Source: Betaproteobacteria bacterium (GTDB lineage Bacteria > Pseudomonadota > Gammaproteobacteria > Burkholderiales > Rhodocyclaceae). Taken from it: a stretch of 64,000 nucleotides of DNA. This document shows, piece after piece, positions 1-64,000 of this stretch. Both the position numbers and the translations under genes were made by a program. Each line of letters opens with the position of its first letter. Position 1 is the stretch's first letter. The stretch spans positions 248,001 to 312,000 of the forward strand of contig JAHRYN010000001.1 in the NCBI GenBank assembly GCA_020621405.1. The letters are read 5' to 3'. The notes beneath the pieces are model-generated. The model was not told where the DNA came from, searched no databases, and saw only the letters and a program-made list of their open reading frames with translations.

Positions 1-498
1 TTCACCCACACGGCGGCGCATCAGGCCTGGTACGCCGCGGTGAATGCGTTGTTCGGCCGCTTCAGGCGTTTCCGCGTCGACTACTCGGCCATTCCACGCG
101 CCACCTTCACCGAACCGGAAATCGCGCGGGTCGGTCTGAACGAGACGGAAGCGACAGCACGTGGCATCGCACACGAAGTGACGATCTATCCGCTCGACGA
201 CCTTGACCGCGCCATCACGGACGAAGTGGCTGGCGGCTTCATCAAGGTGCTGACCGTGCCGGGCAGCGACCGCATCCTCGGTGCGACCGTTGTCGGCGAA
301 CATGCTGGCGAGACGATAGGCGAATACGTGCTGGCGATGAAGAACGGCCTCGGCCTGAACAGGATTCTGGCCACCATCCACATCTACCCGACGATGAACG
401 AAGGCAACAGGTTCGCGGCCGGCGTCTGGAAGAAGGCGCACGCACCACAGAGGCTGCTGGCCTGGGCCGCCCGCTATCACGCATGGATGCGTCGATGA
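1..498 (+). CDS. FAD-dependent pyridine nucleotide-disulfide oxidoreductase, C-terminal part (5' end outside window)
   Basis: The reading frame is open from the first base, so this is the last 165 codons of a longer gene. It matches the dimerisation domain of the dihydrolipoamide dehydrogenase/mercuric reductase family: FTEPEIARVGLNE near the start and HIYPTMNE near the end. In lipoamide dehydrogenase the second position of that last motif is a catalytic His (HAHPT); here it is Tyr, as in mercuric reductase-like members. The C-terminal Cys pair of true mercuric reductase is absent. The redox-active disulfide and FAD domains are not visible, so the substrate is unknown. Its stop overlaps the next start (ATGA), which suggests translational coupling. 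Confidence 0.85.
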   Translation, partial: FTHTAAHQAWYAAVNALFGRFRRFRVDYSAIPRATFTEPEIARVGLNETEATARGIAHEVTIYPLDDLDRAITDEVAGGFIKVLTVPGSDRILGATVVGEHAGETIGEYVLAMKNGLGLNRILATIHIYPTMNEGNRFAAGVWKKAHAPQRLLAWAARYHAWMRR

Positions 499-1181
499 GA
501 AGTATCAGCATCGTGATGCCGGTACTGAACGAAGCGCCGGCCATCGCCGAGGCGCTGGCCGCGCTGCAGCCGCTGCGCGGCCGGGGCGTGGAAGTCGTCG
601 TCGCCGACGGCGGCAGCCGCGACGACACCGTGACGCTCGCACGGCCCCTGTGCGACCAGGTCGTTTGCACGCCCCGCGGACGCGCGCTGCAGATGAATGC
701 CGGTGCCGCCACGGCCACCGGCGACGTGCTGCTCTTCCTGCACGCCGACACCCGCCTGCCGGATGGCGCATACGCGCTGATCGACGGCGCGCTCGGCACC
801 GTGCGGCAATGGGGTCGCTTCGACGTGCGCATCGACGGCCGCCATCCGCTGCTGCGCCTGATCGCTTTCATGATGAACCTGCGCTCGCGCCTGACCGGCA
901 TCGCCACCGGCGACCAGGCCATCTTCTGCACGCGCGCGCTGTTCGACCGGCTCGGCGGCTTCGCGCCGATCGCGCTGATGGAAGACATCGATTTCTCACG
1001 CCGTGCCTCGCGCTTCGGTGCGCCGGTCTGTCTCACGGCGCGCGTCGTCACCTCGGGCCGGCGCTGGGAGCGACATGGCGTGCTGCGCACCGTGCTGCTG
1101 ATGTGGCGCCTGCGCCTGCGTTACTTTCTCGGTGCCGATCCGGGCGATCTGGCGCGCGACTACCGTCCGCACCATGAGTGA
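495..1181 (+). CDS. TIGR04283-type glycosyltransferase (GT2 fold)
   Basis: A family 2 glycosyltransferase of about 228 residues. It has the N-terminal SIVMPVLNEA strand, the nucleotide-binding VVVADGGSRDDT segment and a metal-binding HADTRLP (DxD-like), followed by ATGDQAIF and MEDIDFSRR. This pattern fits the TIGR04283 model, which databases label arsenosugar-biosynthesis glycosyltransferase because it is often found near the radical SAM gene arsS. No arsS or arsM is present in this window, so that role is not shown. An upstream ATG at 483 is possible, but 495 overlaps the preceding stop as ATGA and gives a typical N-terminus. The end overlaps the following gene by 8 bases. Confidence 0.85.
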   Translation: MRSISIVMPVLNEAPAIAEALAALQPLRGRGVEVVVADGGSRDDTVTLARPLCDQVVCTPRGRALQMNAGAATATGDVLLFLHADTRLPDGAYALIDGALGTVRQWGRFDVRIDGRHPLLRLIAFMMNLRSRLTGIATGDQAIFCTRALFDRLGGFAPIALMEDIDFSRRASRFGAPVCLTARVVTSGRRWERHGVLRTVLLMWRLRLRYFLGADPGDLARDYRPHHE

Positions 1182-1815
1182 AGACACGGGCGAGCGCGCG
1201 ACCGCGGTTCTGGTGTTCGCCCGCGCGCCGGTGGCCGGGCAGGCCAAGACCCGTCTGATCCCGCTGCTCGGCGCGCAGGGCGCCGCCGACCTCAGCGCGC
1301 AGCTGACGCGGCGTGCGCTGCGCGTGGCGCTCGACGCACGCATCGGCCCGGTCGAACTGTGGTGCGCGCCCGACGGCAGCCACCCATTCCTCACCGGCTC
1401 TGCGCGTGACTTCGGCGTCACGCTGCACGCCCAGTCGGCGGGCGACATCGGCGCACGCATGGCGCACGCCTTCGAGCACGCGCTGGTGCGCCACGGGCGG
1501 GTGGTGCTGATCGGTGCCGATGCCGTGTCGCTGCAGCCGGCCGACCTGCAGGCGGCCGCCGGGGCGCTGCGTCGACACGACTGCGCATTCGCGCCGGCCG
1601 CGGACGGCGGCTATCTGCTGGTCGCGCTGCAGACACTGCAGCCGGCACTGTTCGAAGACATCGCCTGGGGCGGCGAACAGGTATGGTCGCAGACGCAGGC
1701 ACGCATCGCTGTGCTCGGGCTGGACTGCCACATGCTGGCCACCGGTTACGACCTCGACCGCCCGGACGACTACCGGCGGGCGCTGCGCGACGGACTGATC
1801 GGAGCACCGCCGTGA
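1174..1815 (+). CDS. TIGR04282/DUF2064 glycosyltransferase-like protein
   Basis: About 213 residues with the nucleotidyltransferase-like fold of the DUF2064/TIGR04282 family. VLVFARAPVAGQAKTRL lies at the N-terminus (a nucleotide-sugar binding loop like that of MobA/CofC), then LIGADA and a PAADGGYLLVAL segment. This family almost always pairs with the preceding TIGR04283 gene and is named after the arsenosugar context in databases, but the biochemical role is not established here. The ATG at 1174 is inside the end of the previous gene, and the stop overlaps the next GTG start as GTGA, so the run reads as one coupled operon. A longer start at 1132 is less likely. Confidence 0.85.
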   Translation: MSEDTGERATAVLVFARAPVAGQAKTRLIPLLGAQGAADLSAQLTRRALRVALDARIGPVELWCAPDGSHPFLTGSARDFGVTLHAQSAGDIGARMAHAFEHALVRHGRVVLIGADAVSLQPADLQAAAGALRRHDCAFAPAADGGYLLVALQTLQPALFEDIAWGGEQVWSQTQARIAVLGLDCHMLATGYDLDRPDDYRRALRDGLIGAPP

Positions 1816-2543
1816 GATGGCCGTTGCGCACCCTGCTGGTCGCGACCCTGTGCTGTCTGTCCGGCGCACAGGCGGAACCGCCCCCGCTGCCCGCCTTTTC
1901 GGCACAGGCGGCGGGCACCCGCATCATCGGCTGGACGCCGTGGACGCTGAGCGGCAAGGCGGCACCGGCGGACTTCCGGCTGGTCGATCTGGACGGACGC
2001 GTCGTGCTGCGCGCCGAGGCGGCCAACGCCGCCTCGGCACTGATCCACGCCACTCGCATCGAGCCGGCAGCGACGCCGTGGCTGAACTGGCGCTGGCGCG
2101 CCGACCGTCTGCCCGAAGGCGGACGCTTCGGCACGCGCGACGGCGACGACTATGCGCTGCGCGTCTATGTGCTGTTCGACTACGACATTTCCAAACTGGG
2201 TCTGGCCACGCGGCTGAAGATGCATCTGGCGCGCGCACTCTACGGCAGCCAGCTGCCGGCGGCCGTGCTGTGCTACGTCTGGGACACGCGTGCCGTACCG
2301 GGCAGCCGCGTCTGGAGCGCCTACACAGACCGCGTGCGCATGATCGCGGTCGATGGCGCCGGTTCGACGCCAAGCAGCTGGAGCGCCGCCAGCCGGAACG
2401 TCGCCGACGACTTCCGCGAGGCTTTCGGCGAGGCAGCGCCCGCGATCACCGGCGTGGTCGTCGCCAGCGACACCGACAACACGCACGGCACGGCGCTGGG
2501 CTATTTCGGCGACCTGTCCTTCGACGCAAAGCCGCTGCCGTGA
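1812..2543 (+). CDS. DUF3047 family secreted protein
   Basis: A predicted exported protein of 243 residues. Read from the GTG at 1812, which overlaps the upstream stop as GTGA, it begins with a classical signal peptide (RWPLRTLLVATLCCLSG, probable cleavage after AQA). The mature part carries blocks seen in DUF3047 proteins: an LNWRWR segment, a DDYALRVYVLFD segment, a region naming Trp/Asp in VLCYVWD, and DNTHG near the end. The function of the family is unknown. Its place in a coupled run between glycosyltransferase-like genes and an oxidoreductase suggests an envelope role, but that is inference. Confidence 0.8.
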   Translation: MRWPLRTLLVATLCCLSGAQAEPPPLPAFSAQAAGTRIIGWTPWTLSGKAAPADFRLVDLDGRVVLRAEAANAASALIHATRIEPAATPWLNWRWRADRLPEGGRFGTRDGDDYALRVYVLFDYDISKLGLATRLKMHLARALYGSQLPAAVLCYVWDTRAVPGSRVWSAYTDRVRMIAVDGAGSTPSSWSAASRNVADDFREAFGEAAPAITGVVVASDTDNTHGTALGYFGDLSFDAKPLP

Positions 2544-3628
2544 CCCGCCTCGTCCTGCTCGGCGGCGGCCACGCCCATCTTTTCGTGCTCGAGGCGTTTG
2601 CCCGCGACCGGCCGGACGCGGAAATCCTGCTGATCACGCCGGACGCGCTGACGCCCTACTCCGGCATGCTGCCCGGCGTCATCGCCGGCCACTACCGCCA
2701 TCGTCAGACCTGCATCGACCTGCGTCCGCTGGCCGCCAAGGCCGGTTGCGCGCTGCGGCTCGATGCCGCAGTCGCACTGGACGCCGCACACCGACAGCTG
2801 CAGTTGGCAAGCGGCGAAATCGTCGGCTACGACCTGCTGTCGATCGATACTGGATCGACGCCTGCCATCCCTGACATACCAGGTGCCGCGCAACACGGCC
2901 ATCCGGTCAAGCCGGTCGCGACGCTGCTCGAAAGCTGGCGCACCGCCGCTCCGCCCGAATCGGTGGCGGTGATCGGCGCCGGCGCGGCCGGTGTCGAAAT
3001 CGCGCTGGCGCTGCGACACCGGGCGCCGGGCGCGCGCTGCACGCTGATCGACCGCTCGGCACAGATACTCGACCGCCAGCCGGAACGGCTGCAACGGCTG
3101 GCGCTGAACGAACTGGCGCGGCAGCGGATCGACCTGCTGACGGGTGCGCAGATCGCCCGGCTAGACCCTCATGCCGTGCTGCTGGCCGACGGCCTGCGCG
3201 TCGCCAGCGACTTCGCCGTCTGGACGACTGGCGCAGCACCTGCGAACTGGCTGCGCGACAGCGGGCTGGCGCTGGACGGCCGCGGTTTCATCGCAACAGA
3301 CCCGACGCTGCAGTCGCTGTCCCATCCCGAAGTGTTCGCCGCGGGCGACGTCGCGACGATGGCGGACGCGCCGCGGCCGAAATCGGGCGTGTATGCCGTG
3401 CGCGCGGGCCCGCCGCTGGCCGCCAACCTGCTGCGCGCCGTGCGCGGCGAAGCGCTGCAGCGCTGGCAGCCGCAGGCACGGGCGCTGATGATCATGGCCT
3501 GCGGCCGACGCAATGCCATCGCATCGCGCGGCGGCCTGTGCGTTCAGGGGGACTGGGTCTGGCGCTGGAAGGACCGGATAGACCGCGCTTTCGTGCGCCG
3601 CTTCGACCCGCGGGCCGATCAGGACTGA
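2540..3628 (+). CDS. FAD-dependent NADH dehydrogenase-like oxidoreductase (N-terminal-to-SelD type)
   Basis: A 362-residue flavoprotein of the pyridine nucleotide-disulfide oxidoreductase superfamily. The FAD-binding LVLLGGGHAH motif is at the N-terminus, TPYSGMLPG follows near residue 50, a second Rossmann motif (VIGAGAAGVEIA) lies near residue 150, and the FAD-contacting VFAAGDVA lies near residue 275. The pattern fits TIGR03169, the domain that in many bacteria is fused to the N-terminus of selenide water dikinase. Here it stands alone, about 5 kb from selD. The GTG start at 2540 overlaps the previous stop (GTGA). It ends convergently with the ybbA-like gene, overlapping by 10 bases. The electron acceptor is unknown. 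Confidence 0.85.
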   Translation: MTRLVLLGGGHAHLFVLEAFARDRPDAEILLITPDALTPYSGMLPGVIAGHYRHRQTCIDLRPLAAKAGCALRLDAAVALDAAHRQLQLASGEIVGYDLLSIDTGSTPAIPDIPGAAQHGHPVKPVATLLESWRTAAPPESVAVIGAGAAGVEIALALRHRAPGARCTLIDRSAQILDRQPERLQRLALNELARQRIDLLTGAQIARLDPHAVLLADGLRVASDFAVWTTGAAPANWLRDSGLALDGRGFIATDPTLQSLSHPEVFAAGDVATMADAPRPKSGVYAVRAGPPLAANLLRAVRGEALQRWQPQARALMIMACGRRNAIASRGGLCVQGDWVWRWKDRIDRAFVRRFDPRADQD

Positions 3629-4317
3629 TCGACGATGCGCCCGGCCGCCAGCCGGATGCGGCGCGCACAGCGCGACGCCAGCGCCTCGTCGTGCGTCACC
3701 AGTACCAGCGTGGTGCCGCGCTCGGCGTTCATTTCGAACATCAGGTCGATGACCGACAGGCCAGTCGCGGCATCCAGATTGCCGGTCGGCTCGTCGGCAA
3801 GCAGCAGCATCGGTTCGGGCGCGAAGGCACGCGCCAGCGCCACGCGCTGCTGCTCGCCGCCGGACAGCTGGCGCGGGTAGTGCGTCATGCGCGACGCCAG
3901 TCCGACGCGTTCGAGCAGGCTGCGCGCGCGTTCCTGCACGCGGTCGGTGCCGGCCAGTTCCAGCGGCAGCATGACGTTTTCCAGCGCGGTCAGCGCCGGC
4001 AGCAGCTGGAAGGACTGGAACACGAAGCCCACCTTCTCGCCGCGCAGCTGCGCGCGCTGATCCTCGTCGAGCGCGAAAATGTCCTGGCCGTCGATGCGCA
4101 CACTGCCACCGTTCGGCAGATCCAGCCCGGCCAGCAGCCCGAGCAGCGTCGACTTGCCGGAACCGCTGGCGCCGACGATGGCCAGAGCTTCGCCGGCGCG
4201 CACCGTGAAGGCGATATCCTGAAGTATCTGCAGCGGCGCCGTGCCGCTGGTGACCTGTTTGCCCAGCCCTGCGACTTCAAGCAGTGGCGGGGTCGTTTTC
4301 GGAGTCTCTGTCGGCAT
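3619..4317 (-). CDS. ybbA: ABC transporter ATP-binding protein, YbbA/LolD type
   Basis: A 232-residue ABC ATPase with Walker A (GASGSGKST), signature LSGGEQQRVALARA and Walker B (LLLADEPTGNLD) motifs. The sequence and its divergent pairing with tesA match E. coli YbbA, which works with the large permease YbbP in an MacB-type exporter. Here the downstream neighbour is a convergent oxidoreductase, so the permease gene is not adjacent, unlike in E. coli. Its ATG shares two bases with the tesA start on the other strand, leaving each ribosome binding site inside the other gene. LolD is the main alternative name. Confidence 0.88.
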   Translation of the reverse strand: MPTETPKTTPPLLEVAGLGKQVTSGTAPLQILQDIAFTVRAGEALAIVGASGSGKSTLLGLLAGLDLPNGGSVRIDGQDIFALDEDQRAQLRGEKVGFVFQSFQLLPALTALENVMLPLELAGTDRVQERARSLLERVGLASRMTHYPRQLSGGEQQRVALARAFAPEPMLLLADEPTGNLDAATGLSVIDLMFEMNAERGTTLVLVTHDEALASRCARRIRLAAGRIVDQS

Positions 4318-4942
4318 GAAGAAATACGTATTCTGGCTGTTCTGTCTGTTTGCAATCGCGCTGCCCGTCGGGGCGCAGACGCTGCTGGTGGTTGGCGACA
4401 GTCTGTCGGCCGGCTACGGCCTGCGCAAGCAGGAAGCCTGGCCGGTGCTGCTGGGCGAAAGACTGGCACAGGCCGGTTACGGCTATTCAGTCGCCAATGC
4501 GAGCATCAGCGGCGACACCACGGCCAACGGGCTGTCACGCCTGGATGCGGCACTGGCCGCCAGCAAGCCGGCCATCGTCATCATCGCGCTGGGTGCCAAT
4601 GACGGCCTGCGCGGCCTGTCGCTAAGGAGCATGCGTGACAACCTGGAAGCCATGGTGCGCAAGTCGCAGGCAAGCGGTGCGAAGGTACTGATCGCCGGCA
4701 TGCAGCTGCCGCCGAACTACGGCCCGGATTACACGCAAAAGTTCGCCGACACCTTCACCGAAGTCGCAAAAACCACGGGGTCGGCGTTGCTGCCCTTCAT
4801 GCTCGACGGCTTCGCAGCCGATCCGGGCCGCTTTCAGGCCGACGGCATCCATCCGGTGGCAGGCGCGCAGACCAGCATCGTCGACAACATCTGGACACCG
4901 CTCAGACCGCTGCTTGGCAAACCGCAAAAAACCCGGCATTGA
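4316..4942 (+). CDS. tesA: Arylesterase / thioesterase I / lysophospholipase TesA
   Basis: A periplasmic SGNH hydrolase of 208 residues with a signal peptide (start MKKYVFWLFCLFAIALP, cleavage near GAQ). The catalytic blocks are visible in order: GDSLSAGYGL with the nucleophilic Ser, the Gly of SGDTTANG, GANDGLRG with the oxyanion Asn, and DGIHP with the catalytic Asp and His. TesA-type enzymes cleave acyl-CoA thioesters, lysophospholipids and aryl esters. The start is placed at 4316 because it gives a clean signal peptide and has a GGAG about 13 bases upstream. An in-frame extension to 4241 would run into ybbA. It is divergent from ybbA, as in E. coli. Confidence 0.93.
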   Translation: MKKYVFWLFCLFAIALPVGAQTLLVVGDSLSAGYGLRKQEAWPVLLGERLAQAGYGYSVANASISGDTTANGLSRLDAALAASKPAIVIIALGANDGLRGLSLRSMRDNLEAMVRKSQASGAKVLIAGMQLPPNYGPDYTQKFADTFTEVAKTTGSALLPFMLDGFAADPGRFQADGIHPVAGAQTSIVDNIWTPLRPLLGKPQKTRH

Positions 4943-4951
4943 CGGAGAGCG

Positions 4952-4973
4952 GGTGCCCGCCGCGGTGGGCACC
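4952..4973. terminator. Hairpin between convergent tesA and the hybrid kinase
   Basis: GGTGCCC and GGGCACC pair over seven bases around an 8-base loop in the 39-base gap between two convergent genes. There is no run of T on either side, so it is a possible bidirectional end signal rather than a classical intrinsic terminator. Confidence 0.4.
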
Positions 4974-4981
4974 GGTTGAGG

Positions 4982-7957
4982 TCAGCCTCCGGTCGCTGCG
5001 GGCTCGCGCAACCAGTGCAGCAGTATCCGGTACAGCGTGTCTGGCGCGACCGGCTTGCCGATATGATCGTCGATGCCGGCTTCCAGACAGCGTTCGCGAT
5101 CCTCGTCGAACGCATTGGCGGTCATCGCCAGAATCGGGATGGCGGACCAGCCGGGCAGCTGGCGGATGGCGCAGGTGGCGTCAAGGCCGTTCATGACCGG
5201 CATTTGTATGTCCATCAGGATCAGCGCGTAATTCCCGTCGCGCGCCCTGTCCACCGCCTCCTGGCCGTTGACGGCGACATCCACCACCAGTCCGGCGTCC
5301 TCCAGCAGCAGCGATGCCACTTCGCGGTTCAGCGGCTCGTCCTCGACCAGCAGCACGCGTACGCCACCGAACAGTCGTTCCAGCATCTCTCGCGGCGCTT
5401 CGGTCCGTTCGCCAGCGGTGGACAGCCGTTGCTCGGCGACCCGGCGCAGCCGTGCCGTCGCCCAGAAGGTGCTGCCGACACCTTCCTGGCTGACGACGCC
5501 GGCATCGCCGCCCATCAGCAGCGCGATGCGCTTGCAGATGGTCAGGCCCAGACCGGTGCCGCCATACCTGCGGGTCGATGATTCGTCGGCCTGCGTGAAC
5601 GCCTGGAACAGACGCGCCTGCTGTTCCTGGCTGACGCCGATGCCCTGATCCACCACCTCGATGCGCAGCAGCACGCTGCTCGCATCCTCCTCCTCGACGC
5701 GGGCACGCACGACGATCTGGCCGGGTCCGGAGAACTTGATCGCGTTGCCGATGAAATTCAGCAGGATCTGACGCAGGCGGAAGGCATCGCCACACAGCGT
5801 GTCAGGCAGCCCGGCCGAAATTTCCCGCGACAGCGACTGCCCCTTTTCCCGCGCCGGCTGGTCCTGCATGCGCAGGCTTTCGTCGATCACTCCGGTCACG
5901 GAGAACTCGTTCTGTTCGAGCGTGAGCCGGTCAGCCTCGATCTTGGAAAGGTCGAGAATGTCGTTGATCACGTTGAGCAGATGCCGGGCCGCACCGATGC
6001 TCTTGCCGAGCTGGTCGATCTGCTTCGGATCGGTGGCGCGGCGGAGTGCCAGATTGGTCATGCCGATGATGCCGTTCATCGGCGTGCGCAGTTCATGGCT
6101 CATGTTGGCCAGGAACAGGCTCTTGGCCCGGTTGGCGGATTCCGCGGCATCGCGCGCCGCTGCCAGTTCGGCGGTCCGCGACAGCACGAGTTCTTCGAGA
6201 TGATGCTGGTACTGCTCGAGTTCCGCTTCGGCCTGCTTGCGGTCAGTGATGTCGCGCGACAGGACGATGAAGTGCGGCACCTCGCCTTCCGCGACAGGCT
6301 TGCGGGCGACCGAAAGCTCGAACCAGATCCTGCCCTGCGGCAGATCCAGCGCGAACTGCATGCCCTGTGAATGCCCGTTCCGGTCGGCTTCCTGCAATGC
6401 GGCCAGCACGACCGCCGAGGCATCGGCAGGAAGCACGTCGGTGACCAGCCTGCCGATCAGCGCCTGCGATGGCGCCGCCAGCAACTCGGTATGCGGGGAA
6501 TGAAAGTCGTAATAGCGGCCATCAAGCCCCAGATCGAACAGCAGATCGGGAATGGCGTCGAGCGTGGCCTGCAGCTTGGCCTCGCCCTGGCGCAGCGCTT
6601 CTTCCGTCTTCTTGTTCGCCGTGATGTCGGTGATGAAGCCATGCCATAGCGTTCCGCCATCCGCTTCGCGCTCGGGAGCCGAATTGCCCAGCAGCCAGCG
6701 GATGGTGCCGTCGGGAAAGCGCACCCGATACTCCTGGCTCCACAGCGAAAGGTTCTGCGCCGAGCGCCGGATGGATGCAGTCACGTCCGGGAGGTCGTCA
6801 GGGTGAATGATGGCCAATACCGGGGAAGCATCCTCGCGCACCTGTTCCGGGGTGACACGGTAGACCTCGCGGATGGCCTCGCTGGCAAACGGGAAACAGC
6901 TGCTGTCATCGGGGCGCAGTCGATACTGAAAGACGACGCCGGGCACCCGGCTCGAAATCTTCTGCAGGCGGCCAGTCGCTTCGGTCCGTGCTTCCTCCAG
7001 CAGCTCGGCTTGCGAAAGCCGACGCAGAAGCAAGGCGGCAACGAACAGCGAAAAGACCAGAAAGCCGGCCGAAAAAGCAGCCGCTTGATAGGCTTCGGTC
7101 ATCCAGCTGGACAGATAGTCCTCGGTCGCGGCGGCCGCAACGACAATCATGGGCACCTTGTCCAGGCGATGGAAGGTGACCATGCGCTGAATGCCGTCAC
7201 CACCTCCGGAATTGAGGAAGGTGGCGACCGGTACTCCCGACTCTGCATTTTTCTGTAACTCCGCCGACACCTCGCGATTGCCGACTGCTCCGGTCTTGCC
7301 GGGGAAGACAGGCATGCGCGTGATCAACCCGAGGTCGGCGTCGCGCAGTTGGATGCTGCCGCGCGGGCCGAGATCGAAGCGGGACAGCAGCTGCGAAAAT
7401 CGTTCGACCGCAATCGACGCCGTCACGACGCCGGCAAAGCGGCCGTCCGGGTAGGTGTAGCGCCGGACGAAAGGCACCAGATGCTTGTTGATCACCCGCC
7501 CCATGACCGGCTTGGAGACGTAAAGGTCGTCGCCGGGATTGTCGCGCTGGAAAACGAAATAGTCCCGATCCGCGACACTGACACGGTCGTCCTTGCGTAC
7601 CCGCGGACCGACGGTCATCAGGCCTTCGGCGTCAACAACCGTCAGGTGCTCCAGCTCAGGCAGGCGATGCAGCAGCCTGACCACGAAGGCATTCATCGCC
7701 GCCTCGTCGACGCCGCCACGGGCCAGTTCCCGTTCGAGTTCGTCAGCCACCGTGAGCAGCGCGAGATCGATCTTGTCCACGCTGTCGGACACCAGTTGAT
7801 CGAGCGCATTGGCAGTGTTCTGCGTCAGAACCTGCGCTTCGAACTGATGCTGCTGCCAGGATCGATGCAGCGCGTAGCCCGACAGCGCGAACACCAGAAC
7901 ATTCACGCAGACCAGACCGATCCACAACGGCGCGCGCCAACCTCCGGGTGAACTCAT
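4982..7957 (-). CDS. Membrane hybrid sensor histidine kinase/response regulator (Cache-PAS-PAS-HisKA-HATPase-REC)
   Basis: A 991-residue membrane sensor. One helix lies near residues 10-30 and a second near 293-313, enclosing a roughly 260-residue periplasmic domain of dCache type ([12 protein letters not shown] block). Two PAS domains follow (about 330-450 and 460-580; [13 protein letters not shown] is typical of PAS_3). Then come a HisKA domain with the phospho-acceptor His near residue 620 ([11 protein letters not shown]), an HATPase with [11 protein letters not shown], and a C-terminal receiver with [13 protein letters not shown] (Asp near 913) and a conserved Lys in IGKPV. There is no Hpt domain and no neighbouring regulator, so the phosphorelay partner is elsewhere. 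The ligand is unknown. It lies 318 bases downstream of selD on the same strand. Confidence 0.93.
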
Positions 7958-8275
7958 GCGTCAGTTTCTCGATCGTCGCCGATGTAGGTTGTATTTGTAT
8001 CGACAGCGCGGTTTCGGCAGCCCGATTCCGGCCGCATCATGGCCAGTTCGCCGAACTGGTCTGGCAGCACCGGCTGCTGCCTGCTCGACCCGGTTACCCC
8101 GGCAAACGTATGTACGGGCAGTCGCGAGCACGCGCCGACACAAACCGCGCAAAGTTTTGAGGAGCGTAGTTTATCCCCACGAGAGGAAGGGGTTTGTATC
8201 GGATCATCACACCAGCCGCGAAACCGGACCCCGGAAAGGAGTCGCGACCGGCGCTCCGGCAACGGACTGTCCGGG
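7958..8275. other. 318-base intergenic region between selD and the hybrid kinase
   Basis: No coding sequence on either strand looks real here, as the long plus-strand frame crossing it is a shadow of selD. It must hold the kinase promoter on the minus strand, but I see no convincing -35/-10 pair. A small CCCC/GGGG hairpin with an A/G-rich loop lies near 8175-8192. I assign no function. Confidence 0.5.
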
Positions 8276-9343
8276 CTAGGCGACCACGTCGATGCCCGCA
8301 GTGCCGGCGGAAAGACCACCTATCACCGCCGCTTCCGCGAAACCGTCCTGACGGAAGGCATCAAGCACCTGACCGACGACTTCCTCCGCGCACGCAACCA
8401 GCAGGCCGCCGGAGGTCTGCGGATCGGTGGCCAGCTTCTGTTGCCACGGTTCAATGTCCGCCGACAGCGTGACCTCGTGACCGTAGGCCGCCCAGTTGCG
8501 CGCGGATGCACCGGTGGCGATGCCGGCGCTGGCGTGCGCGACCGCTTCGGCAATCAGCGGCAGGCGCGAAAACGCCACCTGCGCGCGCAGTTTCGAGCCG
8601 CGGCAGATTTCGAGCAGGTGGCCGGCCAGGCCGAAACCGGTGACGTCGGTCATCGCATGCACGCCGTCGATGTCCGCCAGTTTCAGGCCGGGCGTGTTCA
8701 GGCGCGTGGTCCAGTCCATCATCGTGCGCAGGCCGTCCGGCGACAGCACGCCTTTCTTGAGCGCGGCGGACAGCACGCCGACACCCAGCGGCTTGCCCAG
8801 CACGAGCACGTCGCCGGCACGCGCGCCGCTGTTGCGCTTGAGCTTGCACGGATCGACCAGACCCAGCGCCACCAGACCATAGATCGGTTCGAGCACGTCG
8901 ATGGAATGCCCACCGGCCACCGGAATGCCGGCCCGCGCGCACACTTCCTCGCCGCCAGCCAGGATGTCGCGGATGACGTCCAGCGGCAGCTTGTCCAGCG
9001 GCATGCCGACGATGGCCAGTGCCATGATGGGGCGACCGCCCATCGCATAGACGTCGGAAATCGCGTTGGTCGCCGCGATGCGCCCGAAATCGCGCGCATC
9101 GTCGACAATCGGGGTGAAGAAGTCGGTCGTGGCGACCAGCGCCAATTCGTCGGTCAGCTTGTATACCGCAGCGTCGTCCGATGTTTCGGTGCCGACCAGC
9201 AGCGCCTCGGGCATCATGCGCGCCACACCGCTCTGCGCCAGCAGTTCGCTCAGCACGCCGGGAGCGATCTTGCAGCCACAGCCGCCGCCGTGAGAGAACT
9301 GGGTCAGCCGGACGGGCAAAGCGGGAGCGGGAATCTGATTCAT
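8276..9343 (-). CDS. selD: Selenide, water dikinase
   Basis: A 355-residue enzyme that makes selenophosphate from selenide and ATP, the selenium donor for selenouridine in tRNA and for selenocysteine. The N-terminal motif SHGGGCGCKI contains the catalytic Cys (about residue 22, equivalent to E. coli Cys17) and Lys (about 25); this is the Cys form, not the selenocysteine form. Further markers are DDAAVY, TTDFFTPIVDD, AMGGRPIMALAI, GGHSID and MTDVTGFGLAGH. The start at 9343 fits the family's N-terminal length, and an in-frame extension upstream would cover mnmH. It is divergent from mnmH with 18 bases between start codons. No selA or selB is in the window, so the visible use of the product is tRNA modification. 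Confidence 0.96.
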   Translation of the reverse strand: MNQIPAPALPVRLTQFSHGGGCGCKIAPGVLSELLAQSGVARMMPEALLVGTETSDDAAVYKLTDELALVATTDFFTPIVDDARDFGRIAATNAISDVYAMGGRPIMALAIVGMPLDKLPLDVIRDILAGGEEVCARAGIPVAGGHSIDVLEPIYGLVALGLVDPCKLKRNSGARAGDVLVLGKPLGVGVLSAALKKGVLSPDGLRTMMDWTTRLNTPGLKLADIDGVHAMTDVTGFGLAGHLLEICRGSKLRAQVAFSRLPLIAEAVAHASAGIATGASARNWAAYGHEVTLSADIEPWQQKLATDPQTSGGLLVACAEEVVGQVLDAFRQDGFAEAAVIGGLSAGTAGIDVVA

Positions 9344-9361
9344 GGACAAGGACAATTCGGG

Positions 9362-10480
9362 ATGACGGAAATAACCGGACAGCGCCGTCCGGCGGGCCGC
9401 GCGACGGTAGCACAGCTGTACGGCTTCGACGCCATCATCGACACGCGTTCGCCGGCCGAGTTCGAACTCGACCATGTGCCCGGTGCGATCAACTGCCCGG
9501 CACTGGACAACGAACAGCGCGCCGAGATCGGTACGCTGTACAAGCAGGTGTCGCCCTTCGTCGCGCGGCGGCGCGGTGCGGCGCTGGTCGCCATCAATAT
9601 CGGCCGCGAACTGCTGGCACGCTTCCAGGACATGGGCCCTGACTGGCGCCCGCTGATCTACTGCTGGCGCGGCGGCCAGCGCAGCGGCGCATTCGTCACC
9701 ATATTCCGGCAGATAGGCTGGGACGCGCACCAGCTCGAAGGTGGGTACAAGGCCTACCGGCGCGACGTGCTGGCGAAACTCGACGAACTGCCGGCGCTGT
9801 TCGATCTGCGCGTGCTGAGCGGACCGACCGGCAGCGCCAAGAGCCGGCTGCTTGAGCGGCTGGCAGCCCGCGGCGAGCAGGTGCTCGATCTGGAAGGGCT
9901 GGCGGCACACAAGGGGTCGGTGCTGGGCGGCAGACCGGGGCAACCACAGCCGCCGCAGCGGCTGTTCGAGTCGCGTCTGATCGAGACGCTGTCGGCGCTG
10001 GACCCGTCGCGTCCGGTATTCACCGAAGCCGAAAGCCGGCGCATCGGTCAGATCACGCTGCCCGATGCACTGATCGAACGGCTCAGGGCTGCGCCCTGCG
10101 TGCGCATCGACGCACCGGTCCCGGCGCGTACCGATTTTCTGATCCGCGACTACGACTACCTCATGCAGGATCCCGAAGCGCTGATCGCGCTGCTGGAGCG
10201 CCTGACCGAGCTGCGCGGACGCGCCACAATAGACGCCTGGGCGGCGATGGCGCGCAGCGGCCGCTGGCCGGAACTGGTCAGTGCCCTGCTCGAACAGCAC
10301 TACGATCCGCTGTACCGCCGCTCCCAGCAATCGAATTTCGAACGCCACGACAACGCACCCGTCCTCGTTGCCGAAGCGCTGGACGACGCCGGTCTGGACA
10401 CGCTTGCAGCACGGGTCGCCGCGCAGGCGGTTCAGGGCAGCAGCGAAGGCGATCCGGCCCGGGTTGCACAGATGCGCTGA
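9362..10480 (+). CDS. mnmH: tRNA 2-selenouridine synthase
   Basis: A 372-residue protein (also called SelU/YbbB). It replaces the sulfur of 2-thiouridine at the wobble position of some tRNAs with selenium from selenophosphate, through a geranylated intermediate. The rhodanese domain starts with DTRSPAEF and carries the catalytic Cys in LIYCWRGGQRSG (about residue 100). A P-loop follows near 153 (SGPTGSAKS; Ala replaces the usual Gly before Lys). The ATG at 9362 follows a GGACAA/GGG-rich stretch and leaves 18 bases to the divergent selD start, so both may share one control region. The 3' end overlaps the convergent methyltransferase gene by 49 bases. Confidence 0.95.
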   Translation: MTEITGQRRPAGRATVAQLYGFDAIIDTRSPAEFELDHVPGAINCPALDNEQRAEIGTLYKQVSPFVARRRGAALVAINIGRELLARFQDMGPDWRPLIYCWRGGQRSGAFVTIFRQIGWDAHQLEGGYKAYRRDVLAKLDELPALFDLRVLSGPTGSAKSRLLERLAARGEQVLDLEGLAAHKGSVLGGRPGQPQPPQRLFESRLIETLSALDPSRPVFTEAESRRIGQITLPDALIERLRAAPCVRIDAPVPARTDFLIRDYDYLMQDPEALIALLERLTELRGRATIDAWAAMARSGRWPELVSALLEQHYDPLYRRSQQSNFERHDNAPVLVAEALDDAGLDTLAARVAAQAVQGSSEGDPARVAQMR

Positions 10481-10983
10481 ATCATTGCCGGCGCGGGCTG
10501 TGCGATCTCGCCCTGTTCGAAGGCGAGCACCTGCCCCCAGGTCCGTGCCCAGTCCAGCAGCTCATGCGGACGCAGCAGGAAGTCCGGGTTGGAAGGCTTG
10601 CCGAAGCGCTCGTTGCCCAGCATGAAGGTTTCGTAGATCAGCACGCCGCCCGGCCGCAGCAACGCGGCAAGCTCGGCCAGCCGCGGGCGGAACAGATAGC
10701 GCGTGACCACGACGGCATCGAAGCAGGCGCCCGACCAGGGCCACGGCCCCTGCTCCAGATCCGCCAGCAGCGTGCGCACGCCGGCCGTGCCGTTCAGCGC
10801 CGCGAGTGCCTGCGCATCGCGGTCGGCCGCCAGCACGTTCAGGCCTCGGCTGGCCAGCCAGCGCGCATGGCGGCCGCTGCCGCACGCCAGATCGAGTACG
10901 TCGGAACCGGCCGGCAGCAGCGCGGCGAAGCGGGTCACCCAGGGCGAGACGTCCTGCAACGAAAAATGAGAATGAGGTGGCAT
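10432..10983 (-). CDS. Class I SAM-dependent methyltransferase
   Basis: A 183-residue methyltransferase. Motif I (VLDLACGSGRHARWLA) lies near residue 30, the acidic end of strand 2 in LAADRD, motif II-like LADLEQGPWPW and a strand 5 segment LLRPGGVLIYETF. It most resembles small tellurite resistance/Tam-like or uncharacterised methyltransferases (Methyltransf_11/25). The substrate cannot be read from the sequence. The C-terminal end overlaps the convergent mnmH end by 49 bases. The adjacency to selenium genes is notable because related enzymes act on chalcogen oxyanions, but this is only suggestive. Confidence 0.85.
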   Translation of the reverse strand: MPPHSHFSLQDVSPWVTRFAALLPAGSDVLDLACGSGRHARWLASRGLNVLAADRDAQALAALNGTAGVRTLLADLEQGPWPWSGACFDAVVVTRYLFRPRLAELAALLRPGGVLIYETFMLGNERFGKPSNPDFLLRPHELLDWARTWGQVLAFEQGEIAQPAPAMIQRICATRAGSPSLLP

Positions 10984-11052
10984 CTATCGGTCTTTTGTCA
11001 TGCTTGTCACGGGATGGGGGGCATTATCATGCCGGGCACACCAAGGACAACA

Positions 11053-12759
11053 ATGTTCCGCACACCGGACCCGCACGCGCCACCGATGGTCGCATCCGAT
11101 TTCTTCCTCTGGCGTGCGCTCCCTCTGGCCGCACTGGCCGCTGCCATCGCCGCCCTCGTGTCGCTGCCCGCCGCACTCGCCGTTTTTGCGATCGCGGCAG
11201 GCCTCGGCGCTCTGGCGGCGCGCCAGCTTGCCGCTGCCGCCCGCCTCGCCGCACGGCAGCAGCTGGACCAGGCTCGCCAGCAGGATTTTGCCGAACTCGC
11301 CGCTGACTGGCACTGGGAAACCGACACCGGACTTCACCTGCAGCTGTCGCACGCACGCGACGACCTGAGCCCTTCGTTGCGCATCAGTGCGGTGCGCGGG
11401 CGCCAGTTGTGGCGGATCAATGGCCTGTTGCCGGTACACGGCGACTGGGAGGAGTGCCATCGACTGATCCAGGCACGGCAGGCGCTGCAACTGCATCTGG
11501 TGCTGCATCTGGCCGACGGCAACGTGCGCCACATCGAACTGCGCGGCCGTCCGGTGCTGGGTCACGACGGGCAATTCCTCGGATACCGCGGCACCGGGCG
11601 TGATGAAAGTGCCTTCGTGCAATCGACGCGGGCACTGCGCGAACTCGAAACCCGGCACCGCGAGATGGTGAATCACCTGCGCGAAGTCATCTTCCGAATC
11701 GATGCACGCGGACGTTTCACCTACCTGAACCGTGCATGGGAACAGATGACCGGACAGCCGGTGGCCCATGCGATCGGGCAACGTGTGCTGCGTTGGCTGT
11801 CCAAGGATGAAGCTCGATATCTGATCGCTCGGCTCGAACCGCTGCTCGATGGCCGGCGCGAATCGATGACGGTCGAGGTGCGCACCCATGCCAACAGCCA
11901 GTCATCACGCTGGCTGGAGATCGCGGTCAGTGCCCGTTTCGACAGCGCAGGCGGACTGGAAAGCCTGGCCGGCAGCATCGAGGACATCACCCAGCGCAAG
12001 CAGGCCGAATCCACGCTGTATGACCTGAACGCCGAGCTCGAACGGCGCGTCAAGCGCCGCACGGCGGAACTGGAGGCGTCCAACCGCGAGCTGGAGGCCT
12101 TCTCGTATTCCGTGTCGCACGATCTGCGCAACCCGCTGCGCGCGATCGACGGTTTCTCCCAGATCATCATCGAGGATTACGGCGACCGGCTGGACACCAT
12201 GGCCCACAGCCATCTTGGTCGCATCCGCGGCGCTTCGCAGAAACTGTCGCACCTGATCGATGACCTGCTTGAGCTCGGGCGGCTGACGCGGGCTCCGATC
12301 AGCCGCGCGGAGATCGATCTGTCCGCGCTGGCACGCAGCATCGCGCGCGAACTGCACGTCGAGGAACCGGAACGCGACGTCCGGCTCACCATCGGCCTGC
12401 ACCTGATGGCTCGGGTCGACCCGATGCTGGCCCGTGTACTGCTCGAACATCTGCTGCGCAACGCGTGGAACTTCACTGCGGGCCGCACACCGGCCGAAAT
12501 CGAATTCGACGCCAGGCTGCGCAATCGCGAAGTGGTGTTTCATCTGCGCGACAATGGCGCCGGTTTCGACATGGCACACGTCGCGCAACTGTTCAGGCCG
12601 TTCAATCGCCTGCATGATCAAAGCGACCGGAACGGCACCGGTATCGGTCTGGCCACTGCCCAGCGCATCGTCCATCGTCACGGGGGACGCGTCTGGGCTG
12701 AAGGAACGCCCGGCAAGGGAGCATGCTTTTACTTCACGCTACCCGATCCGGCGAGCTAG
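11053..12759 (+). CDS. Membrane PAS-domain sensor histidine kinase
   Basis: A 568-residue kinase. Two closely spaced hydrophobic helices near residues 15-65 anchor it, with no large periplasmic domain. A degenerate PAS region is followed by a clear PAS domain (about 195-320; RIDARGRFTYLNRAWEQMTG, ending EDITQRKQAE). A HisKA domain carries the acceptor His near 355 in SYSVSHDLRNPLRAIDGF, a form seen in phytochrome-like kinases. The HATPase has DNGAGFDM and GTGIGLATAQRI. The ATG at 11053 has AAGGA five bases upstream and is preferred over 11029. No response regulator is adjacent, and the signal is unknown. Confidence 0.9.
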   Translation: MFRTPDPHAPPMVASDFFLWRALPLAALAAAIAALVSLPAALAVFAIAAGLGALAARQLAAAARLAARQQLDQARQQDFAELAADWHWETDTGLHLQLSHARDDLSPSLRISAVRGRQLWRINGLLPVHGDWEECHRLIQARQALQLHLVLHLADGNVRHIELRGRPVLGHDGQFLGYRGTGRDESAFVQSTRALRELETRHREMVNHLREVIFRIDARGRFTYLNRAWEQMTGQPVAHAIGQRVLRWLSKDEARYLIARLEPLLDGRRESMTVEVRTHANSQSSRWLEIAVSARFDSAGGLESLAGSIEDITQRKQAESTLYDLNAELERRVKRRTAELEASNRELEAFSYSVSHDLRNPLRAIDGFSQIIIEDYGDRLDTMAHSHLGRIRGASQKLSHLIDDLLELGRLTRAPISRAEIDLSALARSIARELHVEEPERDVRLTIGLHLMARVDPMLARVLLEHLLRNAWNFTAGRTPAEIEFDARLRNREVVFHLRDNGAGFDMAHVAQLFRPFNRLHDQSDRNGTGIGLATAQRIVHRHGGRVWAEGTPGKGACFYFTLPDPAS

Positions 12760-12981
12760 GCCCAACAAATGCTGCACATGCACATCAATGAATTTCGAGA
12801 CAGATTCATAGTTTTTCTTGGGTAGTTCTACGGTCACAGCCCGAAGCCCGGGTGTGCCCGGCCGAATTTTTGTTGCAATGCAATATACTGATGTCAGACG
12901 TGCACGAGCGCATCGCTCGCGGAAACGGCACAGCGGCCATCCCTTGCCGTTGAATATCCTTCCGCGCCACGGGAGCCAGAT
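12760..12981. other. 222-base gap upstream of the Pat-type gene
   Basis: The gap is locally less GC-rich (around 12785-12835). It probably carries the promoter of the acyltransferase gene that begins at 12982. No clear terminator for the kinase, operator or small gene can be recognised. Confidence 0.4.
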
Positions 12982-15675
12982 ATGCAGTACGAGCACTACC
13001 TCAAGTCCATGTTCGAACCGCAGACTGTCGCCATCATCGGCGCCAGCGAGCGGGCGGATTCAATCGGCGCAGTACTGATGCGCAACATGCTGGATGCCCG
13101 GTTCACCGGCAGCCTCCACGCCATCAACCCCAAGCATGAAAGCGTGTTCGGCGTGCCCTGCGTGGCGCGTGTCGAAGACCTGCGCAAGCGTCCCGACCTC
13201 GCCATCATCTGTACGCCGGCCGCCAGGGTGCCCGGCCTGATCGACGAGTGCGGACGCGCCGGCATCAAGGCGGCCGTGGTCATCAGCCCCGGTTTTGCGG
13301 AAACCGGTCCGGCCGGCGCCGAACTCGAACGACGCACCCGCACCGCGGCCAAACGCAGCGGCGTGCGCATGGTCGGTCCGAACTGTCTGGGCCTGATGCG
13401 GCCTTCGATCGGCCTGAACGCGACCTTTGCCAGGTCCTACTGCAAGCCGGGCAGCATCGGCCTGATCTCCCAGTCCGGCGCCATCTGCACTGCCCTGCTC
13501 GACTGGGCGCAGCCGAACGGCGTCGGCTTCTCGACTGTCGTGTCGCTGGGTGCCTCGATCGATCTCGATTTCGGTGAAATCCTCGACTACATGATTGCCG
13601 ACCCGCAGACGGAAAGCATCTTCATGTACATCGAAGGCATACGCGATGCGCGGCGCTTCATGAGCGCGGTACGTGCGGCAGCCCGCGTCAAGCCGGTATT
13701 CGCGATCAAGGTCGGACGCCATCGTGCCGGGGCGAAGGCTGTCGCCTCGCACACCGGTGCCATGGTGGGCTCGGACGACGTGTTCGACGCGGCACTTCGT
13801 CGTGCCGGCGTGGTCCGTCTGGCCAACCTCGGTCAGATGTTTTCGGCGGCCAACGCGCTGTTCACCGGCTTCAAGCCAGCCGGCAAGCGGCTGGCTGTCG
13901 TTACCAATGGCGGCGGGCCGGGCGTGATGGCATCCGACCGCGCGGCCGATCTTGGCATCCCGCTGGCCACGCTGTCGCCGGAAACGATGGATGTACTCAA
14001 TGGCGCACTGCCGCCGACCTGGTCCCATTCGAATCCGATAGACCTGAATGGCGACGGCGATGCCGCGCGCTACCGCACCGCCCTGCAGGCCGTGCTGGCC
14101 GACCCCGGCGTCGACGGCGTACTGGCCATGCTCACGCCGCAGGCCCTGACCCAGCCGACGGCGGTGGCCGAGGCAGTGATAGAGATTGCCGCCACCGCCA
14201 GCAAGCCGCTGATGACCTGCTGGATGGGTGGCGAACAGGTACGTGCCGCCCGCCTGCTGTTCGAGAATGCCCACCTGCCGACCTTCCGCTCGCCGGAGCC
14301 GGCGGTCGAACTGTTCCACCACATCTCGTCCTACTACCGCAACCAGCAGCTGTTGCGTCACGCACCGGCATCGCTGGCGCAGGACCTCGATCCGCCGTCG
14401 GTCGAATCGGCGCGTCTGGTCATAGAAACCGCGCTTTCCGAACGCCGTACCGTACTGACCGAGATGGAATCGAAGGCGCTGCTGGCCGCCTTCCGCATCC
14501 CGATCGCGCAGACCGTGGTGGCGCGCAGCGCGACCGAGGCGATGGTCTATGCGGAGGAAATGGGCCTGCCGGTAGCGATGAAGATCGATTCCCCGGACAT
14601 CACGCACAAGAGCGACGTCGGTGGCGTGCGCCTGCATGTCGACAATCTGCGCGCAGTACGCGACAGCTGGCAGGATCTGATGGCCGAAGTGGGCCGCCGC
14701 GAGCCCAATGCCCGCCTGCACGGCGTGTCGATCGAACCGATGGTGACCAAGCGCAACGCGCGCGAGCTGTTCGTCGGCGTGGTGCACGACGACGTATTCG
14801 GTCCGGTCATCAGCTTCGGCCATGGCGGCACGCGCATCGAGGTGCTGCGCGACCGCGCCGTCACGCTGCCGCCGATCAATGTCGAACTGGCACGCGACGC
14901 GATACAGCGCACCCGCGTGTCCGCCATGCTGGGCGAGTTCCGCGGCATGCCGGCAATCGACATGGACGCGCTGGAGCGCGTGCTGATCCGCGTATCCGAA
15001 ATGGTGTGCGAACTGCCATGGATACGCGAAATGGACATCAACCCGCTGCTGGTCGATGAAAGCGGCTGTGTCGCGGTGGACGCGCGCATCATTCTCGGCG
15101 ATGTGCTGCCGACCGCGACACCCTATTCGCACATGGCGATCCACCCGTATCCGGCGCGGCTGGAACACGTGGTGACGCTGCCCAACGGCACGCGCACCAT
15201 CATCCGGCCGATCCGGCCGGAAGACTCGGAACGCGAAGCCCAGTTCGTGCGCGATCTGTCGGCGGAAACGCGCTACCTGCGCTTCATGAGCACGATCAAG
15301 GAGCTGCCCGGCCCCTTGCTGGCGCGACTGACGCAGATCGACTACGACCGCGAAATGGCTTTGGTGGCGATTGCCGGCGACGGCGACACGGAAGAACAGC
15401 TCGGCGTCTGCCGCTATGTGGTCAATCCGGACGGCGAGTCGTGCGAGTTCGCCATCGTGGTCGGCGATGCCTGGCAACGCCAGGGGCTGGCCCGCATCAT
15501 GATGAATCTGCTGATCGATGCCGCACGCGAACGCGGGCTCCGGGTGATGGAAGGCGTGTTCCTCTCCAACAACGAACGCATGCTGCGCTTCGTGCAGAGC
15601 CTGGGTTTCCACATCAATCGCGATCCCGAGGACAGTTCGCTGGTCAATGGCGAGCTGGTGCTGCGTCCGACATGA
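12982..15675 (+). CDS. pat: Pat-type protein lysine acetyltransferase (ADP-forming acyl-CoA synthetase-like plus GNAT)
   Basis: An 897-residue two-part protein, close in length and domain order to Salmonella Pat / E. coli PatZ (886 residues). The first 700 residues are CoA-binding (VAIIGASERADSIG), ligase-CoA (GLISQSGAIC, VTNGGGPGVMASD) and ATP-grasp (AMKIDSPDITHKSDVGGV) domains of the NDP-forming acyl-CoA synthetase family. From about residue 732 there is a GNAT acetyltransferase domain with the acetyl-CoA loop in DAWQRQGLARIMM. In Salmonella Pat acetylates and switches off acetyl-CoA synthetase; an acs gene lies at 30993-32963 here. Its stop overlaps the tag start (ATGA). Confidence 0.9.
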   Translation: MQYEHYLKSMFEPQTVAIIGASERADSIGAVLMRNMLDARFTGSLHAINPKHESVFGVPCVARVEDLRKRPDLAIICTPAARVPGLIDECGRAGIKAAVVISPGFAETGPAGAELERRTRTAAKRSGVRMVGPNCLGLMRPSIGLNATFARSYCKPGSIGLISQSGAICTALLDWAQPNGVGFSTVVSLGASIDLDFGEILDYMIADPQTESIFMYIEGIRDARRFMSAVRAAARVKPVFAIKVGRHRAGAKAVASHTGAMVGSDDVFDAALRRAGVVRLANLGQMFSAANALFTGFKPAGKRLAVVTNGGGPGVMASDRAADLGIPLATLSPETMDVLNGALPPTWSHSNPIDLNGDGDAARYRTALQAVLADPGVDGVLAMLTPQALTQPTAVAEAVIEIAATASKPLMTCWMGGEQVRAARLLFENAHLPTFRSPEPAVELFHHISSYYRNQQLLRHAPASLAQDLDPPSVESARLVIETALSERRTVLTEMESKALLAAFRIPIAQTVVARSATEAMVYAEEMGLPVAMKIDSPDITHKSDVGGVRLHVDNLRAVRDSWQDLMAEVGRREPNARLHGVSIEPMVTKRNARELFVGVVHDDVFGPVISFGHGGTRIEVLRDRAVTLPPINVELARDAIQRTRVSAMLGEFRGMPAIDMDALERVLIRVSEMVCELPWIREMDINPLLVDESGCVAVDARIILGDVLPTATPYSHMAIHPYPARLEHVVTLPNGTRTIIRPIRPEDSEREAQFVRDLSAETRYLRFMSTIKELPGPLLARLTQIDYDREMALVAIAGDGDTEEQLGVCRYVVNPDGESCEFAIVVGDAWQRQGLARIMMNLLIDAARERGLRVMEGVFLSNNERMLRFVQSLGFHINRDPEDSSLVNGELVLRPT

Positions 15676-16256
15676 GCCGGTTGCCGGTGCGCTGTACCTG
15701 GTGCGGTCATGATCCGCTCTATGTCGCCTATCACGACACCGAATGGGGCGTACCCGTGCGTGACGAGCAGGCGCTGTTCGAACGGCTTGTCCTGGAAGGC
15801 GCTCAGGCCGGTCTGGCGTGGATCACGATATTGCGCAAGCGCGAAGGCTATCGCGCCGCATTCGACGGCTTCGACGCAGAGCGCATCGCGCGATACGACG
15901 ACGAAGACCGCGCGCGTCTGCTGGCTGACGCTGCAATCGTGCGCAACCGGCTCAAGGTCGACGCGGCAATAGGCAACGCACGTGCGCTGCTGGCGCTGCA
16001 CGAACATGGCGAAACCCTGAGCGGGCTGCTGTGGGACAGTGTGGACGGTCAGCCGGTGATCAACCACTGGCGGCACATGACCGACTGTCCATCCAGCACG
16101 CCGCTGTCCGATCAGCTGTCGAAACGGCTGGCGGAACGCGGCTTCCGCTTCGTCGGCAGCACCATCGTCTATGCCTGGATGCAGTCGGTCGGCGTGGTTA
16201 ACGATCATCTGGTCGACTGTTTCCGCCACCGCGAACTGGTCCGCCCCATCGCCTGA
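15672..16256 (+). CDS. tag: DNA-3-methyladenine glycosylase I
   Basis: A 194-residue base-excision repair enzyme that removes 3-methyladenine from alkylated DNA. The N-terminal CTWCGHDPLYVAYHDTEWG block carries the first zinc ligands (Cys and His) and the substrate-pocket Trp, and the C-terminal YAWMQSVGVVNDH / CFRH region carries the remaining His and Cys. The central LEGAQAGLAWITILRKRE is the family signature, with the catalytic-site Glu. The ATG at 15672 overlaps the stop of the upstream gene, so the two are probably translated together. I see no promoter of its own. Confidence 0.95.
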   Translation: MSRLPVRCTWCGHDPLYVAYHDTEWGVPVRDEQALFERLVLEGAQAGLAWITILRKREGYRAAFDGFDAERIARYDDEDRARLLADAAIVRNRLKVDAAIGNARALLALHEHGETLSGLLWDSVDGQPVINHWRHMTDCPSSTPLSDQLSKRLAERGFRFVGSTIVYAWMQSVGVVNDHLVDCFRHRELVRPIA

Positions 16257-16451
16257 AGCCCCTTGCCGGCACGACTGTCTGTTGCGGTTCAACACCGTGA
16301 CCGGACGCGCGAGCGGGGCTTCGCATCCAGATCCGACCTTGCGCCGGAAGTGCTGCACTCCTCGGCACGCCACCCCGCCAGGGCATAAAATGCGCGTCTG
16401 CCCGTGTCACCGTCGCCCCTGCACGCGACCTGACCGACTACCGGATCGAGC

Positions 16452-17996
16452 ATGCCCAACACGCGAAACACCCTGAATACCGGAGATCTGCCCGCGATCT
16501 ACAACGCGGCAGCACTCCGGCGCATCGAACGGCACTACGCCCCCGACAGCTCGCCGCGGCTGATGGAGCGTGCGGGTGCGACCGGTGCCGCCAAGGCGAT
16601 GCAGATTCTTGGCGGACGGCATGGCCGCGTGCTGGTGATGTGCGGCCCCGGCAACAACGGCGGTGACGGCTTCGTGATCGCGCGTCAGCTGCGCCAGACC
16701 GGTTTCGACGTCGTAGTGGCGCATACCGGCGAAGAGCACGCGCACGCCACGGATGCGGTATCGGCCTGGGCGTCCTGGCGCGCAGTCGGCGGCATCACGC
16801 TGCCACGGCTGCCGCAGGGTGATTATTCGCTGGTGGTCGATGCGCTGTACGGCATCGGCCTGACCCGTCCGCTCGAAGGCGAACACGCGGCCTGGATACA
16901 GGCGGTCAACGACATGGACTGCCCGGTGCTCGCGATCGATGTGCCGAGCGGACTGAATGCCGACACCGGTGCGGTGATGGGTCATGCGATCCGCGCGTCC
17001 CATACGGCCACGATGATTGCGCTCAAGCCCGGCCTGCTGACGCTGGACGGACCGGATTGCTGCGGCGAACTGTCGGTACATGACCTCGGCCTGGACTGCG
17101 CGGCGGTACTGCCACCCACCGGCTGGCAGGTCGAACGCGCATTGTTCGACCGTCTGCTGCGCCCGCGCGCGCGCAACAGCCACAAGGGCAGCAACGGCAA
17201 CGCCGTGCTGGTCGGCGGCGCACGCGGCATGGCCGGTGCGGCCCTGCTGGCCGGGCGTGCCGCCCTGAAGATAGGCGCCGGCCGGGTCTACGTAGGGATG
17301 CTCGACCACGCTGCACTGCCGCTCGATCCCGAGCAACCGGAACTGATGATACGTACGCCGGGCGAAGTGCTGGCCGGCGACCTGGCGACCTGCGTCGCCA
17401 TCGGTCCGGGCCTCGGCCAGAGCCCGGCCGCACTCGATCTGATGCGCGAGGCGGTCATGACGCCCGCGACGCTGGTACTCGACGCCGATGCACTGAATCT
17501 GCTGGCGATGCGGCGCGATCTGGAGCAGGCGCTGATAGAACGCAGCGCCCCCACGCTGCTGACGCCGCATCCGACGGAGGCGGCAAGGCTGCTCGGCAGC
17601 ACGACCGACAAGGTACAGCAGGACCGCATCGCCTCGGCCTGCGCAATCGCCCGGCGCTATCGTGCATCCACCGTGCTCAAGGGCTGTGGCAGCGTGGTCG
17701 CCCTGCCGGACGGACGCTGGTTCATCAATACGACCGGCAATCCGGGCATGGCATCGGCCGGCATGGGCGACGTGCTCACCGGCCTGATCGCCGGCCTGCT
17801 GGCACAGGGCTGGCCGGCCGACCTGGCACTGCTCGGCGGCGTGCATCTGCACGGCCTGGCGGGCGACCGTCTGGTCGAACAGGGCAAGGGACCGAATGGC
17901 CTGACCGCCGGCGAAGTGATCGAATCGGCACGCGCCGCCTTCAATGCACTGATCGCCGGCAGTGACACCCGGGAAGCCAGCCATATCCAGTTCTGA
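16452..17996 (+). CDS. nnrD: Bifunctional NAD(P)H-hydrate epimerase / ADP-dependent NAD(P)H-hydrate dehydratase
   Basis: A 514-residue fused repair enzyme (NnrE-NnrD, YjeF type). It converts the damaged hydrates of NADH and NADPH back to the cofactors. The N-terminal epimerase half has VMCGPGNNGGDGFVIARQL near residue 60 and DVPSGLNADTG. The C-terminal dehydratase half has KGSNGNAVLVGGARGMAGA, the LTPHPTEAARL block and the kinase-like NPGMASAGMGDVLTGLIAGLL, whose Asp is catalytic. It starts 195 bases after tag, a gap in which I see no clear signal. The 3' end overlaps the DMT transporter gene by 35 bases. Confidence 0.95.
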   Translation: MPNTRNTLNTGDLPAIYNAAALRRIERHYAPDSSPRLMERAGATGAAKAMQILGGRHGRVLVMCGPGNNGGDGFVIARQLRQTGFDVVVAHTGEEHAHATDAVSAWASWRAVGGITLPRLPQGDYSLVVDALYGIGLTRPLEGEHAAWIQAVNDMDCPVLAIDVPSGLNADTGAVMGHAIRASHTATMIALKPGLLTLDGPDCCGELSVHDLGLDCAAVLPPTGWQVERALFDRLLRPRARNSHKGSNGNAVLVGGARGMAGAALLAGRAALKIGAGRVYVGMLDHAALPLDPEQPELMIRTPGEVLAGDLATCVAIGPGLGQSPAALDLMREAVMTPATLVLDADALNLLAMRRDLEQALIERSAPTLLTPHPTEAARLLGSTTDKVQQDRIASACAIARRYRASTVLKGCGSVVALPDGRWFINTTGNPGMASAGMGDVLTGLIAGLLAQGWPADLALLGGVHLHGLAGDRLVEQGKGPNGLTAGEVIESARAAFNALIAGSDTREASHIQF

Positions 17997-18855
17997 ACGC
18001 CGCCATCCGCTGATCGGCGTGGCGCTGATGCTGGCGGCGCTGTTCTGTTTCGCTGTGCTCGACACCACCGGCAAGTACCTGTCACAGCGCTACCCGGTCG
18101 GCGTGCTGGTGTGGGCACGCTACCTCGTGCCGGCGCTGGTGCTGGGATCGGTGCTCTACCCCCGGATGGGCCGCGATCTGGTCGTCACCGCCCGCTGGCG
18201 CCTGCAGATACTGCGGGCGGCACTGCTGGCCGGCGTGTCCTTCCTGATCATGGGCGGTCTGCGCACGATACCGATGGCCGAAGGCACATCGCTGTTCTTC
18301 ATCACGCCGCTGATCGTCACGTTGCTGGCGGGCCCGGTACTCGGCGAACGGGTGACGCTGGCACACTGGCTGCTGGCGCTGTTCGGCTTCTCCGGCGTGC
18401 TGCTGATCGCCCGGCCCGACGGCAACCTGCCGCTGGTGCCGGTACTGATGCTGCTGGCGGGCTCCTTTCTGTATGCGCTCTACCAGCTGGCGACGCGCAA
18501 GCTGGCCGCCACCGAGCGCCCGCTGACGACGCTGTTCTACACCGCATTGGTCGGCGCGACGCTGTCTTCGCTCGCGCTCCCGGCTTCGGAACACAGCGCC
18601 CTGCCCGGCCTGCTCGACACGCTGCTGGTGCTGTCGCTCGGCGTGTCCGGCATGGCCGGGCACTTTCTGCTGATCCGCGCCATGGCGTTCGCACCGGCCT
18701 CGGCGCTGAGCCCGCTGATCTATGTGCAGCTGGTGTGGGCCACGCTGATGGGCTGGGCCGTGTTCGGTCAGCTGCCGGGCGCCAGTGCGATCGGCGGTGC
18801 CGCCATCATCGTCGTCAGCGGCCTGCTCAGCGCCTGGCTGGCGCACCGCAGATAG
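17962..18855 (+). CDS. DMT-superfamily (EamA) transporter
   Basis: A 297-residue membrane protein with about ten hydrophobic helices arranged as two EamA repeats (DTTGKYLSQRYP in the first half; FLYALYQLATRKL opening the second). These proteins usually export metabolites or amino acids; the substrate cannot be read. Translation probably starts at the GTG at 17962, inside the end of nnrDE, giving a short cytoplasmic N-terminus before helix 1. A start further inside is possible. An 8-base-pair hairpin follows the stop codon. Confidence 0.88.
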   Translation: MTPGKPAISSSERRHPLIGVALMLAALFCFAVLDTTGKYLSQRYPVGVLVWARYLVPALVLGSVLYPRMGRDLVVTARWRLQILRAALLAGVSFLIMGGLRTIPMAEGTSLFFITPLIVTLLAGPVLGERVTLAHWLLALFGFSGVLLIARPDGNLPLVPVLMLLAGSFLYALYQLATRKLAATERPLTTLFYTALVGATLSSLALPASEHSALPGLLDTLLVLSLGVSGMAGHFLLIRAMAFAPASALSPLIYVQLVWATLMGWAVFGQLPGASAIGGAAIIVVSGLLSAWLAHRR

Positions 18856-18867
18856 TCCGCCGGCGCG

Positions 18868-18890
18868 GCCGGATGGATACCTCATCCGGC
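18868..18890 (+). terminator. Hairpin after the DMT transporter gene
   Basis: GCCGGATG and CATCCGGC form a perfect eight-base-pair stem with a 7-base loop, starting 13 bases after the stop. No T-run follows, so it may protect or weakly terminate the upstream mRNA. Confidence 0.4.
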
Positions 18891-18929
18891 GTGTCGTGTC
18901 GCCGCCCGGAGCGATGTGATCCCCTCCGC

Positions 18930-18957
18930 ATGACCCGGCGGAGCGCGATGCTAGAAT
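18930..18957 (+). promoter_or_regulatory. Possible sigma-70 promoter of nadC
   Basis: ATGACC (18930-18935) and TAGAAT (18952-18957) are separated by 16 bases, 28 bases ahead of the nadC start. The -10 box is good and the -35 is weak. Confidence 0.35.
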
Positions 18958-18985
18958 CCGCCGCGACATAAGGGAAAAGACTGAC

Positions 18986-19846
18986 ATGCCGAACTCGATG
19001 CGGGAAAACCAGCAGTTGTTGATAGAAATACAGCGCAACGTGTCTCAGGCGCTGGCCGAAGACGTCGGCACCGGTGACCTCACCGCACTGCTCATTTCGC
19101 CGGGGCGAGCCGCCCAGGGTCTGGTCACGGCACGGGAAGAAGCCGTACTGTGCGGCCGGGACTGGTTCGAAGCCTGCCTGCGCGCACTCGATCCGAAGAC
19201 CACGGTCGCCTGGCACGTGGCCGAAGGCGAATGGGTCGCACCGGACCAGAAGCTGTGCGAAATCCTGTCGGAGACGCGTGCGCTGCTGACAGCGGAACGC
19301 GCCGCACTGAACTTCCTGCAGCTGCTGTCGGCCACGGCCACCATCACGCGCAGCTTCGTTGACGCGATCAGCGGCACGGGTGCCCGCATCGTCGATACCC
19401 GCAAGACCCTGCCCGGCCTGCGTCTTGCCCAGAAGTACGCAGTGCGGGTCGGCGGCGGACTGAATCACCGCATGGGGCTGTACGACGGCATCCTGATCAA
19501 GGAAAACCACATCATGGCGGCCGGCGGCATACGTCCGGTACTGGCGCGCGCGCGTGGCATTGCGCCGTCGAACGCCTTCATCCAGATCGAGGTGGAAACG
19601 CTGGCGCAGCTGCGCGAAGCGCTCGATGCCGGCGCAACCATGGTGCTGCTCGACAACATGAGCATCGAACAGATGCGCGAAGCGGTGGCGATCAACGCCG
19701 GCCGGGCCGAGCTAGAAGCGTCCGGCGGCGTCAATCTCGACCGCGTGCGGGCGATCGCCGAAACCGGCGTCGACCGCATATCCATCGGCGTACTGACCAA
19801 GAACGTACGCGCCATCGATCTTTCCCTTCGCCATGTTGAACGCTGA
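18986..19846 (+). CDS. nadC: Nicotinate-nucleotide pyrophosphorylase (carboxylating), quinolinate phosphoribosyltransferase
   Basis: A 286-residue enzyme that turns quinolinate and phosphoribosyl pyrophosphate into nicotinate mononucleotide in NAD synthesis. Family marks are EDVGTGDLTA near the N-terminus, ERAALNFLQLLSATAT, the active-site IVDTRKTLPGLRLAQKYAV, GGLNHRMGLYDGILIKENH and ASGGVNLDRV. It follows the NAD(P)H-repair gene by two genes, a thematic but not clearly co-transcribed link, because a possible promoter lies directly upstream. The stop codon forms the centre of a perfect 21-base inverted repeat. Confidence 0.96.
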   Translation: MPNSMRENQQLLIEIQRNVSQALAEDVGTGDLTALLISPGRAAQGLVTAREEAVLCGRDWFEACLRALDPKTTVAWHVAEGEWVAPDQKLCEILSETRALLTAERAALNFLQLLSATATITRSFVDAISGTGARIVDTRKTLPGLRLAQKYAVRVGGGLNHRMGLYDGILIKENHIMAAGGIRPVLARARGIAPSNAFIQIEVETLAQLREALDAGATMVLLDNMSIEQMREAVAINAGRAELEASGGVNLDRVRAIAETGVDRISIGVLTKNVRAIDLSLRHVER

Positions 19847-19855
19847 GCGTTCAAC
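19835..19855. repeat. Perfect inverted repeat centred on the nadC stop codon
   Basis: GTTGAACGC (19835-19843) and GCGTTCAAC (19847-19855) flank the TGA stop exactly. The nine-base arms with a three-base loop could form an RNA hairpin or a protein site. No T-run follows. Confidence 0.7.
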
Positions 19856-19888
19856 CCACGCGCGAAACATCTGCGGAGACCCTGGCTG

Positions 19889-20026
19889 ATGTGGTTCATC
19901 ATGTATTACGTTGTGGCGATCACGGTGCTGATCCTGCACTTCACCGGATTTCTGGCCCGCAACAATCTGGAATGGCTGGTGTTCGTACTGGCGGTGACAG
20001 TATTCCCGGCCGTACTCTATCTCTGA
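19889..20026 (+). CDS. Small membrane protein, 45 residues
   Basis: An open frame of 45 codons beginning MWFIMYYVVAITVL and ending AVTVFPAVLYL. A GGAG lies 10 bases before the ATG. Two hydrophobic segments flank a short polar turn (ARNNLEW), so a two-helix hairpin in the inner membrane is likely. It sits between nadC and a cytochrome c lipoprotein gene (36 bases downstream) on the same strand and could be co-transcribed with either. I do not recognise a family. The good ribosome binding site and uninterrupted hydrophobicity support it being real. Confidence 0.6.
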   Translation: MWFIMYYVVAITVLILHFTGFLARNNLEWLVFVLAVTVFPAVLYL

Positions 20027-20062
20027 CCTCACCGGCTGGGGCCGGCAATCCGGAAGGCACAC

Positions 20063-20497
20063 ATGAACAACACGCTGTCTTGCATGCTGGCCGTCTCCGC
20101 ATTTCTGTTCTGTGCCTGCAGCAAGACGCCGGACGCTGGCACGGGAACACCCGGTTCGCTCCCTGCCGGCAGTCCGCCCGCAACAGCCACCTCCGCGACG
20201 CCGGCCAGCCCGCACACAGCGGGTACGGGGGATGTCATCAAGGGCTGGAAGGTATGGCGCTCGGCGGCGTGCGAACGCTGCCACGGTCCTGCGCAGGAAG
20301 GCATGGTCGGTCCGTCGCTGATTGCCGCACTGGGCAGGCTGTCGAAGGACGAATTCGTGAAGACCGTGCTGGAGGGCCGGCTGGAACGTGGCATGCCCAG
20401 CCACCCCTATCTCGCGGACCGGATCAACGACCTGTATGCCTACCTGAAGGGCCGGTCGGACGGATCGATTCCCAAGGTCCGGCCGGACGGTACCTGA
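20063..20497 (+). CDS. Class I c-type cytochrome, predicted lipoprotein
   Basis: A 144-residue exported electron carrier. The N-terminus is a lipoprotein signal (LAVSAFLFCACSK; lipid-attached Cys at about 18 or 20), followed by a Pro/Thr/Ala-rich linker of about 35 residues. A single heme domain has the CERCH heme-binding motif near residue 71 and a probable Met axial ligand in RGMPSHP. The ending YAYLKGRSDG resembles small cytochromes that serve periplasmic quinoprotein dehydrogenases, but no dehydrogenase is adjacent here. It would sit on the membrane facing the periplasm. The redox partner is unknown. Confidence 0.85.
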   Translation: MNNTLSCMLAVSAFLFCACSKTPDAGTGTPGSLPAGSPPATATSATPASPHTAGTGDVIKGWKVWRSAACERCHGPAQEGMVGPSLIAALGRLSKDEFVKTVLEGRLERGMPSHPYLADRINDLYAYLKGRSDGSIPKVRPDGT

Positions 20498-20518
20498 GGC
20501 CGTTGAGGCCGCCCGAGG

Positions 20519-21061
20519 TCAGCGCAGGAAATTGCGGCTGACTTCGCGGAATTCGTCGGTACCGGCTGCGCGCAGCCATTCGAACGCAACCATCTCACGT
20601 GACACGACGATGACGCCGTGCGCGCGCAGCCGCTCCAGCGCCAGCATGCGGTTGGCCGGATCGCGCGAAGCGATGCAGTCGGCGACGACGAACACCTGCC
20701 GCCCGTCAGACTGCAGGTCGATCGCGCTCTGCAGCACGCAAATGTGCGATTCGATGCCGCACACCACGACATGCGGCCGTTCGACATCGAGCACCGGCTT
20801 GAGGCAACCATCCGCCACGCAGGAAAAATGCATCTTGGGCACGATGGCTTCCGGTGGAATCAGCGCGCGCAGCGGCTTCACGGTAGAACCGAGCCCCCTG
20901 GGATTCTGTTCGGTAGCGACCACCGGCACCATCAGGCGCTGCGCGATCTTCACCATCCAGATCACGCTGTCGAGCAGGCGTTCCGCATCATCCATCGCAG
21001 GAAGCAGTCGTTCCTGCATGTCGATGAGCAGAAGCGACGAACGCGGGCGGTCAATCAGCAT
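20519..21061 (-). CDS. Isochorismatase-family hydrolase
   Basis: A 180-residue cysteine hydrolase of the isochorismatase-like fold. The catalytic triad can be read: Asp in SLLLIDMQERLLP near residue 14, Lys in VPKMHFSC near 88, and the nucleophile Cys in VVCGIESHICVLQ near 110. Members include YcaC-type and nicotinamidase-like enzymes, but nothing here fixes the substrate. The last helix (AAGTDEFREVSRNFLR) is typical of the family's YcaC-like branch. It converges with the cytochrome gene, 21 bases apart. Confidence 0.9.
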   Translation of the reverse strand: MLIDRPRSSLLLIDMQERLLPAMDDAERLLDSVIWMVKIAQRLMVPVVATEQNPRGLGSTVKPLRALIPPEAIVPKMHFSCVADGCLKPVLDVERPHVVVCGIESHICVLQSAIDLQSDGRQVFVVADCIASRDPANRMLALERLRAHGVIVVSREMVAFEWLRAAGTDEFREVSRNFLR

Positions 21062-21173
21062 CGGATTCTCCGTTCGGCAGGACTGCCGGTCAGGTTAGCA
21101 GCCCGATCAGGGCGTGGAAACGGGCGCGGTCGTTTTCGTGTCGGCCGCGCATGCGCAAGCGGCCGCCCGCGCG

Positions 21174-21446
21174 TCACAGAAGCAGCATCGACGCGACCGA
21201 AAGCTCGTCCAGCCGGGCCAGTTCCTCGGCATCCCGCCATGCGTTGTATTCGAGCACGCCGACCACTGCGGCCAGCAGCAGGCTGCATAGCGCCAGCGCA
21301 CCCGCCCAGCGAACGAGCCGGCGGCGGCGCTCTGCCGGCGCAGACGCCATCATCCGGGAGCGCAATTCGTCCGATGGTGCCGGCGCCTGCAACGCGCGCA
21401 GTGCGCGGCGCAGCGATTCGTCGGAAAACTCGTCAGTCATTTCCAT
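21174..21446 (-). CDS. Small single-pass membrane protein, probable anti-sigma factor (DUF3619-like)
   Basis: A 90-residue protein with an acidic, polar N-terminal half (SDESLRRALRALQAPAP), a basic stretch (ERRRRLVRW), one membrane helix (ALALCSLLLAAVVGVL) and a short tail with an EELARLDEL segment. Its start overlaps the end of the ECF sigma gene by 14 bases, the usual position of an anti-sigma factor. The layout resembles DUF3619 proteins that follow ECF sigma genes in Betaproteobacteria, though it is shorter than most. I see no zinc-binding HxxxCxxC motif. Function is inferred from position. Confidence 0.6.
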   Translation of the reverse strand: MEMTDEFSDESLRRALRALQAPAPSDELRSRMMASAPAERRRRLVRWAGALALCSLLLAAVVGVLEYNAWRDAEELARLDELSVASMLLL

Positions 21447-22026
21447 CCTCCCCAGACAGCCGGGTCTTCAGCCCGGCACGCGCGCGGAACAGCAACTGAT
21501 GCGCGGCATTGTCGGTCATGCCGAGCTCGCGCGCGATCGCCGGCACGTCCAATTCCTGCCATGCCCACATCATCAATGCGGCACGCTGACGGAACGGCAG
21601 TGCCTGCAGCGCCTCATGCAGGCGGGCGCTGCGCACGCCTGCATGCCAGTTCTCCTCGGGTGTCGCCGCGGCGTCAGCCAGCGTCTCCAGCACCGACGCG
21701 TCGGCATGGTCCTCCGATCGCCTGAACCGGTCCATGCACAGATTGCGCACGATGGTGAGGAACCATGTCGACACCTTCGCCCGCGGTTCGAATCGCTCCG
21801 CGTGCTGCCACAGGCGGCAGAACGCCTCCTGCACCACATCTTCCGCGTCGGCGGGATTTCCGGTCAGTCGCCAGGCCAGCGCATGCGCGGGCGGCATCAG
21901 GCGATCCGTCAGGGCACCCGATGCCTTGTGATCGCCGGCCAGCGCTGCCTGCAGCAGACCGGCCTCAGTGCGCCAGACCGTCGGCAGCAGTCCGCCCAGC
22001 AATGACAGTCCGACCTCAATGTCCAA
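21433..22026 (-). CDS. ECF-type RNA polymerase sigma factor
   Basis: A 197-residue sigma-70 family factor of group 4. Region 2 covers about residues 25-105 (DAEDVVQEAFCRLWQH is the -10 recognition and core-binding part; FLTIVRNLCMDRFRR follows). Region 4 covers about 130-185 (LPFRQRAALMMWAWQELDVPAIARELGMTDNAAHQLLFRAR). The gene overlaps DUF3106 upstream by 11 bases and the anti-sigma-like gene downstream by 14, so the three form one unit. The inducing signal is not visible, but the periplasmic partner suggests envelope stress sensing. Confidence 0.92.
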   Translation of the reverse strand: MDIEVGLSLLGGLLPTVWRTEAGLLQAALAGDHKASGALTDRLMPPAHALAWRLTGNPADAEDVVQEAFCRLWQHAERFEPRAKVSTWFLTIVRNLCMDRFRRSEDHADASVLETLADAAATPEENWHAGVRSARLHEALQALPFRQRAALMMWAWQELDVPAIARELGMTDNAAHQLLFRARAGLKTRLSGEDGND

Positions 22027-22483
22027 GTTCGCGCTTCCAGCGCTGGCGTTCTTCCGCTGTCATGTGTTGCAGCATGTCGCGCCGTTCGCGCAGCAGCGCG
22101 CGACGCTCCTCATGCGACAGCGACTGGATGTAGGCACGCCGCTCGGCGCGCAGGCGTTCGCGGTCGGCATCGCTCATCGCTTTCCAGTCTTCGCGCAGGC
22201 GGTCGGCCATCTCGCGCCGCTGATCCGGCGGCAGCGCCGACAGTCGCTGACGCAGGCGCTCGCGAAACTGCCTGCGTTCTTCCGGCGAGGCTGACCTCAG
22301 CTGTTCGCGCAGCGCACGGGCACGCGTGTCGCGCACGTCTGGCGGCAGCGCGCTCCAGGTCTTCGGATCGGGAACGGCCGGCAACTCGGCCATGGCATGG
22401 CCGCACCAGCCGGCAGCCGTCAGCACAATCAGCAAGACTGCACAACGACGAGGCATGTTCATCGGAAAGGTTGGATCTGACAT
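22016..22483 (-). CDS. DUF3106 periplasmic protein
   Basis: A secreted helical protein of about 148-155 residues. A signal peptide (RRCAVLLIVLTAAGWCG, cleavage near AMA) is followed by Arg/Glu-rich repeats built on LPPDxR, SPEERRQFRERL, LPPDQRREMADRLRE and TAEERQRWK. These features define DUF3106, also similar to periplasmic sensors such as CpxP/ZraP in helix pattern. It is the first gene of an overlapping unit with an ECF sigma and a probable anti-sigma factor. Three Met codons (22483, 22462, 22456) are possible starts and none has a strong ribosome binding site. Confidence 0.82.
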   Translation of the reverse strand: MSDPTFPMNMPRRCAVLLIVLTAAGWCGHAMAELPAVPDPKTWSALPPDVRDTRARALREQLRSASPEERRQFRERLRQRLSALPPDQRREMADRLREDWKAMSDADRERLRAERRAYIQSLSHEERRALLRERRDMLQHMTAEERQRWKRELGH

Positions 22484-22646
22484 GCAAGCTTAAACGCCGG
22501 TGATGCCCGATTCTTATGCTGCATCCACCGCCATCCCGATGCTTTTACATCCGCTTACAGGGCGCCACCGTAAGTCACCCTTGACCGCTGCGTTAAAGGG
22601 GACACAGCGACTGCATCCTGCACTCGCTGATCTCACGGAGAACACC

Positions 22647-22976
22647 ATGAAGTCGATCATCGTTGCAGGACTGGCCGCATTCTTGCTGACCGGATCCGTA
22701 CTGGCACAAACGCCGGCCGAGCGCAGGGAACATCGAGCCGAGCAGCGTCAGCACCGACAGGATGTCCGCATCGACAAGGGTGTTGCCAGCGGTTCGGTCA
22801 CTCCGCACGAAGCGACGCATCTGGAACACCAGCAAAGACACATCGACCATGTCGAGAAACATGCTATGGCAGACGGGACGATGAATCACCGGGAAGCGCA
22901 ACGGATGGGAAGAATGCAGGACCGCGCGAGCCGCAACATCCACCACCAGAAGCACGATCGCCAGCACCGTCCGTAA
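22647..22976 (+). CDS. Small secreted His/Arg/Gln-rich protein
   Basis: A 109-residue protein starting MKSIIVAGLAAFLLTGSVLA, a typical Sec signal peptide. The mature part is strongly charged and rich in His, Arg and Gln, with the conserved-looking core RIDKGVASGSVTPHEATHLE and a His-rich tail ending IHHQKHDRQH. Similar small exported proteins occur widely in Betaproteobacteria without known function; the His clusters suggest metal binding. The start has GGAG eight bases upstream. It is divergent from the DUF3106/ECF unit and could be a target of that sigma factor, which is inference. Confidence 0.75.
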   Translation: MKSIIVAGLAAFLLTGSVLAQTPAERREHRAEQRQHRQDVRIDKGVASGSVTPHEATHLEHQQRHIDHVEKHAMADGTMNHREAQRMGRMQDRASRNIHHQKHDRQHRP

Positions 22977-23000
22977 CGCCTGCCGACAGCAGGCCCGGGG

Positions 23001-25322
23001 TCAGGCCAGCGCGCGTTGCCCCAGCGCCTGGCTGACCGCGCGGTCGAACATCGGTTCGGAATCGACGATTCGGGCATCGCCGCGCGCGAGCTGCAGCGCA
23101 AGCGCATCGGGCGCGATCGAGGTGGCACGCGGCGACCCGGGATTGGTAAACAGGTAGATGCCGCGCTGCGGGCTCACCCAGTTCAGCCTCATGCGCGCAA
23201 AACTGCCGTCGACCTGCCGGAACTCCACCCAGTCGCCACGTTTGAGTTCGGCCACGCGATCCTGATCCGGGATGTCCAGCGCACCCGCCAGATTCAGCGA
23301 AATGTCATCGAGTTCGAGCCCGTCCTGCTCGAGGCGCTCGCTGACCATTTCCGGCGCAGGTACGTCGTCGTTGGCAGATCGGGCTTCCGGAACCCACTGT
23401 TCGACCGGCGGCGAGCTGGGCGTCGCACCCGGCTTGATCCACTGAGCATGCAGGTCGAACAGTCCGTTCAGCAGCATCAGTTTGTCGGCCGGGTGCGCGC
23501 CAGCCAGGTCGAAGCCCTGATTCAACCGGCGCAGAAGACCTGGCAGCGCCACGACCAGCGCACGTCTCTGGTCTGCATCCGCCTTCGGCTGGACGCTCCA
23601 TATCAGTTCATCGGCGGTGGTCAATGCCTGACGGTAGTCGACCTCCGACTCCGGCCCTGCATCCACCAGGTGACGCAGAAGACGGCGCCAGACGCCATCG
23701 AGCAGACTCTGCACCACGCCCGGCAGCGGCGTACGCAGGCGGTTGTCCATTTCATCGTCGGCAGCCAGCCGTGCCGTCTCGCGCCGAATCCGTTCCTGTT
23801 CGCGCTCGCTGGCGATCCGCGCTGCCGTCTCGGCACGCTGCATTTCGTCGGCTTCGAGCGACACGATGAAGGCTTCGAGATCGGCACTGCACGCCTCGAA
23901 AAGACTCAGATCGCGGTCGAAATCACGCAGGATGCGGTCGACGATGGAGGCGAGCTTGATGTAGAGCGGATCGTCATGCCCGACGTCATGCCCCCAGCGC
24001 ATCATCGACTGCGAGATCAGGTCGAGCAGACGGCGCGCCGGATGTGCCTTGCTGGAGAAGAAGCTGCGGTCCAGCATTGCCACCTTGACCAGCGGAATCT
24101 GCAGGCGCCCGACCAATGCCTTGATCGGGTCGGCGATTTTTGCATCGTCGAAGATGAGATCGAACAGCATCGCGACGATATCGACCGTAATCGCATCGAA
24201 CTGCCCGAGATGGCGTCCAAGTTCCGAACTGCGGAAGTCACGCAACACATTCGTCGGAACGACATTGATAGCCGGGAAGTTCGACGCCGACGCCGACGCC
24301 GTCACTGGCACCATCACGTCAGCGCTTGCCTGCAGGGCACTGAGTGCTTCCAGCACAAAGGGCGATTCGAGGGCAGCCTGTCCGCTGGCGCCAGCAGCAC
24401 CGCCGGCCGGAACCGGCAAGCCCTGGGCTGCCATCTGCCCCTGCACCAGCTGCGACAGCATCGCGTAGATATCGCCATCGACATCGCCGACCGTACCGAG
24501 CCCCTGATGCTCGCCGAACCCCTGGACCGACGAGACACCGAATCCTGGCATCGATGCAGTGAAGTCCTGCGACGGCATTGACGGCGCGCCTGTCGCGGCC
24601 GGTTGAGGCGTCGCAGGACCGGCACTGCGCGCTGCGGCATTGCGGCGGAAACCCCGTCGCAGCCCGGGCAACACGTTCTGGCGCTGCAGACGTACGTTCA
24701 GATCTTGGTAAAGCTTCGACAATTCGCTTGAAATCTGCGATTCGATCGACTGCAGAAGCACCAGCCGCATCTGTACGCTGGCATCCACCTCTTCGCATGC
24801 GGCACGCAGAGCCTGCGCCACGCCCTCGGTGCCGAGGGGATTGTCGCGATCGCTGGTATCCGTCTTACCGAGCAGGGAACCAAGGCGTTGTTCGACGCCG
24901 AACAGTTCCTCGTCGCAGCGCTCCTTCAGCTTCCGGGTCAGTTCGCTGACCGCAAGCTCCTGGGTCAGATCGTCCTCGTCGACAAGGCTCAGCTCGTCCA
25001 GCGACGTCGCGGTGGCGCCTGCGACCTTATCCAGCGGATCACCGCGCACACGCGCATCGAAATAGCTGGTCAGGTAATCAAGGAAGGTCTGTTCGATGCC
25101 GGCCCACTGCTGGCGGGCCTTGCCGCAGGTAAACATGTAGAGATTGCGCTGATCGCGATCGAGCTCCGCCTCAGCTCTCGCCACAAGGTCTTCCTCGATC
25201 TTCTCGAGCATGCCGTGCAACGAATCGCGAAGCCTTCGTATCGTGAAGTCGCGACAATCGTTGATGACCCGCCCCCGTTCAGGCGGTACAGCGTTCAACG
25301 TCGTCTGGGGCACAGCACTCAT
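23001..25322 (-). CDS. DUF1631 family protein under cyclic-di-GMP riboswitch control
   Basis: A 773-residue cytoplasmic protein without membrane segments. Most of its length matches DUF1631: an N-terminal helical part (CRDFTIRRLRDSL; AEAELDRDQRNLYMF), a Pro/Gly/Ala-rich linker around residues 225-330, and a large helical core (LIFDDAKIADPIKALVGRLQIPLVKVAMLD; FFSSKAHPARRLLDLI). The last 100 residues (LKRGDWVEFRQVDGSFARMRLNWVSPQRGIYLFTN) look like a small beta-barrel similar to PilZ, although the RxxxR and D/NxSxxG signatures are not clearly present. The molecular function is unknown. The leader carries a FliA-like promoter, a cyclic-di-GMP aptamer and an AAAGG ribosome binding site six bases from the ATG. 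Confidence 0.88.
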   Translation of the reverse strand: MSAVPQTTLNAVPPERGRVINDCRDFTIRRLRDSLHGMLEKIEEDLVARAEAELDRDQRNLYMFTCGKARQQWAGIEQTFLDYLTSYFDARVRGDPLDKVAGATATSLDELSLVDEDDLTQELAVSELTRKLKERCDEELFGVEQRLGSLLGKTDTSDRDNPLGTEGVAQALRAACEEVDASVQMRLVLLQSIESQISSELSKLYQDLNVRLQRQNVLPGLRRGFRRNAAARSAGPATPQPAATGAPSMPSQDFTASMPGFGVSSVQGFGEHQGLGTVGDVDGDIYAMLSQLVQGQMAAQGLPVPAGGAAGASGQAALESPFVLEALSALQASADVMVPVTASASASNFPAINVVPTNVLRDFRSSELGRHLGQFDAITVDIVAMLFDLIFDDAKIADPIKALVGRLQIPLVKVAMLDRSFFSSKAHPARRLLDLISQSMMRWGHDVGHDDPLYIKLASIVDRILRDFDRDLSLFEACSADLEAFIVSLEADEMQRAETAARIASEREQERIRRETARLAADDEMDNRLRTPLPGVVQSLLDGVWRRLLRHLVDAGPESEVDYRQALTTADELIWSVQPKADADQRRALVVALPGLLRRLNQGFDLAGAHPADKLMLLNGLFDLHAQWIKPGATPSSPPVEQWVPEARSANDDVPAPEMVSERLEQDGLELDDISLNLAGALDIPDQDRVAELKRGDWVEFRQVDGSFARMRLNWVSPQRGIYLFTNPGSPRATSIAPDALALQLARGDARIVDSEPMFDRAVSQALGQRALA

Positions 25323-25411
25323 GATTTACCTTTGCGACCACATCTTGCGGCCGGTAAAGGCTGACACCCGGGCAAAGTCAGATCCGAACGCAATACTCCG
25401 AAGGGTATCAC
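25323..25411 (-). promoter_or_regulatory. Putative expression platform between the cyclic-di-GMP aptamer and the DUF1631 start
   Basis: On the minus strand the segment CUUUGCCC (25370-25377) is complementary to GGGCAAA in the aptamer (25482-25488), and its CUUUGC part also pairs with GCAAAG overlapping the ribosome binding site (25330-25335). A UUCG-capped hairpin follows the aptamer. A UUUACC/GGUAAA stem lies across the initiation region. No U-run terminator is present, so control of translation is more likely than attenuation. Confidence 0.55.
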
Positions 25412-25498
25412 TGCGGCCCCGCTGTCATGGGGCGCACGCGCCCTGTAGACCGGAAACTTTGCGTCCCCACCTTTCGATGGGTTTGCCCTGGTTCAGCA
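25412..25498 (-). promoter_or_regulatory. Cyclic-di-GMP-I (GEMM) riboswitch aptamer
   Basis: The minus strand matches the V. cholerae Vc2 aptamer at the conserved positions. In order: CAGGGCAAACC; a six-pair P1b stem (CCCAUC/GGUGGG) closed by a GAAA tetraloop; GGGACGCAAAG with the ligand-stacking A; UCCGGUCUA forming the tetraloop receptor side; a GGGCGC/GCGCCC helix; and AGCGGGG near the 3' side. It lies in the 234-base gap upstream of the DUF1631 gene, just after a FliA-like promoter on the same strand. Class I cyclic-di-GMP riboswitches with this core bind the second messenger at nanomolar levels. The exact 3' boundary and P1 are approximate. Confidence 0.92.
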
Positions 25499-25518
25499 TC
25501 AATTAGTCATCAGAGCGA

Positions 25519-25545
25519 CTAACGGCGGCTCAGCCAGAAACTTTA
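25519..25545 (-). promoter_or_regulatory. Sigma-28 (FliA) type promoter of the riboswitch-DUF1631 transcript
   Basis: On the minus strand TAAAGTTT (25545-25538), 11 bases, then GCCGTTAG (25526-25519). The classic flagellar consensus is TAAAGTTT-N11-GCCGATAA, so the -35 is 8/8 and the -10 is 6/8 with exact spacing. Initiation would fall near 25512, just ahead of the aptamer. Confidence 0.8.
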
Positions 25546-25556
25546 TTAGGGATAGT

Positions 25557-26414
25557 TCAAATCTGCAAGGTAGAGATGATCGAATCCAGCTCTTCCTTTG
25601 ATTCGACCACCACCGCCTCCAGCGTTTCGTTGTCGATGTCCGAGGTCGCAGCGTCGGCTATGAGTCTTTCGTCAAGGGACGAGGTGTTGCTGAACGGGTT
25701 CGGGAATGCCGCCATGCTTTCCGCAAGGAACAGCACGTCAGCGAAGGTCCGTGGCGGCACCACGGCACCGTCGATCGACGAATCATCAACCGCGGCCATG
25801 ACCTGCTCGGGCACCTTCAGCGATTCCAGCACGGCACGGCCAACGCTGTGACTGAAGCTGTACATCAGACCGCCAATCTCGGCCTCGCGCTGCAACAGAG
25901 CCGGAAAGGCGGATGCACGCGCCAGCAGGTAGAACTGACCGATCTCGTGCACAAGCCCGACGAACATCGCGGTATCGGCGTTCAGGCGCGACAGGCGACG
26001 TGCAATCACGTAACACAGCGCCGAAACATGAATGGTGTGCTGCCACAGGTCATGCGTAAGCACGCGCAGACGCTCGTCGGCTCGCGCGTCCACCATCTGC
26101 CGCACGATGAGCGACACGGTCAGCATGCGGATCGGCTCGGTACCGACGCGATTCACGGCAGTGCGTACATCGCTGATTTCATTGCCACTTCGATTGTAGG
26201 CAACGGAATTGGCCAGGCGCATGGCCTTCGCACTGAGTACCGGCTCGGCCCCGACAAGCCGTGCCACCTCGTTGATGTTGATGTCGGGATTCTCCAGCGC
26301 CTGGCGAATACGCAGCGACACATCGATGCTGGTCGGAAAGACGATGTCGCCTGATTCCAACTCGGCGGACAATCGCTGCAAGGCTTCAAGAGATGCGTTC
26401 ACCGGCTCACCCAT
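25557..26414 (-). CDS. HDOD-domain signalling protein
   Basis: A 285-residue protein consisting mainly of an HDOD domain, an HD-related fold that has lost most metal ligands and acts in signal transduction. Typical features are PTSIDVSLRIRQALENPDININEVARLVGAEPVLSAK near the N-terminus, RLANSVAYN, and a central FVGLVHEIGQFYLLA segment (the HD-like site reads HE). It has no output domain. The ATG at 26414 has GGAG nine bases upstream and is preferred to 26447. It lies directly upstream of the cyclic-di-GMP-controlled DUF1631 gene on the same strand, and a weaker FliA-like element precedes it, so both may belong to the motility regulon. Confidence 0.9.
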   Translation of the reverse strand: MGEPVNASLEALQRLSAELESGDIVFPTSIDVSLRIRQALENPDININEVARLVGAEPVLSAKAMRLANSVAYNRSGNEISDVRTAVNRVGTEPIRMLTVSLIVRQMVDARADERLRVLTHDLWQHTIHVSALCYVIARRLSRLNADTAMFVGLVHEIGQFYLLARASAFPALLQREAEIGGLMYSFSHSVGRAVLESLKVPEQVMAAVDDSSIDGAVVPPRTFADVLFLAESMAAFPNPFSNTSSLDERLIADAATSDIDNETLEAVVVESKEELDSIISTLQI

Positions 26415-26806
26415 GACATGTTCTCCGTTGCACGCAGGTGCGTGCATCTGATTCGATGTTCACGTTTACGGCATGATCCGGCACCGACTTGACCCTCGCC
26501 CCCGCTTTGCTGAGGCTCCGCGACGAAACGCCACAATCGGTACGCGACGGCTCCGAACGCCACAACGAGGGCGGCGCGTGAAGCACATTTGCGCGCCGCA
26601 GCTGGGTTGTCATGCAGCGGGAAGATGCCGCCGACTGCCCCCTGTCCCGGCAGCATCCTCGATCGGACCATGAGCCAATCCGGGCCGATCACGATCTTCG
26701 GCGGGCGGGTGGGGCGACAGGCAGCACGTCCGGCCACAAGCCGGAAGTAATTCAAAACTATATAGACTGGGCAGGCTTTAGCCATTCACCTGTTGTCGGA
26801 GTTCCC
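26415..26806. other. Intergenic region between divergent HDOD and sialyltransferase-like genes
   Basis: No convincing gene. The left part holds the possible FliA-type element of the HDOD gene. The right part (from about 26750) is AT-richer and includes TATATA at 26759-26764, a possible -10 for the plus-strand gene. Open frames on both strands in the middle lack family features and look like high-GC noise. Confidence 0.45.
26465..26492 (-). promoter_or_regulatory. Weak sigma-28-like promoter of the HDOD gene
   Basis: On the minus strand TCAAGTCG (26492-26485), 12 bases, then GCCGTAAA (26472-26465). TCAAG-type -35 boxes are used by FliA in some pseudomonads; the spacer is one base longer than the classic form. 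The predicted start lies about 45 bases before the ATG. Confidence 0.4.
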
Positions 26807-27868
26807 TTGCCGTCACTGATCGCATCGCAGCCGGAAACCGGCAGCTTCGCCAATCTGATTGTCGTTTCAACTTTCTACCATCTGCTCCTGGCCTGCCTGG
26901 TTGCACGCGATCCCCGTTTCCCGGGGAAATGTCTGCTGGTCATCGATGCGGAGCGTGAACAGATGGCCGCACTTTGCGATCTGCTGACCGATGCGCCGGA
27001 CAGCCCTTTCGATGGAGTCAGGGTGATGCCCGATGTCTCAGGTTCCAAACTCGCACGGGAGCGGCTACACGGAAAATGGCTGGCCCGGCTCGATGAGGCC
27101 ATCCAGCCTGAACGCATCATCATTTTCACGGATCTGCGTCCGGACAATCAGCTGCTGTGCCGGCGTGCAGCGGCGCGCGGTGCGGCCACCTTCTGCGGCG
27201 AGGATGGCGGGGCCGCCTATTCGTCAGGCAGTTGGGCGGTACCGTGGCGACGTCACTTGAAGCGGATGCTGTGCTTCGGTCCATGGCTGGAAAACCGTGC
27301 CGCCGCCGGCAGCAGCCGCCATGTGCAGACCTTCCTCGCGCTGTATCCGGAGCTGGTCCGACCGGAACTGCAGGCCAAGCCGCGATGGGAACTGAATCGT
27401 TCGTTGGTGCCCGACCTGCTGTCGTTGAGCTGGATCCGCCGGTTCCTTGAACATTTCCAGCTGACCCCGGATGCACTGGCCTGCGATGAACTGTATGTGC
27501 CGACGAGCAGCCGCGCCACAGGCGCCACCGAAGAATTGCGCAATCTGCTGAGGCAGGAAATACGCACCGCCCGGGCAAATGGGCTGGACTGCGTCGTCAA
27601 ATACCATCCGCGCGAGCGCAGCGACTTTCTGGATGCGGAGGCACTCGGCGCCCGTCTGCTTCCCGCAGCGATTCCGGTCGAACTGATCTATCTCGCCAGC
27701 ATCGGGCGACTGCATCGCGTCGTAGGCGATACCGGAACGACGTTGCTCAGCGCACGCTGGCTGGTGCCGGAAGCCGAAGCACTGTCGGTACTGCAGCATC
27801 TGCCCGACCTGATGGACCCATGCTACGTTCAGGCGGCGACCCGTCTGGGTGTCAAACCACTCGATTGA
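26807..27868 (+). CDS. Sialyltransferase-like glycosyltransferase (GT38/GT52 pattern)
   Basis: A 353-residue soluble protein if it starts at the TTG at 26807, which has GGAG five bases upstream; an ATG at 26612 would add 65 residues of unlikely composition. It shows the three marks shared by bacterial sialyltransferases of the GT38/GT52/GT80 type: an acidic-acidic-Gly motif (EDGG, residues 132-135), an HP motif (KYHPRE, His near 267) that binds CMP-sialic acid, and a Ser/Thr pair after GDTG near the C-terminus (GDTGTTLLSARW). The acceptor is unknown and no sialic acid synthesis gene is nearby. It could use another nucleotide sugar. Confidence 0.65.
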   Translation: MPSLIASQPETGSFANLIVVSTFYHLLLACLVARDPRFPGKCLLVIDAEREQMAALCDLLTDAPDSPFDGVRVMPDVSGSKLARERLHGKWLARLDEAIQPERIIIFTDLRPDNQLLCRRAAARGAATFCGEDGGAAYSSGSWAVPWRRHLKRMLCFGPWLENRAAAGSSRHVQTFLALYPELVRPELQAKPRWELNRSLVPDLLSLSWIRRFLEHFQLTPDALACDELYVPTSSRATGATEELRNLLRQEIRTARANGLDCVVKYHPRERSDFLDAEALGARLLPAAIPVELIYLASIGRLHRVVGDTGTTLLSARWLVPEAEALSVLQHLPDLMDPCYVQAATRLGVKPLD

Positions 27869-27951
27869 CCCATCCCAGCACACCGTAGGACTAAAGACCT
27901 CGCCAATCCAGCACCAAGTAACACAAGCGCTTTGTTTTTCGGACGGGCAAC

Positions 27952-27975
27952 AAAAAAGCGCCCCGAACGGCGCTT
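27952..27975 (-). terminator. Intrinsic terminator of tRNA-Ser
   Basis: Read on the minus strand, AAGCGCC pairs with GGGCGCTT across a short loop and is followed directly by TTTTTT. It lies 14 bases beyond the encoded CCA end of the tRNA. Confidence 0.85.
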
Positions 27976-27989
27976 GGCTGCTTGTAACG

Positions 27990-28079
27990 TGGCGGAGAGG
28001 GCGGGATTCGAACCCGCGTTAGGTTTTCACCTAAACACGCTTTCCAGGCGTGCGACTTAAACCACTCATCCACCTCTCC
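27990..28079 (-). tRNA. tRNA-Ser (GGA anticodon)
   Basis: Read on the minus strand this is a complete class II tRNA of 90 bases including an encoded CCA. The acceptor stem is GGAGAGG/CCTCTCC with discriminator G. The anticodon loop CTGGAAA has anticodon GGA for UCC/UCU serine codons. There is a long variable arm (TTTAGGTGAAAACCTAA) as expected for serine, and a GGTTCGAATCC T-arm. A terminator follows. Such tRNA genes are common integration sites, but no integrase or duplicated end is visible nearby. Confidence 0.97.
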
Positions 28080-28113
28080 GCGAAGCCGCGGGATGATAGC
28101 AGAAAGAGCCCGC

Positions 28114-28137
28114 GAAATCCGGCTTGGTCCGGATTTC
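28114..28137 (-). terminator. Hairpin after the sodium symporter gene
   Basis: GAAATCCGG and CCGGATTTC form a perfect nine-base-pair stem with a six-base loop, 27 bases after the symporter stop (minus strand) and upstream of the tRNA. There is no long T-run, so termination is probable but not certain. Confidence 0.5.
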
Positions 28138-28164
28138 TGAGCTACCGACGGCCAGAGTCCGGCA

Positions 28165-30234
28165 TCAGCGATCGGTGCGACTGCCCGACTCGACCGCATG
28201 CACGCTACCCCCGAGTTTCGGATAACGCACGTGGTCGATCAGCCCGATGATCGTACGATCCGGCGCGGGTGTAAGCAGGCTGACGACGACCAGAACGACG
28301 AAACCGAAAGGGATGCCAAAGAACCCGGACGAGATCGGTTCTATGCCGAACCAGGCGTTATGAATGTCGCCACCGAAGAAAGGATGGGTGATCGACGCGT
28401 AATACAGGCACATGCCCAGTCCGGCCAGCATGCCGGCTACGGCGCCAGCCTTGTTGGCGCGCTTCCAGAAGACACCACAGACGAGTGCCGGGAAGAAGGC
28501 GGAGGCGGCAATCGAGAATGCGAGCCCGACCATGAACAGGATGTGGTCCGGCTTGCGCGAGGCCGTATAGGCCGCCACCAGCGCGACCACCAGCAGCAGC
28601 GCCTTGGAAATCACCAGCCGGCGCTGGGATGACGCATCCGGGTCGATGACCTTGTAGTAGACATCGTGCGACATCGCACTCGCGATGGTCAGCAGCAGGC
28701 CATCGGCAGTGGAAAGAGCCGCCGCCAGCCCGCCTGCTGCGACAAGTCCGGAAATGACATAGGGAAGACCGGCGATTTCCGGCGTGGCAAGCACGATCAC
28801 GTCGGTATTCAGCGTCAGTTCGGCCAGTTGCAGGATGCCGTCGTGGTTGATGTCGTCGATCTTCACCAGCCCGACCTTGCCCCAGGACGCCACCCAGCCC
28901 GGCAGCGTCGAAATCGTCGAACCGACCAGATTCGTATAGACCTCGTATTTGGCGAACACCGCATAGGCGGGTGCGGTGCAGTAAAGCAGGAAGATGAAGA
29001 ACAGCGACCAGAACACCGATTCGCGCGCCTCCCGAACGCTGGGCGTCGTGTAGTAGCGCACCAGGATGTGTGGCAGGGAGGCCGTACCTATCATCAGGCA
29101 CAGCACCAGTGCGATGAAGTTCAGGCGCTTGCGGTCGGATTCGGCGGCATCCTTGCCCGCGTGCGCCACGCTGTGAGCAAGCGGCGGCTGCGCCTTTCCG
29201 GCAGCCAGCGTCCTCGCCTCCCCCCACTTCTTGCGGGCATCGATCTCGTTCCTCGGGATGTTCTTGAGCGCCTTTTCTGCCGCCGCGATCTCCTTTGCCG
29301 GCGCGTTGGCCGCCTTCAGCGCGTCAAGACGCGCGGTCACCTTGGTGCGCTCAATATCGAGCGAGGCCGGAAGACCATTGATCTTGTCTTCGAAATCGTC
29401 GGCCCGGGCCTTGTACAGCGCATTCACCTCGCGCTCCCGGGGCGAGGCGAACAGCGTCTGTTCCGTTTCGGTGAGCTTCTGCAGCACCGTGCCATACACC
29501 GCCTGCGGTACCGGCACGCCGGTCACCTTGGTCGACAGGATCACCACCGGCAGCAGGTAGGCAACGATGAGGATGATGTACTGCGCCACCTGCGTCCAGG
29601 TCACCGCGCGCATGCCACCCAGGAATGAACAGACCAGGATGCCGGCCAGACCGACGAACACTCCGACTTCGAACTCGAGGCCGACGAAGCGGCTGGTGAT
29701 CAGGCCAACGCCGTAGATCTGCGCAACCACGTAGGTAAAGGAAGCGAGTATCGCGGCCAGCACGCCTATCATCCGTGCCGCATTGCCGCCGTAGCGCGCA
29801 CCGAGGAAGTCGGGGATCGTGAATTCGCCGAACTTGCGCAGATAGGGGGCCAGACACAGCGCGACCAGACAGTAGCCGCCCGTCCATCCGAGCACGAAGG
29901 CCAGCCCCTGATAGCCACCGAAATAGAGCGTGCCGGCCAGCCCGATGAAGGACGCCGCGGACATCCAGTCGGCACCCGTCGCCATGCCGTTGAACAGCGC
30001 AGGAACACGGCGCCCCGCTACATAGTATTCCGTGACGTCGGCCGTGCGACTCACGATGCCGATGACGGCGTACAGCGCGATGCTGGCGAACATGAAGACA
30101 TAGCCTATCCACTGCGAGGACATGCCGATCCGTTCCGCCAGTGCCAGCAGCAGGACGAAGATGATGAAGCCGCAGGTGTACCAGCTGTACATCCGCTTCA
30201 GCCGGCGATAGAACGCGGCCTGCCCCTGCGCCAT
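28165..30234 (-). CDS. Sodium:solute symporter large subunit (VC_2705 / acetate permease-like)
   Basis: A 689-residue SSS-family transporter with about 13 hydrophobic helices. The N-terminal YYVAGRRVPALFNGMATGADWMS region and the AGGLAAALSTADGLLLTIASAMSHDVYYK block are typical of ActP-like acetate symporters. A hydrophilic insertion of about 100 residues (roughly 255-360; rich in Lys, Ala and Glu) between helices is the mark of the VC_2705 (TIGR03648) subfamily. The gene starts two bases after the DUF4212 small subunit, the usual partner. Downstream of acs on the same strand, it probably imports acetate or another short carboxylate with sodium. Confidence 0.92.
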   Translation of the reverse strand: MAQGQAAFYRRLKRMYSWYTCGFIIFVLLLALAERIGMSSQWIGYVFMFASIALYAVIGIVSRTADVTEYYVAGRRVPALFNGMATGADWMSAASFIGLAGTLYFGGYQGLAFVLGWTGGYCLVALCLAPYLRKFGEFTIPDFLGARYGGNAARMIGVLAAILASFTYVVAQIYGVGLITSRFVGLEFEVGVFVGLAGILVCSFLGGMRAVTWTQVAQYIILIVAYLLPVVILSTKVTGVPVPQAVYGTVLQKLTETEQTLFASPREREVNALYKARADDFEDKINGLPASLDIERTKVTARLDALKAANAPAKEIAAAEKALKNIPRNEIDARKKWGEARTLAAGKAQPPLAHSVAHAGKDAAESDRKRLNFIALVLCLMIGTASLPHILVRYYTTPSVREARESVFWSLFFIFLLYCTAPAYAVFAKYEVYTNLVGSTISTLPGWVASWGKVGLVKIDDINHDGILQLAELTLNTDVIVLATPEIAGLPYVISGLVAAGGLAAALSTADGLLLTIASAMSHDVYYKVIDPDASSQRRLVISKALLLVVALVAAYTASRKPDHILFMVGLAFSIAASAFFPALVCGVFWKRANKAGAVAGMLAGLGMCLYYASITHPFFGGDIHNAWFGIEPISSGFFGIPFGFVVLVVVSLLTPAPDRTIIGLIDHVRYPKLGGSVHAVESGSRTDR

Positions 30235-30236
30235 GG

Positions 30237-30497
30237 TCAGATGTCCTCTTGCACGCCGTATTCCCGGTCGAGCCTGTTCATGGCGCGGGCGTAGTAGCCG
30301 ACCAGCAAGAGAAACACGATCAGCGACCCCTGGGCTGCCATGTAAAAGGCCAGCGGCCAGCCGAAGAACGAAACTTCGTTCAGTTCTGGCGCGAAGTAGA
30401 TCGGCACGAAAGTCACCAGCAACCAGATCGTGAGCAGTATCGAGATCATGCGCAGATTCCTGCGCCAGTACTCGCGATGCCGTTCGTTCAGCTGCAT
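30237..30497 (-). CDS. DUF4212 small subunit of sodium:solute symporter
   Basis: An 86-residue membrane protein with two helices (ISILLTIWLLVTFVPIYF and FYMAAQGSLIVFLLLVGYYA) and a conserved YWRRNLR start and GWPLAFYM segment. It is the TIGR03647/DUF4212 partner always found directly before VC_2705-type symporters. The ATG at 30497 has AGGAGG seven bases upstream. It may be needed for assembly or regulation of the large subunit; the exact role is unknown. Confidence 0.92.
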   Translation of the reverse strand: MQLNERHREYWRRNLRMISILLTIWLLVTFVPIYFAPELNEVSFFGWPLAFYMAAQGSLIVFLLLVGYYARAMNRLDREYGVQEDI

Positions 30498-30611
30498 GCC
30501 GGGCCCTCCTCCTGCCGATTGTTGTTCATGTGTTTGCATTCGACGGTCCGGCGTCCCCCGGACCGCTGCGCAGGCGCGACAGCGGGGCATACCGGGTGCA
30601 TCACGCTTTTG

Positions 30612-30627
30612 TGCAATCAGGCGACCA
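30612..30627 (-). promoter_or_regulatory. Possible sigma-54 promoter of the symporter operon
   Basis: On the minus strand TGGTCG-CCTGA-TTGCA has the invariant GG and GC doublets at exact -24/-12 spacing, about 105 bases before the DUF4212 start. The first half departs from TGGCAC at three bases, so this is a weak match. Confidence 0.3.
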
Positions 30628-30948
30628 TCATGCTGCCCAAACTTACGATGGACTTACACAAAAAAACATTCCGCATCGCACAATTCCTTTTGCATTCGAG
30701 CTTACTCGAAAGGAAAAAAACTTCATGCGTACGGAAACAAGGCCATGAGTACGACTTATGGAATTTCAGCGGTAACCACAGGACAGAATCGGGCTTTGCT
30801 ACCGTTTGATCACGGTGCAGTGCACGAACGCGTGATCTTCACTCTTTTGGTGCATCAATATGCACGCAAGACCGGGCTGGCGAGCAGCCGGAATGAAGCC
30901 GAGACGATAGAAAACAGGGGAAAGAACCGACAGGAAGCAAGGATCGCG

Positions 30949-30984
30949 GACCACCCGGCGGGAACATGGTCCCGTCGGGTGGTC
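30949..30984 (-). terminator. Strong hairpin after acs
   Basis: GACCACCCGGCGGGA and TCCCGTCGGGTGGTC pair over 15 positions with one G-T wobble and a six-base loop, beginning eight bases after the acs stop on the minus strand. There is no T-run after it, so it may be a factor-dependent end or an mRNA stabiliser. Confidence 0.55.
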
Positions 30985-30992
30985 GCCGCGGT

Positions 30993-32963
<1,971 letters not shown>

Positions 32964-33175
32964 ACCACCTCCTCCATCATTTCAAAATCTGCACGCTCGC
33001 TGGCTCACGCGGCGGAACAGGTACAGCCTTGCGGCTGACGGCAGGCGCATAGGCTGCGCTCATATTTTGTGGATTACAGCTTTGGCGCCTTACAAACCGC
33101 TTACGCGCCGCGGCCAAAGCTGCAAGATGCGGATGTTAATATCTGCGCCGATCTTTTGCCTCAAGTTCAACACCC

Positions 33176-33700
33176 ATGAATCAACTCGGACGCATTCTGG
33201 AAAGCCTGATATTCGCCAGCCGCTGGCTGCAGGCACCGCTCTACTTCGGCCTGATCGTCGCCCAGGGCGTGTATGTCTACCTGTTCATGGTCGAACTGTC
33301 GCACCTGATCGAGAAGATCGGTTCGCTGTCGGAAACCGACATCATGCTGGTCGTACTGGGTCTGATCGACGTCGTGATGATCGCGAACCTGCTGATCATG
33401 GTCATCGTCGGAGGCTACGAAACCTTCGTGTCCAGACTCAATCTGGAAGACCATCCGGACCAGCCCGAGTGGCTGTCGCACGTCAACGCCGGCGTGCTGA
33501 AGGTGAAGCTGGCCACGGCCTTGATCGGCATTTCTGCGATCCACCTGCTCAAGACCTTCATCAACGCGGACCAGCTCACCGACCGCGTGGTCATGTGGCA
33601 GGTCACGATCCACCTGGTGTTCGTCGTTTCCGCCCTGGCCATGGCCTATACCGACAAGCTGATGACCCAGACCCTGTTGCTGAACAAATCGCAGCACTGA
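33176..33700 (+). CDS. yqhA: UPF0114 (YqhA) family inner membrane protein
   Basis: A 174-residue membrane protein with four hydrophobic helices. It opens with [22 protein letters not shown], carries [18 protein letters not shown] in the middle and has [11 protein letters not shown], all typical of the UPF0114/TIGR00645 family. Structural and functional roles are poorly known; ion-channel-like function has been suggested for the fold. It is 38 bases upstream of the fumarase gene on the same strand, and the two may be co-transcribed. The region ahead of it includes TTAATAT at 33134-33140, a possible -10. Confidence 0.9.
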
Positions 33701-33738
33701 AACCGCGCAGCGCACGCTGCACAACGAGGATTACCCGC

Positions 33739-35277
33739 ATGACCGCCACCACCATCCGTCAGGACGACCTGATCCAGTCCATCGCCGACGCCTTCCAGTT
33801 CATCTCCTGCTACCACCCGCTGGACTACATCCAGGCGCTGGGCCAGGCCTACGAGCGCGAGCAGTCGCCGGCCGCCAAGGATGCGATCGCGCAGATCCTG
33901 ACCAATTCGCGTATGTGCGCCGAAGGCAAGCGCCCGATCTGCCAGGACACCGGGATTGCCGTGGTGTTCATCAAGGTCGGCATGGACGTGCGCTGGGATG
34001 CCACGATGAGCGTGACCGACATGATCAACGAGGGCGTGCGCCGCGCCTACCTGCACCCGGACAACATGCTGCGCGCCTCGGTGCTGACCGACCCGGCCGG
34101 TGCCCGCAAGAATTCGAAGGACAACACGCCGGCCGTCATCCACTACGAAATCGTCCCGGGCCACCACGTCGAGGTAGTCTGCGCGGCCAAGGGCGGCGGT
34201 TCGGAGAACAAGTCCAAGCTGGTGATGCTCAACCCGTCCGACTCCATCGTGGACTGGGTGCTGAAGACCGTGCCGACCATGGGCGCCGGCTGGTGCCCGC
34301 CCGGCATGCTGGGCATCGGCATCGGCGGCACGCCGGAAAAGGCGATGCTGCTGGCCAAGGAATCGCTGATGGAGCCGATCAACATCCAGCAGGTCGCCGA
34401 CAAGGCCGCACGCGGCGAAAAGCTGAGCCGCGTCGAAGAGCTGCGCCTGGAACTGATGGAGAAGGTGAACGCGCTGGGCATCGGCGCCCAGGGCCTCGGC
34501 GGCCTGTCCACCGTGCTCGACGTGAAGATCCTCGACTACCCGACGCACGCCGCCTCGCTGCCGGTGGCGATGATCCCGAACTGCGCCGCCACCCGTCACG
34601 TGCATTTCCATCTCGACGGTTCCGGCCCGGCGAAACTCGAAGCGCCGCGTCTGGAAGACTGGCCGGCCGTGACCTGGCAAGCCGACACCAAGACCTCGAA
34701 GCGCATCGACCTGAACACGCTGACGCCGGAAGAAGTCGCTTCCTGGAAGCCAGGCCAGACCCTGCTGCTGAACGGCAAGATGCTCACCGGCCGCGACGCC
34801 GCGCACAAGCGCATCGCCGACATGCTGGCCAAGGGCGAGAAGCTGCCGGTCGACTTCACCAACCGCGTCATCTACTACGTCGGCCCGGTCGATCCGGTAC
34901 GCGATGAAGTGGTTGGCCCGGCCGGCCCGACGACCGCCACCCGCATGGACAAGTTCACCGAAATGATGCTGGCCCAGACCGGCCTCATCTCGATGGTGGG
35001 CAAGGCCGAGCGCGGCCCGGTCGCGATCGAGGCGATCCGCAAGCACAAGAGCGCCTACCTGATGGCAGTCGGTGGCGCAGCCTACCTCGTGTCGAAGGCG
35101 ATCAAGGGCGCGAAGGTGGTCGGTTTCGCGGATCTGGGCATGGAAGCGATCTACGAATTCGACGTGGTCGACATGCCAGTGACGGTGGCCGTTGATTCGG
35201 GCGGCACTTCGGTGCACAACACCGGCCCGAAGGAATGGCAGGCAAAGATCGGCAAGATCCCCGTTGCCAGCGCGTGA
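33739..35277 (+). CDS. fumA: Class I fumarate hydratase ([4Fe-4S], single chain)
   Basis: A 512-residue enzyme interconverting fumarate and malate in the TCA cycle. It has the fused alpha/beta layout of E. coli FumA. Three cluster Cys are present at about 68 (RPICQDTG), 186 (GAGWCPPG) and 282 (IPNCAATRHVHF), with spacing close to the 105/224/318 of FumA. GGGSENKSK contacts substrate. The C-terminal half begins near residue 330 with LLLNGKMLTGRD and ends GGTSVHNTGPKEWQ. The start has GAGGA upstream. A good intrinsic terminator lies about 125 bases after the stop. Confidence 0.95.
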   Translation: MTATTIRQDDLIQSIADAFQFISCYHPLDYIQALGQAYEREQSPAAKDAIAQILTNSRMCAEGKRPICQDTGIAVVFIKVGMDVRWDATMSVTDMINEGVRRAYLHPDNMLRASVLTDPAGARKNSKDNTPAVIHYEIVPGHHVEVVCAAKGGGSENKSKLVMLNPSDSIVDWVLKTVPTMGAGWCPPGMLGIGIGGTPEKAMLLAKESLMEPINIQQVADKAARGEKLSRVEELRLELMEKVNALGIGAQGLGGLSTVLDVKILDYPTHAASLPVAMIPNCAATRHVHFHLDGSGPAKLEAPRLEDWPAVTWQADTKTSKRIDLNTLTPEEVASWKPGQTLLLNGKMLTGRDAAHKRIADMLAKGEKLPVDFTNRVIYYVGPVDPVRDEVVGPAGPTTATRMDKFTEMMLAQTGLISMVGKAERGPVAIEAIRKHKSAYLMAVGGAAYLVSKAIKGAKVVGFADLGMEAIYEFDVVDMPVTVAVDSGGTSVHNTGPKEWQAKIGKIPVASA

Positions 35278-35401
35278 TACCTTCAGTACTCGCCCCACGC
35301 CGGCTCGCCCGGCACTGACGCCATAACAGGACCGGTCGCGGCCGGTTCTGCATACCAAGAGGCTGCTTGGACAGCAGCCCGATCCCGCACAGGAACCCGC
35401 C

Positions 35402-35431
35402 GTCGCGCCCCGCAAGGGGTGCGACGCTTTT
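35402..35431 (+). terminator. Intrinsic terminator downstream of fumarase
   Basis: GTCGCGCCCC and GGGGTGCGAC form a ten-pair stem (one G-T wobble) capped by a GCAA tetraloop and followed by GCTTTT. It separates fumarase from the antiporter gene. Confidence 0.8.
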
Positions 35432-35466
35432 CCATTGCACGCACTGCGTGCAGATCGGAGGACGCG

Positions 35467-36660
35467 ATGGTCTTCGAAGCAGGACGCATCTTTGCGCTGG
35501 TCGGCTGGCCGGCCCTGCTGCTGGCCGCCTGGCTGGCCGGCGAAATCGCACATCGAGGTCTGGGCGTGCCACGCGTATGCGCCTATGCGCTGGCCGGCAT
35601 CGTCAGCAGTGCGCTGGCGGATACGCACACCACACCGGAGACGGCCGCCGCCCTCTCCTTTCTCGCCAACTTCGCGCTCGGCCTGTTTCTGTTCGAACTC
35701 GGCCACCGCATCAACCTGCGCTGGCTGGTGACCAACCCCTGGATACTCGCCAGCGGCATCGCCGAATCGCTGCTGACGTTTGCGGTCGTGCGCTGGATCG
35801 CGCTGGCCATGGGACAGCCGGAAAGCATCGCACTGGTACTGGGCGCACTGTCTGTCGCCACTTCGCCGGCTGCGCTGATGCGTGTCGCCAATGATCTGCG
35901 CTGCTCGGGTCAGGTCACCGAACGTGCGCTGCACTTGTGTGCCATCAACTGCCTGCTTTCGGTGCTGCTGATGAAAGGCGCCATCGGCTACTGGCAGTTG
36001 CTGGCGTCAGGCAGTCTGGGCAGTGCCGCATGGAACAGCATCGCCATTCTCGCGGTATCGGTCGGCTGCGGCATCCTGATCGGCATTCCGCTGCCCTGGC
36101 TGCTGCGACGCCTGCACGCCGACGAACGTGGCGTGACGACGGTGTTCGCGCTGGCGGTGATGCTGGTCACCCTGCTCACCCAGGGCGTCAATGTGTCGCC
36201 GCTTCTGGCGGCGCTGACGCTGGGCGTCCTGATGCGCCGCAATCGTCTCGCGCTGGCCGCGGCGCAGCGCAATTTCGGCGCGCTGGGCGACCTGCTCGCA
36301 CTGTTCCTGTTCGTGTACGTCGCAAGCATGGCGACCTGGCCAAGCACAGCCGTAGGTCTCGCGCTGGCCGTGCTGTTGTCGGCCGGCCGCATCGCGGCAA
36401 AGATGGTGGCCACGGCCGCGTTCGCCCGCGTGAGCGGCACGAGTACGCGCAAGGGCGCGCTGACCGGGCTGGCGCTTGCCCCGCTGTCGACCTTCGCGCT
36501 GCTGCTGCTGGAATACAGCCGCAGCGCCGGCTTCGGACTGGCCGACGGCAGCTTGTCAGCAATCGCCGGCATGGTGATCGTAATGGAGCTCGCCGGGCCG
36601 TTGTTCGCTCAATGGGCGCTGATGCTGGCCGGCGAAACTCAGCACAAGGAGCATTACTGA
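35467..36660 (+). CDS. Cation:proton antiporter (CPA2-like)
   Basis: A 397-residue protein made almost wholly of hydrophobic segments (about 11-12 helices), of the sodium/hydrogen exchanger (CPA2) type. Marks include GVPRVCAYALAGIV, LGLFLFELGHRINLRWL (a helix with an acidic residue as in KefB-like proteins) and GALSVATSPAALMRV. No TrkA-N domain is attached, so it is a bare membrane antiporter; the ion is not known. The ATG at 35467 follows GGAGG and gives the first helix at once. Its stop overlaps the next start (TGATG). Confidence 0.85.
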   Translation: MVFEAGRIFALVGWPALLLAAWLAGEIAHRGLGVPRVCAYALAGIVSSALADTHTTPETAAALSFLANFALGLFLFELGHRINLRWLVTNPWILASGIAESLLTFAVVRWIALAMGQPESIALVLGALSVATSPAALMRVANDLRCSGQVTERALHLCAINCLLSVLLMKGAIGYWQLLASGSLGSAAWNSIAILAVSVGCGILIGIPLPWLLRRLHADERGVTTVFALAVMLVTLLTQGVNVSPLLAALTLGVLMRRNRLALAAAQRNFGALGDLLALFLFVYVASMATWPSTAVGLALAVLLSAGRIAAKMVATAAFARVSGTSTRKGALTGLALAPLSTFALLLLEYSRSAGFGLADGSLSAIAGMVIVMELAGPLFAQWALMLAGETQHKEHY

Positions 36661-37778
36661 TGCCACTGGAGACCTTCCACGCTTCGGGCGCGCTGAGCAT
36701 GGGTATCGAGCTCGAACTGCAGTTGGTTGGGCAGCACGACCGCGATCTGGCGTCCGCCGCCACCGACCTGCTCGAACTGACGAGACGCAAGCCATTTCCC
36801 GGCGACATCAAACCGGAAATGACCGACAGCATGATCGAGGTGGCGACCGACATTCATGTCCGCCACGACGCCCTGCTGTCGCAACTCGAAGCCATGCGCG
36901 ACACGCTTCTCGATTCGGCAGGAAAACTCAATGTCTCGCTGTGTGGTGGCGGGACTCATCCGTTTCAGCACTGGTACGAGCGACGCATCTTTTCGGCGCC
37001 CCGTTTCCAGCAACTGTCGGGCCTGTACGGATATCTGGCGAAACAATTCACCGTGTTCGGCCAGCATGTGCACATCGGCATGCCCGATGCCGACAGCGCA
37101 TTGCGCGTGCTGCACACGCTGGGCCGTTACGTGCCGCACTTCATCGCACTGTCCGCGTCATCACCGTTTTCGCAGGGCAGCGACACGCTGTTCGATTCCG
37201 CCCGCCTGAATTCGGTATTTGCCTTTCCGCTCAGCGGGCGCGCCCCCTTTGCACTCGAATGGCACCACTTCGAGCATGACTACTTCGCAAACATGGAGGC
37301 CACCGGCATCGTTCGCAGCATGAAGGACTTCTATTGGGATATCCGGCCGAAGCCGGAGTACGGCACGATAGAATTGCGTGTGTGCGACACACCGTTGACC
37401 GTGGGGCGTGCAGCCGAGATCGCCGTCTATCTGCAGGCGCTGTGCAGCAGCATTCTGGCCGGCGAAGAAGCCGGGCCGGTTGAAGACGACTATCTGGTCT
37501 ATACGTACAACCGCTTCCAGGCCTGCCGCTTCGGGCTCGACGGGCTGCTGGTGCATCCGCGAACCCATGACACCGTTACGTTACGCGACGACATCGATGC
37601 CACGCTTGCGCGCCTCGAACCCCACGCGCGGTTGCTCGGCTCCACGCAAGCGCTGGATTCGCTGCGGCACATGATTTCCGCGGATGGTAACGACGCCTGC
37701 CGCCTGCGCACAGTACACGCACGTACCCACAATCTGCTGGCCGTGGTCGACGAGGCCGTCGCCGCTTTCGCACAATGA
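36660..37778 (+). CDS. YbdK-type carboxylate-amine ligase (glutamate-cysteine ligase 2 family)
   Basis: A 372-residue member of the GCS2 family. GIELELQLV near residue 15 is the metal-binding start, GGGTHPF near 100 and the FGQHVHIGMPD block near 138 hold catalytic His residues, and EYGTIELRVCDTP near 240 is a further conserved strand. E. coli YbdK has weak glutamate-cysteine ligase activity in vitro; the real substrate is not known. The ATG at 36660 shares a base with the upstream stop, so it is translationally coupled with the antiporter gene, and it overlaps the following DUF456 gene by four bases. Confidence 0.9.
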   Translation: MPLETFHASGALSMGIELELQLVGQHDRDLASAATDLLELTRRKPFPGDIKPEMTDSMIEVATDIHVRHDALLSQLEAMRDTLLDSAGKLNVSLCGGGTHPFQHWYERRIFSAPRFQQLSGLYGYLAKQFTVFGQHVHIGMPDADSALRVLHTLGRYVPHFIALSASSPFSQGSDTLFDSARLNSVFAFPLSGRAPFALEWHHFEHDYFANMEATGIVRSMKDFYWDIRPKPEYGTIELRVCDTPLTVGRAAEIAVYLQALCSSILAGEEAGPVEDDYLVYTYNRFQACRFGLDGLLVHPRTHDTVTLRDDIDATLARLEPHARLLGSTQALDSLRHMISADGNDACRLRTVHARTHNLLAVVDEAVAAFAQ

Positions 37779-38263
37779 GCCTGACCGGCATCCTGATGGC
37801 GGTGGTCGCCGCGCTGCTTGTTCTGACCGGACTGGCCGGCGTGGTGCTGCCGGCCTTGCCGGGCATCCCGCTCATATTCGGCGGATTGCTGATAGCGGCC
37901 TGGCTGGACGGATTCGCACACATCGGCGGCATCACGCTCGGGCTGCTGGGTGCGCTCACGGTACTGTCATTGCTGATCGAACTCGCAGCCAGCGTCGTAG
38001 GTGCCCAGCGGGTCGGCGCCAGCACGCTGGCGCTGGCCGGTGCCGCGGTCGGTACGGTGCTGGGACTGTTCGGTGGCCTGATCGGCCTGCTGTTCGCGCC
38101 GCTGGCCGGTGCGGCTATCGGCGAATACATCGCGCGACGCGACGCGCTTCAGGCCGCACGCGTCGGCCTGGCCACCTGGCTGGGCATGCTGTTCGCCGCT
38201 GTCGCCAAGGTGGCAATCGCCTTCATGATGCTGGGCATCGCACTGGCGGCTTGGCTGCTGTAA
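37775..38263 (+). CDS. DUF456 membrane protein
   Basis: A 162-residue membrane protein with four to five helices, many Gly/Ala (AGVVLPALPGIPLIFGG is the family block, then VGAQRVGAS and FGGLIGLLFAPLAGAAIGEY with glycine zippers). DUF456 has no established function. The start overlaps the ligase stop (ATGA), which makes it the third gene of a coupled set with an antiporter and a YbdK-type enzyme. It converges with the pseudopilin cluster, 14 bases away. Confidence 0.88.
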   Translation: MSLTGILMAVVAALLVLTGLAGVVLPALPGIPLIFGGLLIAAWLDGFAHIGGITLGLLGALTVLSLLIELAASVVGAQRVGASTLALAGAAVGTVLGLFGGLIGLLFAPLAGAAIGEYIARRDALQAARVGLATWLGMLFAAVAKVAIAFMMLGIALAAWLL

Positions 38264-38277
38264 TCCAGCCGCAGGTC

Positions 38278-38937
38278 TTACTGAACCGGAACAACGTCGG
38301 CAGGCTCGACACCGTCGCCGGAACGGAGGCGTTCGGCCTGCAGCACCGCCGGACTGCCTTCCGGCGATTCCGGCGGCACTGCCGGTACCGTCGCAACCGG
38401 CACGAAAAGCCAGTCCGCATGCCGCAACTCGGCCGGTTTTCCATCCGCGGCAAGCTGCGCCCCCTTCACCTTCGCCGATGTGGCCCCCTGCCCGGCCGAC
38501 GGTGCCTTCAGCGCGTCGGGTATCTTGTCCCCGGTTGCATCCACCCAGGCTGGCAGCACGCGAATGCGCGCAACCTTTTCGGAGCGGCTATACACCGCCC
38601 GAATCTGGCCGCCGCTGATAACCAGTCCCCAGTCCTGACTGCGCGTCATCGGATCGAAGTAGATCTTGCGCAGATGTCGCTGCACGGTCTGCTGCCGCCG
38701 GTCTTCGAGCAGCTCCTGCAGCGTGGCCGGATAGCGCTTCGGTTCGACCGGTGAGGCATCGTAATAGCGCTGCAGCGCGCGCGAGAACTCGCCGCCGATG
38801 AACAGCAGCTCGCGCTCGCGTTCAGTCTGCGACAGCGTGCTCCACATTAGCGAAGTGGCGGCGCGGCCGCCCCGCCCCGCCACTGCAAACAGCAGCAGCA
38901 GATAGGAGAAGCCCCGCTGGCGAACCGGCGCACGCAT
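38278..38937 (-). CDS. Pseudopilin-like type II secretion-family protein with atypical N-terminus
   Basis: A 219-residue protein, last of three pseudopilin-like genes on this strand. The prepilin-type start RQRGFSYLLLLFAVA keeps the Gly-Phe cleavage site but lacks Glu at mature position 5. The helix is then broken by GRGGRAATS, placing two Arg where the family has hydrophobic residues. The ERERELLFIGGEFSRALQRYY segment and the RHLRKIYFDPMT block are typical of this long pseudopilin branch. The tail is Pro/Ala-rich. The start is set at 38937, four bases after the preceding gene's stop. It may act in secretion pseudopilus or type IV pilus-like assembly. Confidence 0.78.
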   Translation of the reverse strand: MRAPVRQRGFSYLLLLFAVAGRGGRAATSLMWSTLSQTERERELLFIGGEFSRALQRYYDASPVEPKRYPATLQELLEDRRQQTVQRHLRKIYFDPMTRSQDWGLVISGGQIRAVYSRSEKVARIRVLPAWVDATGDKIPDALKAPSAGQGATSAKVKGAQLAADGKPAELRHADWLFVPVATVPAVPPESPEGSPAVLQAERLRSGDGVEPADVVPVQ

Positions 38938-38941
38938 GGCG

Positions 38942-39328
38942 TCAGAAGTCGGCGTAGGCAGTGCCGTCCCGCGACTGGCCTTCGGCACCGCTTTTCAGAT
39001 CCGCCACACCGTTTTCGGTGGCTGTATCACGTGGTGGAACGATGATCCAGGTCTCGGCACTGTCGGTGACCGGATCGAACGGCAGCTTGCGCAGATACTG
39101 GCGATCGACCAGATCCTGCAGGCTCTGCGGATAGGCACCGCGGTCACCGCGGAACTTGTCGATGGCATCGCGCGTGACCGCCAGCGTCTGCCTGAGCGTC
39201 GCTTCGCGCGAACGTTCGAGATGTTCGAAATAGCGCGGTGCGGCCAGCGTCAGCAGCACGGCGATGATGGCCATCACGACCAGCAGTTCGATCAGCGTGA
39301 AGCCACGCCGCAACGCAGGTTTGCGCAT
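38942..39328 (-). CDS. GspG-like pseudopilin
   Basis: A 128-residue pseudopilin. The leader MRKPALRRG ends at the prepilin peptidase site before FTLIELLVVMAIIAVLL, including Glu at +5. The body has DAIDKFRGDRGAYPQSLQDLVDRQYLRKLPFDPVT, the major pseudopilin (GspG) hallmark. The C-terminal part (TWIIVPPRDT) is shorter than in classical GspG. It starts directly after the stop of the gene upstream (no gap) and is followed after four bases by the atypical pseudopilin, so the three form an operon. No other secretion gene adjoins them. Confidence 0.88.
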   Translation of the reverse strand: MRKPALRRGFTLIELLVVMAIIAVLLTLAAPRYFEHLERSREATLRQTLAVTRDAIDKFRGDRGAYPQSLQDLVDRQYLRKLPFDPVTDSAETWIIVPPRDTATENGVADLKSGAEGQSRDGTAYADF

Positions 39329-39814
39329 TCACCAGTTCCGGTAGGGAATGCCGTTCAGGCCGGTGTGGCCGGACAGCGAGTACACGTCGAAAACATCCGC
39401 ACCGGGCGCCGGTTCGTCCGGCGGACTGGCGTAGCTGCGCAGTCCCCAGGTCTGCTCAGGCGGCGTGGTCTTGTCGCGGAAGAAGGGGTCGCGCGGCAGG
39501 CGGCGCAGGAAGTAGATCCTGGCATCGTTCGGCTGCTTGATGTCGCGCACGCCACTGACCAGCACGTCCAGGCTGGGCGGATAGCCGCTGGCACCGACCT
39601 TCTTCTCGATCCGCCCCTCGTCCCAGGCCTTGCGGTAATCGTCGAGGCCGGTACGTATCTGGCGCAGGGCGGTCCGCAGCTCCGCCTCGTCCGAGCGCAC
39701 GCGCGCCAGCTCGATCATCGGCATGGCCATCGTGGCCAGGATGCCGATGATGGCGATCACGACCATCAGCTCGATCAGCGTGAAGCCACGGAAAAAATGG
39801 GAGCGACGAAGCAT
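39329..39814 (-). CDS. GspG-like pseudopilin
   Basis: A 161-residue pseudopilin with leader MLRRSHFFRG and mature start FTLIELMVVIAIIGILA (Glu at +5 present). The body contains ELRTALRQIRTGLDDYRKAWDEG, a YPPSLDVLVSGV block and LRRLPRDPFF, followed by a WGLRSYASPPDEP and DVFDVYSLSGHTGLNGIPY ending typical of GspG-like proteins. It is the first gene of a three-gene pseudopilin unit. A GspE-type ATPase is encoded about 8 kb away on the same strand. The export substrate is unknown. Confidence 0.88.
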   Translation of the reverse strand: MLRRSHFFRGFTLIELMVVIAIIGILATMAMPMIELARVRSDEAELRTALRQIRTGLDDYRKAWDEGRIEKKVGASGYPPSLDVLVSGVRDIKQPNDARIYFLRRLPRDPFFRDKTTPPEQTWGLRSYASPPDEPAPGADVFDVYSLSGHTGLNGIPYRNW

Positions 39815-39871
39815 GTCGCGCAGGCTATCACAGCACCTTCACGCTACCGTGACAGCAGCGGGACGACGGGA

Positions 39872-40114
39872 TCAGCTCAGATGACTTCGCCAGGGCTGGA
39901 CGACATCATGCTCGCGCAGCCAGACATAACGCTGCGAACGCCATTCCTTCAGCGCGTTCAGCGCGAGATCGAAATCCGGGTAGGAAAGGCGGTCGAGTTG
40001 CTGCAGGTCGAATGGCGCATCGTGTTCCAGTGCCTCGAGCAACTGACGGAACACCGCCGCACCGGTTTCATCCGTGACTGACTGCGCTTTTTCGAACAGG
40101 GCTTCAAGGTGCAT
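39872..40114 (-). CDS. Small conserved hypothetical protein (80 residues)
   Basis: A short acidic helical protein: MHLEALFEKAQSVTDETG at the N-terminus and a central PDFDLALNALKEWRSQRYV. It has no membrane segment or known motif. GGGAGG lies about six bases before the ATG, which strongly supports this start over a longer frame running to 40294. I recognise no family. It is on the same strand as, and 128 bases downstream of, galE, and 57 bases before the pseudopilin unit, so it may be its own transcript. Confidence 0.7.
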   Translation of the reverse strand: MHLEALFEKAQSVTDETGAAVFRQLLEALEHDAPFDLQQLDRLSYPDFDLALNALKEWRSQRYVWLREHDVVQPWRSHLS

Positions 40115-40242
40115 GAAAATCCTCCCGTATCGACGTGGTCGAGACCGCAGGACTGCGGCGCGGAAGATATCTGACACCAGATTCCGGCGCGCATCTACCG
40201 CAATACGCGGCAGCTTAACGCACCACTTCCGCGACTGACTTG

Positions 40243-41259
40243 TCAGGCGTAGCCCTGCGGGTTGTTGCTCTGCCAGTTCCACGCATCGGTGCACATCTGC
40301 GCGAGATCACGCCGTGCAACCCAGCCCAGAAGGCGGTTCGCGTGTTCAGGGTCGGCGTAGCACTGGGCAATGTCGCCGGATCTGCGTTCGACTATCTGGT
40401 AGGGCACGCTGCGGCCGCTGGCCGACTCGAATGCGCGCACCACGTCGAGCACGCTGTAGCCGCGCCCGGTACCCAGATTCACCGTCAGCAAACCCCGATG
40501 CGCTGAAAGATAGTCGATCGCCCGGACATGGCCTTGCGCCAGATCAAGCACGTGAATGTAGTCGCGGACACCGGTGCCGTCGGGTGTCGGCCAGTCTCCA
40601 CCGAACACCCGCAGCTGCGCCAGTTTGCCGACCGCCACCTGGCTGACGAAGGGCATCAGGTTGTTCGGAATACCGTTCGGATCTTCACCGATCAGACCGG
40701 ATTCATGCGCCCCGACAGGATTGAAGTAACGCAGCAGCGCCACCCGCCACTCCGGATCGGCCGCACACAGGTCCCGCAGCACGTACTCGGCCATCCACTT
40801 CGAACGGCCATAGGGATTGGTCGGTCCGGTCGGAAAGTCCTCACGGATCGGCACCGACTCCGGATCGCCATAAACGGTGGCCGAAGACGAGAAAGCCAGC
40901 GACTTCACGCCGTATTCCGCCATCACTTCGCACAGCGCAATGGTTCCGCCGACATTGTTGTCGTAGTAGGAGAGCGGCATGGACACCGACTCTCCGACTG
41001 CCTTCAGACCGGCGAAATGAATGACCGCATCGATGGCATGCGTCGAAAACACCGCCCGCAGTGCCTGTCTGTCGCGCACATCCGCCCTCACGAATGCCGT
41101 CACCGGCTGCCCGGCGATGCGTGCCACCCGACGCAGAGACTCTTCCTTGCTGTTGCACAGATTGTCGACAACGACCACCTCGTGGCCAGCCGCCATCAAC
41201 TCGATACAGGTGTGCGAGCCGATATAGCCCGCACCACCGGTCACCAGCACTCGCGACAT
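40243..41259 (-). CDS. galE: UDP-glucose 4-epimerase
   Basis: A 338-residue short-chain dehydrogenase-type enzyme interconverting UDP-glucose and UDP-galactose, a sugar donor for lipopolysaccharide and exopolysaccharide. VTGGAGYIGSHT binds NAD at the N-terminus, FAGLKAVGES follows near 80, the catalytic SSSATVYG and YGRSK (Tyr and Lys) lie near 120-152, and LRYFNPVGAHESG and GTGVRDYIHV are typical of GalE. Length equals the E. coli enzyme. The ATG at 41259 starts the nucleotide-binding strand directly, so longer starts are excluded. It follows slyD by 75 bases on the same strand. Confidence 0.97.
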   Translation of the reverse strand: MSRVLVTGGAGYIGSHTCIELMAAGHEVVVVDNLCNSKEESLRRVARIAGQPVTAFVRADVRDRQALRAVFSTHAIDAVIHFAGLKAVGESVSMPLSYYDNNVGGTIALCEVMAEYGVKSLAFSSSATVYGDPESVPIREDFPTGPTNPYGRSKWMAEYVLRDLCAADPEWRVALLRYFNPVGAHESGLIGEDPNGIPNNLMPFVSQVAVGKLAQLRVFGGDWPTPDGTGVRDYIHVLDLAQGHVRAIDYLSAHRGLLTVNLGTGRGYSVLDVVRAFESASGRSVPYQIVERRSGDIAQCYADPEHANRLLGWVARRDLAQMCTDAWNWQSNNPQGYA

Positions 41260-41334
41260 GGGTGCTCCCGGACGGAAACGCTTTGGGAATTCGGAGGGGC
41301 CGGACCACCACACTGCGATCCGGCCGGAGACATT

Positions 41335-41814
41335 TCAGTGCTGGTGGCCGTGCTCGCCGTGCACGTGACCGTGGGTCAGTTCTTCGGCGGATGCCTTGCG
41401 TATTTCGGACACGGTGCACGAAAAGACCAGCGCGGTACCAGCCAGCGGATGATTGCCGTCGATCACCACGCGGTCATCGGTGATGTCGGTGACCGTGTAG
41501 AGGCCTTCCTCTTCGCCTTCCGGGCTGACGCGCTCAAACTGCATGCCGACTTCGATGTTGTCCGGAAAGTTGGAGCGCGATTCGATTTCGACCAGTTCCT
41601 CGTCGTACTCGCCGAAAGCATCTTCCGGCTGCAGCTTCACGATCACCTCATAGCCGACGGCCTGACCTTCGAGGGCCTCTTCGATCGGCTGGAAGATGCC
41701 GCCATAACCGCCGTGCAGGTACGCCAGCGGCGCCGCACCTGAGTCGACCAGATTACCGTCCGGATCGGTCACGCTGTATTTGAGGGTGACGACCGAGTCC
41801 TTGCTGATGAGCAT
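41335..41814 (-). CDS. slyD: FKBP-type peptidyl-prolyl cis-trans isomerase SlyD
   Basis: A 159-residue folding helper. An FKBP domain (SVVTLKYSVTDPDGNLVDSG; LAYLHGGYGGIFQPIEEALEG) is interrupted by the IF (insert-in-flap) chaperone domain (EDAFGEYDEELVEIES to VVIDGNHPLAG). The tail is rich in His (THGHVHGEHGHQH), the nickel-binding element used in hydrogenase and urease maturation in E. coli, though shorter here. The first 62 bases overlap the end of the peroxiredoxin gene on the same strand in another frame, which is an unusually long overlap and implies coupled expression. Confidence 0.95.
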   Translation of the reverse strand: MLISKDSVVTLKYSVTDPDGNLVDSGAAPLAYLHGGYGGIFQPIEEALEGQAVGYEVIVKLQPEDAFGEYDEELVEIESRSNFPDNIEVGMQFERVSPEGEEEGLYTVTDITDDRVVIDGNHPLAGTALVFSCTVSEIRKASAEELTHGHVHGEHGHQH

Positions 41815-42295
41815 TCCTGATTCCTTTCGTATGAAGTGCGCGCACGTGCTCGAGGACTTCCCCGGCGTGCCCGCGCGGATTCACGCCATATTGCGCGTAA
41901 CGTACGACACCTTTCCGGTCGATGATGAAGGTCGAGCGGGTCATGCATGAACGCATGACCCCATCGATATCACGTTCGCGCCACACACCGTAGCGACGGC
42001 TGACTTCACCGTCGATGTCCGACAGCAACCTGACTGCCAGACCGTGCTTGTCACGGAAATCTGCGTGGGTAAAACACTCGTCCCGGCTCACCCCGACCAC
42101 GGCACAGTCAATGCGCCGGAAATCCGCGTCGAGATCACTGAACTCGATCGCCTGGGTGGTGCAGCCTGGTGCATCATCCTTGGCATAGAAATAGAGCACT
42201 GTCAGATGCCGCCCCATCTGCTCGCGCAGGTCGAACAGTTCAAGATCGGCATCGGGCAGTTCGAACAGCGGAGCGGGTTGTCCTGCACTCAACAT
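41753..42295 (-). CDS. Peroxiredoxin, BCP/PrxQ type
   Basis: A 180-residue thiol peroxidase. The peroxidatic Cys is in YFYAKDDAPGCTTQAIEF, corresponding to TPGCTTEACDF in bacterioferritin comigratory protein; the second (resolving) Cys five residues later is Ile here, so it should work by a one-Cys route. Other family blocks are RLLSDIDGEVSRRYGVW and RSTFIIDRKGVVRYAQYGVNPRGHAGEVLEHV. GGGAGG lies six bases before the ATG at 42295. The last 25 residues (after RALHTKG) have no family likeness and overlap slyD, as if an original stop had been lost. Confidence 0.9.
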   Translation of the reverse strand: MLSAGQPAPLFELPDADLELFDLREQMGRHLTVLYFYAKDDAPGCTTQAIEFSDLDADFRRIDCAVVGVSRDECFTHADFRDKHGLAVRLLSDIDGEVSRRYGVWRERDIDGVMRSCMTRSTFIIDRKGVVRYAQYGVNPRGHAGEVLEHVRALHTKGIRNAHQQGLGRHPQIQRDRSGR

Positions 42296-42709
42296 GCACA
42301 CCTCCCATCCACGCAACTCGCGCGCGACGACACTACCGGATGACGGTGCGGATTCTAGCAGGGGGAAGCCTGCGGGAAGGCGTGAAAAAAAACTGTAAAG
42401 GAAGTCGACGCTGCCACGCACAAATCCGTGGCGAACGCACTATATTGAAACTATCGCCTGCTTCGGCCTGCAAACACATAACCTTAAATATCAAACAGTT
42501 ATAATAAATTCATCAAAAAGTAACAGATTAAAAACCCGGGCATAACAATTGCTAACCTTGTACCCGGGGGAGCGGCTGCACGCACTACAAGGCCGCCGGC
42601 AGGAATTTCCTACCATAGTCGTGAAAATCAGGAAGCCTGCCAGCAGCACGTGCTGTCGTTCTTGCAAAAATTCTCGTTGATATCTGTCTCTTTTCTGAAA
42701 GGCACGGAA
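42296..42709. other. AT-rich control region of the PEP-CTERM gene
   Basis: This 414-base stretch has no gene. It is clearly AT-richer than its surroundings around 42455-42535 (including a TATAAT at about 42500). A sigma-54-type element is at 42538-42553. Downstream of it the leader contains GGCAGG/CCTGCC complementary arms (about 42598 and 42636) and the perfect palindrome CAGCACGTGCTG at 42644-42655. Confidence 0.55.
42538..42553 (+). promoter_or_regulatory. Sigma-54 (RpoN) -24/-12 promoter of the PEP-CTERM gene
   Basis: GGGCAT-AACAA-TTGCT against consensus TGGCAC-N5-TTGCT: GG and GC doublets at the required spacing, 9 of 11 fixed positions. It lies 157 bases before the start codon. PEP-CTERM genes in related floc-forming bacteria are known to be controlled by the PrsK-PrsR-RpoN system. 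Confidence 0.7.
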
Positions 42710-43399
42710 ATGAAGAAAACCTTACTGGTAGCTGCTTTAAGCAGCCTGTGCGCCGTCACCGGCGCGCAAGCCGCCAGCGTTACGCTGAGCGGTTCGTTCT
42801 TTGATGTGACGTACGACGATGCCCTGACCGGACTGTTTGGCACGCCGGTGCTGGTTGGCAACACCCTGAGCTGGGCGCCTTCGGGCAGCCCGGGCTTCAC
42901 CGCGCAAAGCTACGGTGAAGGCATCAAGGTAACCAACTCGACCTTCGCGCTGACCGTGACGGCCAAGGACAATTACCTGATCAACGGCGCATCGCTGGCC
43001 GAAGCAGGTGATTACTTCTTCTTCGGGGCCAATTCCGGCGTCAAGGTTGCCGGGCAGCTGCGTGGCCGCAGTCTCGACGTAGCAGGCGCACCGATCATCA
43101 CCAATGGCATTGCTGCCAGCAGTTTTGCCGGGAATGCCGACTTCGACATCACGACCAGCAACTGGTCGGGCACTGCACTGCTGGCACTGGATGTGGCTTC
43201 GAAATCGGCCACCTTCTCGATCCAGAACATCCTGATGGCCTACAACCCGCCTGGCTCCTTCCCGACAGCCGCATTCATCGAAAAGAAGAATGTGGATCTG
43301 GCGGTTGCAGTGACGGCAGTACCGGAAGCCGACACCTACATGATGATGCTCGCCGGTCTGGGCATGATCGGTCTCATGGCCAAGCGTCGCATGGGCTGA
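42710..43399 (+). CDS. PEP-CTERM sorting domain protein
   Basis: A 229-residue exported protein. The signal peptide (MKKTLLVAALSSLCAVTGAQA) is followed by a Gly/Ser/Thr-rich beta-type body without Cys. It ends in a PEP-CTERM tripartite signal: VPEADTYMMMLAGLGMIGLM and a basic RR at the tail. Such proteins are processed at the inner membrane by exosortase (EpsH/XrtA) and take part in extracellular matrix or floc formation. The spacing from body to C-terminus is standard. The upstream sigma-54-like promoter and downstream terminator make it a single-gene transcript. No exosortase is in the window. Confidence 0.9.
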   Translation: MKKTLLVAALSSLCAVTGAQAASVTLSGSFFDVTYDDALTGLFGTPVLVGNTLSWAPSGSPGFTAQSYGEGIKVTNSTFALTVTAKDNYLINGASLAEAGDYFFFGANSGVKVAGQLRGRSLDVAGAPIITNGIAASSFAGNADFDITTSNWSGTALLALDVASKSATFSIQNILMAYNPPGSFPTAAFIEKKNVDLAVAVTAVPEADTYMMMLAGLGMIGLMAKRRMG

Positions 43400-43420
43400 G
43401 ATTTTCAGCGTTGAAGCAGA

Positions 43421-43443
43421 AAAGCACCTTCGGGTGCTTTTTT
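43421..43443 (+). terminator. Intrinsic terminator of the PEP-CTERM gene
   Basis: AAAGCACC-TTCG-GGTGCTTTTTT: an eight-pair stem with a UUCG loop followed by a run of T, 22 bases after the stop. Confidence 0.93.
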
Positions 43444-43713
43444 GTTGCCTGTTGATCGGCCAGAAGCACCTTGCAGTGCAGCACTGTCAAAAAAACCGAC
43501 GCGGAAAACCATGACCTAAGTCTTAGAGACACCTCGCCCGGAAGTATGTCCGGCGTGCGCCAGTTGTATGAATATCTTTTCCATTCAAACCTCTGCCGAA
43601 AACGGGCCACAGTCAAATCACCGACAGCTCGACCTCTCCCACCTGTTTTCGGTGTAACAAATTTCGACACTTGTTCGATTCCGTCTCGATGGCACTTGCA
43701 GACCGCCCAATAA

Positions 43714-43729
43714 CTGTATAAAAATACAG
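43714..43729 (+). promoter_or_regulatory. LexA (SOS) box of the lexA-imuAB operon
   Basis: CTGT-ATAAAAAT-ACAG is a perfect CTGT-N8-ACAG operator with the AT-rich centre typical of SOS boxes. It overlaps a probable -10 (TATAAA, 43717-43722) preceded by TTGCAG at 43696, and lies 25 bases before the lexA start. LexA binding here would block transcription of the whole operon. Confidence 0.93.
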
Positions 43730-43754
43730 TCATTAAATTACGGTCGCCCAGCAC

Positions 43755-44363
43755 ATGCCTTCAGACGCCCTGACAGCACGCCAGCAGCAGATCCTGCAAC
43801 TGATCCGGGACGCCGTCGGCGAACGCGGCAGTCCGCCCACCCGGGCTGAAATCGCCCAAGCCTTCGGCTTTCGCTCCCCCAATGCAGCGGAAAGTCATCT
43901 GCGCGCACTGGCCCGCAAGGGCGCCATCACTCTGGACGAAGGCCGAGCCCGCGGCATACGACTCGCCGAACAGCCGGGCATGCCTCTGATCGGACGGGTG
44001 GCGGCCGGCAGTCCGATTCTGGCCGACGCTCATGTACAAGGGCGCTACCAGGTTGATCCGGCGCTTTTTTCTCCGCGAGCGGATTATCTGCTGCGCGTCC
44101 GCGGGCAAAGCATGCGCGATGCAGGCATTCTCGACGGCGACCTGCTGGCCGTCCATTCGACGACCGAGGCACGCAACGGCCAGATCATCGTTGCCCGCCT
44201 CTGTGATGAAGTCACGGTCAAGCGACTGAACCGCCAGGGTGCCCGGGTTGAACTGCTGCCCGAGAATCCGGATTTCAGTCCCATCGTGGTCGACATGCAG
44301 CGCGACACGCTGGTGATCGAAGGCGTGGTCGTCGGCCTGATCCGCAACGGCAGTCCGGTCTGA
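43755..44363 (+). CDS. lexA: LexA repressor
   Basis: A 202-residue SOS repressor. The winged-helix N-terminal domain ([44 protein letters not shown]) binds the SOS box. The self-cleavage Ala-Gly bond is in [10 protein letters not shown]. The peptidase dyad is Ser in [14 protein letters not shown] and Lys in [12 protein letters not shown]. RecA filaments trigger cleavage. The gene is directly behind a perfect LexA box, so it represses itself, and is followed after four bases by imuA. As a chromosome may carry a second lexA, this could be the copy tied to the mutagenesis operon. Confidence 0.96.
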
Positions 44364-44367
44364 CGCC

Positions 44368-45078
44368 ATGGCGGCTCTGTCCCCGACACCACTGCCTCAT
44401 CCGTCGCTTTGGCGCGCGGATGAGGCTGCCGTCCCCTGCCCATCGGGCATGCCGACCGGTCATGCCGTACTCGACGCGGAACTGCCTGGCGGCGGCTGGC
44501 CACCCGGTGAAATGACCGAACTGCTGACCGACTGCAATGGACATGGCGAGCTGTCACTGCTGCTGCCACTGCTGGTCCGTAGCAGCCAGAACGAAGGCTG
44601 GCTCACCTGGGTTTCGCCACCGCACATGCCTGGCATTCCGGCCCTGGCAAGCGCGGGACTGCGGACTCCGCGTCTGCTCATCGTCCAGGCAGGCACCACC
44701 GGTGAGCGCGCATGGGCACTTCGGCAGGCTCTGCGCTCGGATGCCTGCACGGCGGTAGTCGGCTGGCTAGGCTACGTCGACACTGCGCTGCTGCGCCGGC
44801 TCCAGCTGGCCGTGCGCGCAACCACCATCCCGCTGCTGCTGTTCCGCTCGGCCGGCAACGCAAATACCGCCTCTCCAGCAGCACTGCGCCTGCTGCTGTC
44901 GACCAGCGCGCCCGGCGTACTGCGCCTGGACATACTGAAAAGACGGGGCCGCCCTGCCAGCCGACCCGTGCATCTGTCGCCGGATGGCTCATTTGCGGGG
45001 ACATCCGGTCACCCGCCCCTGCGACGGATGGCCGGTTCACATGCCGGGGCGTCTCGGACTTTGGCGCTCATCGCATGA
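44368..45078 (+). CDS. imuA: Translesion synthesis-associated protein ImuA
   Basis: A 236-residue RecA/SulA-like protein. The N-terminal VLDAELPGGGWPPGEMTELL matches the ImuA opening in proteobacterial lexA-imuA-imuB operons; a central LTWVSPPHMPGIPALASAGL and a C-terminal VLRLDILKRRGRPASRPVHLS complete the pattern. ImuA helps the ImuB/DnaE2 mutasome in damage-induced mutagenesis by contacting RecA in studied species. Four bases separate it from lexA. The last 20 residues are Ser/Gly-rich. The database name SulA-like is an alternative. Confidence 0.9.
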   Translation: MAALSPTPLPHPSLWRADEAAVPCPSGMPTGHAVLDAELPGGGWPPGEMTELLTDCNGHGELSLLLPLLVRSSQNEGWLTWVSPPHMPGIPALASAGLRTPRLLIVQAGTTGERAWALRQALRSDACTAVVGWLGYVDTALLRRLQLAVRATTIPLLLFRSAGNANTASPAALRLLLSTSAPGVLRLDILKRRGRPASRPVHLSPDGSFAGTSGHPPLRRMAGSHAGASRTLALIA

Positions 45079-45109
45079 AGACCACCTCGAACATGGATAT
45101 CGCTCGCGC

Positions 45110-46567
45110 ATGCTCTGGCTGGCACTTGTTTTTCCAGACTGGCCGCTGCAGGCCCTGTTCCGTGGCCAGAAGCACCGGACTCCGCTGGCCGTGGAGGCAA
45201 GGCAGCGCATGCTTGCGCTGGATGCGGCAGCACTGGCTCAGGGCGTGCGCCCAGGACAGGGCCTGGCCGACGCACTGGCAGTAGCCCCTGCCCTCCTCAT
45301 ACGCACGCAATCCGTCGAAGCTGAACATGCTGCATTGCGTGACGCAGCGGGATGCGCGCTGCGCTACACGCCGCAGGTCGTACTCGAAGCGGATGGGCTG
45401 CTGCTCGAAATAGCCGGCAGCACGCGCCTGTTCGGCGGAACCGACCGGCTACTGCGCCAGTTGCGCACCGATCTTGCCGCCGCAGGCTTTCACGCACTGA
45501 CCGCCTGCGCGCCGACACCGCGTGCAGCACGCTGGCTGGCACTGGCCGGCCCCGGCCAGTGCATCGACGATATAGAAGACCTGCACGCCACACTTGCCGC
45601 GCTTCCCTTGCGCGTGCTGGAAACCAGCGAACGCATCAAGGCCCTGCTTGCAGACAGCGGGTTGCACAGTGTGGGCGAGGTGATGCGGCTGCCGCGCAAC
45701 GGACTGGCGCAGCGCGACGCCAGTGACGTCCGGCGGCTCATCGATCAGGCGCTTGGACGACACCCCGATCCACGCCCGTATTTCGAAGCCCCCAGATATT
45801 GCGACAGCAGGCTCGAATTGCCGGTACCGCGTCATGACGCCGACGTGCTGCTGTTTGCCGCCAACCGGCTGCTCAATGCCTGCTGCAGCCGACTGTCTGC
45901 AGCGCACGCCGGGATTGAGCACTGCCTGCTCCGGCTGGAGCATGAGCATCATCCGGCAACTCCGCTCACATTGACGCTGGGCACGCCCTCGCGCGACGCG
46001 CGACGCATGGCCCTGCTGGTTCGCGAGCACCTTGCCCGCATCGCATTGCCCGAAGCCGTCTGCGCCGTACGCCTGCAGGCCACCGACTGGATCAGTCTGG
46101 CCGGCCGGAGCGACGACCTCTTCGGTCCGCAGGCGCCCTCCCCTGACGGATGCCGCGAAGCATGCGGCACGCTGGTCGAGCACCTCCGTGCCCGGCTCGG
46201 ACGGGACGCCGTTTACGCACTGTCCGCCCGGGCAGACCATAGGCCGGAGTGCGCGCATCGTGTCTGCGAACCCGGTACCGGCAAGACCGGCCGTTCCCCC
46301 GGCAAACGGCCACTGTGGCTGCTGTCGCCCCCGCAATTGCTGAAACTGGTCGATGGACACCCCTGGCGCGATGGACCAATGCAGCTGATCGCGGGACCGG
46401 AACGCATCGAATCGGGCTGGTGGGACAGCGACGACACGGCAGGCCAATGCCAAGGTGACGCCTTGCGCGACTATTTCGTCGCCGTCGGCCACGACCACGC
46501 ACGGCTCTGGATCTATCGCGAACATGCGCCGCCCCACCACTGGTACCTGCACGGGCTGTTCGCCTGA
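45110..46567 (+). CDS. imuB: Y-family DNA polymerase-like protein ImuB
   Basis: A 485-residue Y-family polymerase homologue beginning MLWLALVFPDWPLQAL, as is usual for ImuB. An ATG at 45110 gives this start; earlier in-frame starts would overlap imuA. The palm segment has QVVLEADGLLLEIAGSTRLFGG. The acidic catalytic residues of active Y polymerases (DxD and SxDE) are mostly replaced, so it should be a scaffold that links the clamp, ImuA and DnaE2 rather than a polymerase. No dnaE2 follows; the next gene is a MOSC protein. Confidence 0.92.
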   Translation: MLWLALVFPDWPLQALFRGQKHRTPLAVEARQRMLALDAAALAQGVRPGQGLADALAVAPALLIRTQSVEAEHAALRDAAGCALRYTPQVVLEADGLLLEIAGSTRLFGGTDRLLRQLRTDLAAAGFHALTACAPTPRAARWLALAGPGQCIDDIEDLHATLAALPLRVLETSERIKALLADSGLHSVGEVMRLPRNGLAQRDASDVRRLIDQALGRHPDPRPYFEAPRYCDSRLELPVPRHDADVLLFAANRLLNACCSRLSAAHAGIEHCLLRLEHEHHPATPLTLTLGTPSRDARRMALLVREHLARIALPEAVCAVRLQATDWISLAGRSDDLFGPQAPSPDGCREACGTLVEHLRARLGRDAVYALSARADHRPECAHRVCEPGTGKTGRSPGKRPLWLLSPPQLLKLVDGHPWRDGPMQLIAGPERIESGWWDSDDTAGQCQGDALRDYFVAVGHDHARLWIYREHAPPHHWYLHGLFA

Positions 46568-46604
46568 AGTAGCATGCACCCGACACGAATTTCGCGCATT
46601 CCGC

Positions 46605-47087
46605 ATGGACACCATCCAGACACTGACCGACACCTTCACCCGGCAAGGTCGCGTCACCTGGATCGGCATACGCCCGATCCGCCGGCAATCGCTGCGCCCG
46701 CTCGAGACCGTGCAGGCCGTCGAGGCGCTCGGTCTGGAGGGCGATCACTACGCCAGCCCGGGCGGCAAGCGTCAGGTCACGCTGATACAGGCTGAACACT
46801 TGACTACGATCGCCGGTCTGCTCGACCTCGATGCCGTAACGCCGGAACCGCTGCGCCGCAACATCGTCATCAGCGGCATCAATCTGCTGGCGCTCAAGGG
46901 CAAGTCGTTCCGGATCGGCGAAGCACTGCTTGAGTACACCGGCTCCTGCGATCCGTGCTCGCGCATGGAAAGCAATCTCGGCCGCGGCGGCTACAACGCC
47001 ATGCGCGGCCACGGCGGCATCACGGCACGCGTCCTGTGCAGCGGCCGCATCCGGGTCGGCGACCCGGTTTTCGCCAACACGGACTGA
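46605..47087 (+). CDS. MOSC domain protein
   Basis: A 160-residue protein with a stand-alone MOSC (molybdenum cofactor sulfurase C-terminal) domain. The typical order is visible: LEGDHYASPGGKRQVTLIQAEHL, an RRNIVISGINLLAL block, and YTGSCDPCSRME with the conserved Cys, then RGHGGITARVLCSG. Such proteins may deliver sulfur to, or bind, molybdenum cofactor or detoxify N-hydroxylated substrates; the role here is not known. It starts 37 bases after imuB and may be read through from the SOS operon, though no ribosome binding site is strong. Confidence 0.88.
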   Translation: MDTIQTLTDTFTRQGRVTWIGIRPIRRQSLRPLETVQAVEALGLEGDHYASPGGKRQVTLIQAEHLTTIAGLLDLDAVTPEPLRRNIVISGINLLALKGKSFRIGEALLEYTGSCDPCSRMESNLGRGGYNAMRGHGGITARVLCSGRIRVGDPVFANTD

Positions 47088-47142
47088 ACGACGGTTCCGG
47101 CAGGGATAGTCCGCACACACCAGAAAAAGAAGAGGAAGCGAA

Positions 47143-47805
47143 ATGGACAGACGACGCATGCTCACCACGCTGCTGGCCGGCGGCGCTGCGGCTCCGCTCG
47201 CCTTGCACGGGCTGGTGGGCGAAGCCCTGGCACGCGACGCCCGCCAAGGCCTGCGCGGCTTTCACGGCGACGTCACGGTCAATGGTGCGCCGGCGCATTT
47301 CGGCATGGACATCCAGCCCGGCGACGCGGTGCGTACCGGCAACGGCGCCGAAGCCATCTACGTGATCGGCGGTGACGCATTCATGCAGCGCGGCAGCTCG
47401 CACATTGCGTTCGGCAGCGGTGCAGCCGCTGACCTGATGCGGGTCATCACCGGCCGACTGCTGTCGGTTTTCGCGCGCGGCCAGCGTCGCATCGCAACAC
47501 CGGCCGCCACCATAGGCATCCGCGGCACCGGCTGCTACATAGAAGCGGGCGAGGAAAAGACCTACTTCTGCCTGTGTTATGGCGACGCGGAGATCGCGCG
47601 TGCGGGCGATCCGGCGCAGGTCGAAACCATTCGTACCCGGCATCACGACAGGCCGATGTGGTTGCACGACCAAGCCGGCAGCGAAATGATGACGGCCGCC
47701 AGCGTCATCAACCACACCGACGCGGAACTGACCCTGCTCGAAGGGCTGGTCGGCCGCCGGCCGCCGTTTGCCGGAACAGGCTGGCCACCGGATCAGGGCT
47801 ACTGA
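47143..47805 (+). CDS. Exported FecR-domain-like protein with Tat-type signal
   Basis: A 220-residue protein. The N-terminus MDRRRMLTTLLAGGAAAPLAL has twin Arg before a hydrophobic stretch, suggesting Tat export. The mature part carries a FecR-type beta domain: VTVNGAPAHFGMDIQPGDAVRTGNGAEAIYVIG, then TPAATIGIRGTGCYIEAG. Unlike FecR regulators it lacks an N-terminal anti-sigma part and a membrane helix in the middle, and no FecI sigma gene or TonB receptor is nearby. Similar solo proteins occur in polysaccharide or surface contexts. Function is unknown. A GAGG-rich stretch precedes the ATG. Confidence 0.78.
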   Translation: MDRRRMLTTLLAGGAAAPLALHGLVGEALARDARQGLRGFHGDVTVNGAPAHFGMDIQPGDAVRTGNGAEAIYVIGGDAFMQRGSSHIAFGSGAAADLMRVITGRLLSVFARGQRRIATPAATIGIRGTGCYIEAGEEKTYFCLCYGDAEIARAGDPAQVETIRTRHHDRPMWLHDQAGSEMMTAASVINHTDAELTLLEGLVGRRPPFAGTGWPPDQGY

Positions 47806-47812
47806 CAGGCGT

Positions 47813-49603
47813 TCAGGCGGGCGGTGCCACCTTCATCACTTCTTCGAGCGTGGTCACACCCTGTGCGATCTTCAGTGCACCGGACACGCGAAGCGGGTAC
47901 ATGCCTTCGCGGTAGGCCTGTTCTCGCAATGTGGCAATGTCGGCGCTGGCCGCCACGATGTTCTTGATTTCCGGCGACATCAGCAGGATTTCATAGATGC
48001 CGATACGCCCCGAATAACCGGTCATGCGGCATTCCAGGCAACCGACCGATTGCATGAAGCGTTCCGGCCGGCTGGCCTTCCACGGTGCCACCAGATCGTC
48101 CCAGGCCTGCGGATCGGTATCCTGCGGCGTGGCCGGCTTGCGGCAGTGCGGGCACAGCGTACGCACCAGGCGCTGCGCCATCACGCCAAGCACCGTGGCA
48201 TTGAGCAGATAGCTGGGCACGCCCAGATCCAGCAGCCGGGTGATCGCCGACGGCGCGTCATTGGTGTGCAGCGTCGACAGCACGAGGTGGCCGGTCAATG
48301 CGGCCTGTATCGCCATCTCGGCAGTCTCGAGATCACGGATTTCACCCACCATGATGATGTCCGGATCCTGACGCATCAGAGACCGAATGCCTGCCGCAAA
48401 GGTGACACCGATGTCCGACGACACCTGCACCTGATTGAACGACGGCTCGATCATTTCGATCGGGTCTTCGAGCGTGCACACATTGACCTCGGGCGTGGCG
48501 AGGTTCTTCAGCGTCGAGTACAGCGTGGTCGTCTTGCCCGAGCCGGTCGGACCGGTCACCAGCACGATGCCGTTCGGCTGCGTGGTCATCTGCTTCCAGC
48601 GGCGCGAATCCTCGTCGGAGAAACCGAGATCGCGGAAGTCACGCACCAGCACTTCGGGATCGAATACCCGCATCACGAGCTTCTCGCCGAATGCGGTCGG
48701 CAAGGTGGACAGGCGAAGTTCGATTTCCTGCCCGTCCGGCGCCCGGGTCTTGATCCGTCCGTCCTGCGGGCGGCGCTTCTCGACCACGTCCATGCGCCCG
48801 AGAATCTTGATGCGCGAGGTCATCGCACCGAGCACCGGCATCGGAATCTGATAGACCTGATGCAGCACGCCATCGATGCGGAAACGCACGACGCCGAAAT
48901 CGCGCCGCGGCTCGATGTGGATGTCGCTGGCCCGCTGCTCGAAAGCGTATTGCCACAGCCAATCGACGATGGTGACGATGTGCTGGTCGTTGGCATCCAG
49001 CGGACGGTTGCTGCGTCCCAGTTCAACCAGCTGCTCGAAATTCGATGCGCCTACACCGCTGACGTCACCCCGCTTGGCGGCCCCCTTGACCGACTTCGCC
49101 AGGTTGTAGAACTCGACGACGTAGCGCGCGATGTCGTCCGGATTGGCAATCACGCGGCGGATCGGCCGGCGCAGTATCGGCGCCAGCTCTTTTTCCCACT
49201 CGCTCATGAAAGGTTCGGCGGTCGCGATCACCACTTCGCGTGTCGAAGCCTGTATAGGCAGTATGCGGAAGCGGTTGGCGTAAGCGCTTGAGACGACCTC
49301 GGTCACCGCCGCGAAATCGACCTTGAGGGGATCGATGTGGAAATAGTCCAGACCGCTCCAGCCGGCCATCCACTCGGTCAGGTTATCGAGATTCAGCGGA
49401 CGATGCGGTGGGTGCAGCGAGCGCCACTTCTGCTCGGCCAGCACCACGAGAGGATGTTCGCCGCCACGCCAGTAGCGGCGTTCATGCAGGAATGCCCGCG
49501 CCACTGTGTCGCCCAGCAGACCGTCGGCCACCATCCCTTCCACCAGTTCGGACAGCGTGAGCTTGTGCTCGCGCAGATCCTTTCCCGACACCGCTGCCGT
49601 CAT
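47813..49603 (-). CDS. GspE/PilB-family secretion ATPase
   Basis: A 596-residue type II secretion/type IV pilus assembly ATPase. It has an N-terminal GSPII_E domain (about 50-170; LPIQASTREVVIATAEPF). The motor domain follows with Walker A GPTGSGKTTTLYS near residue 350, an Asp box (VNVCTLEDPIE), Walker B (DPDIIMVGEIRD) and a His box (GHLVLSTLHTND). A tetracysteine zinc site is formed by CPHC (about 482) and CLEC (about 522). An unusual N-terminal extension of 45 residues is present. It stands alone, 8 kb from the pseudopilin genes on the same strand. Confidence 0.92.
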   Translation of the reverse strand: MTAAVSGKDLREHKLTLSELVEGMVADGLLGDTVARAFLHERRYWRGGEHPLVVLAEQKWRSLHPPHRPLNLDNLTEWMAGWSGLDYFHIDPLKVDFAAVTEVVSSAYANRFRILPIQASTREVVIATAEPFMSEWEKELAPILRRPIRRVIANPDDIARYVVEFYNLAKSVKGAAKRGDVSGVGASNFEQLVELGRSNRPLDANDQHIVTIVDWLWQYAFEQRASDIHIEPRRDFGVVRFRIDGVLHQVYQIPMPVLGAMTSRIKILGRMDVVEKRRPQDGRIKTRAPDGQEIELRLSTLPTAFGEKLVMRVFDPEVLVRDFRDLGFSDEDSRRWKQMTTQPNGIVLVTGPTGSGKTTTLYSTLKNLATPEVNVCTLEDPIEMIEPSFNQVQVSSDIGVTFAAGIRSLMRQDPDIIMVGEIRDLETAEMAIQAALTGHLVLSTLHTNDAPSAITRLLDLGVPSYLLNATVLGVMAQRLVRTLCPHCRKPATPQDTDPQAWDDLVAPWKASRPERFMQSVGCLECRMTGYSGRIGIYEILLMSPEIKNIVAASADIATLREQAYREGMYPLRVSGALKIAQGVTTLEEVMKVAPPA

Positions 49604-49840
49604 CAGTTCCTCCGTTGGGTCCGACTATAGCCGAGCGGCAGAATGATCCCTGTCAAGGGACATTAAATTTTCAAGCAAATTTTTCCCGTGTTGTCGTAAC
49701 ATGTGGTTACAGGGTCAGACTCTGTCTGGAATCGTGCACCAGACGGTAGGAAAAATAGGCAAAAATGCCACTCCGGTTCGCCCATACGGGTGAATTGTTT
49801 TCAGCATGCTTAGCGGTCGGATCATCCGACGGAGGCTGAA
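49604..49840. other. Control region between gspE-like gene and rpfF with clustered dyads
   Basis: No gene. Short inverted repeats are densely placed: TCCCT/AGGGA (49647-49660), GTAAC/GTTAC (49696-49710), CAGAC/GTCTG (49716-49728), GGCA/TGCC (49758-49769) and GTCGGAT/ATCCGAC (49816-49830). The stretch around 49660-49690 is AT-rich and may hold a promoter. Confidence 0.55.
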
Positions 49841-49963
49841 ATGGATCTGTTGACCCCGTGCCCTACAGCACGGCAGCAACTGCTGTGCTGCAAAACACAA
49901 AGGCTGCGTTCCGACGCGCATTCCACCCTGAGCCAACGGGGGACATGCCATGCAGATCATTGA
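49841..49963 (+). CDS. Possible leader peptide ORF of rpfF (40 residues)
   Basis: A 40-codon frame starting MDLLTPCPTARQQLLCCKTQ. GGAGG lies five bases before its ATG, the best ribosome binding site in the area. Its stop falls 14 bases inside the rpfF gene, so ribosomes ending here could restart at the rpfF ATG (49950). The peptide has no known family and contains four Cys. It may be a regulatory leader or a chance frame. Confidence 0.4.
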   Translation: MDLLTPCPTARQQLLCCKTQRLRSDAHSTLSQRGTCHADH

Positions 49964-50864
49964 TCGCAGCCGCGGCCATCTCCATACGGTTGTACCTCGT
50001 CGTACCGACACGAATGCGCCGAGGCTGCTTGCAACGCCCATCGTCACGTCACGCTTCGAGCCGGAAACGCGTGCGCTCTGGATGTACGCGCACCCGATCG
50101 GTCGTCCATGTTTCACGCCTGAATTGCTGGCCGACGTCGTCGCACAGCAGCAGGAAGTCGAACTGGCACCCGGCACCGTCGACTTCTTCCTGAATTGCTC
50201 GGGCGTTCCGGGCGTCTATAACCTGGGTGGCGACCTTGACCTGTTCCGCCGTCTGGTCGAAGCACGTGACGAACATGCGCTGATGCGCTACGCGGAATCC
50301 TGCATCCGGGCCATCAACAACAATGTGTGCGGCCTGCACGCCGATGCGGTATCGATGTCGGTCGTCCAGGGCGACGCGCTTGGCGGCGGACTGGAAGCAG
50401 CGCTGTCCTGCCACGTAGTAATCGCGGAACGCGGCGTCAAGATGGGTTTTCCGGAAATGATGTTCAACCTGTTTCCGGGCATGGGCGCCTACAGTCTGGT
50501 CGCGCGCAAAGCCGGCCCGCGCGTGGCGGAAGACCTGATACTGAATGGCCGTGTGCTGTCGTCGGAAAAGATGCACGAACTCGGACTGGTCGACCATCTT
50601 GCCGATCCGGGTCGCGGCGAGTGGGTCGCGCGTCAGGTCATGACTTCGATGTCCTCGCAACTGAAGGGCTTCCGCGCCTTTCAGCGCGCGAAAATGCATG
50701 CCTACGTGCGTCTGACCTATCAGGAACTGGAAGACGTGACGCGCGAGTGGGTGAAGGGTGCGATGAAACTGGACCGTCGCGACCTGCGCACGATGGAACG
50801 TCTGGTCAAGGCGCAGAACCGCATGCATCCCGGCAACAACGGTACGGAAACCGTCAGCGCGTGA
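49950..50864 (+). CDS. rpfF: DSF (diffusible signal factor) synthase, RpfF-type crotonase
   Basis: A 304-residue crotonase-fold enzyme. It matches Xanthomonas RpfF over its length: GVYNLGGDLDLFRRLVE, SVVQGDALGGGLEAALSCHVVIAE, MGFPEMMFNLFPGMGAYSL and a C-terminal LRTMERLVKAQNR. The two catalytic Glu residues are at about 149 and 169, the same 20-residue spacing as Glu141/Glu161 of RpfF. These enzymes convert 3-hydroxyacyl-ACP to cis-2-unsaturated fatty acid signals used for cell-cell communication. The rpfC, rpfG or rpfR receptor genes are not in the window. A GGGGGA precedes the ATG, which lies inside a small upstream ORF. Confidence 0.92.
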   Translation: MQIIDRSRGHLHTVVPRRTDTNAPRLLATPIVTSRFEPETRALWMYAHPIGRPCFTPELLADVVAQQQEVELAPGTVDFFLNCSGVPGVYNLGGDLDLFRRLVEARDEHALMRYAESCIRAINNNVCGLHADAVSMSVVQGDALGGGLEAALSCHVVIAERGVKMGFPEMMFNLFPGMGAYSLVARKAGPRVAEDLILNGRVLSSEKMHELGLVDHLADPGRGEWVARQVMTSMSSQLKGFRAFQRAKMHAYVRLTYQELEDVTREWVKGAMKLDRRDLRTMERLVKAQNRMHPGNNGTETVSA

Positions 50865-50876
50865 TGCGCATTCCCC

Positions 50877-50893
50877 GGGGCCTGCCCGGCCCC
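50877..50893. terminator. GC hairpin between convergent rpfF and dsbD-like genes
   Basis: GGGGCC and GGCCCC pair with a five-base loop 13 bases after the rpfF stop. No T-run is present; this is a weak end signal at best. Confidence 0.3.
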
Positions 50894-50978
50894 GGCCATC
50901 GCTACAGCGTACCTCCCTTCGTCTCCACAGACAGCTGACCTGCGCGGCATGCGCTCGCGCCATTGACTGCAATCTCAG

Positions 50979-53087
50979 CTAGCGGACCTGGACCGTTGCG
51001 TCGAGCACGATGCCGGCGGTCAGTATCTGGGGCAGCACCACCGGACTGGCACCGCCGGCCGGATAAAACACATACAGCGGAACACCATCGCGACCGTGTT
51101 CGTGCAGGAAGCTCGTGATGTCGGGATCGCTGCGGGTCCAGTCGCCTTTCAGGTACGTGATGCCGCGCTGTGCAAAGGCCTGCCGGACTTCCGGTGTCGA
51201 CAGCGCGATCCTTTCGTTCATCAGGCAGGTGACGCACCAGGCGGCGGTCATGTTCACGAATACCGGCTGCCCTTTTGCGCGCAGATCGGCGAGACGCGCC
51301 AGTGAGTAGACCGACGGTTCGCCAGGCAACGAAGACCCGGCCACACCACCTCCCGACGTGTAGGGCGCGTACCCCACAATGGATGCCGCCATCAGCAGCA
51401 GTACCAGCGCTCCGCCGCGCCAGACGCAGCCCGGCGCGGCGCCACGCTGGGCTGCACCCAGCATCCACGCGGCGACCGAAAGCAGAAGCAGCACGCAGAG
51501 TGCCGCCAATACCCCATCGGCACCGCTCTGCCGGCTCAGCACCCACACCAGCCAGGCCGCCGCTGCATACATGGGAAATGCCAGCCCCTGCTTGAGCCTG
51601 TCCATCCATGGCCCGGGCCGGGGCATCCTGCGCGCGATCCCGGGGAAGAAGGCGAGCAGTGCATAAGGCAGTGCCAGACCGCCCCCCATCGCCAGGAAGA
51701 CGGCCAGCGTCTGCGGTGCCGGCGCTGCCAGCGCCACGGCAATCGCCCCCCCCATGAACGGTGCCGTGCAGGGCGTAGCTACCACCACGGCCAGCGCGCC
51801 GGTGAAAAAGCTGCCGGCAATCCCCCCTTTCGAAGCCAGCGCATCGCCGCTTGATGCAAGGCCGGTGCCGAGTTCGAACACGCCGGAAAGGTTGAGGCCG
51901 ATCAGGAACAGCAAGGCCGACATCGCGATCACGAAAACCGGCGACTGGAACTGGAAGCCCCAGCCCGACTGCATGCCCAGCGAGCGCAGCGCCAGCAGCG
52001 CGGCGGCGAGCAGAACGAAGGTGGCCATCACGCCGGCACAGTACGCAAGGGACTGGCTGCGCACTGCATGGCGCTCATGACCGCTCATCCGTGCGAACGA
52101 CAGTGCCTTGATCGCCAGCACCGGAAAGACGCAGGGCATCAGGTTGAGCAACATCCCTCCGGCGAATGCGAACAGGACGGCGTAGACGAACCCGGACCAG
52201 GCACCTGACGCCGGCAACGTCGCCTCCGGGATTTCCGGCAACCGGGCAGACACCCACCTGACCGACGACGGCCGCTGTATCGCTTCGCCCGGCGTCTCGA
52301 TCCACAGCGCACGTTCGACGCCCTGCCCGTCACTCAGCAGCAGTACGCCTTCCAGCCGCCGGGCCGGATCGAAATCCGGTCCGGGCCGCAGTCGCAGTTC
52401 GAACGCCCGGTCGCGTCGCTCGAAAGCCTGCTCCGCGCCGCTGTCCAAGACGCCCCGCAGTGCCGGCACGAAGAAGGCTTCCCGGACCTCCGATGCGCCA
52501 TCGCCGGTCAGCAACAACCTTGCTTGTGTGTCCAGGGTCGCCGTCCAGGTGGATTTCTGCGGTCCGGCATCCTGCGCGAGATCGAACAGGGCTGCCTGCT
52601 CCGAAGGCCGGACGTCCCCTGCGGGCAGGGTCAGCCGGAACATCCCCTCCTCAGGGATGCAGATGTCCCGGCACACCAGCCAGTTCGCCCTTGCCACAAC
52701 CGGGATGGCGGCATCGATGCCGGCCGGCAGTGTCAATGAAAACGGCAGCAGCACCTCGCCTTCGTGGATGAAGGTGGTGATTGTTCCATCCACATGCCGC
52801 CGGGGTGCCGGCCATCTGATATCGGTCACCGTACTGCCGACCGGCGCGTACAGCTCGACTTGCGGCGCCTGACCGGCATCACCCGGGTTCTGCCAGTAGA
52901 CGTGCCAGCCGGGTGACAGTCTGACCCGCAGCGCCAGATCCACCGGCTGGCCGGCTGCGACGGCGGATTGCGCCGAGACCAGCGTGACGACCGAGCGCGT
53001 GCTGACGACCGGCGCACTTTCAAGCGCAAGCGCGTCCCGGACCAGCAACGCAAGCAGACACGCAGCAAACCACTTCGCCATCTTCAT
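50979..53087 (-). CDS. DsbD/ScsB-type thiol:disulfide interchange protein
   Basis: A 702-residue membrane protein that passes electrons from the cytoplasm to the periplasm. A signal peptide (KWFAACLLALLVRDALA) precedes a periplasmic DsbD-alpha-like domain with two Cys (CRDICIPEEG). The central DsbD-beta part has about eight helices with Cys in LMPCVFPVLAIKA and ATPCTAPFMGG. A C-terminal thioredoxin-like domain carries WCVTC. Domain order is that of DsbD, and the long N-terminal domain resembles ScsB. The start at 53087 is chosen for the signal peptide, and an earlier frame would overlap uvrB. It lies 79 bases after uvrB on the same strand. Confidence 0.9.
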   Translation of the reverse strand: MKMAKWFAACLLALLVRDALALESAPVVSTRSVVTLVSAQSAVAAGQPVDLALRVRLSPGWHVYWQNPGDAGQAPQVELYAPVGSTVTDIRWPAPRRHVDGTITTFIHEGEVLLPFSLTLPAGIDAAIPVVARANWLVCRDICIPEEGMFRLTLPAGDVRPSEQAALFDLAQDAGPQKSTWTATLDTQARLLLTGDGASEVREAFFVPALRGVLDSGAEQAFERRDRAFELRLRPGPDFDPARRLEGVLLLSDGQGVERALWIETPGEAIQRPSSVRWVSARLPEIPEATLPASGAWSGFVYAVLFAFAGGMLLNLMPCVFPVLAIKALSFARMSGHERHAVRSQSLAYCAGVMATFVLLAAALLALRSLGMQSGWGFQFQSPVFVIAMSALLFLIGLNLSGVFELGTGLASSGDALASKGGIAGSFFTGALAVVVATPCTAPFMGGAIAVALAAPAPQTLAVFLAMGGGLALPYALLAFFPGIARRMPRPGPWMDRLKQGLAFPMYAAAAWLVWVLSRQSGADGVLAALCVLLLLSVAAWMLGAAQRGAAPGCVWRGGALVLLLMAASIVGYAPYTSGGGVAGSSLPGEPSVYSLARLADLRAKGQPVFVNMTAAWCVTCLMNERIALSTPEVRQAFAQRGITYLKGDWTRSDPDITSFLHEHGRDGVPLYVFYPAGGASPVVLPQILTAGIVLDATVQVR

Positions 53088-53166
53088 GTACATGGTGTGG
53101 AGGGGATCGTGCAACTGCGCCCGAGTTCCGGACATGTACGGAAGCATGTGCGCAGCCGCCGCGGCA

Positions 53167-55206
<2,040 letters not shown>

Positions 55207-55362
55207 GGTAGAATTTTGCGTTGCACAAACATTGCCTGACGATGACTGCAAGAGTGCCGCAGCGTTCATCAAAGGCAGACATTAGCGCGTTTTAGACCTA
55301 TCTTTTAACCGCACATCGCTGCGCCCGTACCGGGCGACATTCCAACGCATTCCGGAGCACGC

Positions 55363-56568
55363 ATGAACCCGTCTGTCTTCTCGTCCGTGGACATGGCACC
55401 GCGCGACCCTATCCTGGGCCTGACCGAAGCTTTCAACACCGACACCCGCACGACCAAAGTCAATCTGGGCGTCGGCGTCTACTACGACGATGCGGGCAAG
55501 CTGCCCCTGCTGCGTGCCGTGCGTTCGGCCGAAGAAGCGCGCATGAAGAACGCGCCGCCACGCGGCTACCAGCCGATCGAAGGTTCGCCGGCCTACAACA
55601 AGGCGGTGCAGGATCTGCTGTTCGGTCAGGGCGCCGCGCTGACCGCCGACGGCCGCGTCGTGACCGCGCAGGCTCTGGGTGGCACAGGCGCACTGAAGAT
55701 CGGCGCCGACTTCCTGAAGCGCCTGCTGCCGCAGGCCAAGGTGTACATCAGCGACCCGAGCTGGGAAAACCACCGTGCGCTGTTCGAAGCCGCCGGTTTC
55801 GAGGTCGACGTCTATCCGTACTTCGACGCCGAGACGCGCGGCGTGCGTTTCGACGCGATGATCGCTCACCTGAAGGCGCTGCCGGCGCACGCCATCGTGC
55901 TGCTGCACGCCTGCTGCCACAACCCGACCGGCGCTGACCTGACCGACGCGCAGTGGGGCGAAGTGGTCGAGGTGTGCAAGGCACGCAATCTGGTGCCCTT
56001 CCTCGACATGGCCTACCAGGGTTTTGCCGAGGACATCGAGAAGGACGCCGTCGCGGTGCGACTGTTCGTGCAATCCGGCCTGAGCTTCGTCATTTCGAGC
56101 TCGTTCTCGAAGTCGTTTTCGCTGTATGGCGAGCGCGTCGGCGCGCTGTCGATCGTGACCGCGAGCAAGGACGAAGCCGCGCGCGTGCTGAGCCAGCTCA
56201 AGCGCACCATCCGCACCAACTACTCCAACCCGCCGACGCACGGCGGCGCCGTGGTTGCCGCCGTGCTGTCGACGCCGGAACTGCGCACCATGTGGGAGCA
56301 GGAGCTGGGCGAGATGCGCGATCGCATCCGCGCAATGCGTACCGGACTGGTCGACAAGCTGGCGTCGCGCGGCGTTTCGCGCGATTTCTCCTTCGTGGTG
56401 CGTCAGCGCGGCATGTTCAGCTATACCGGCCTGACCGTAGCCCAGGTCGATCGCCTGCGCGACGAATTCGGCATCTACGCTGTCAGCACCGGCCGCATCT
56501 GCCTGGCGGCGCTGAATTCGAAGAACATCGACTACGTGGCAGATTCGCTCGCGACGATACTCAAGTAA
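55363..56568 (+). CDS. Aspartate/aromatic aminotransferase (class I, PLP)
   Basis: A 401-residue aminotransferase of the AspC/TyrB type. It opens with PRDPILGLTEAFNTDTRTTKVNLGVGVYY, has ALGGTGAL for phosphate binding, HACCHNPTG near 188, and the Schiff-base Lys in SSSFSKSFSLYGERVG near 253. Both Arg residues that bind the dicarboxylate (in the YGERVG region and RGMFSY/RICLAALN end) are present. It transfers amino groups between glutamate and aspartate or aromatic oxoacids; which is preferred cannot be told. It is convergent with gdhA. Confidence 0.95.
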   Translation: MNPSVFSSVDMAPRDPILGLTEAFNTDTRTTKVNLGVGVYYDDAGKLPLLRAVRSAEEARMKNAPPRGYQPIEGSPAYNKAVQDLLFGQGAALTADGRVVTAQALGGTGALKIGADFLKRLLPQAKVYISDPSWENHRALFEAAGFEVDVYPYFDAETRGVRFDAMIAHLKALPAHAIVLLHACCHNPTGADLTDAQWGEVVEVCKARNLVPFLDMAYQGFAEDIEKDAVAVRLFVQSGLSFVISSSFSKSFSLYGERVGALSIVTASKDEAARVLSQLKRTIRTNYSNPPTHGGAVVAAVLSTPELRTMWEQELGEMRDRIRAMRTGLVDKLASRGVSRDFSFVVRQRGMFSYTGLTVAQVDRLRDEFGIYAVSTGRICLAALNSKNIDYVADSLATILK

Positions 56569-56580
56569 CACCCTCCGTAA

Positions 56581-56606
56581 TCGTCATCCGGGTGACCGGA
56601 TGACGA
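56581..56606 (+). repeat. Perfect 11-base-pair hairpin after the aminotransferase gene
   Basis: TCGTCATCCGG and CCGGATGACGA flank a GTGA loop, starting 13 bases after the stop and just before the terminator at 56611. It has no T-run of its own. Confidence 0.7.
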
Positions 56607-56610
56607 AATG

Positions 56611-56646
56611 AAAAGGCCGGAGCAGTGCGAGCTGCCCCGGCCTTTT
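56611..56646. terminator. Bidirectional terminator between the aminotransferase and gdhA
   Basis: AAAAGGCCGG and CCGGCCTTTT form a ten-base-pair stem (with further AGC/GCT pairs inside) that gives a T-run on both strands. It lies between convergent genes and can serve both. Confidence 0.9.
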
Positions 56647-56662
56647 CATTTGCCGTGGCCGT

Positions 56663-58006
56663 TCAGACCACGCCTTGCGCCAGCATGGCATCCGCTACCT
56701 TGACGAAGCCGGCCACGTTGGCACCGTCGATGTAGCTGATACTGCCATCGGCACGCTTGCCGTAGCGCAGACAGGCAACATGGATGCCGCGCATGATTTC
56801 ATGCAGGCGCGCATCGACTTCATCGCTCGTCCACGACAGACGCATGGCGTTCTGGCTCATCTCGAGGCCCGATGTGGCCACCCCGCCTGCGTTGCTGGCC
56901 TTGCCCGGCGCATACAGCACCCCGCTTCTTTCGAACAGCTTGGCGGCTTCGATGGTCGAGGGCATGTTCGCGCCCTCGGCCACGCACACGACGCCATTGG
57001 CGATCAGCGTCGCGGCATCACGTTCGCTCAGTTCGTTCTGCGTGGCACACGGCAATGCGATGTCGACCGGCACATGCCAGGGCGTGACATCCGCCTCGAA
57101 CTTCACGCCGACGCGCTTCGCATAATCGCTCACGCGGCCGTACAGGTGATTCTTCACCTCCATCAGTTCGGCCAGCTTTTCGGTCGTGAAACCGGCTTCG
57201 TCGATCACCGTTCCGCTCGAATCCGACACCGTCACGACCTTCGCACCCAGCGCCATGGCCTTCTCGACTGCGTATTGAGCGACATTGCCGGAACCCGACA
57301 CCGAGACGCGCAGACCATCCATCGAACGCCCCGTGGACTTGAGCATCTCTTCGGCGAAATAGACTGTGCCGTACCCTGTTGCTTCCGGACGGATCAAGGA
57401 ACCACCGAAGCTCAGACCCTTGCCGGTGAACACACAGTCGGCGCGATTGCTGAGCTTCTTCATCATGCCAGTCATGAAACCGACTTCACGGCCGCCGACG
57501 CCGATGTCACCGGCCGGCACGTCGGTGTCCGAACCGATGTGCCGGAACAGCTCCGACACGAAAGCCTGACAGAACCGCATCACTTCACCCGGGCTGCGCC
57601 CCTTGGGATCGAAGTCCGAACCGCCCTTGCCACCACCCATCGGCAAAGTGGTCAGCGCGTTCTTGAATGTCTGTTCGAAGGCCAGGAACTTCAGGATCGA
57701 CAGATTCACCGAAGGGTGGAAGCGAATGCCACCCTTGTAAGGGCCGATGGCAGAACTGTGCTGGATGCGGTAGCCGCGATTAACCTGCACGTCGCCGCGA
57801 TCATCGACCCACGACACGCGGAACATGACGACACGCTCGGGCTCGACCAGACGGTCCAGCAATGAATGTTCGGCATAGCGCGGGTGTGCTTCGATGTAGG
57901 GCCAGAGGCTCTCCATCACTTCGGTCACCGCCTGAAGGAACTCCGGCTGCCCCGGATTGCGCGCCTCGACGTGGCCAAGAAATTCACCAAAATTCGGGTA
58001 CTTCAA
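56663..58006 (-). CDS. gdhA: NADP-specific glutamate dehydrogenase
   Basis: A 447-residue enzyme (E. coli GdhA is also 447) that makes glutamate from 2-oxoglutarate and ammonium. IGPYKGGIRFHPSVNLSILKFL, the catalytic LPMGGGKGGSDFDPKG, DIGVGGREVGFM and SVSGSGNVAQYAVEKA match the hexameric enzyme closely. A TTG start at 58006 is preferred: GAGGAG lies about nine bases upstream and the N-terminus then aligns with E. coli. An ATG at 58036 would place this ribosome binding site inside the gene. It is divergent from amt, with a shared 290-base region that has an NtrC-type site. Confidence 0.96.
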   Translation of the reverse strand: MKYPNFGEFLGHVEARNPGQPEFLQAVTEVMESLWPYIEAHPRYAEHSLLDRLVEPERVVMFRVSWVDDRGDVQVNRGYRIQHSSAIGPYKGGIRFHPSVNLSILKFLAFEQTFKNALTTLPMGGGKGGSDFDPKGRSPGEVMRFCQAFVSELFRHIGSDTDVPAGDIGVGGREVGFMTGMMKKLSNRADCVFTGKGLSFGGSLIRPEATGYGTVYFAEEMLKSTGRSMDGLRVSVSGSGNVAQYAVEKAMALGAKVVTVSDSSGTVIDEAGFTTEKLAELMEVKNHLYGRVSDYAKRVGVKFEADVTPWHVPVDIALPCATQNELSERDAATLIANGVVCVAEGANMPSTIEAAKLFERSGVLYAPGKASNAGGVATSGLEMSQNAMRLSWTSDEVDARLHEIMRGIHVACLRYGKRADGSISYIDGANVAGFVKVADAMLAQGVV

Positions 58007-58090
58007 CGTCTCTCTCCTCAAAAATTCGCAACCCACTGTTATTCGTCACCCGCACCAAAACAGCGCATTTTTACTTAAAAGAGACAAAAC

Positions 58091-58107
58091 CGCACTATTT
58101 TAGTGCA
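58091..58107. promoter_or_regulatory. NtrC-type binding site between gdhA and amt
   Basis: CGCACTATTTTAGTGCA, on the other strand TGCACTA-AAA-TAGTGCG, fits the 7-3-7 NtrC enhancer pattern TGCACCA-N3-TGGTGCA. It lies about 155 bases upstream of the predicted amt transcription start, a normal enhancer distance, and 85 bases upstream of the gdhA start. Confidence 0.75.
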
Positions 58108-58247
58108 ACCACTTTCAAGCCACGCACTGGATATCCGCCTCCACTCGGCAATCATTTCTTCGCCGATCTCACCACGAGGCCTTGCCTGCGCCGAATCGGT
58201 CAGGACGCACCGAAATCGCGCACGACGGATGTCATCGAGCAACCGAG

Positions 58248-58263
58248 TGGTGCGCTCTTTGCT
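58248..58263 (+). promoter_or_regulatory. Sigma-54 -24/-12 promoter of amt
   Basis: TGGTGC-GCTCT-TTGCT has the GG and GC doublets at exact spacing and matches TGGCAC-N5-TTGCT at 9 of 11 positions. The start would be near 58275, giving a leader of about 22 bases. With the upstream NtrC-type site this indicates nitrogen control. Confidence 0.75.
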
Positions 58264-58296
58264 TTTTGCACCGCCACAGTGAATCGCGGAGAAGTC

Positions 58297-59499
58297 ATGG
58301 ACAGTTTCAAAACATCGGCCGACGTGTTGTTCATCCTGCTGGGCGCCATCATGGTGCTCGCCATGCACGCCGGCTTCGCCTTTCTGGAGGTAGGTACCGT
58401 AAGGCGCAAGAATCAGGTCAACGCTCTGGTCAAGATCCTGGTCGATTTCTGTGTCTCGACGCTGGTGTACTTCGTTGTCGGCTATGGCATTGCCTACGGC
58501 GTGCATTTTTTCGGCAACGCCGCCACCCTGACCCAGTCGAGCGGCTACGACCTGGTGAAGTTCTTCTTCCTGCTGACCTTCGCCGCCGCCATCCCGGCCA
58601 TCGTCTCCGGCGGCATCGCCGAACGCGCGCGTTTCGGGCCGCAGGTGATGGCCACCGCACTGATCGTGGGCCTGCTCTATCCCTTTTTTGAGGGCGTGGT
58701 GTGGAACGGCAACCTCGGTTTCCAGGCCTGGCTCGAAGCTCGGTTCGGCGCACCGTTCCATGATTTCGCCGGATCGGTCGTGGTGCACGCCTTCGGTGGC
58801 TGGGTCGCTCTGGCGGCCGTGCTGCTGCTCGGCGCACGACGCGGACGCTATTCGCGCGACGGTGGCATCTCGGCCCACCCGCCCTCCAGCATCCCTTTCC
58901 TGGCACTGGGCGCATGGATACTCACCGTGGGCTGGTTCGGCTTCAACGTCATGAGCGCCCAGAAACTGGAAACCATCAACGGACTGGTGGCGGTCAATTC
59001 GCTGATGGCCATGGTGGGCGGAACGCTGGCAGCGCTGGTTGCCGGGCGCAACGACCCGGGCTTCGTGCACAACGGGCCTCTGGCCGGACTGGTCGCCGTG
59101 TGCGCCGGCTCGGACCTGATGCACCCGCTGGGCGCACTGGTCACCGGCGGCATCGCCGGCGGATTGTTCGTATGGATGTTCACGCTGACCCAGAATCGCT
59201 GGAAGATCGATGACGTGCTCGGCGTCTGGCCGCTGCATGGCCTGTGCGGCACCTGGGGCGGCATCGCCGCCGGCATTTTCGGTTCGGAGATGCTGGGCGG
59301 GCTGGGCAAGGTGAGCTTCGCCGCACAACTGACCGGTACCCTGGCCGGCGTGGCGACCGCATTCGCAGGCGGTGCGGCGATCTACGGCGTAATCAAGGTA
59401 TTCGTCGGTCTGCGGCTCGATCCGGAGCAGGAGCACGAAGGAGCGGACCTCGCCATACACCGCATCAGCGCATCGCCCGAGCGCGAGACACTCTGGTAG
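58297..59499 (+). CDS. amt: Ammonium transporter, Amt family
   Basis: A 400-residue membrane channel with 11 predicted helices. Marks are MHAGFAFLEVGTVRRKN in helix 1, the DFAGSVVVHAFGGWVALA block with the first pore His, GWFGFNVMSAQ, and WPLHGLCGTWGGIAAGIFG with the second pore His. It ends in a short cytoplasmic tail. The ATG at 58297 has GCGGAGAAG upstream; it lacks the long signal sequence of E. coli AmtB. No glnK lies next to it, which is unusual in Proteobacteria. Confidence 0.95.
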   Translation: MDSFKTSADVLFILLGAIMVLAMHAGFAFLEVGTVRRKNQVNALVKILVDFCVSTLVYFVVGYGIAYGVHFFGNAATLTQSSGYDLVKFFFLLTFAAAIPAIVSGGIAERARFGPQVMATALIVGLLYPFFEGVVWNGNLGFQAWLEARFGAPFHDFAGSVVVHAFGGWVALAAVLLLGARRGRYSRDGGISAHPPSSIPFLALGAWILTVGWFGFNVMSAQKLETINGLVAVNSLMAMVGGTLAALVAGRNDPGFVHNGPLAGLVAVCAGSDLMHPLGALVTGGIAGGLFVWMFTLTQNRWKIDDVLGVWPLHGLCGTWGGIAAGIFGSEMLGGLGKVSFAAQLTGTLAGVATAFAGGAAIYGVIKVFVGLRLDPEQEHEGADLAIHRISASPERETLW

Positions 59500-59582
59500 G
59501 ACGCGGGCGGTAGGCGCACACTGACCGCCCTTTGTCTGCATGACGGCGCAGAATCGGGGGAGAACACCAACGGAGCGCCCTC

Positions 59583-60731
59583 ATGTCCAGTCCTTCACGC
59601 GCCACGCTGCTCGGCCTCTTCGCCGCCTTTTGCGCGCTGCCTGCGCAAGCGGACATCCTGCTCGCCTCGCGCCAGACCCTGGTGGAACCAGGCTTGCCGT
59701 TGACACTGATCGCGGTGGCGACCCACGGCGAGGCACTGCCTGACGAACTGCCGGCCCGCATCGTCATCGGTGCGCGCGCGGTCAAGCTGACGCTGCACGC
59801 AAGCGGTCCGGCAGGCAATGCACAACGCGAGTACGACGTCGCATTTCCGCCCGAACTGGAAGGCACCGGGCGCATCGAGCTGATGAACGAAGCATCGAGC
59901 GTGCTGCTGGTGCAGCTCAAGCCCGGCGTGCGCGCCGCGCCGCCGGTCGACAACCTCGCACGCATCCAGGGGCACGAGGAAGAGACCGGCGTGGTCAATC
60001 TGGGCCGGCGCAAACCGGCGCTGTCCGAGCACGAGCCCATGTATTTCGTCGCCGGAACGCGCGGCGGCAAGGAAACGGCCCGGTTCCAGCTGTCGTTCAA
60101 ATACCGCATATTCGATCCCGATGGCTGGGTGTCCGACCTGCCGTTCGGACAGGCTCTGACCGGTCTGCACTTCGGCTACACGCAGACCTCGCTGTGGGAC
60201 CTCAGCGGCCACTCCAGGCCCTTTCGCGACACCACCTACAAGCCGAGCTTCTTCTATGAGCTCGGCCCGTACCGGATGATCGGTTCCCGCCACACGCTGT
60301 CGGCCCAAGCGGGTTACGAGCACCAGTCAAACGGCCGCGACGGTTCGGATTCGCGTTCGATAGACACGCTTTTCATTCGACCGAACTGGCGCTGGGAAAT
60401 CGACGAGAACACCCATTTCAGCGCGTCGGTGAAGCTGTTCGACTACCTCGACAAGGACAGGAACAACCGGGACATTGCGGAATACCGCGGCCATGCGCTG
60501 GTGAACCTTCGCTTCGGCAACGACGACGGCTGGCTGCTGCAGGCCGAGGGGTATCCGGGACAATTCGGATCGCTGCAGCTCGACCTGTCCTATCGTCTGA
60601 AGCGCCTGCTGCTGGCCGATGCCGGCGGCTTCCTGCACTTCCAGTACTTCAACGGCTACGGCGAAAGCATGATCGACTACAACCACAGCGGCCCGTCGCA
60701 GTTCCGGGTCGGATTCTCAATCGTCCGCTGA
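59583..60731 (+). CDS. pldA: Outer-membrane phospholipase A (OMPLA family)
   Basis: A 382-residue outer-membrane beta-barrel lipase. A signal peptide (ATLLGLFAAFCALPAQA) is followed by about 90 residues of a beta-sandwich-like N-terminal part not found in E. coli PldA, then the barrel. The active-site strand reads YEHQSNGRDGSDSRSID, giving His247 and Ser249, the nucleophile pair of PldA (His142/Ser144). The position of Asn156 is Asp261 here. It ends with the typical outer-membrane strand FRVGFSIVR, although the last residue is Arg. The 3' end overlaps the convergent kinase gene by 15 bases. Confidence 0.85.
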   Translation: MSSPSRATLLGLFAAFCALPAQADILLASRQTLVEPGLPLTLIAVATHGEALPDELPARIVIGARAVKLTLHASGPAGNAQREYDVAFPPELEGTGRIELMNEASSVLLVQLKPGVRAAPPVDNLARIQGHEEETGVVNLGRRKPALSEHEPMYFVAGTRGGKETARFQLSFKYRIFDPDGWVSDLPFGQALTGLHFGYTQTSLWDLSGHSRPFRDTTYKPSFFYELGPYRMIGSRHTLSAQAGYEHQSNGRDGSDSRSIDTLFIRPNWRWEIDENTHFSASVKLFDYLDKDRNNRDIAEYRGHALVNLRFGNDDGWLLQAEGYPGQFGSLQLDLSYRLKRLLLADAGGFLHFQYFNGYGESMIDYNHSGPSQFRVGFSIVR

Positions 60732-62765
60732 TCGACCCTCGCTGCCGGCACCGACCTGCCGGAACACCGGTTCGGCCAGCAGGCGCAGCGTGAAGCAGGC
60801 CCCGGCCCCCGGTTTGCTGTCGACCGAAATCGTGCCGCCGTAGCGCTCGACCAGACCGAGCGATACCGAGAGACCTAGCCCGGTCCCCTCCGAGCGCCGG
60901 GTCGTGAAGAAGGGGTCGAACACGCGGCCGAGATGTTCCGGCGCGATGCCGTGGCCGGTATCGCTGACGGCAATATCGACGCCGGCGGGCGCGTTGCAGT
61001 CACGCGTGGCCAGCGTCAGTACGCCGCCTGCGGGCATCGCGTGCAGCGCATTGACGACGAGGTTGACCAGTACCTGCTGCAGTTCGTCGCGGTTGATGCG
61101 CACCCGGGTCGTCGCCCGGGTGTCGAACTCGATGCGCACGCGGTTCCTGCGCACCAGATGTTCCACCAGCGGCAGCGTGTCGCGCAGCAGCGCAGCGGTG
61201 TCGACATCGTCCACGTAACCCGCGAATTCACCCGGCCGCGCGTATTGCAGCAGTTTGGTGACGATGAGGCGGATGCGGTTCACCTGTTCGTCGAGCAGGC
61301 GGATTTCCGTCGATACGCCGGCCGCTGCCGGCCCGAGCAGTTCGCGCATCAGATCCAGATTGCCTTGCATCACCGCGATCGGATTGTTGATTTCGTGGGC
61401 GACGCCGGCCGTGAGCTGGCCGATCGCCGCCAGCTTCTCGGAACGCACCAGCTGGCGCTGCATTTCATGCAGCTCGGCGGTGCGCTCGACCACTTTCCGG
61501 TCGAGTTCCGCATTGAGCTGTTTCAGATCCGCTTCCCGCGCCGCCACTGTGTCGAGCAGCGCGTCGAGGTGATCGGCGAGACGCGCGATCTCCTCCACGC
61601 CTTCGACGCCGCCAGTGCGCGCCAGCGCATCCCCCTGTTCCACCGCACCGATTGTTTTGTCCATACGCTCGAGCGGCCGGAAGATCGTGCGGGCACCGCG
61701 CAGCGACAGCATCACGGCGACGGCGACGACGAGCGCAAAAAGCCCGATCAGACCGGCCAGCAGGTTCTGTTTCACCGCACGGAAAGGGCCTTCCGGAAAG
61801 CCGACGTACAGCATGCCGATGCGACGGTGCGCGCCATCAAGCAGCGGTTCGTAGCCGGACACGTACCAGTCGTTGACGACAAAGGCGCGATCCAGCCAGC
61901 GTTCGCCGCGATCAAGCACGCGGTGCCGCACATCGGCCGACACGCGGGTGCCAAGCGCGCGGTCGCCGCCGAACATGCGCACATTGGTGGCAATGCGCAC
62001 ATCGTCGAGAAACAGCGTTGCGGTGCCGCGCGACCCCAGCGGTAAGGCGTCGTCGTTGTAGACAAGATCGTTGATGGTGTCGACGAAATCGAGGTTGCGA
62101 TTGAGCAACTGGCCGGCTTCAAGCACACCGGTCTGCCGGCCCCGGGCGTCGAGTACCGGATGCGCGGCGTGGATCATCATGCCGCGCACTTCCTCGTCAC
62201 GCGGGTCCGGACGCGCATTCGCAGTCGGCACGATGACCAGCCGCGCGCGCTCGCGCAGCGGCGGACCGACTTCGTCGAGCTGCCCGGCACTGAAGACGGA
62301 CAATGCGATGCGTGCCTCACCGGCCAGCGCCGACAACACGACCGGCCACTCGGTACGGAGAGAGGCTGCGCCGCCCGCCGCGGGCAAACCGTCTTCGCCG
62401 GCGGAACTGGCCACCAGCTTGCCATTCATGTCGAGCAGATGCAGGTAATCGAAGTGTCGCGAATGCGCCTGCTCGGCCAGCAGGGCATCGAGCGGCGCAC
62501 CGCCCTCCATCGCCGCGCGCAGGCGTGCGGACGCGGCGAAGCCCGCCACCGCGAGCTGCTGCGCCTCAAGTACCCGGTCGAGATACTGGCGCGCAGTGAT
62601 CAGCTCGGCGTTGACCTTGTAGACGAGCAGCCGGTCGTAGGCGGCGTTGCCCCAGTACACCACCAGGCCGATCAGCAGCGGCAGCATCAGAAGCGGCGGC
62701 GCCAGCACCAGCACCAGCAGGCGCGCGCGCACCGAACCACCGCGCATTTTGGGAAACGGACGCAT
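60717..62765 (-). CDS. Membrane sensor histidine kinase (double Cache, HAMP, NtrB-like)
   Basis: A 682-residue sensor. A helix near residues 18-40 and another near 333-355 enclose a periplasmic region of about 290 residues with a Cache-type fold (FDYLHLLDMNGKLVASS; WYVSGYEPLLDGAHRRIGMLYVGFPEG). HAMP, coiled coil (AREADLKQLNAELDRKVVERTAELHEMQ), a HisKA domain with His near 453 (GVAHEINNPIAVMQGN) and an HATPase (GTGLGLSVSLGLVERYGG) follow. The HEINNP type is shared by NtrB/DctB-like kinases that often pair with sigma-54 activators. No regulator gene is adjacent in the window. Confidence 0.92.
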   Translation of the reverse strand: MRPFPKMRGGSVRARLLVLVLAPPLLMLPLLIGLVVYWGNAAYDRLLVYKVNAELITARQYLDRVLEAQQLAVAGFAASARLRAAMEGGAPLDALLAEQAHSRHFDYLHLLDMNGKLVASSAGEDGLPAAGGAASLRTEWPVVLSALAGEARIALSVFSAGQLDEVGPPLRERARLVIVPTANARPDPRDEEVRGMMIHAAHPVLDARGRQTGVLEAGQLLNRNLDFVDTINDLVYNDDALPLGSRGTATLFLDDVRIATNVRMFGGDRALGTRVSADVRHRVLDRGERWLDRAFVVNDWYVSGYEPLLDGAHRRIGMLYVGFPEGPFRAVKQNLLAGLIGLFALVVAVAVMLSLRGARTIFRPLERMDKTIGAVEQGDALARTGGVEGVEEIARLADHLDALLDTVAAREADLKQLNAELDRKVVERTAELHEMQRQLVRSEKLAAIGQLTAGVAHEINNPIAVMQGNLDLMRELLGPAAAGVSTEIRLLDEQVNRIRLIVTKLLQYARPGEFAGYVDDVDTAALLRDTLPLVEHLVRRNRVRIEFDTRATTRVRINRDELQQVLVNLVVNALHAMPAGGVLTLATRDCNAPAGVDIAVSDTGHGIAPEHLGRVFDPFFTTRRSEGTGLGLSVSLGLVERYGGTISVDSKPGAGACFTLRLLAEPVFRQVGAGSEGRSADD

Positions 62766-62851
62766 CGCACGATGCTACTTCACGCACGGATCCGCGGGTG
62801 GCTCGCCAACCCGTCTACACTCGTGCGTTCCGTTTTCCGCAGCAGGTCCGC

Positions 62852-64000
62852 ATGTACTTTGATGTCATAGTGATCGGCGCAGGCGCCGCCGGCATGATGA
62901 GCGCCGCTGTCGCAGGTGCGCGCGGCCGCAGCGTGCTGCTGATCGACCACGCGGCCAAACTGGCCGAGAAGATCCGCATTTCGGGCGGCGGTCGCTGCAA
63001 CTTCACCAACCGCGACCTGAAGCCGGAGTGCTTCCTGTCGCAGAACCCCCATTTCTGCCGCTCCGCGCTGTCGCGATACACGCCGCGCGACTTCATCGAT
63101 CTGGTCGAACGTCACGGCATCGCCTGGCACGAGAAGACGCTGGGCCAGCTGTTCTGCGACGACTCGGCGACCCAGATCATCGGCATGCTGAAGGCGGAAT
63201 GCGATGCCGCCGGCGTGCGCTGGCAGATGCCGTCGGCCGTCCACAGCGTTGGCCGGGAAGGTGACGGCTTCCGGATCGACACCGACGACGGCACGCATGC
63301 GTGCGCCTCGCTGGTGGTCGCCACCGGCGGACTCACCGTACCGAAGATCGGCGCCACCCCGTTCGGCTACCGACTGGCAGAACAGTTCGGCCTCAAGGTC
63401 GTACCGCCCAAACCGGCGCTGGTTCCACTGGCACTGGACCCAGCCTGGCTGGCCGGTTTTGGCGAGTTGTCGGGTGCGTCCTTCGATTCGGTCGCGTCCT
63501 GCGCCGGCCCCGGCTTCCGTGAACAGACGCTGATCACGCATAGAGGCCTGTCGGGCCCGGCCATCCTTCAGGCATCAAGCTACTGGCAGCAGGCCGATGG
63601 CCGCGAGCCGCTCACCCTGGATCTGCTGCCGGACATCGACGACGCGGAAGCCTGGCTGCAGTCCGCCCGCAACGGCCGTCACACCCTGCCGGCATTGCTG
63701 GCCGAACACCTGCCGAAGCGTTTCGCCCAGCAGTGGCTGGACATCGAAGGAGGCGGCAAATGGGGCTGTGCAGTGGTCGAACTTTCACGCACGGCACTGG
63801 CCGACATCGCGCGACGGCTCAAGGGCTGGCAGATACAGCCTTCGGGCACGCTGGGCTACAACAAGGCTGAAGTGACACTCGGCGGCGTCGACACGCGCGA
63901 ACTCGACCAGCGCACGATGGCATCGCGCCGGATACCCGGCCTGTATTTCGTCGGAGAACTGGTGGATGTGACTGGCTGGCTCGGCGGCTACAACTTTCAA
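62852..64000 (+). CDS. BaiN/HI0933-like NAD(P)/FAD-dependent flavoprotein (3' end outside window)
   Basis: The frame is open from the ATG at 62852 to the window end (383 codons), so only a few residues are likely missing. The FAD-binding start is VIVIGAGAAGMMSAAVAG, followed by KIRISGGGRCNFTNRD, the hallmark of the HI0933/YhiN/BaiN family. VATGGLTVPKIGATPFGY and a C-terminal GLYFVGELVDVTGWLGGYNFQ complete it. Such proteins reduce unsaturated ring or oxo substrates, but the natural reaction of most is not known. An AGGT-containing stretch precedes the start. It is divergent from the kinase with 86 bases between. Confidence 0.93.
   Translation, partial: MYFDVIVIGAGAAGMMSAAVAGARGRSVLLIDHAAKLAEKIRISGGGRCNFTNRDLKPECFLSQNPHFCRSALSRYTPRDFIDLVERHGIAWHEKTLGQLFCDDSATQIIGMLKAECDAAGVRWQMPSAVHSVGREGDGFRIDTDDGTHACASLVVATGGLTVPKIGATPFGYRLAEQFGLKVVPPKPALVPLALDPAWLAGFGELSGASFDSVASCAGPGFREQTLITHRGLSGPAILQASSYWQQADGREPLTLDLLPDIDDAEAWLQSARNGRHTLPALLAEHLPKRFAQQWLDIEGGGKWGCAVVELSRTALADIARRLKGWQIQPSGTLGYNKAEVTLGGVDTRELDQRTMASRRIPGLYFVGELVDVTGWLGGYNFQ

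Follow-up and report, generated by a model that had tools for sequence, protein, structure and literature searches.

A c-di-GMP-I riboswitch and a putative FliA promoter in the leader of a DUF1631 gene of the Rhodocyclaceae

The DUF1631 locus and its leader

The window, by which we mean the whole 64,000-nucleotide stretch analysed, carries on its minus strand a gene for a 773-residue protein (23001..25322) whose leader consists, in order, of a sigma-28-like site, 21 nt, a class I cyclic-di-GMP (c-di-GMP-I) aptamer and a further 86 nt before the gene begins at 25322. The protein belongs to DUF1631, as had been predicted: it matches PF07793 over residues 14-768 at 530 bits against a cut-off of 33.7, and is the single such match in the host genome. 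The original prediction had the elements of this leader right, but its end coordinate, 25412, misses the last 3 nt of the aptamer, which runs to 25409. The upstream neighbour on the same strand is an HDOD-domain gene (25557..26447; PF08668, 108 bits) that stops 11 nt short of the -35 box, and read-through from it into the DUF1631 leader is possible. By a scan of named genomes with an alignment of DUF1631, the window belongs to Methyloversatilis (Betaproteobacteria): the loci L064-L072 are 71-79% identical, eight of the nine bear that name and the ninth, L067, groups with them. Elsewhere in the window, a tRNA match with a long variable arm (27993-28079, minus strand) is, judged by its shape, probably a serine or leucine tRNA.

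The aptamer (25409..25497, minus strand) was expected to keep the core of the Vc2 riboswitch, and several lines of evidence agree. A covariance search with RF01051 matches 25497-25409 over the full model (1-87) at 65.5 bits (gathering score 35; E 1.4e-10), and a second covariance model, R1, built from 23 family aptamers of which the window's is one, scores it at 80.9 bits. G20 and C92 (Vc2 numbering), which we take to be ligand contacts, are present in the window and invariant in 49/49 aptamers of the DUF1631 relatives. Variants of the cGAMP type carry A at position 20, and the G found there in the window and in all 49 relatives is that of the c-di-GMP type. In an alignment of the 49 aptamers that was fitted to the model, 95.0% of cells at paired positions are paired and both partners have changed in 13 of 21 pairs (0 of 500 shuffles), giving covariation support for the paired elements. 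In the window a G-A mismatch takes the place of the outermost P1 pair (R1 structure), a standard pair in 48/49 relatives. Together, the covariation and the invariant contact bases say that the aptamers upstream of DUF1631 are under selection. As for other riboswitches, one of the two further ones in the host genome (L003:1502-1584) best matches the c-di-GMP-I-GGC variant RF03167 (60.4 vs 59 bits), and a single genome of the class sample described below, G287, holds 21 RF01051 matches.

Upstream of the aptamer, the minus strand at 25545-25519 reads TAAAGTTT-N11-GCCGTTAG, with a -35 box (25538..25545) identical to the sigma-28 (FliA) consensus at 8/8 positions, a -10 box (25519..25526) matching GCCGATAA at 6/8 and GCCGWTAA at 7/8, and the exact spacer of 11 that had been predicted. 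Sigma-28 promoters usually start transcription about 7 nt after the -10 box, which would place the start here at 25510..25514. It is the sole match to TAAAGTTT-N11-GCCGWTAA at up to three mismatches within the window, where 0.09 are expected and 9/100 shuffles contain at least one, so that the TAAAGTTT-N11-GCCGATAA motif stands above chance. The host genome encodes FliA (275 bits) and holds 26 matches to the pattern, against 14 for a reversed control pattern. Three of these have a single mismatch, the DUF1631 site among them, and the sites of flagellin and motA have two each. Good matches precede or surround flagellin, motA, a ycgR-like PilZNR-PilZ gene and two chemotaxis receptors, and further ones lie at a fimV-like gene and at the gene of a GGDEF-EAL response regulator; the last of these and the site at one receptor have three mismatches, and the assignments to motA and the ycgR-like gene assume an internal start 3′ of the site. 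Some other matches fall within genes or ahead of unrelated ones and are presumably noise. Among eight Methyloversatilis sites with an N11 spacer, mean identity is 0.79 in the -35 box and 0.82 in the -10 box versus 0.44 in the spacer. The rarity of the motif, its matches at flagellar genes, the presence of fliA and the conservation of the boxes over the spacer make the call of a putative FliA promoter a good one, in keeping with the class of promoter first proposed.

The same scan bears on the make-up of the regulon. A one-mismatch site (L144; G000:C4:305029-305055), 46 nt ahead of a frame that encodes a FimV N-terminal domain (PF25800), hints that the polar landmark protein FimV may be in the flagellar regulon. 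The ycgR-like gene also has a one-mismatch site (L145) and the GGDEF-EAL response regulator the three-mismatch one (L162), and several c-di-GMP parts may therefore belong to the FliA regulon.

Conservation of the aptamer and the FliA-like site

The R1 model places the aptamer ahead of DUF1631, in the same orientation, at 49 of the 80 named loci scored, which were the best 80 of 145 relatives, and at least three of the 31 without it (L074, L112 and L122) have almost no upstream sequence. It is likewise upstream in 17/30 family loci, one of which is the window itself (L004) and another of which scores only 37 bits (L063). In a family sample of 121 genomes, which overlaps in genomes with the named loci and in which at most 33 RNA candidates per genome were scored, an RF01051 match lies 124-397 nt upstream of DUF1631 in 19 of the 62 genomes bearing that gene, and these 19 are drawn from 124 riboswitch matches. 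Across a class sample of 185 genomes the adjacency was found in 0/58 DUF1631 genomes besides the window's, while 13 of the 58 hold both a riboswitch and DUF1631 at separate places; the genomes of the sample are mostly drafts, searched with at most 22 RNA and 5 protein candidates scored per genome, and some pairs may be missed. Within that coverage, a class-wide association was not found. Being frequent among named and family loci and absent from the rest of the class sample, the association is strong but, as far as these genomes indicate, a feature of this lineage.

A protein tree made by a quick method (49 rows, a few of them long) shows the aptamer to either side of its midpoint root and in the majority of its larger branches, but not in that of Aromatoleum and Azoarcus; the distribution needs at least nine changes. 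The building of A4 passed over 12 to 17 loci, which lacked complete open frames or were otherwise omitted. Two tandem DUF1631 genes or frames stand behind a single riboswitch at L110, L123 and L140, and in G053 and G106 (L051 and L052).

The gene that precedes the aptamer-DUF1631 pair differs from locus to locus, being an acyl-CoA dehydrogenase, QueG, an FMN oxidoreductase or an HDOD gene, and the upstream proteins of 43 loci cluster into five groups of two or more and three singletons. Since the downstream gene is kept while the upstream gene changes, the riboswitch would most simply be DUF1631's own regulator. The persistence of the aptamer beside one gene family in such differing contexts also argues against a role in trans or as a sink for c-di-GMP, in which it would leave DUF1631 uncontrolled. 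That idea draws on the massively expressed c-di-GMP riboswitch RNA of the FliA-dominated programme of Bdellovibrio, merRNA, which lacks a conserved downstream reading frame (PMC3627812), and for the present locus we regard it as very improbable.

The FliA-like site has a narrower distribution. Its score, in which either A or T counted as a match for the fifth base of the -10 box, a choice made after the sites were seen, is at least 13 for 13 of the 49 loci (the window and 48 named ones, with L076 dropped for its short upstream sequence) and lower for the other 36, against 0/2674 random windows and 1/2880 shuffles. The 13 loci are nine of Methyloversatilis, L094, L096, L123 and L081 (Candidatus Desulfobacillus denitrificans), and all 10 Methyloversatilis loci, window included, score at least 12. 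An additional good site, at 13 of 16, occurs at the family locus L050. In the comparison of related genomes that the original prediction proposed, the aptamer is kept but the FliA site is not general, nine of its 13 occurrences being in one genus. Nor does the site accompany c-di-GMP-I riboswitches at large, an idea we reject: among 28 other aptamers (33 aptamer loci minus the window, L008 and L032, which are at DUF1631, and L014 and L034) none reaches 13 and two reach 12.

Three genomes with no FliA match over the cut-off (G043, G085 and G090, the last 86% complete and so less surely devoid of fliA) keep the riboswitch and have no FliA site. Together with the patchiness of the site, this makes c-di-GMP control look like the common layer and FliA control like a lineage-specific one, gained or kept in about five lineages. 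Among the family genomes, DUF1631 itself is carried by 5 of the 13 that have no FliA match over the cut-off, some of these 13 being incomplete, and by 57 of the 108 that have one; DUF1631 as an obligate flagellar protein is not supported.

These genomes also bring up the reading in which the riboswitch is real and FliA is not its driver, the site at the window being a chance match or relic and transcription coming from the HDOD gene or from a sigma-70 promoter. Other promoters would have to serve in the three genomes just named, the HDOD gene lies within 11 nt of the site, and the reversed pattern has 14 matches in the genome against 26. The uniformly high scores of the Methyloversatilis loci, the excess conservation of the boxes and the recovery of known flagellar genes by the pattern speak against it, and we consider it improbable. 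Use of FliA is the reading carried forward here.

Expression platform and the sign of control

Between the aptamer and the start lies an element that the original prediction did not describe, a predicted hairpin (25329..25360, minus strand) in which CCUUU pairs with the Shine-Dalgarno (SD) sequence AAAGG. The pairing is predicted in 10 of the 11 Methyloversatilis leaders compared, several of which are near-identical and three identical at the hairpin, the exception being L069; in L069 and L072, U-A replaces an inner C-G pair. In four loci outside Methyloversatilis (L088, L091, L142 and L143) the platform is only 13-48 nt. Terminator-like structures, scored as a T-rich octamer after a hairpin of -10 kcal/mol or lower, occur in 7 of 47 leaders, with Methyloversatilis at 0/7 and L066 and L071 outside the scan. 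The SD hairpin, the short platforms and the scarcity of terminator-like hairpins make translation the likely level of control. Termination as a general mode was set aside on these counts, and it may apply in some lineages.

The sign of control was approached by comparing the predicted openness of the SD with the aptamer enforced and with the leader free to fold. Openness falls in 23 leaders, rises in 6 and stays within 0.05 in 15, for a total of 44, with L085, L093, L099, L101 and L117 outside the test because their start was not settled or they were left out. In a control with shuffled platforms, 11 of 19 leaders fell further than all but at most one of 20 shuffles; these 19 were picked after the 44-leader result, nine of them are Methyloversatilis besides the window, and many are close relatives. 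The window, L070, L103 and L089 went in the opposite direction. For the window leader, openness changes by +0.09 with the Rfam pairs, 17 of 20 shuffles being as low, and with the R1 pairs by -0.06 to +0.12 according to the stretch folded, rising in four of six stretches. Enforcing the aptamer in this leader costs 18-20 kcal/mol, which makes an equilibrium model a poor judge of a switch that would act co-transcriptionally. A predicted anti-aptamer pairing of UUUGCCC with GGGCAAA, seen in the minimum-energy fold of the window leader, was dropped because L068 and L070 do not conserve the segment.

Folding across the family thus weakly favours an OFF switch, in which c-di-GMP would lower translation, over an ON switch; folding of the window leader by itself does not show OFF. 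An ON switch of the same anatomy would have FliA make the mRNA in swimming cells and c-di-GMP open its translation, confining the protein to a brief overlap between swimming and settling. Class I c-di-GMP switches of the ON type exist, Vc1 and Bc1 being examples, and the window leader tends that way with both sets of pairs, but the 6 of 44 leaders that rise are set against 23 that fall, and we think an ON switch rather unlikely. The sign also decides how the two inputs relate. The original prediction placed the gene under two opposite lifestyle signals, and the folding, with 23 leaders less open against 6 more open and the window mixed, does not establish this. If c-di-GMP represses, both inputs would confine expression to the motile state, and the signals would agree.

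A proposed role for DUF1631 and its relation to known systems

The DUF1631 protein gives few clues of its own. An AlphaFold2 model (mean pLDDT 83, pTM 0.60) is helical over residues 14-635 and ends in a C-terminal barrel at about 684-755, which modelled alone has a pLDDT of 84. The structural neighbours of the barrel are the TraI translocation-signal domain (Z 8.7, rmsd 3.0, 72 aligned) and Tudor domains (Z up to 7.5), and in the model it is a small barrel of the Tudor/SH3/TraI-like kind, a common fold that shows no function. Foldseek gave no match to the C-terminal domain at E ≤0.001, and sequence searches found no solved relative, the best E values being 0.95 (A1) and 1.1 (A6). A PilZ identity for this domain is rejected by profile, since none of 49 members matches the PilZ profile within the 17 families that were listed up to an E of 10; PilZ is likewise absent among the VIA structural rows listed, which excludes nothing. 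What does suggest a role, possibly in surface or motility behaviour, is the company of regulatory elements, a FliA-like site of the sort found at ycgR-like, receptor and motA genes joined to a c-di-GMP aptamer.

Building on the aptamer, the promoter-like site, the fliA gene of the genome and the joint conservation of aptamer and DUF1631, we infer a mechanism in which c-di-GMP is bound, FliA is used and translation is controlled. RNA polymerase carrying FliA would start at a point some 14 nt from the aptamer, leaving a leader that is nearly all riboswitch; the nascent leader would bind c-di-GMP; and the bound or free state of the aptamer would decide whether the SD of DUF1631 is held in its hairpin. 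With c-di-GMP lowering translation, the protein would be made in swimming cells with low c-di-GMP, and settling would shut DUF1631 off in two ways. We judge this scheme, in which FliA makes the DUF1631 mRNA and c-di-GMP shuts off its translation, to be somewhat probable. Counted against it are the P1 mismatch, the mixed folding of the window leader, the proximity of the HDOD gene and the 36 of 49 loci whose FliA score is below 13.

A component of the motile-to-sessile switch is what DUF1631 was first suggested to be, and it probably does have a real part, so far unstudied, in deciding between swimming and settling. More tentatively, and with something short of even confidence, we propose that in the Rhodocyclales DUF1631 acts as an effector, as yet unrecognised, of the passage from motile to sessile life. 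It would be governed by a shared translational c-di-GMP riboswitch that is kept even where fliA is not clearly present, to which swimmers such as Methyloversatilis would have added FliA, so that one gene is gated by two keys, the flagellar sigma factor and low c-di-GMP. In the literature searched, no function is assigned to this large protein family, and DUF1631 appears as a gene-table entry in the passages on it. No link between DUF1631 and a riboswitch was found among the matches listed, which leave subscription papers mostly outside and a prior report possible, and the matches listed for c-di-GMP riboswitches with FliA or the Rhodocyclaceae do not report this association. What is new is that the aptamer travels with DUF1631 across relatives. 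A riboswitch kept with DUF1631 across much of a family would be strong genetic evidence for a c-di-GMP role and a first handle on the protein, and the FliA-riboswitch series, which occurs in a cultured genus (Methyloversatilis), would offer a clean natural case of a sigma factor for swimming and a messenger for settling that meet on one mRNA.

Relevant comparisons come from four systems. Like the GEMM-I (RF01051) riboswitches of the Vc2 type, the aptamer matches the model over its full length and above the gathering score, keeps the core with G20 and C92, and shows covariation; it differs in standing before DUF1631 and, in the window, in one P1 mismatch. In Clostridioides difficile a class I c-di-GMP riboswitch lies upstream of the flgB operon, which encodes the flagellar sigma factor. 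There too a class I aptamer couples motility to c-di-GMP, but the riboswitch stands above the sigma-factor operon, whereas here a putative sigma-28 site stands above the riboswitch. The YcgR-type brake likewise places a c-di-GMP effector in the motile programme, and the PilZNR-PilZ gene of the host genome has an equally good FliA-like site; unlike YcgR, which senses c-di-GMP as a protein, DUF1631 would sense it, if at all, through its mRNA. The attack phase of Bdellovibrio brings the FliA regulon and a c-di-GMP riboswitch RNA, merRNA, together in one motile phase, and merRNA has been proposed as a c-di-GMP sink (PMC3627812). The likeness lies in a FliA programme that runs together with a c-di-GMP riboswitch; merRNA is a stand-alone RNA with no FliA entry in the table consulted (PMC3627812), whereas at the locus described here a protein gene follows the aptamer.
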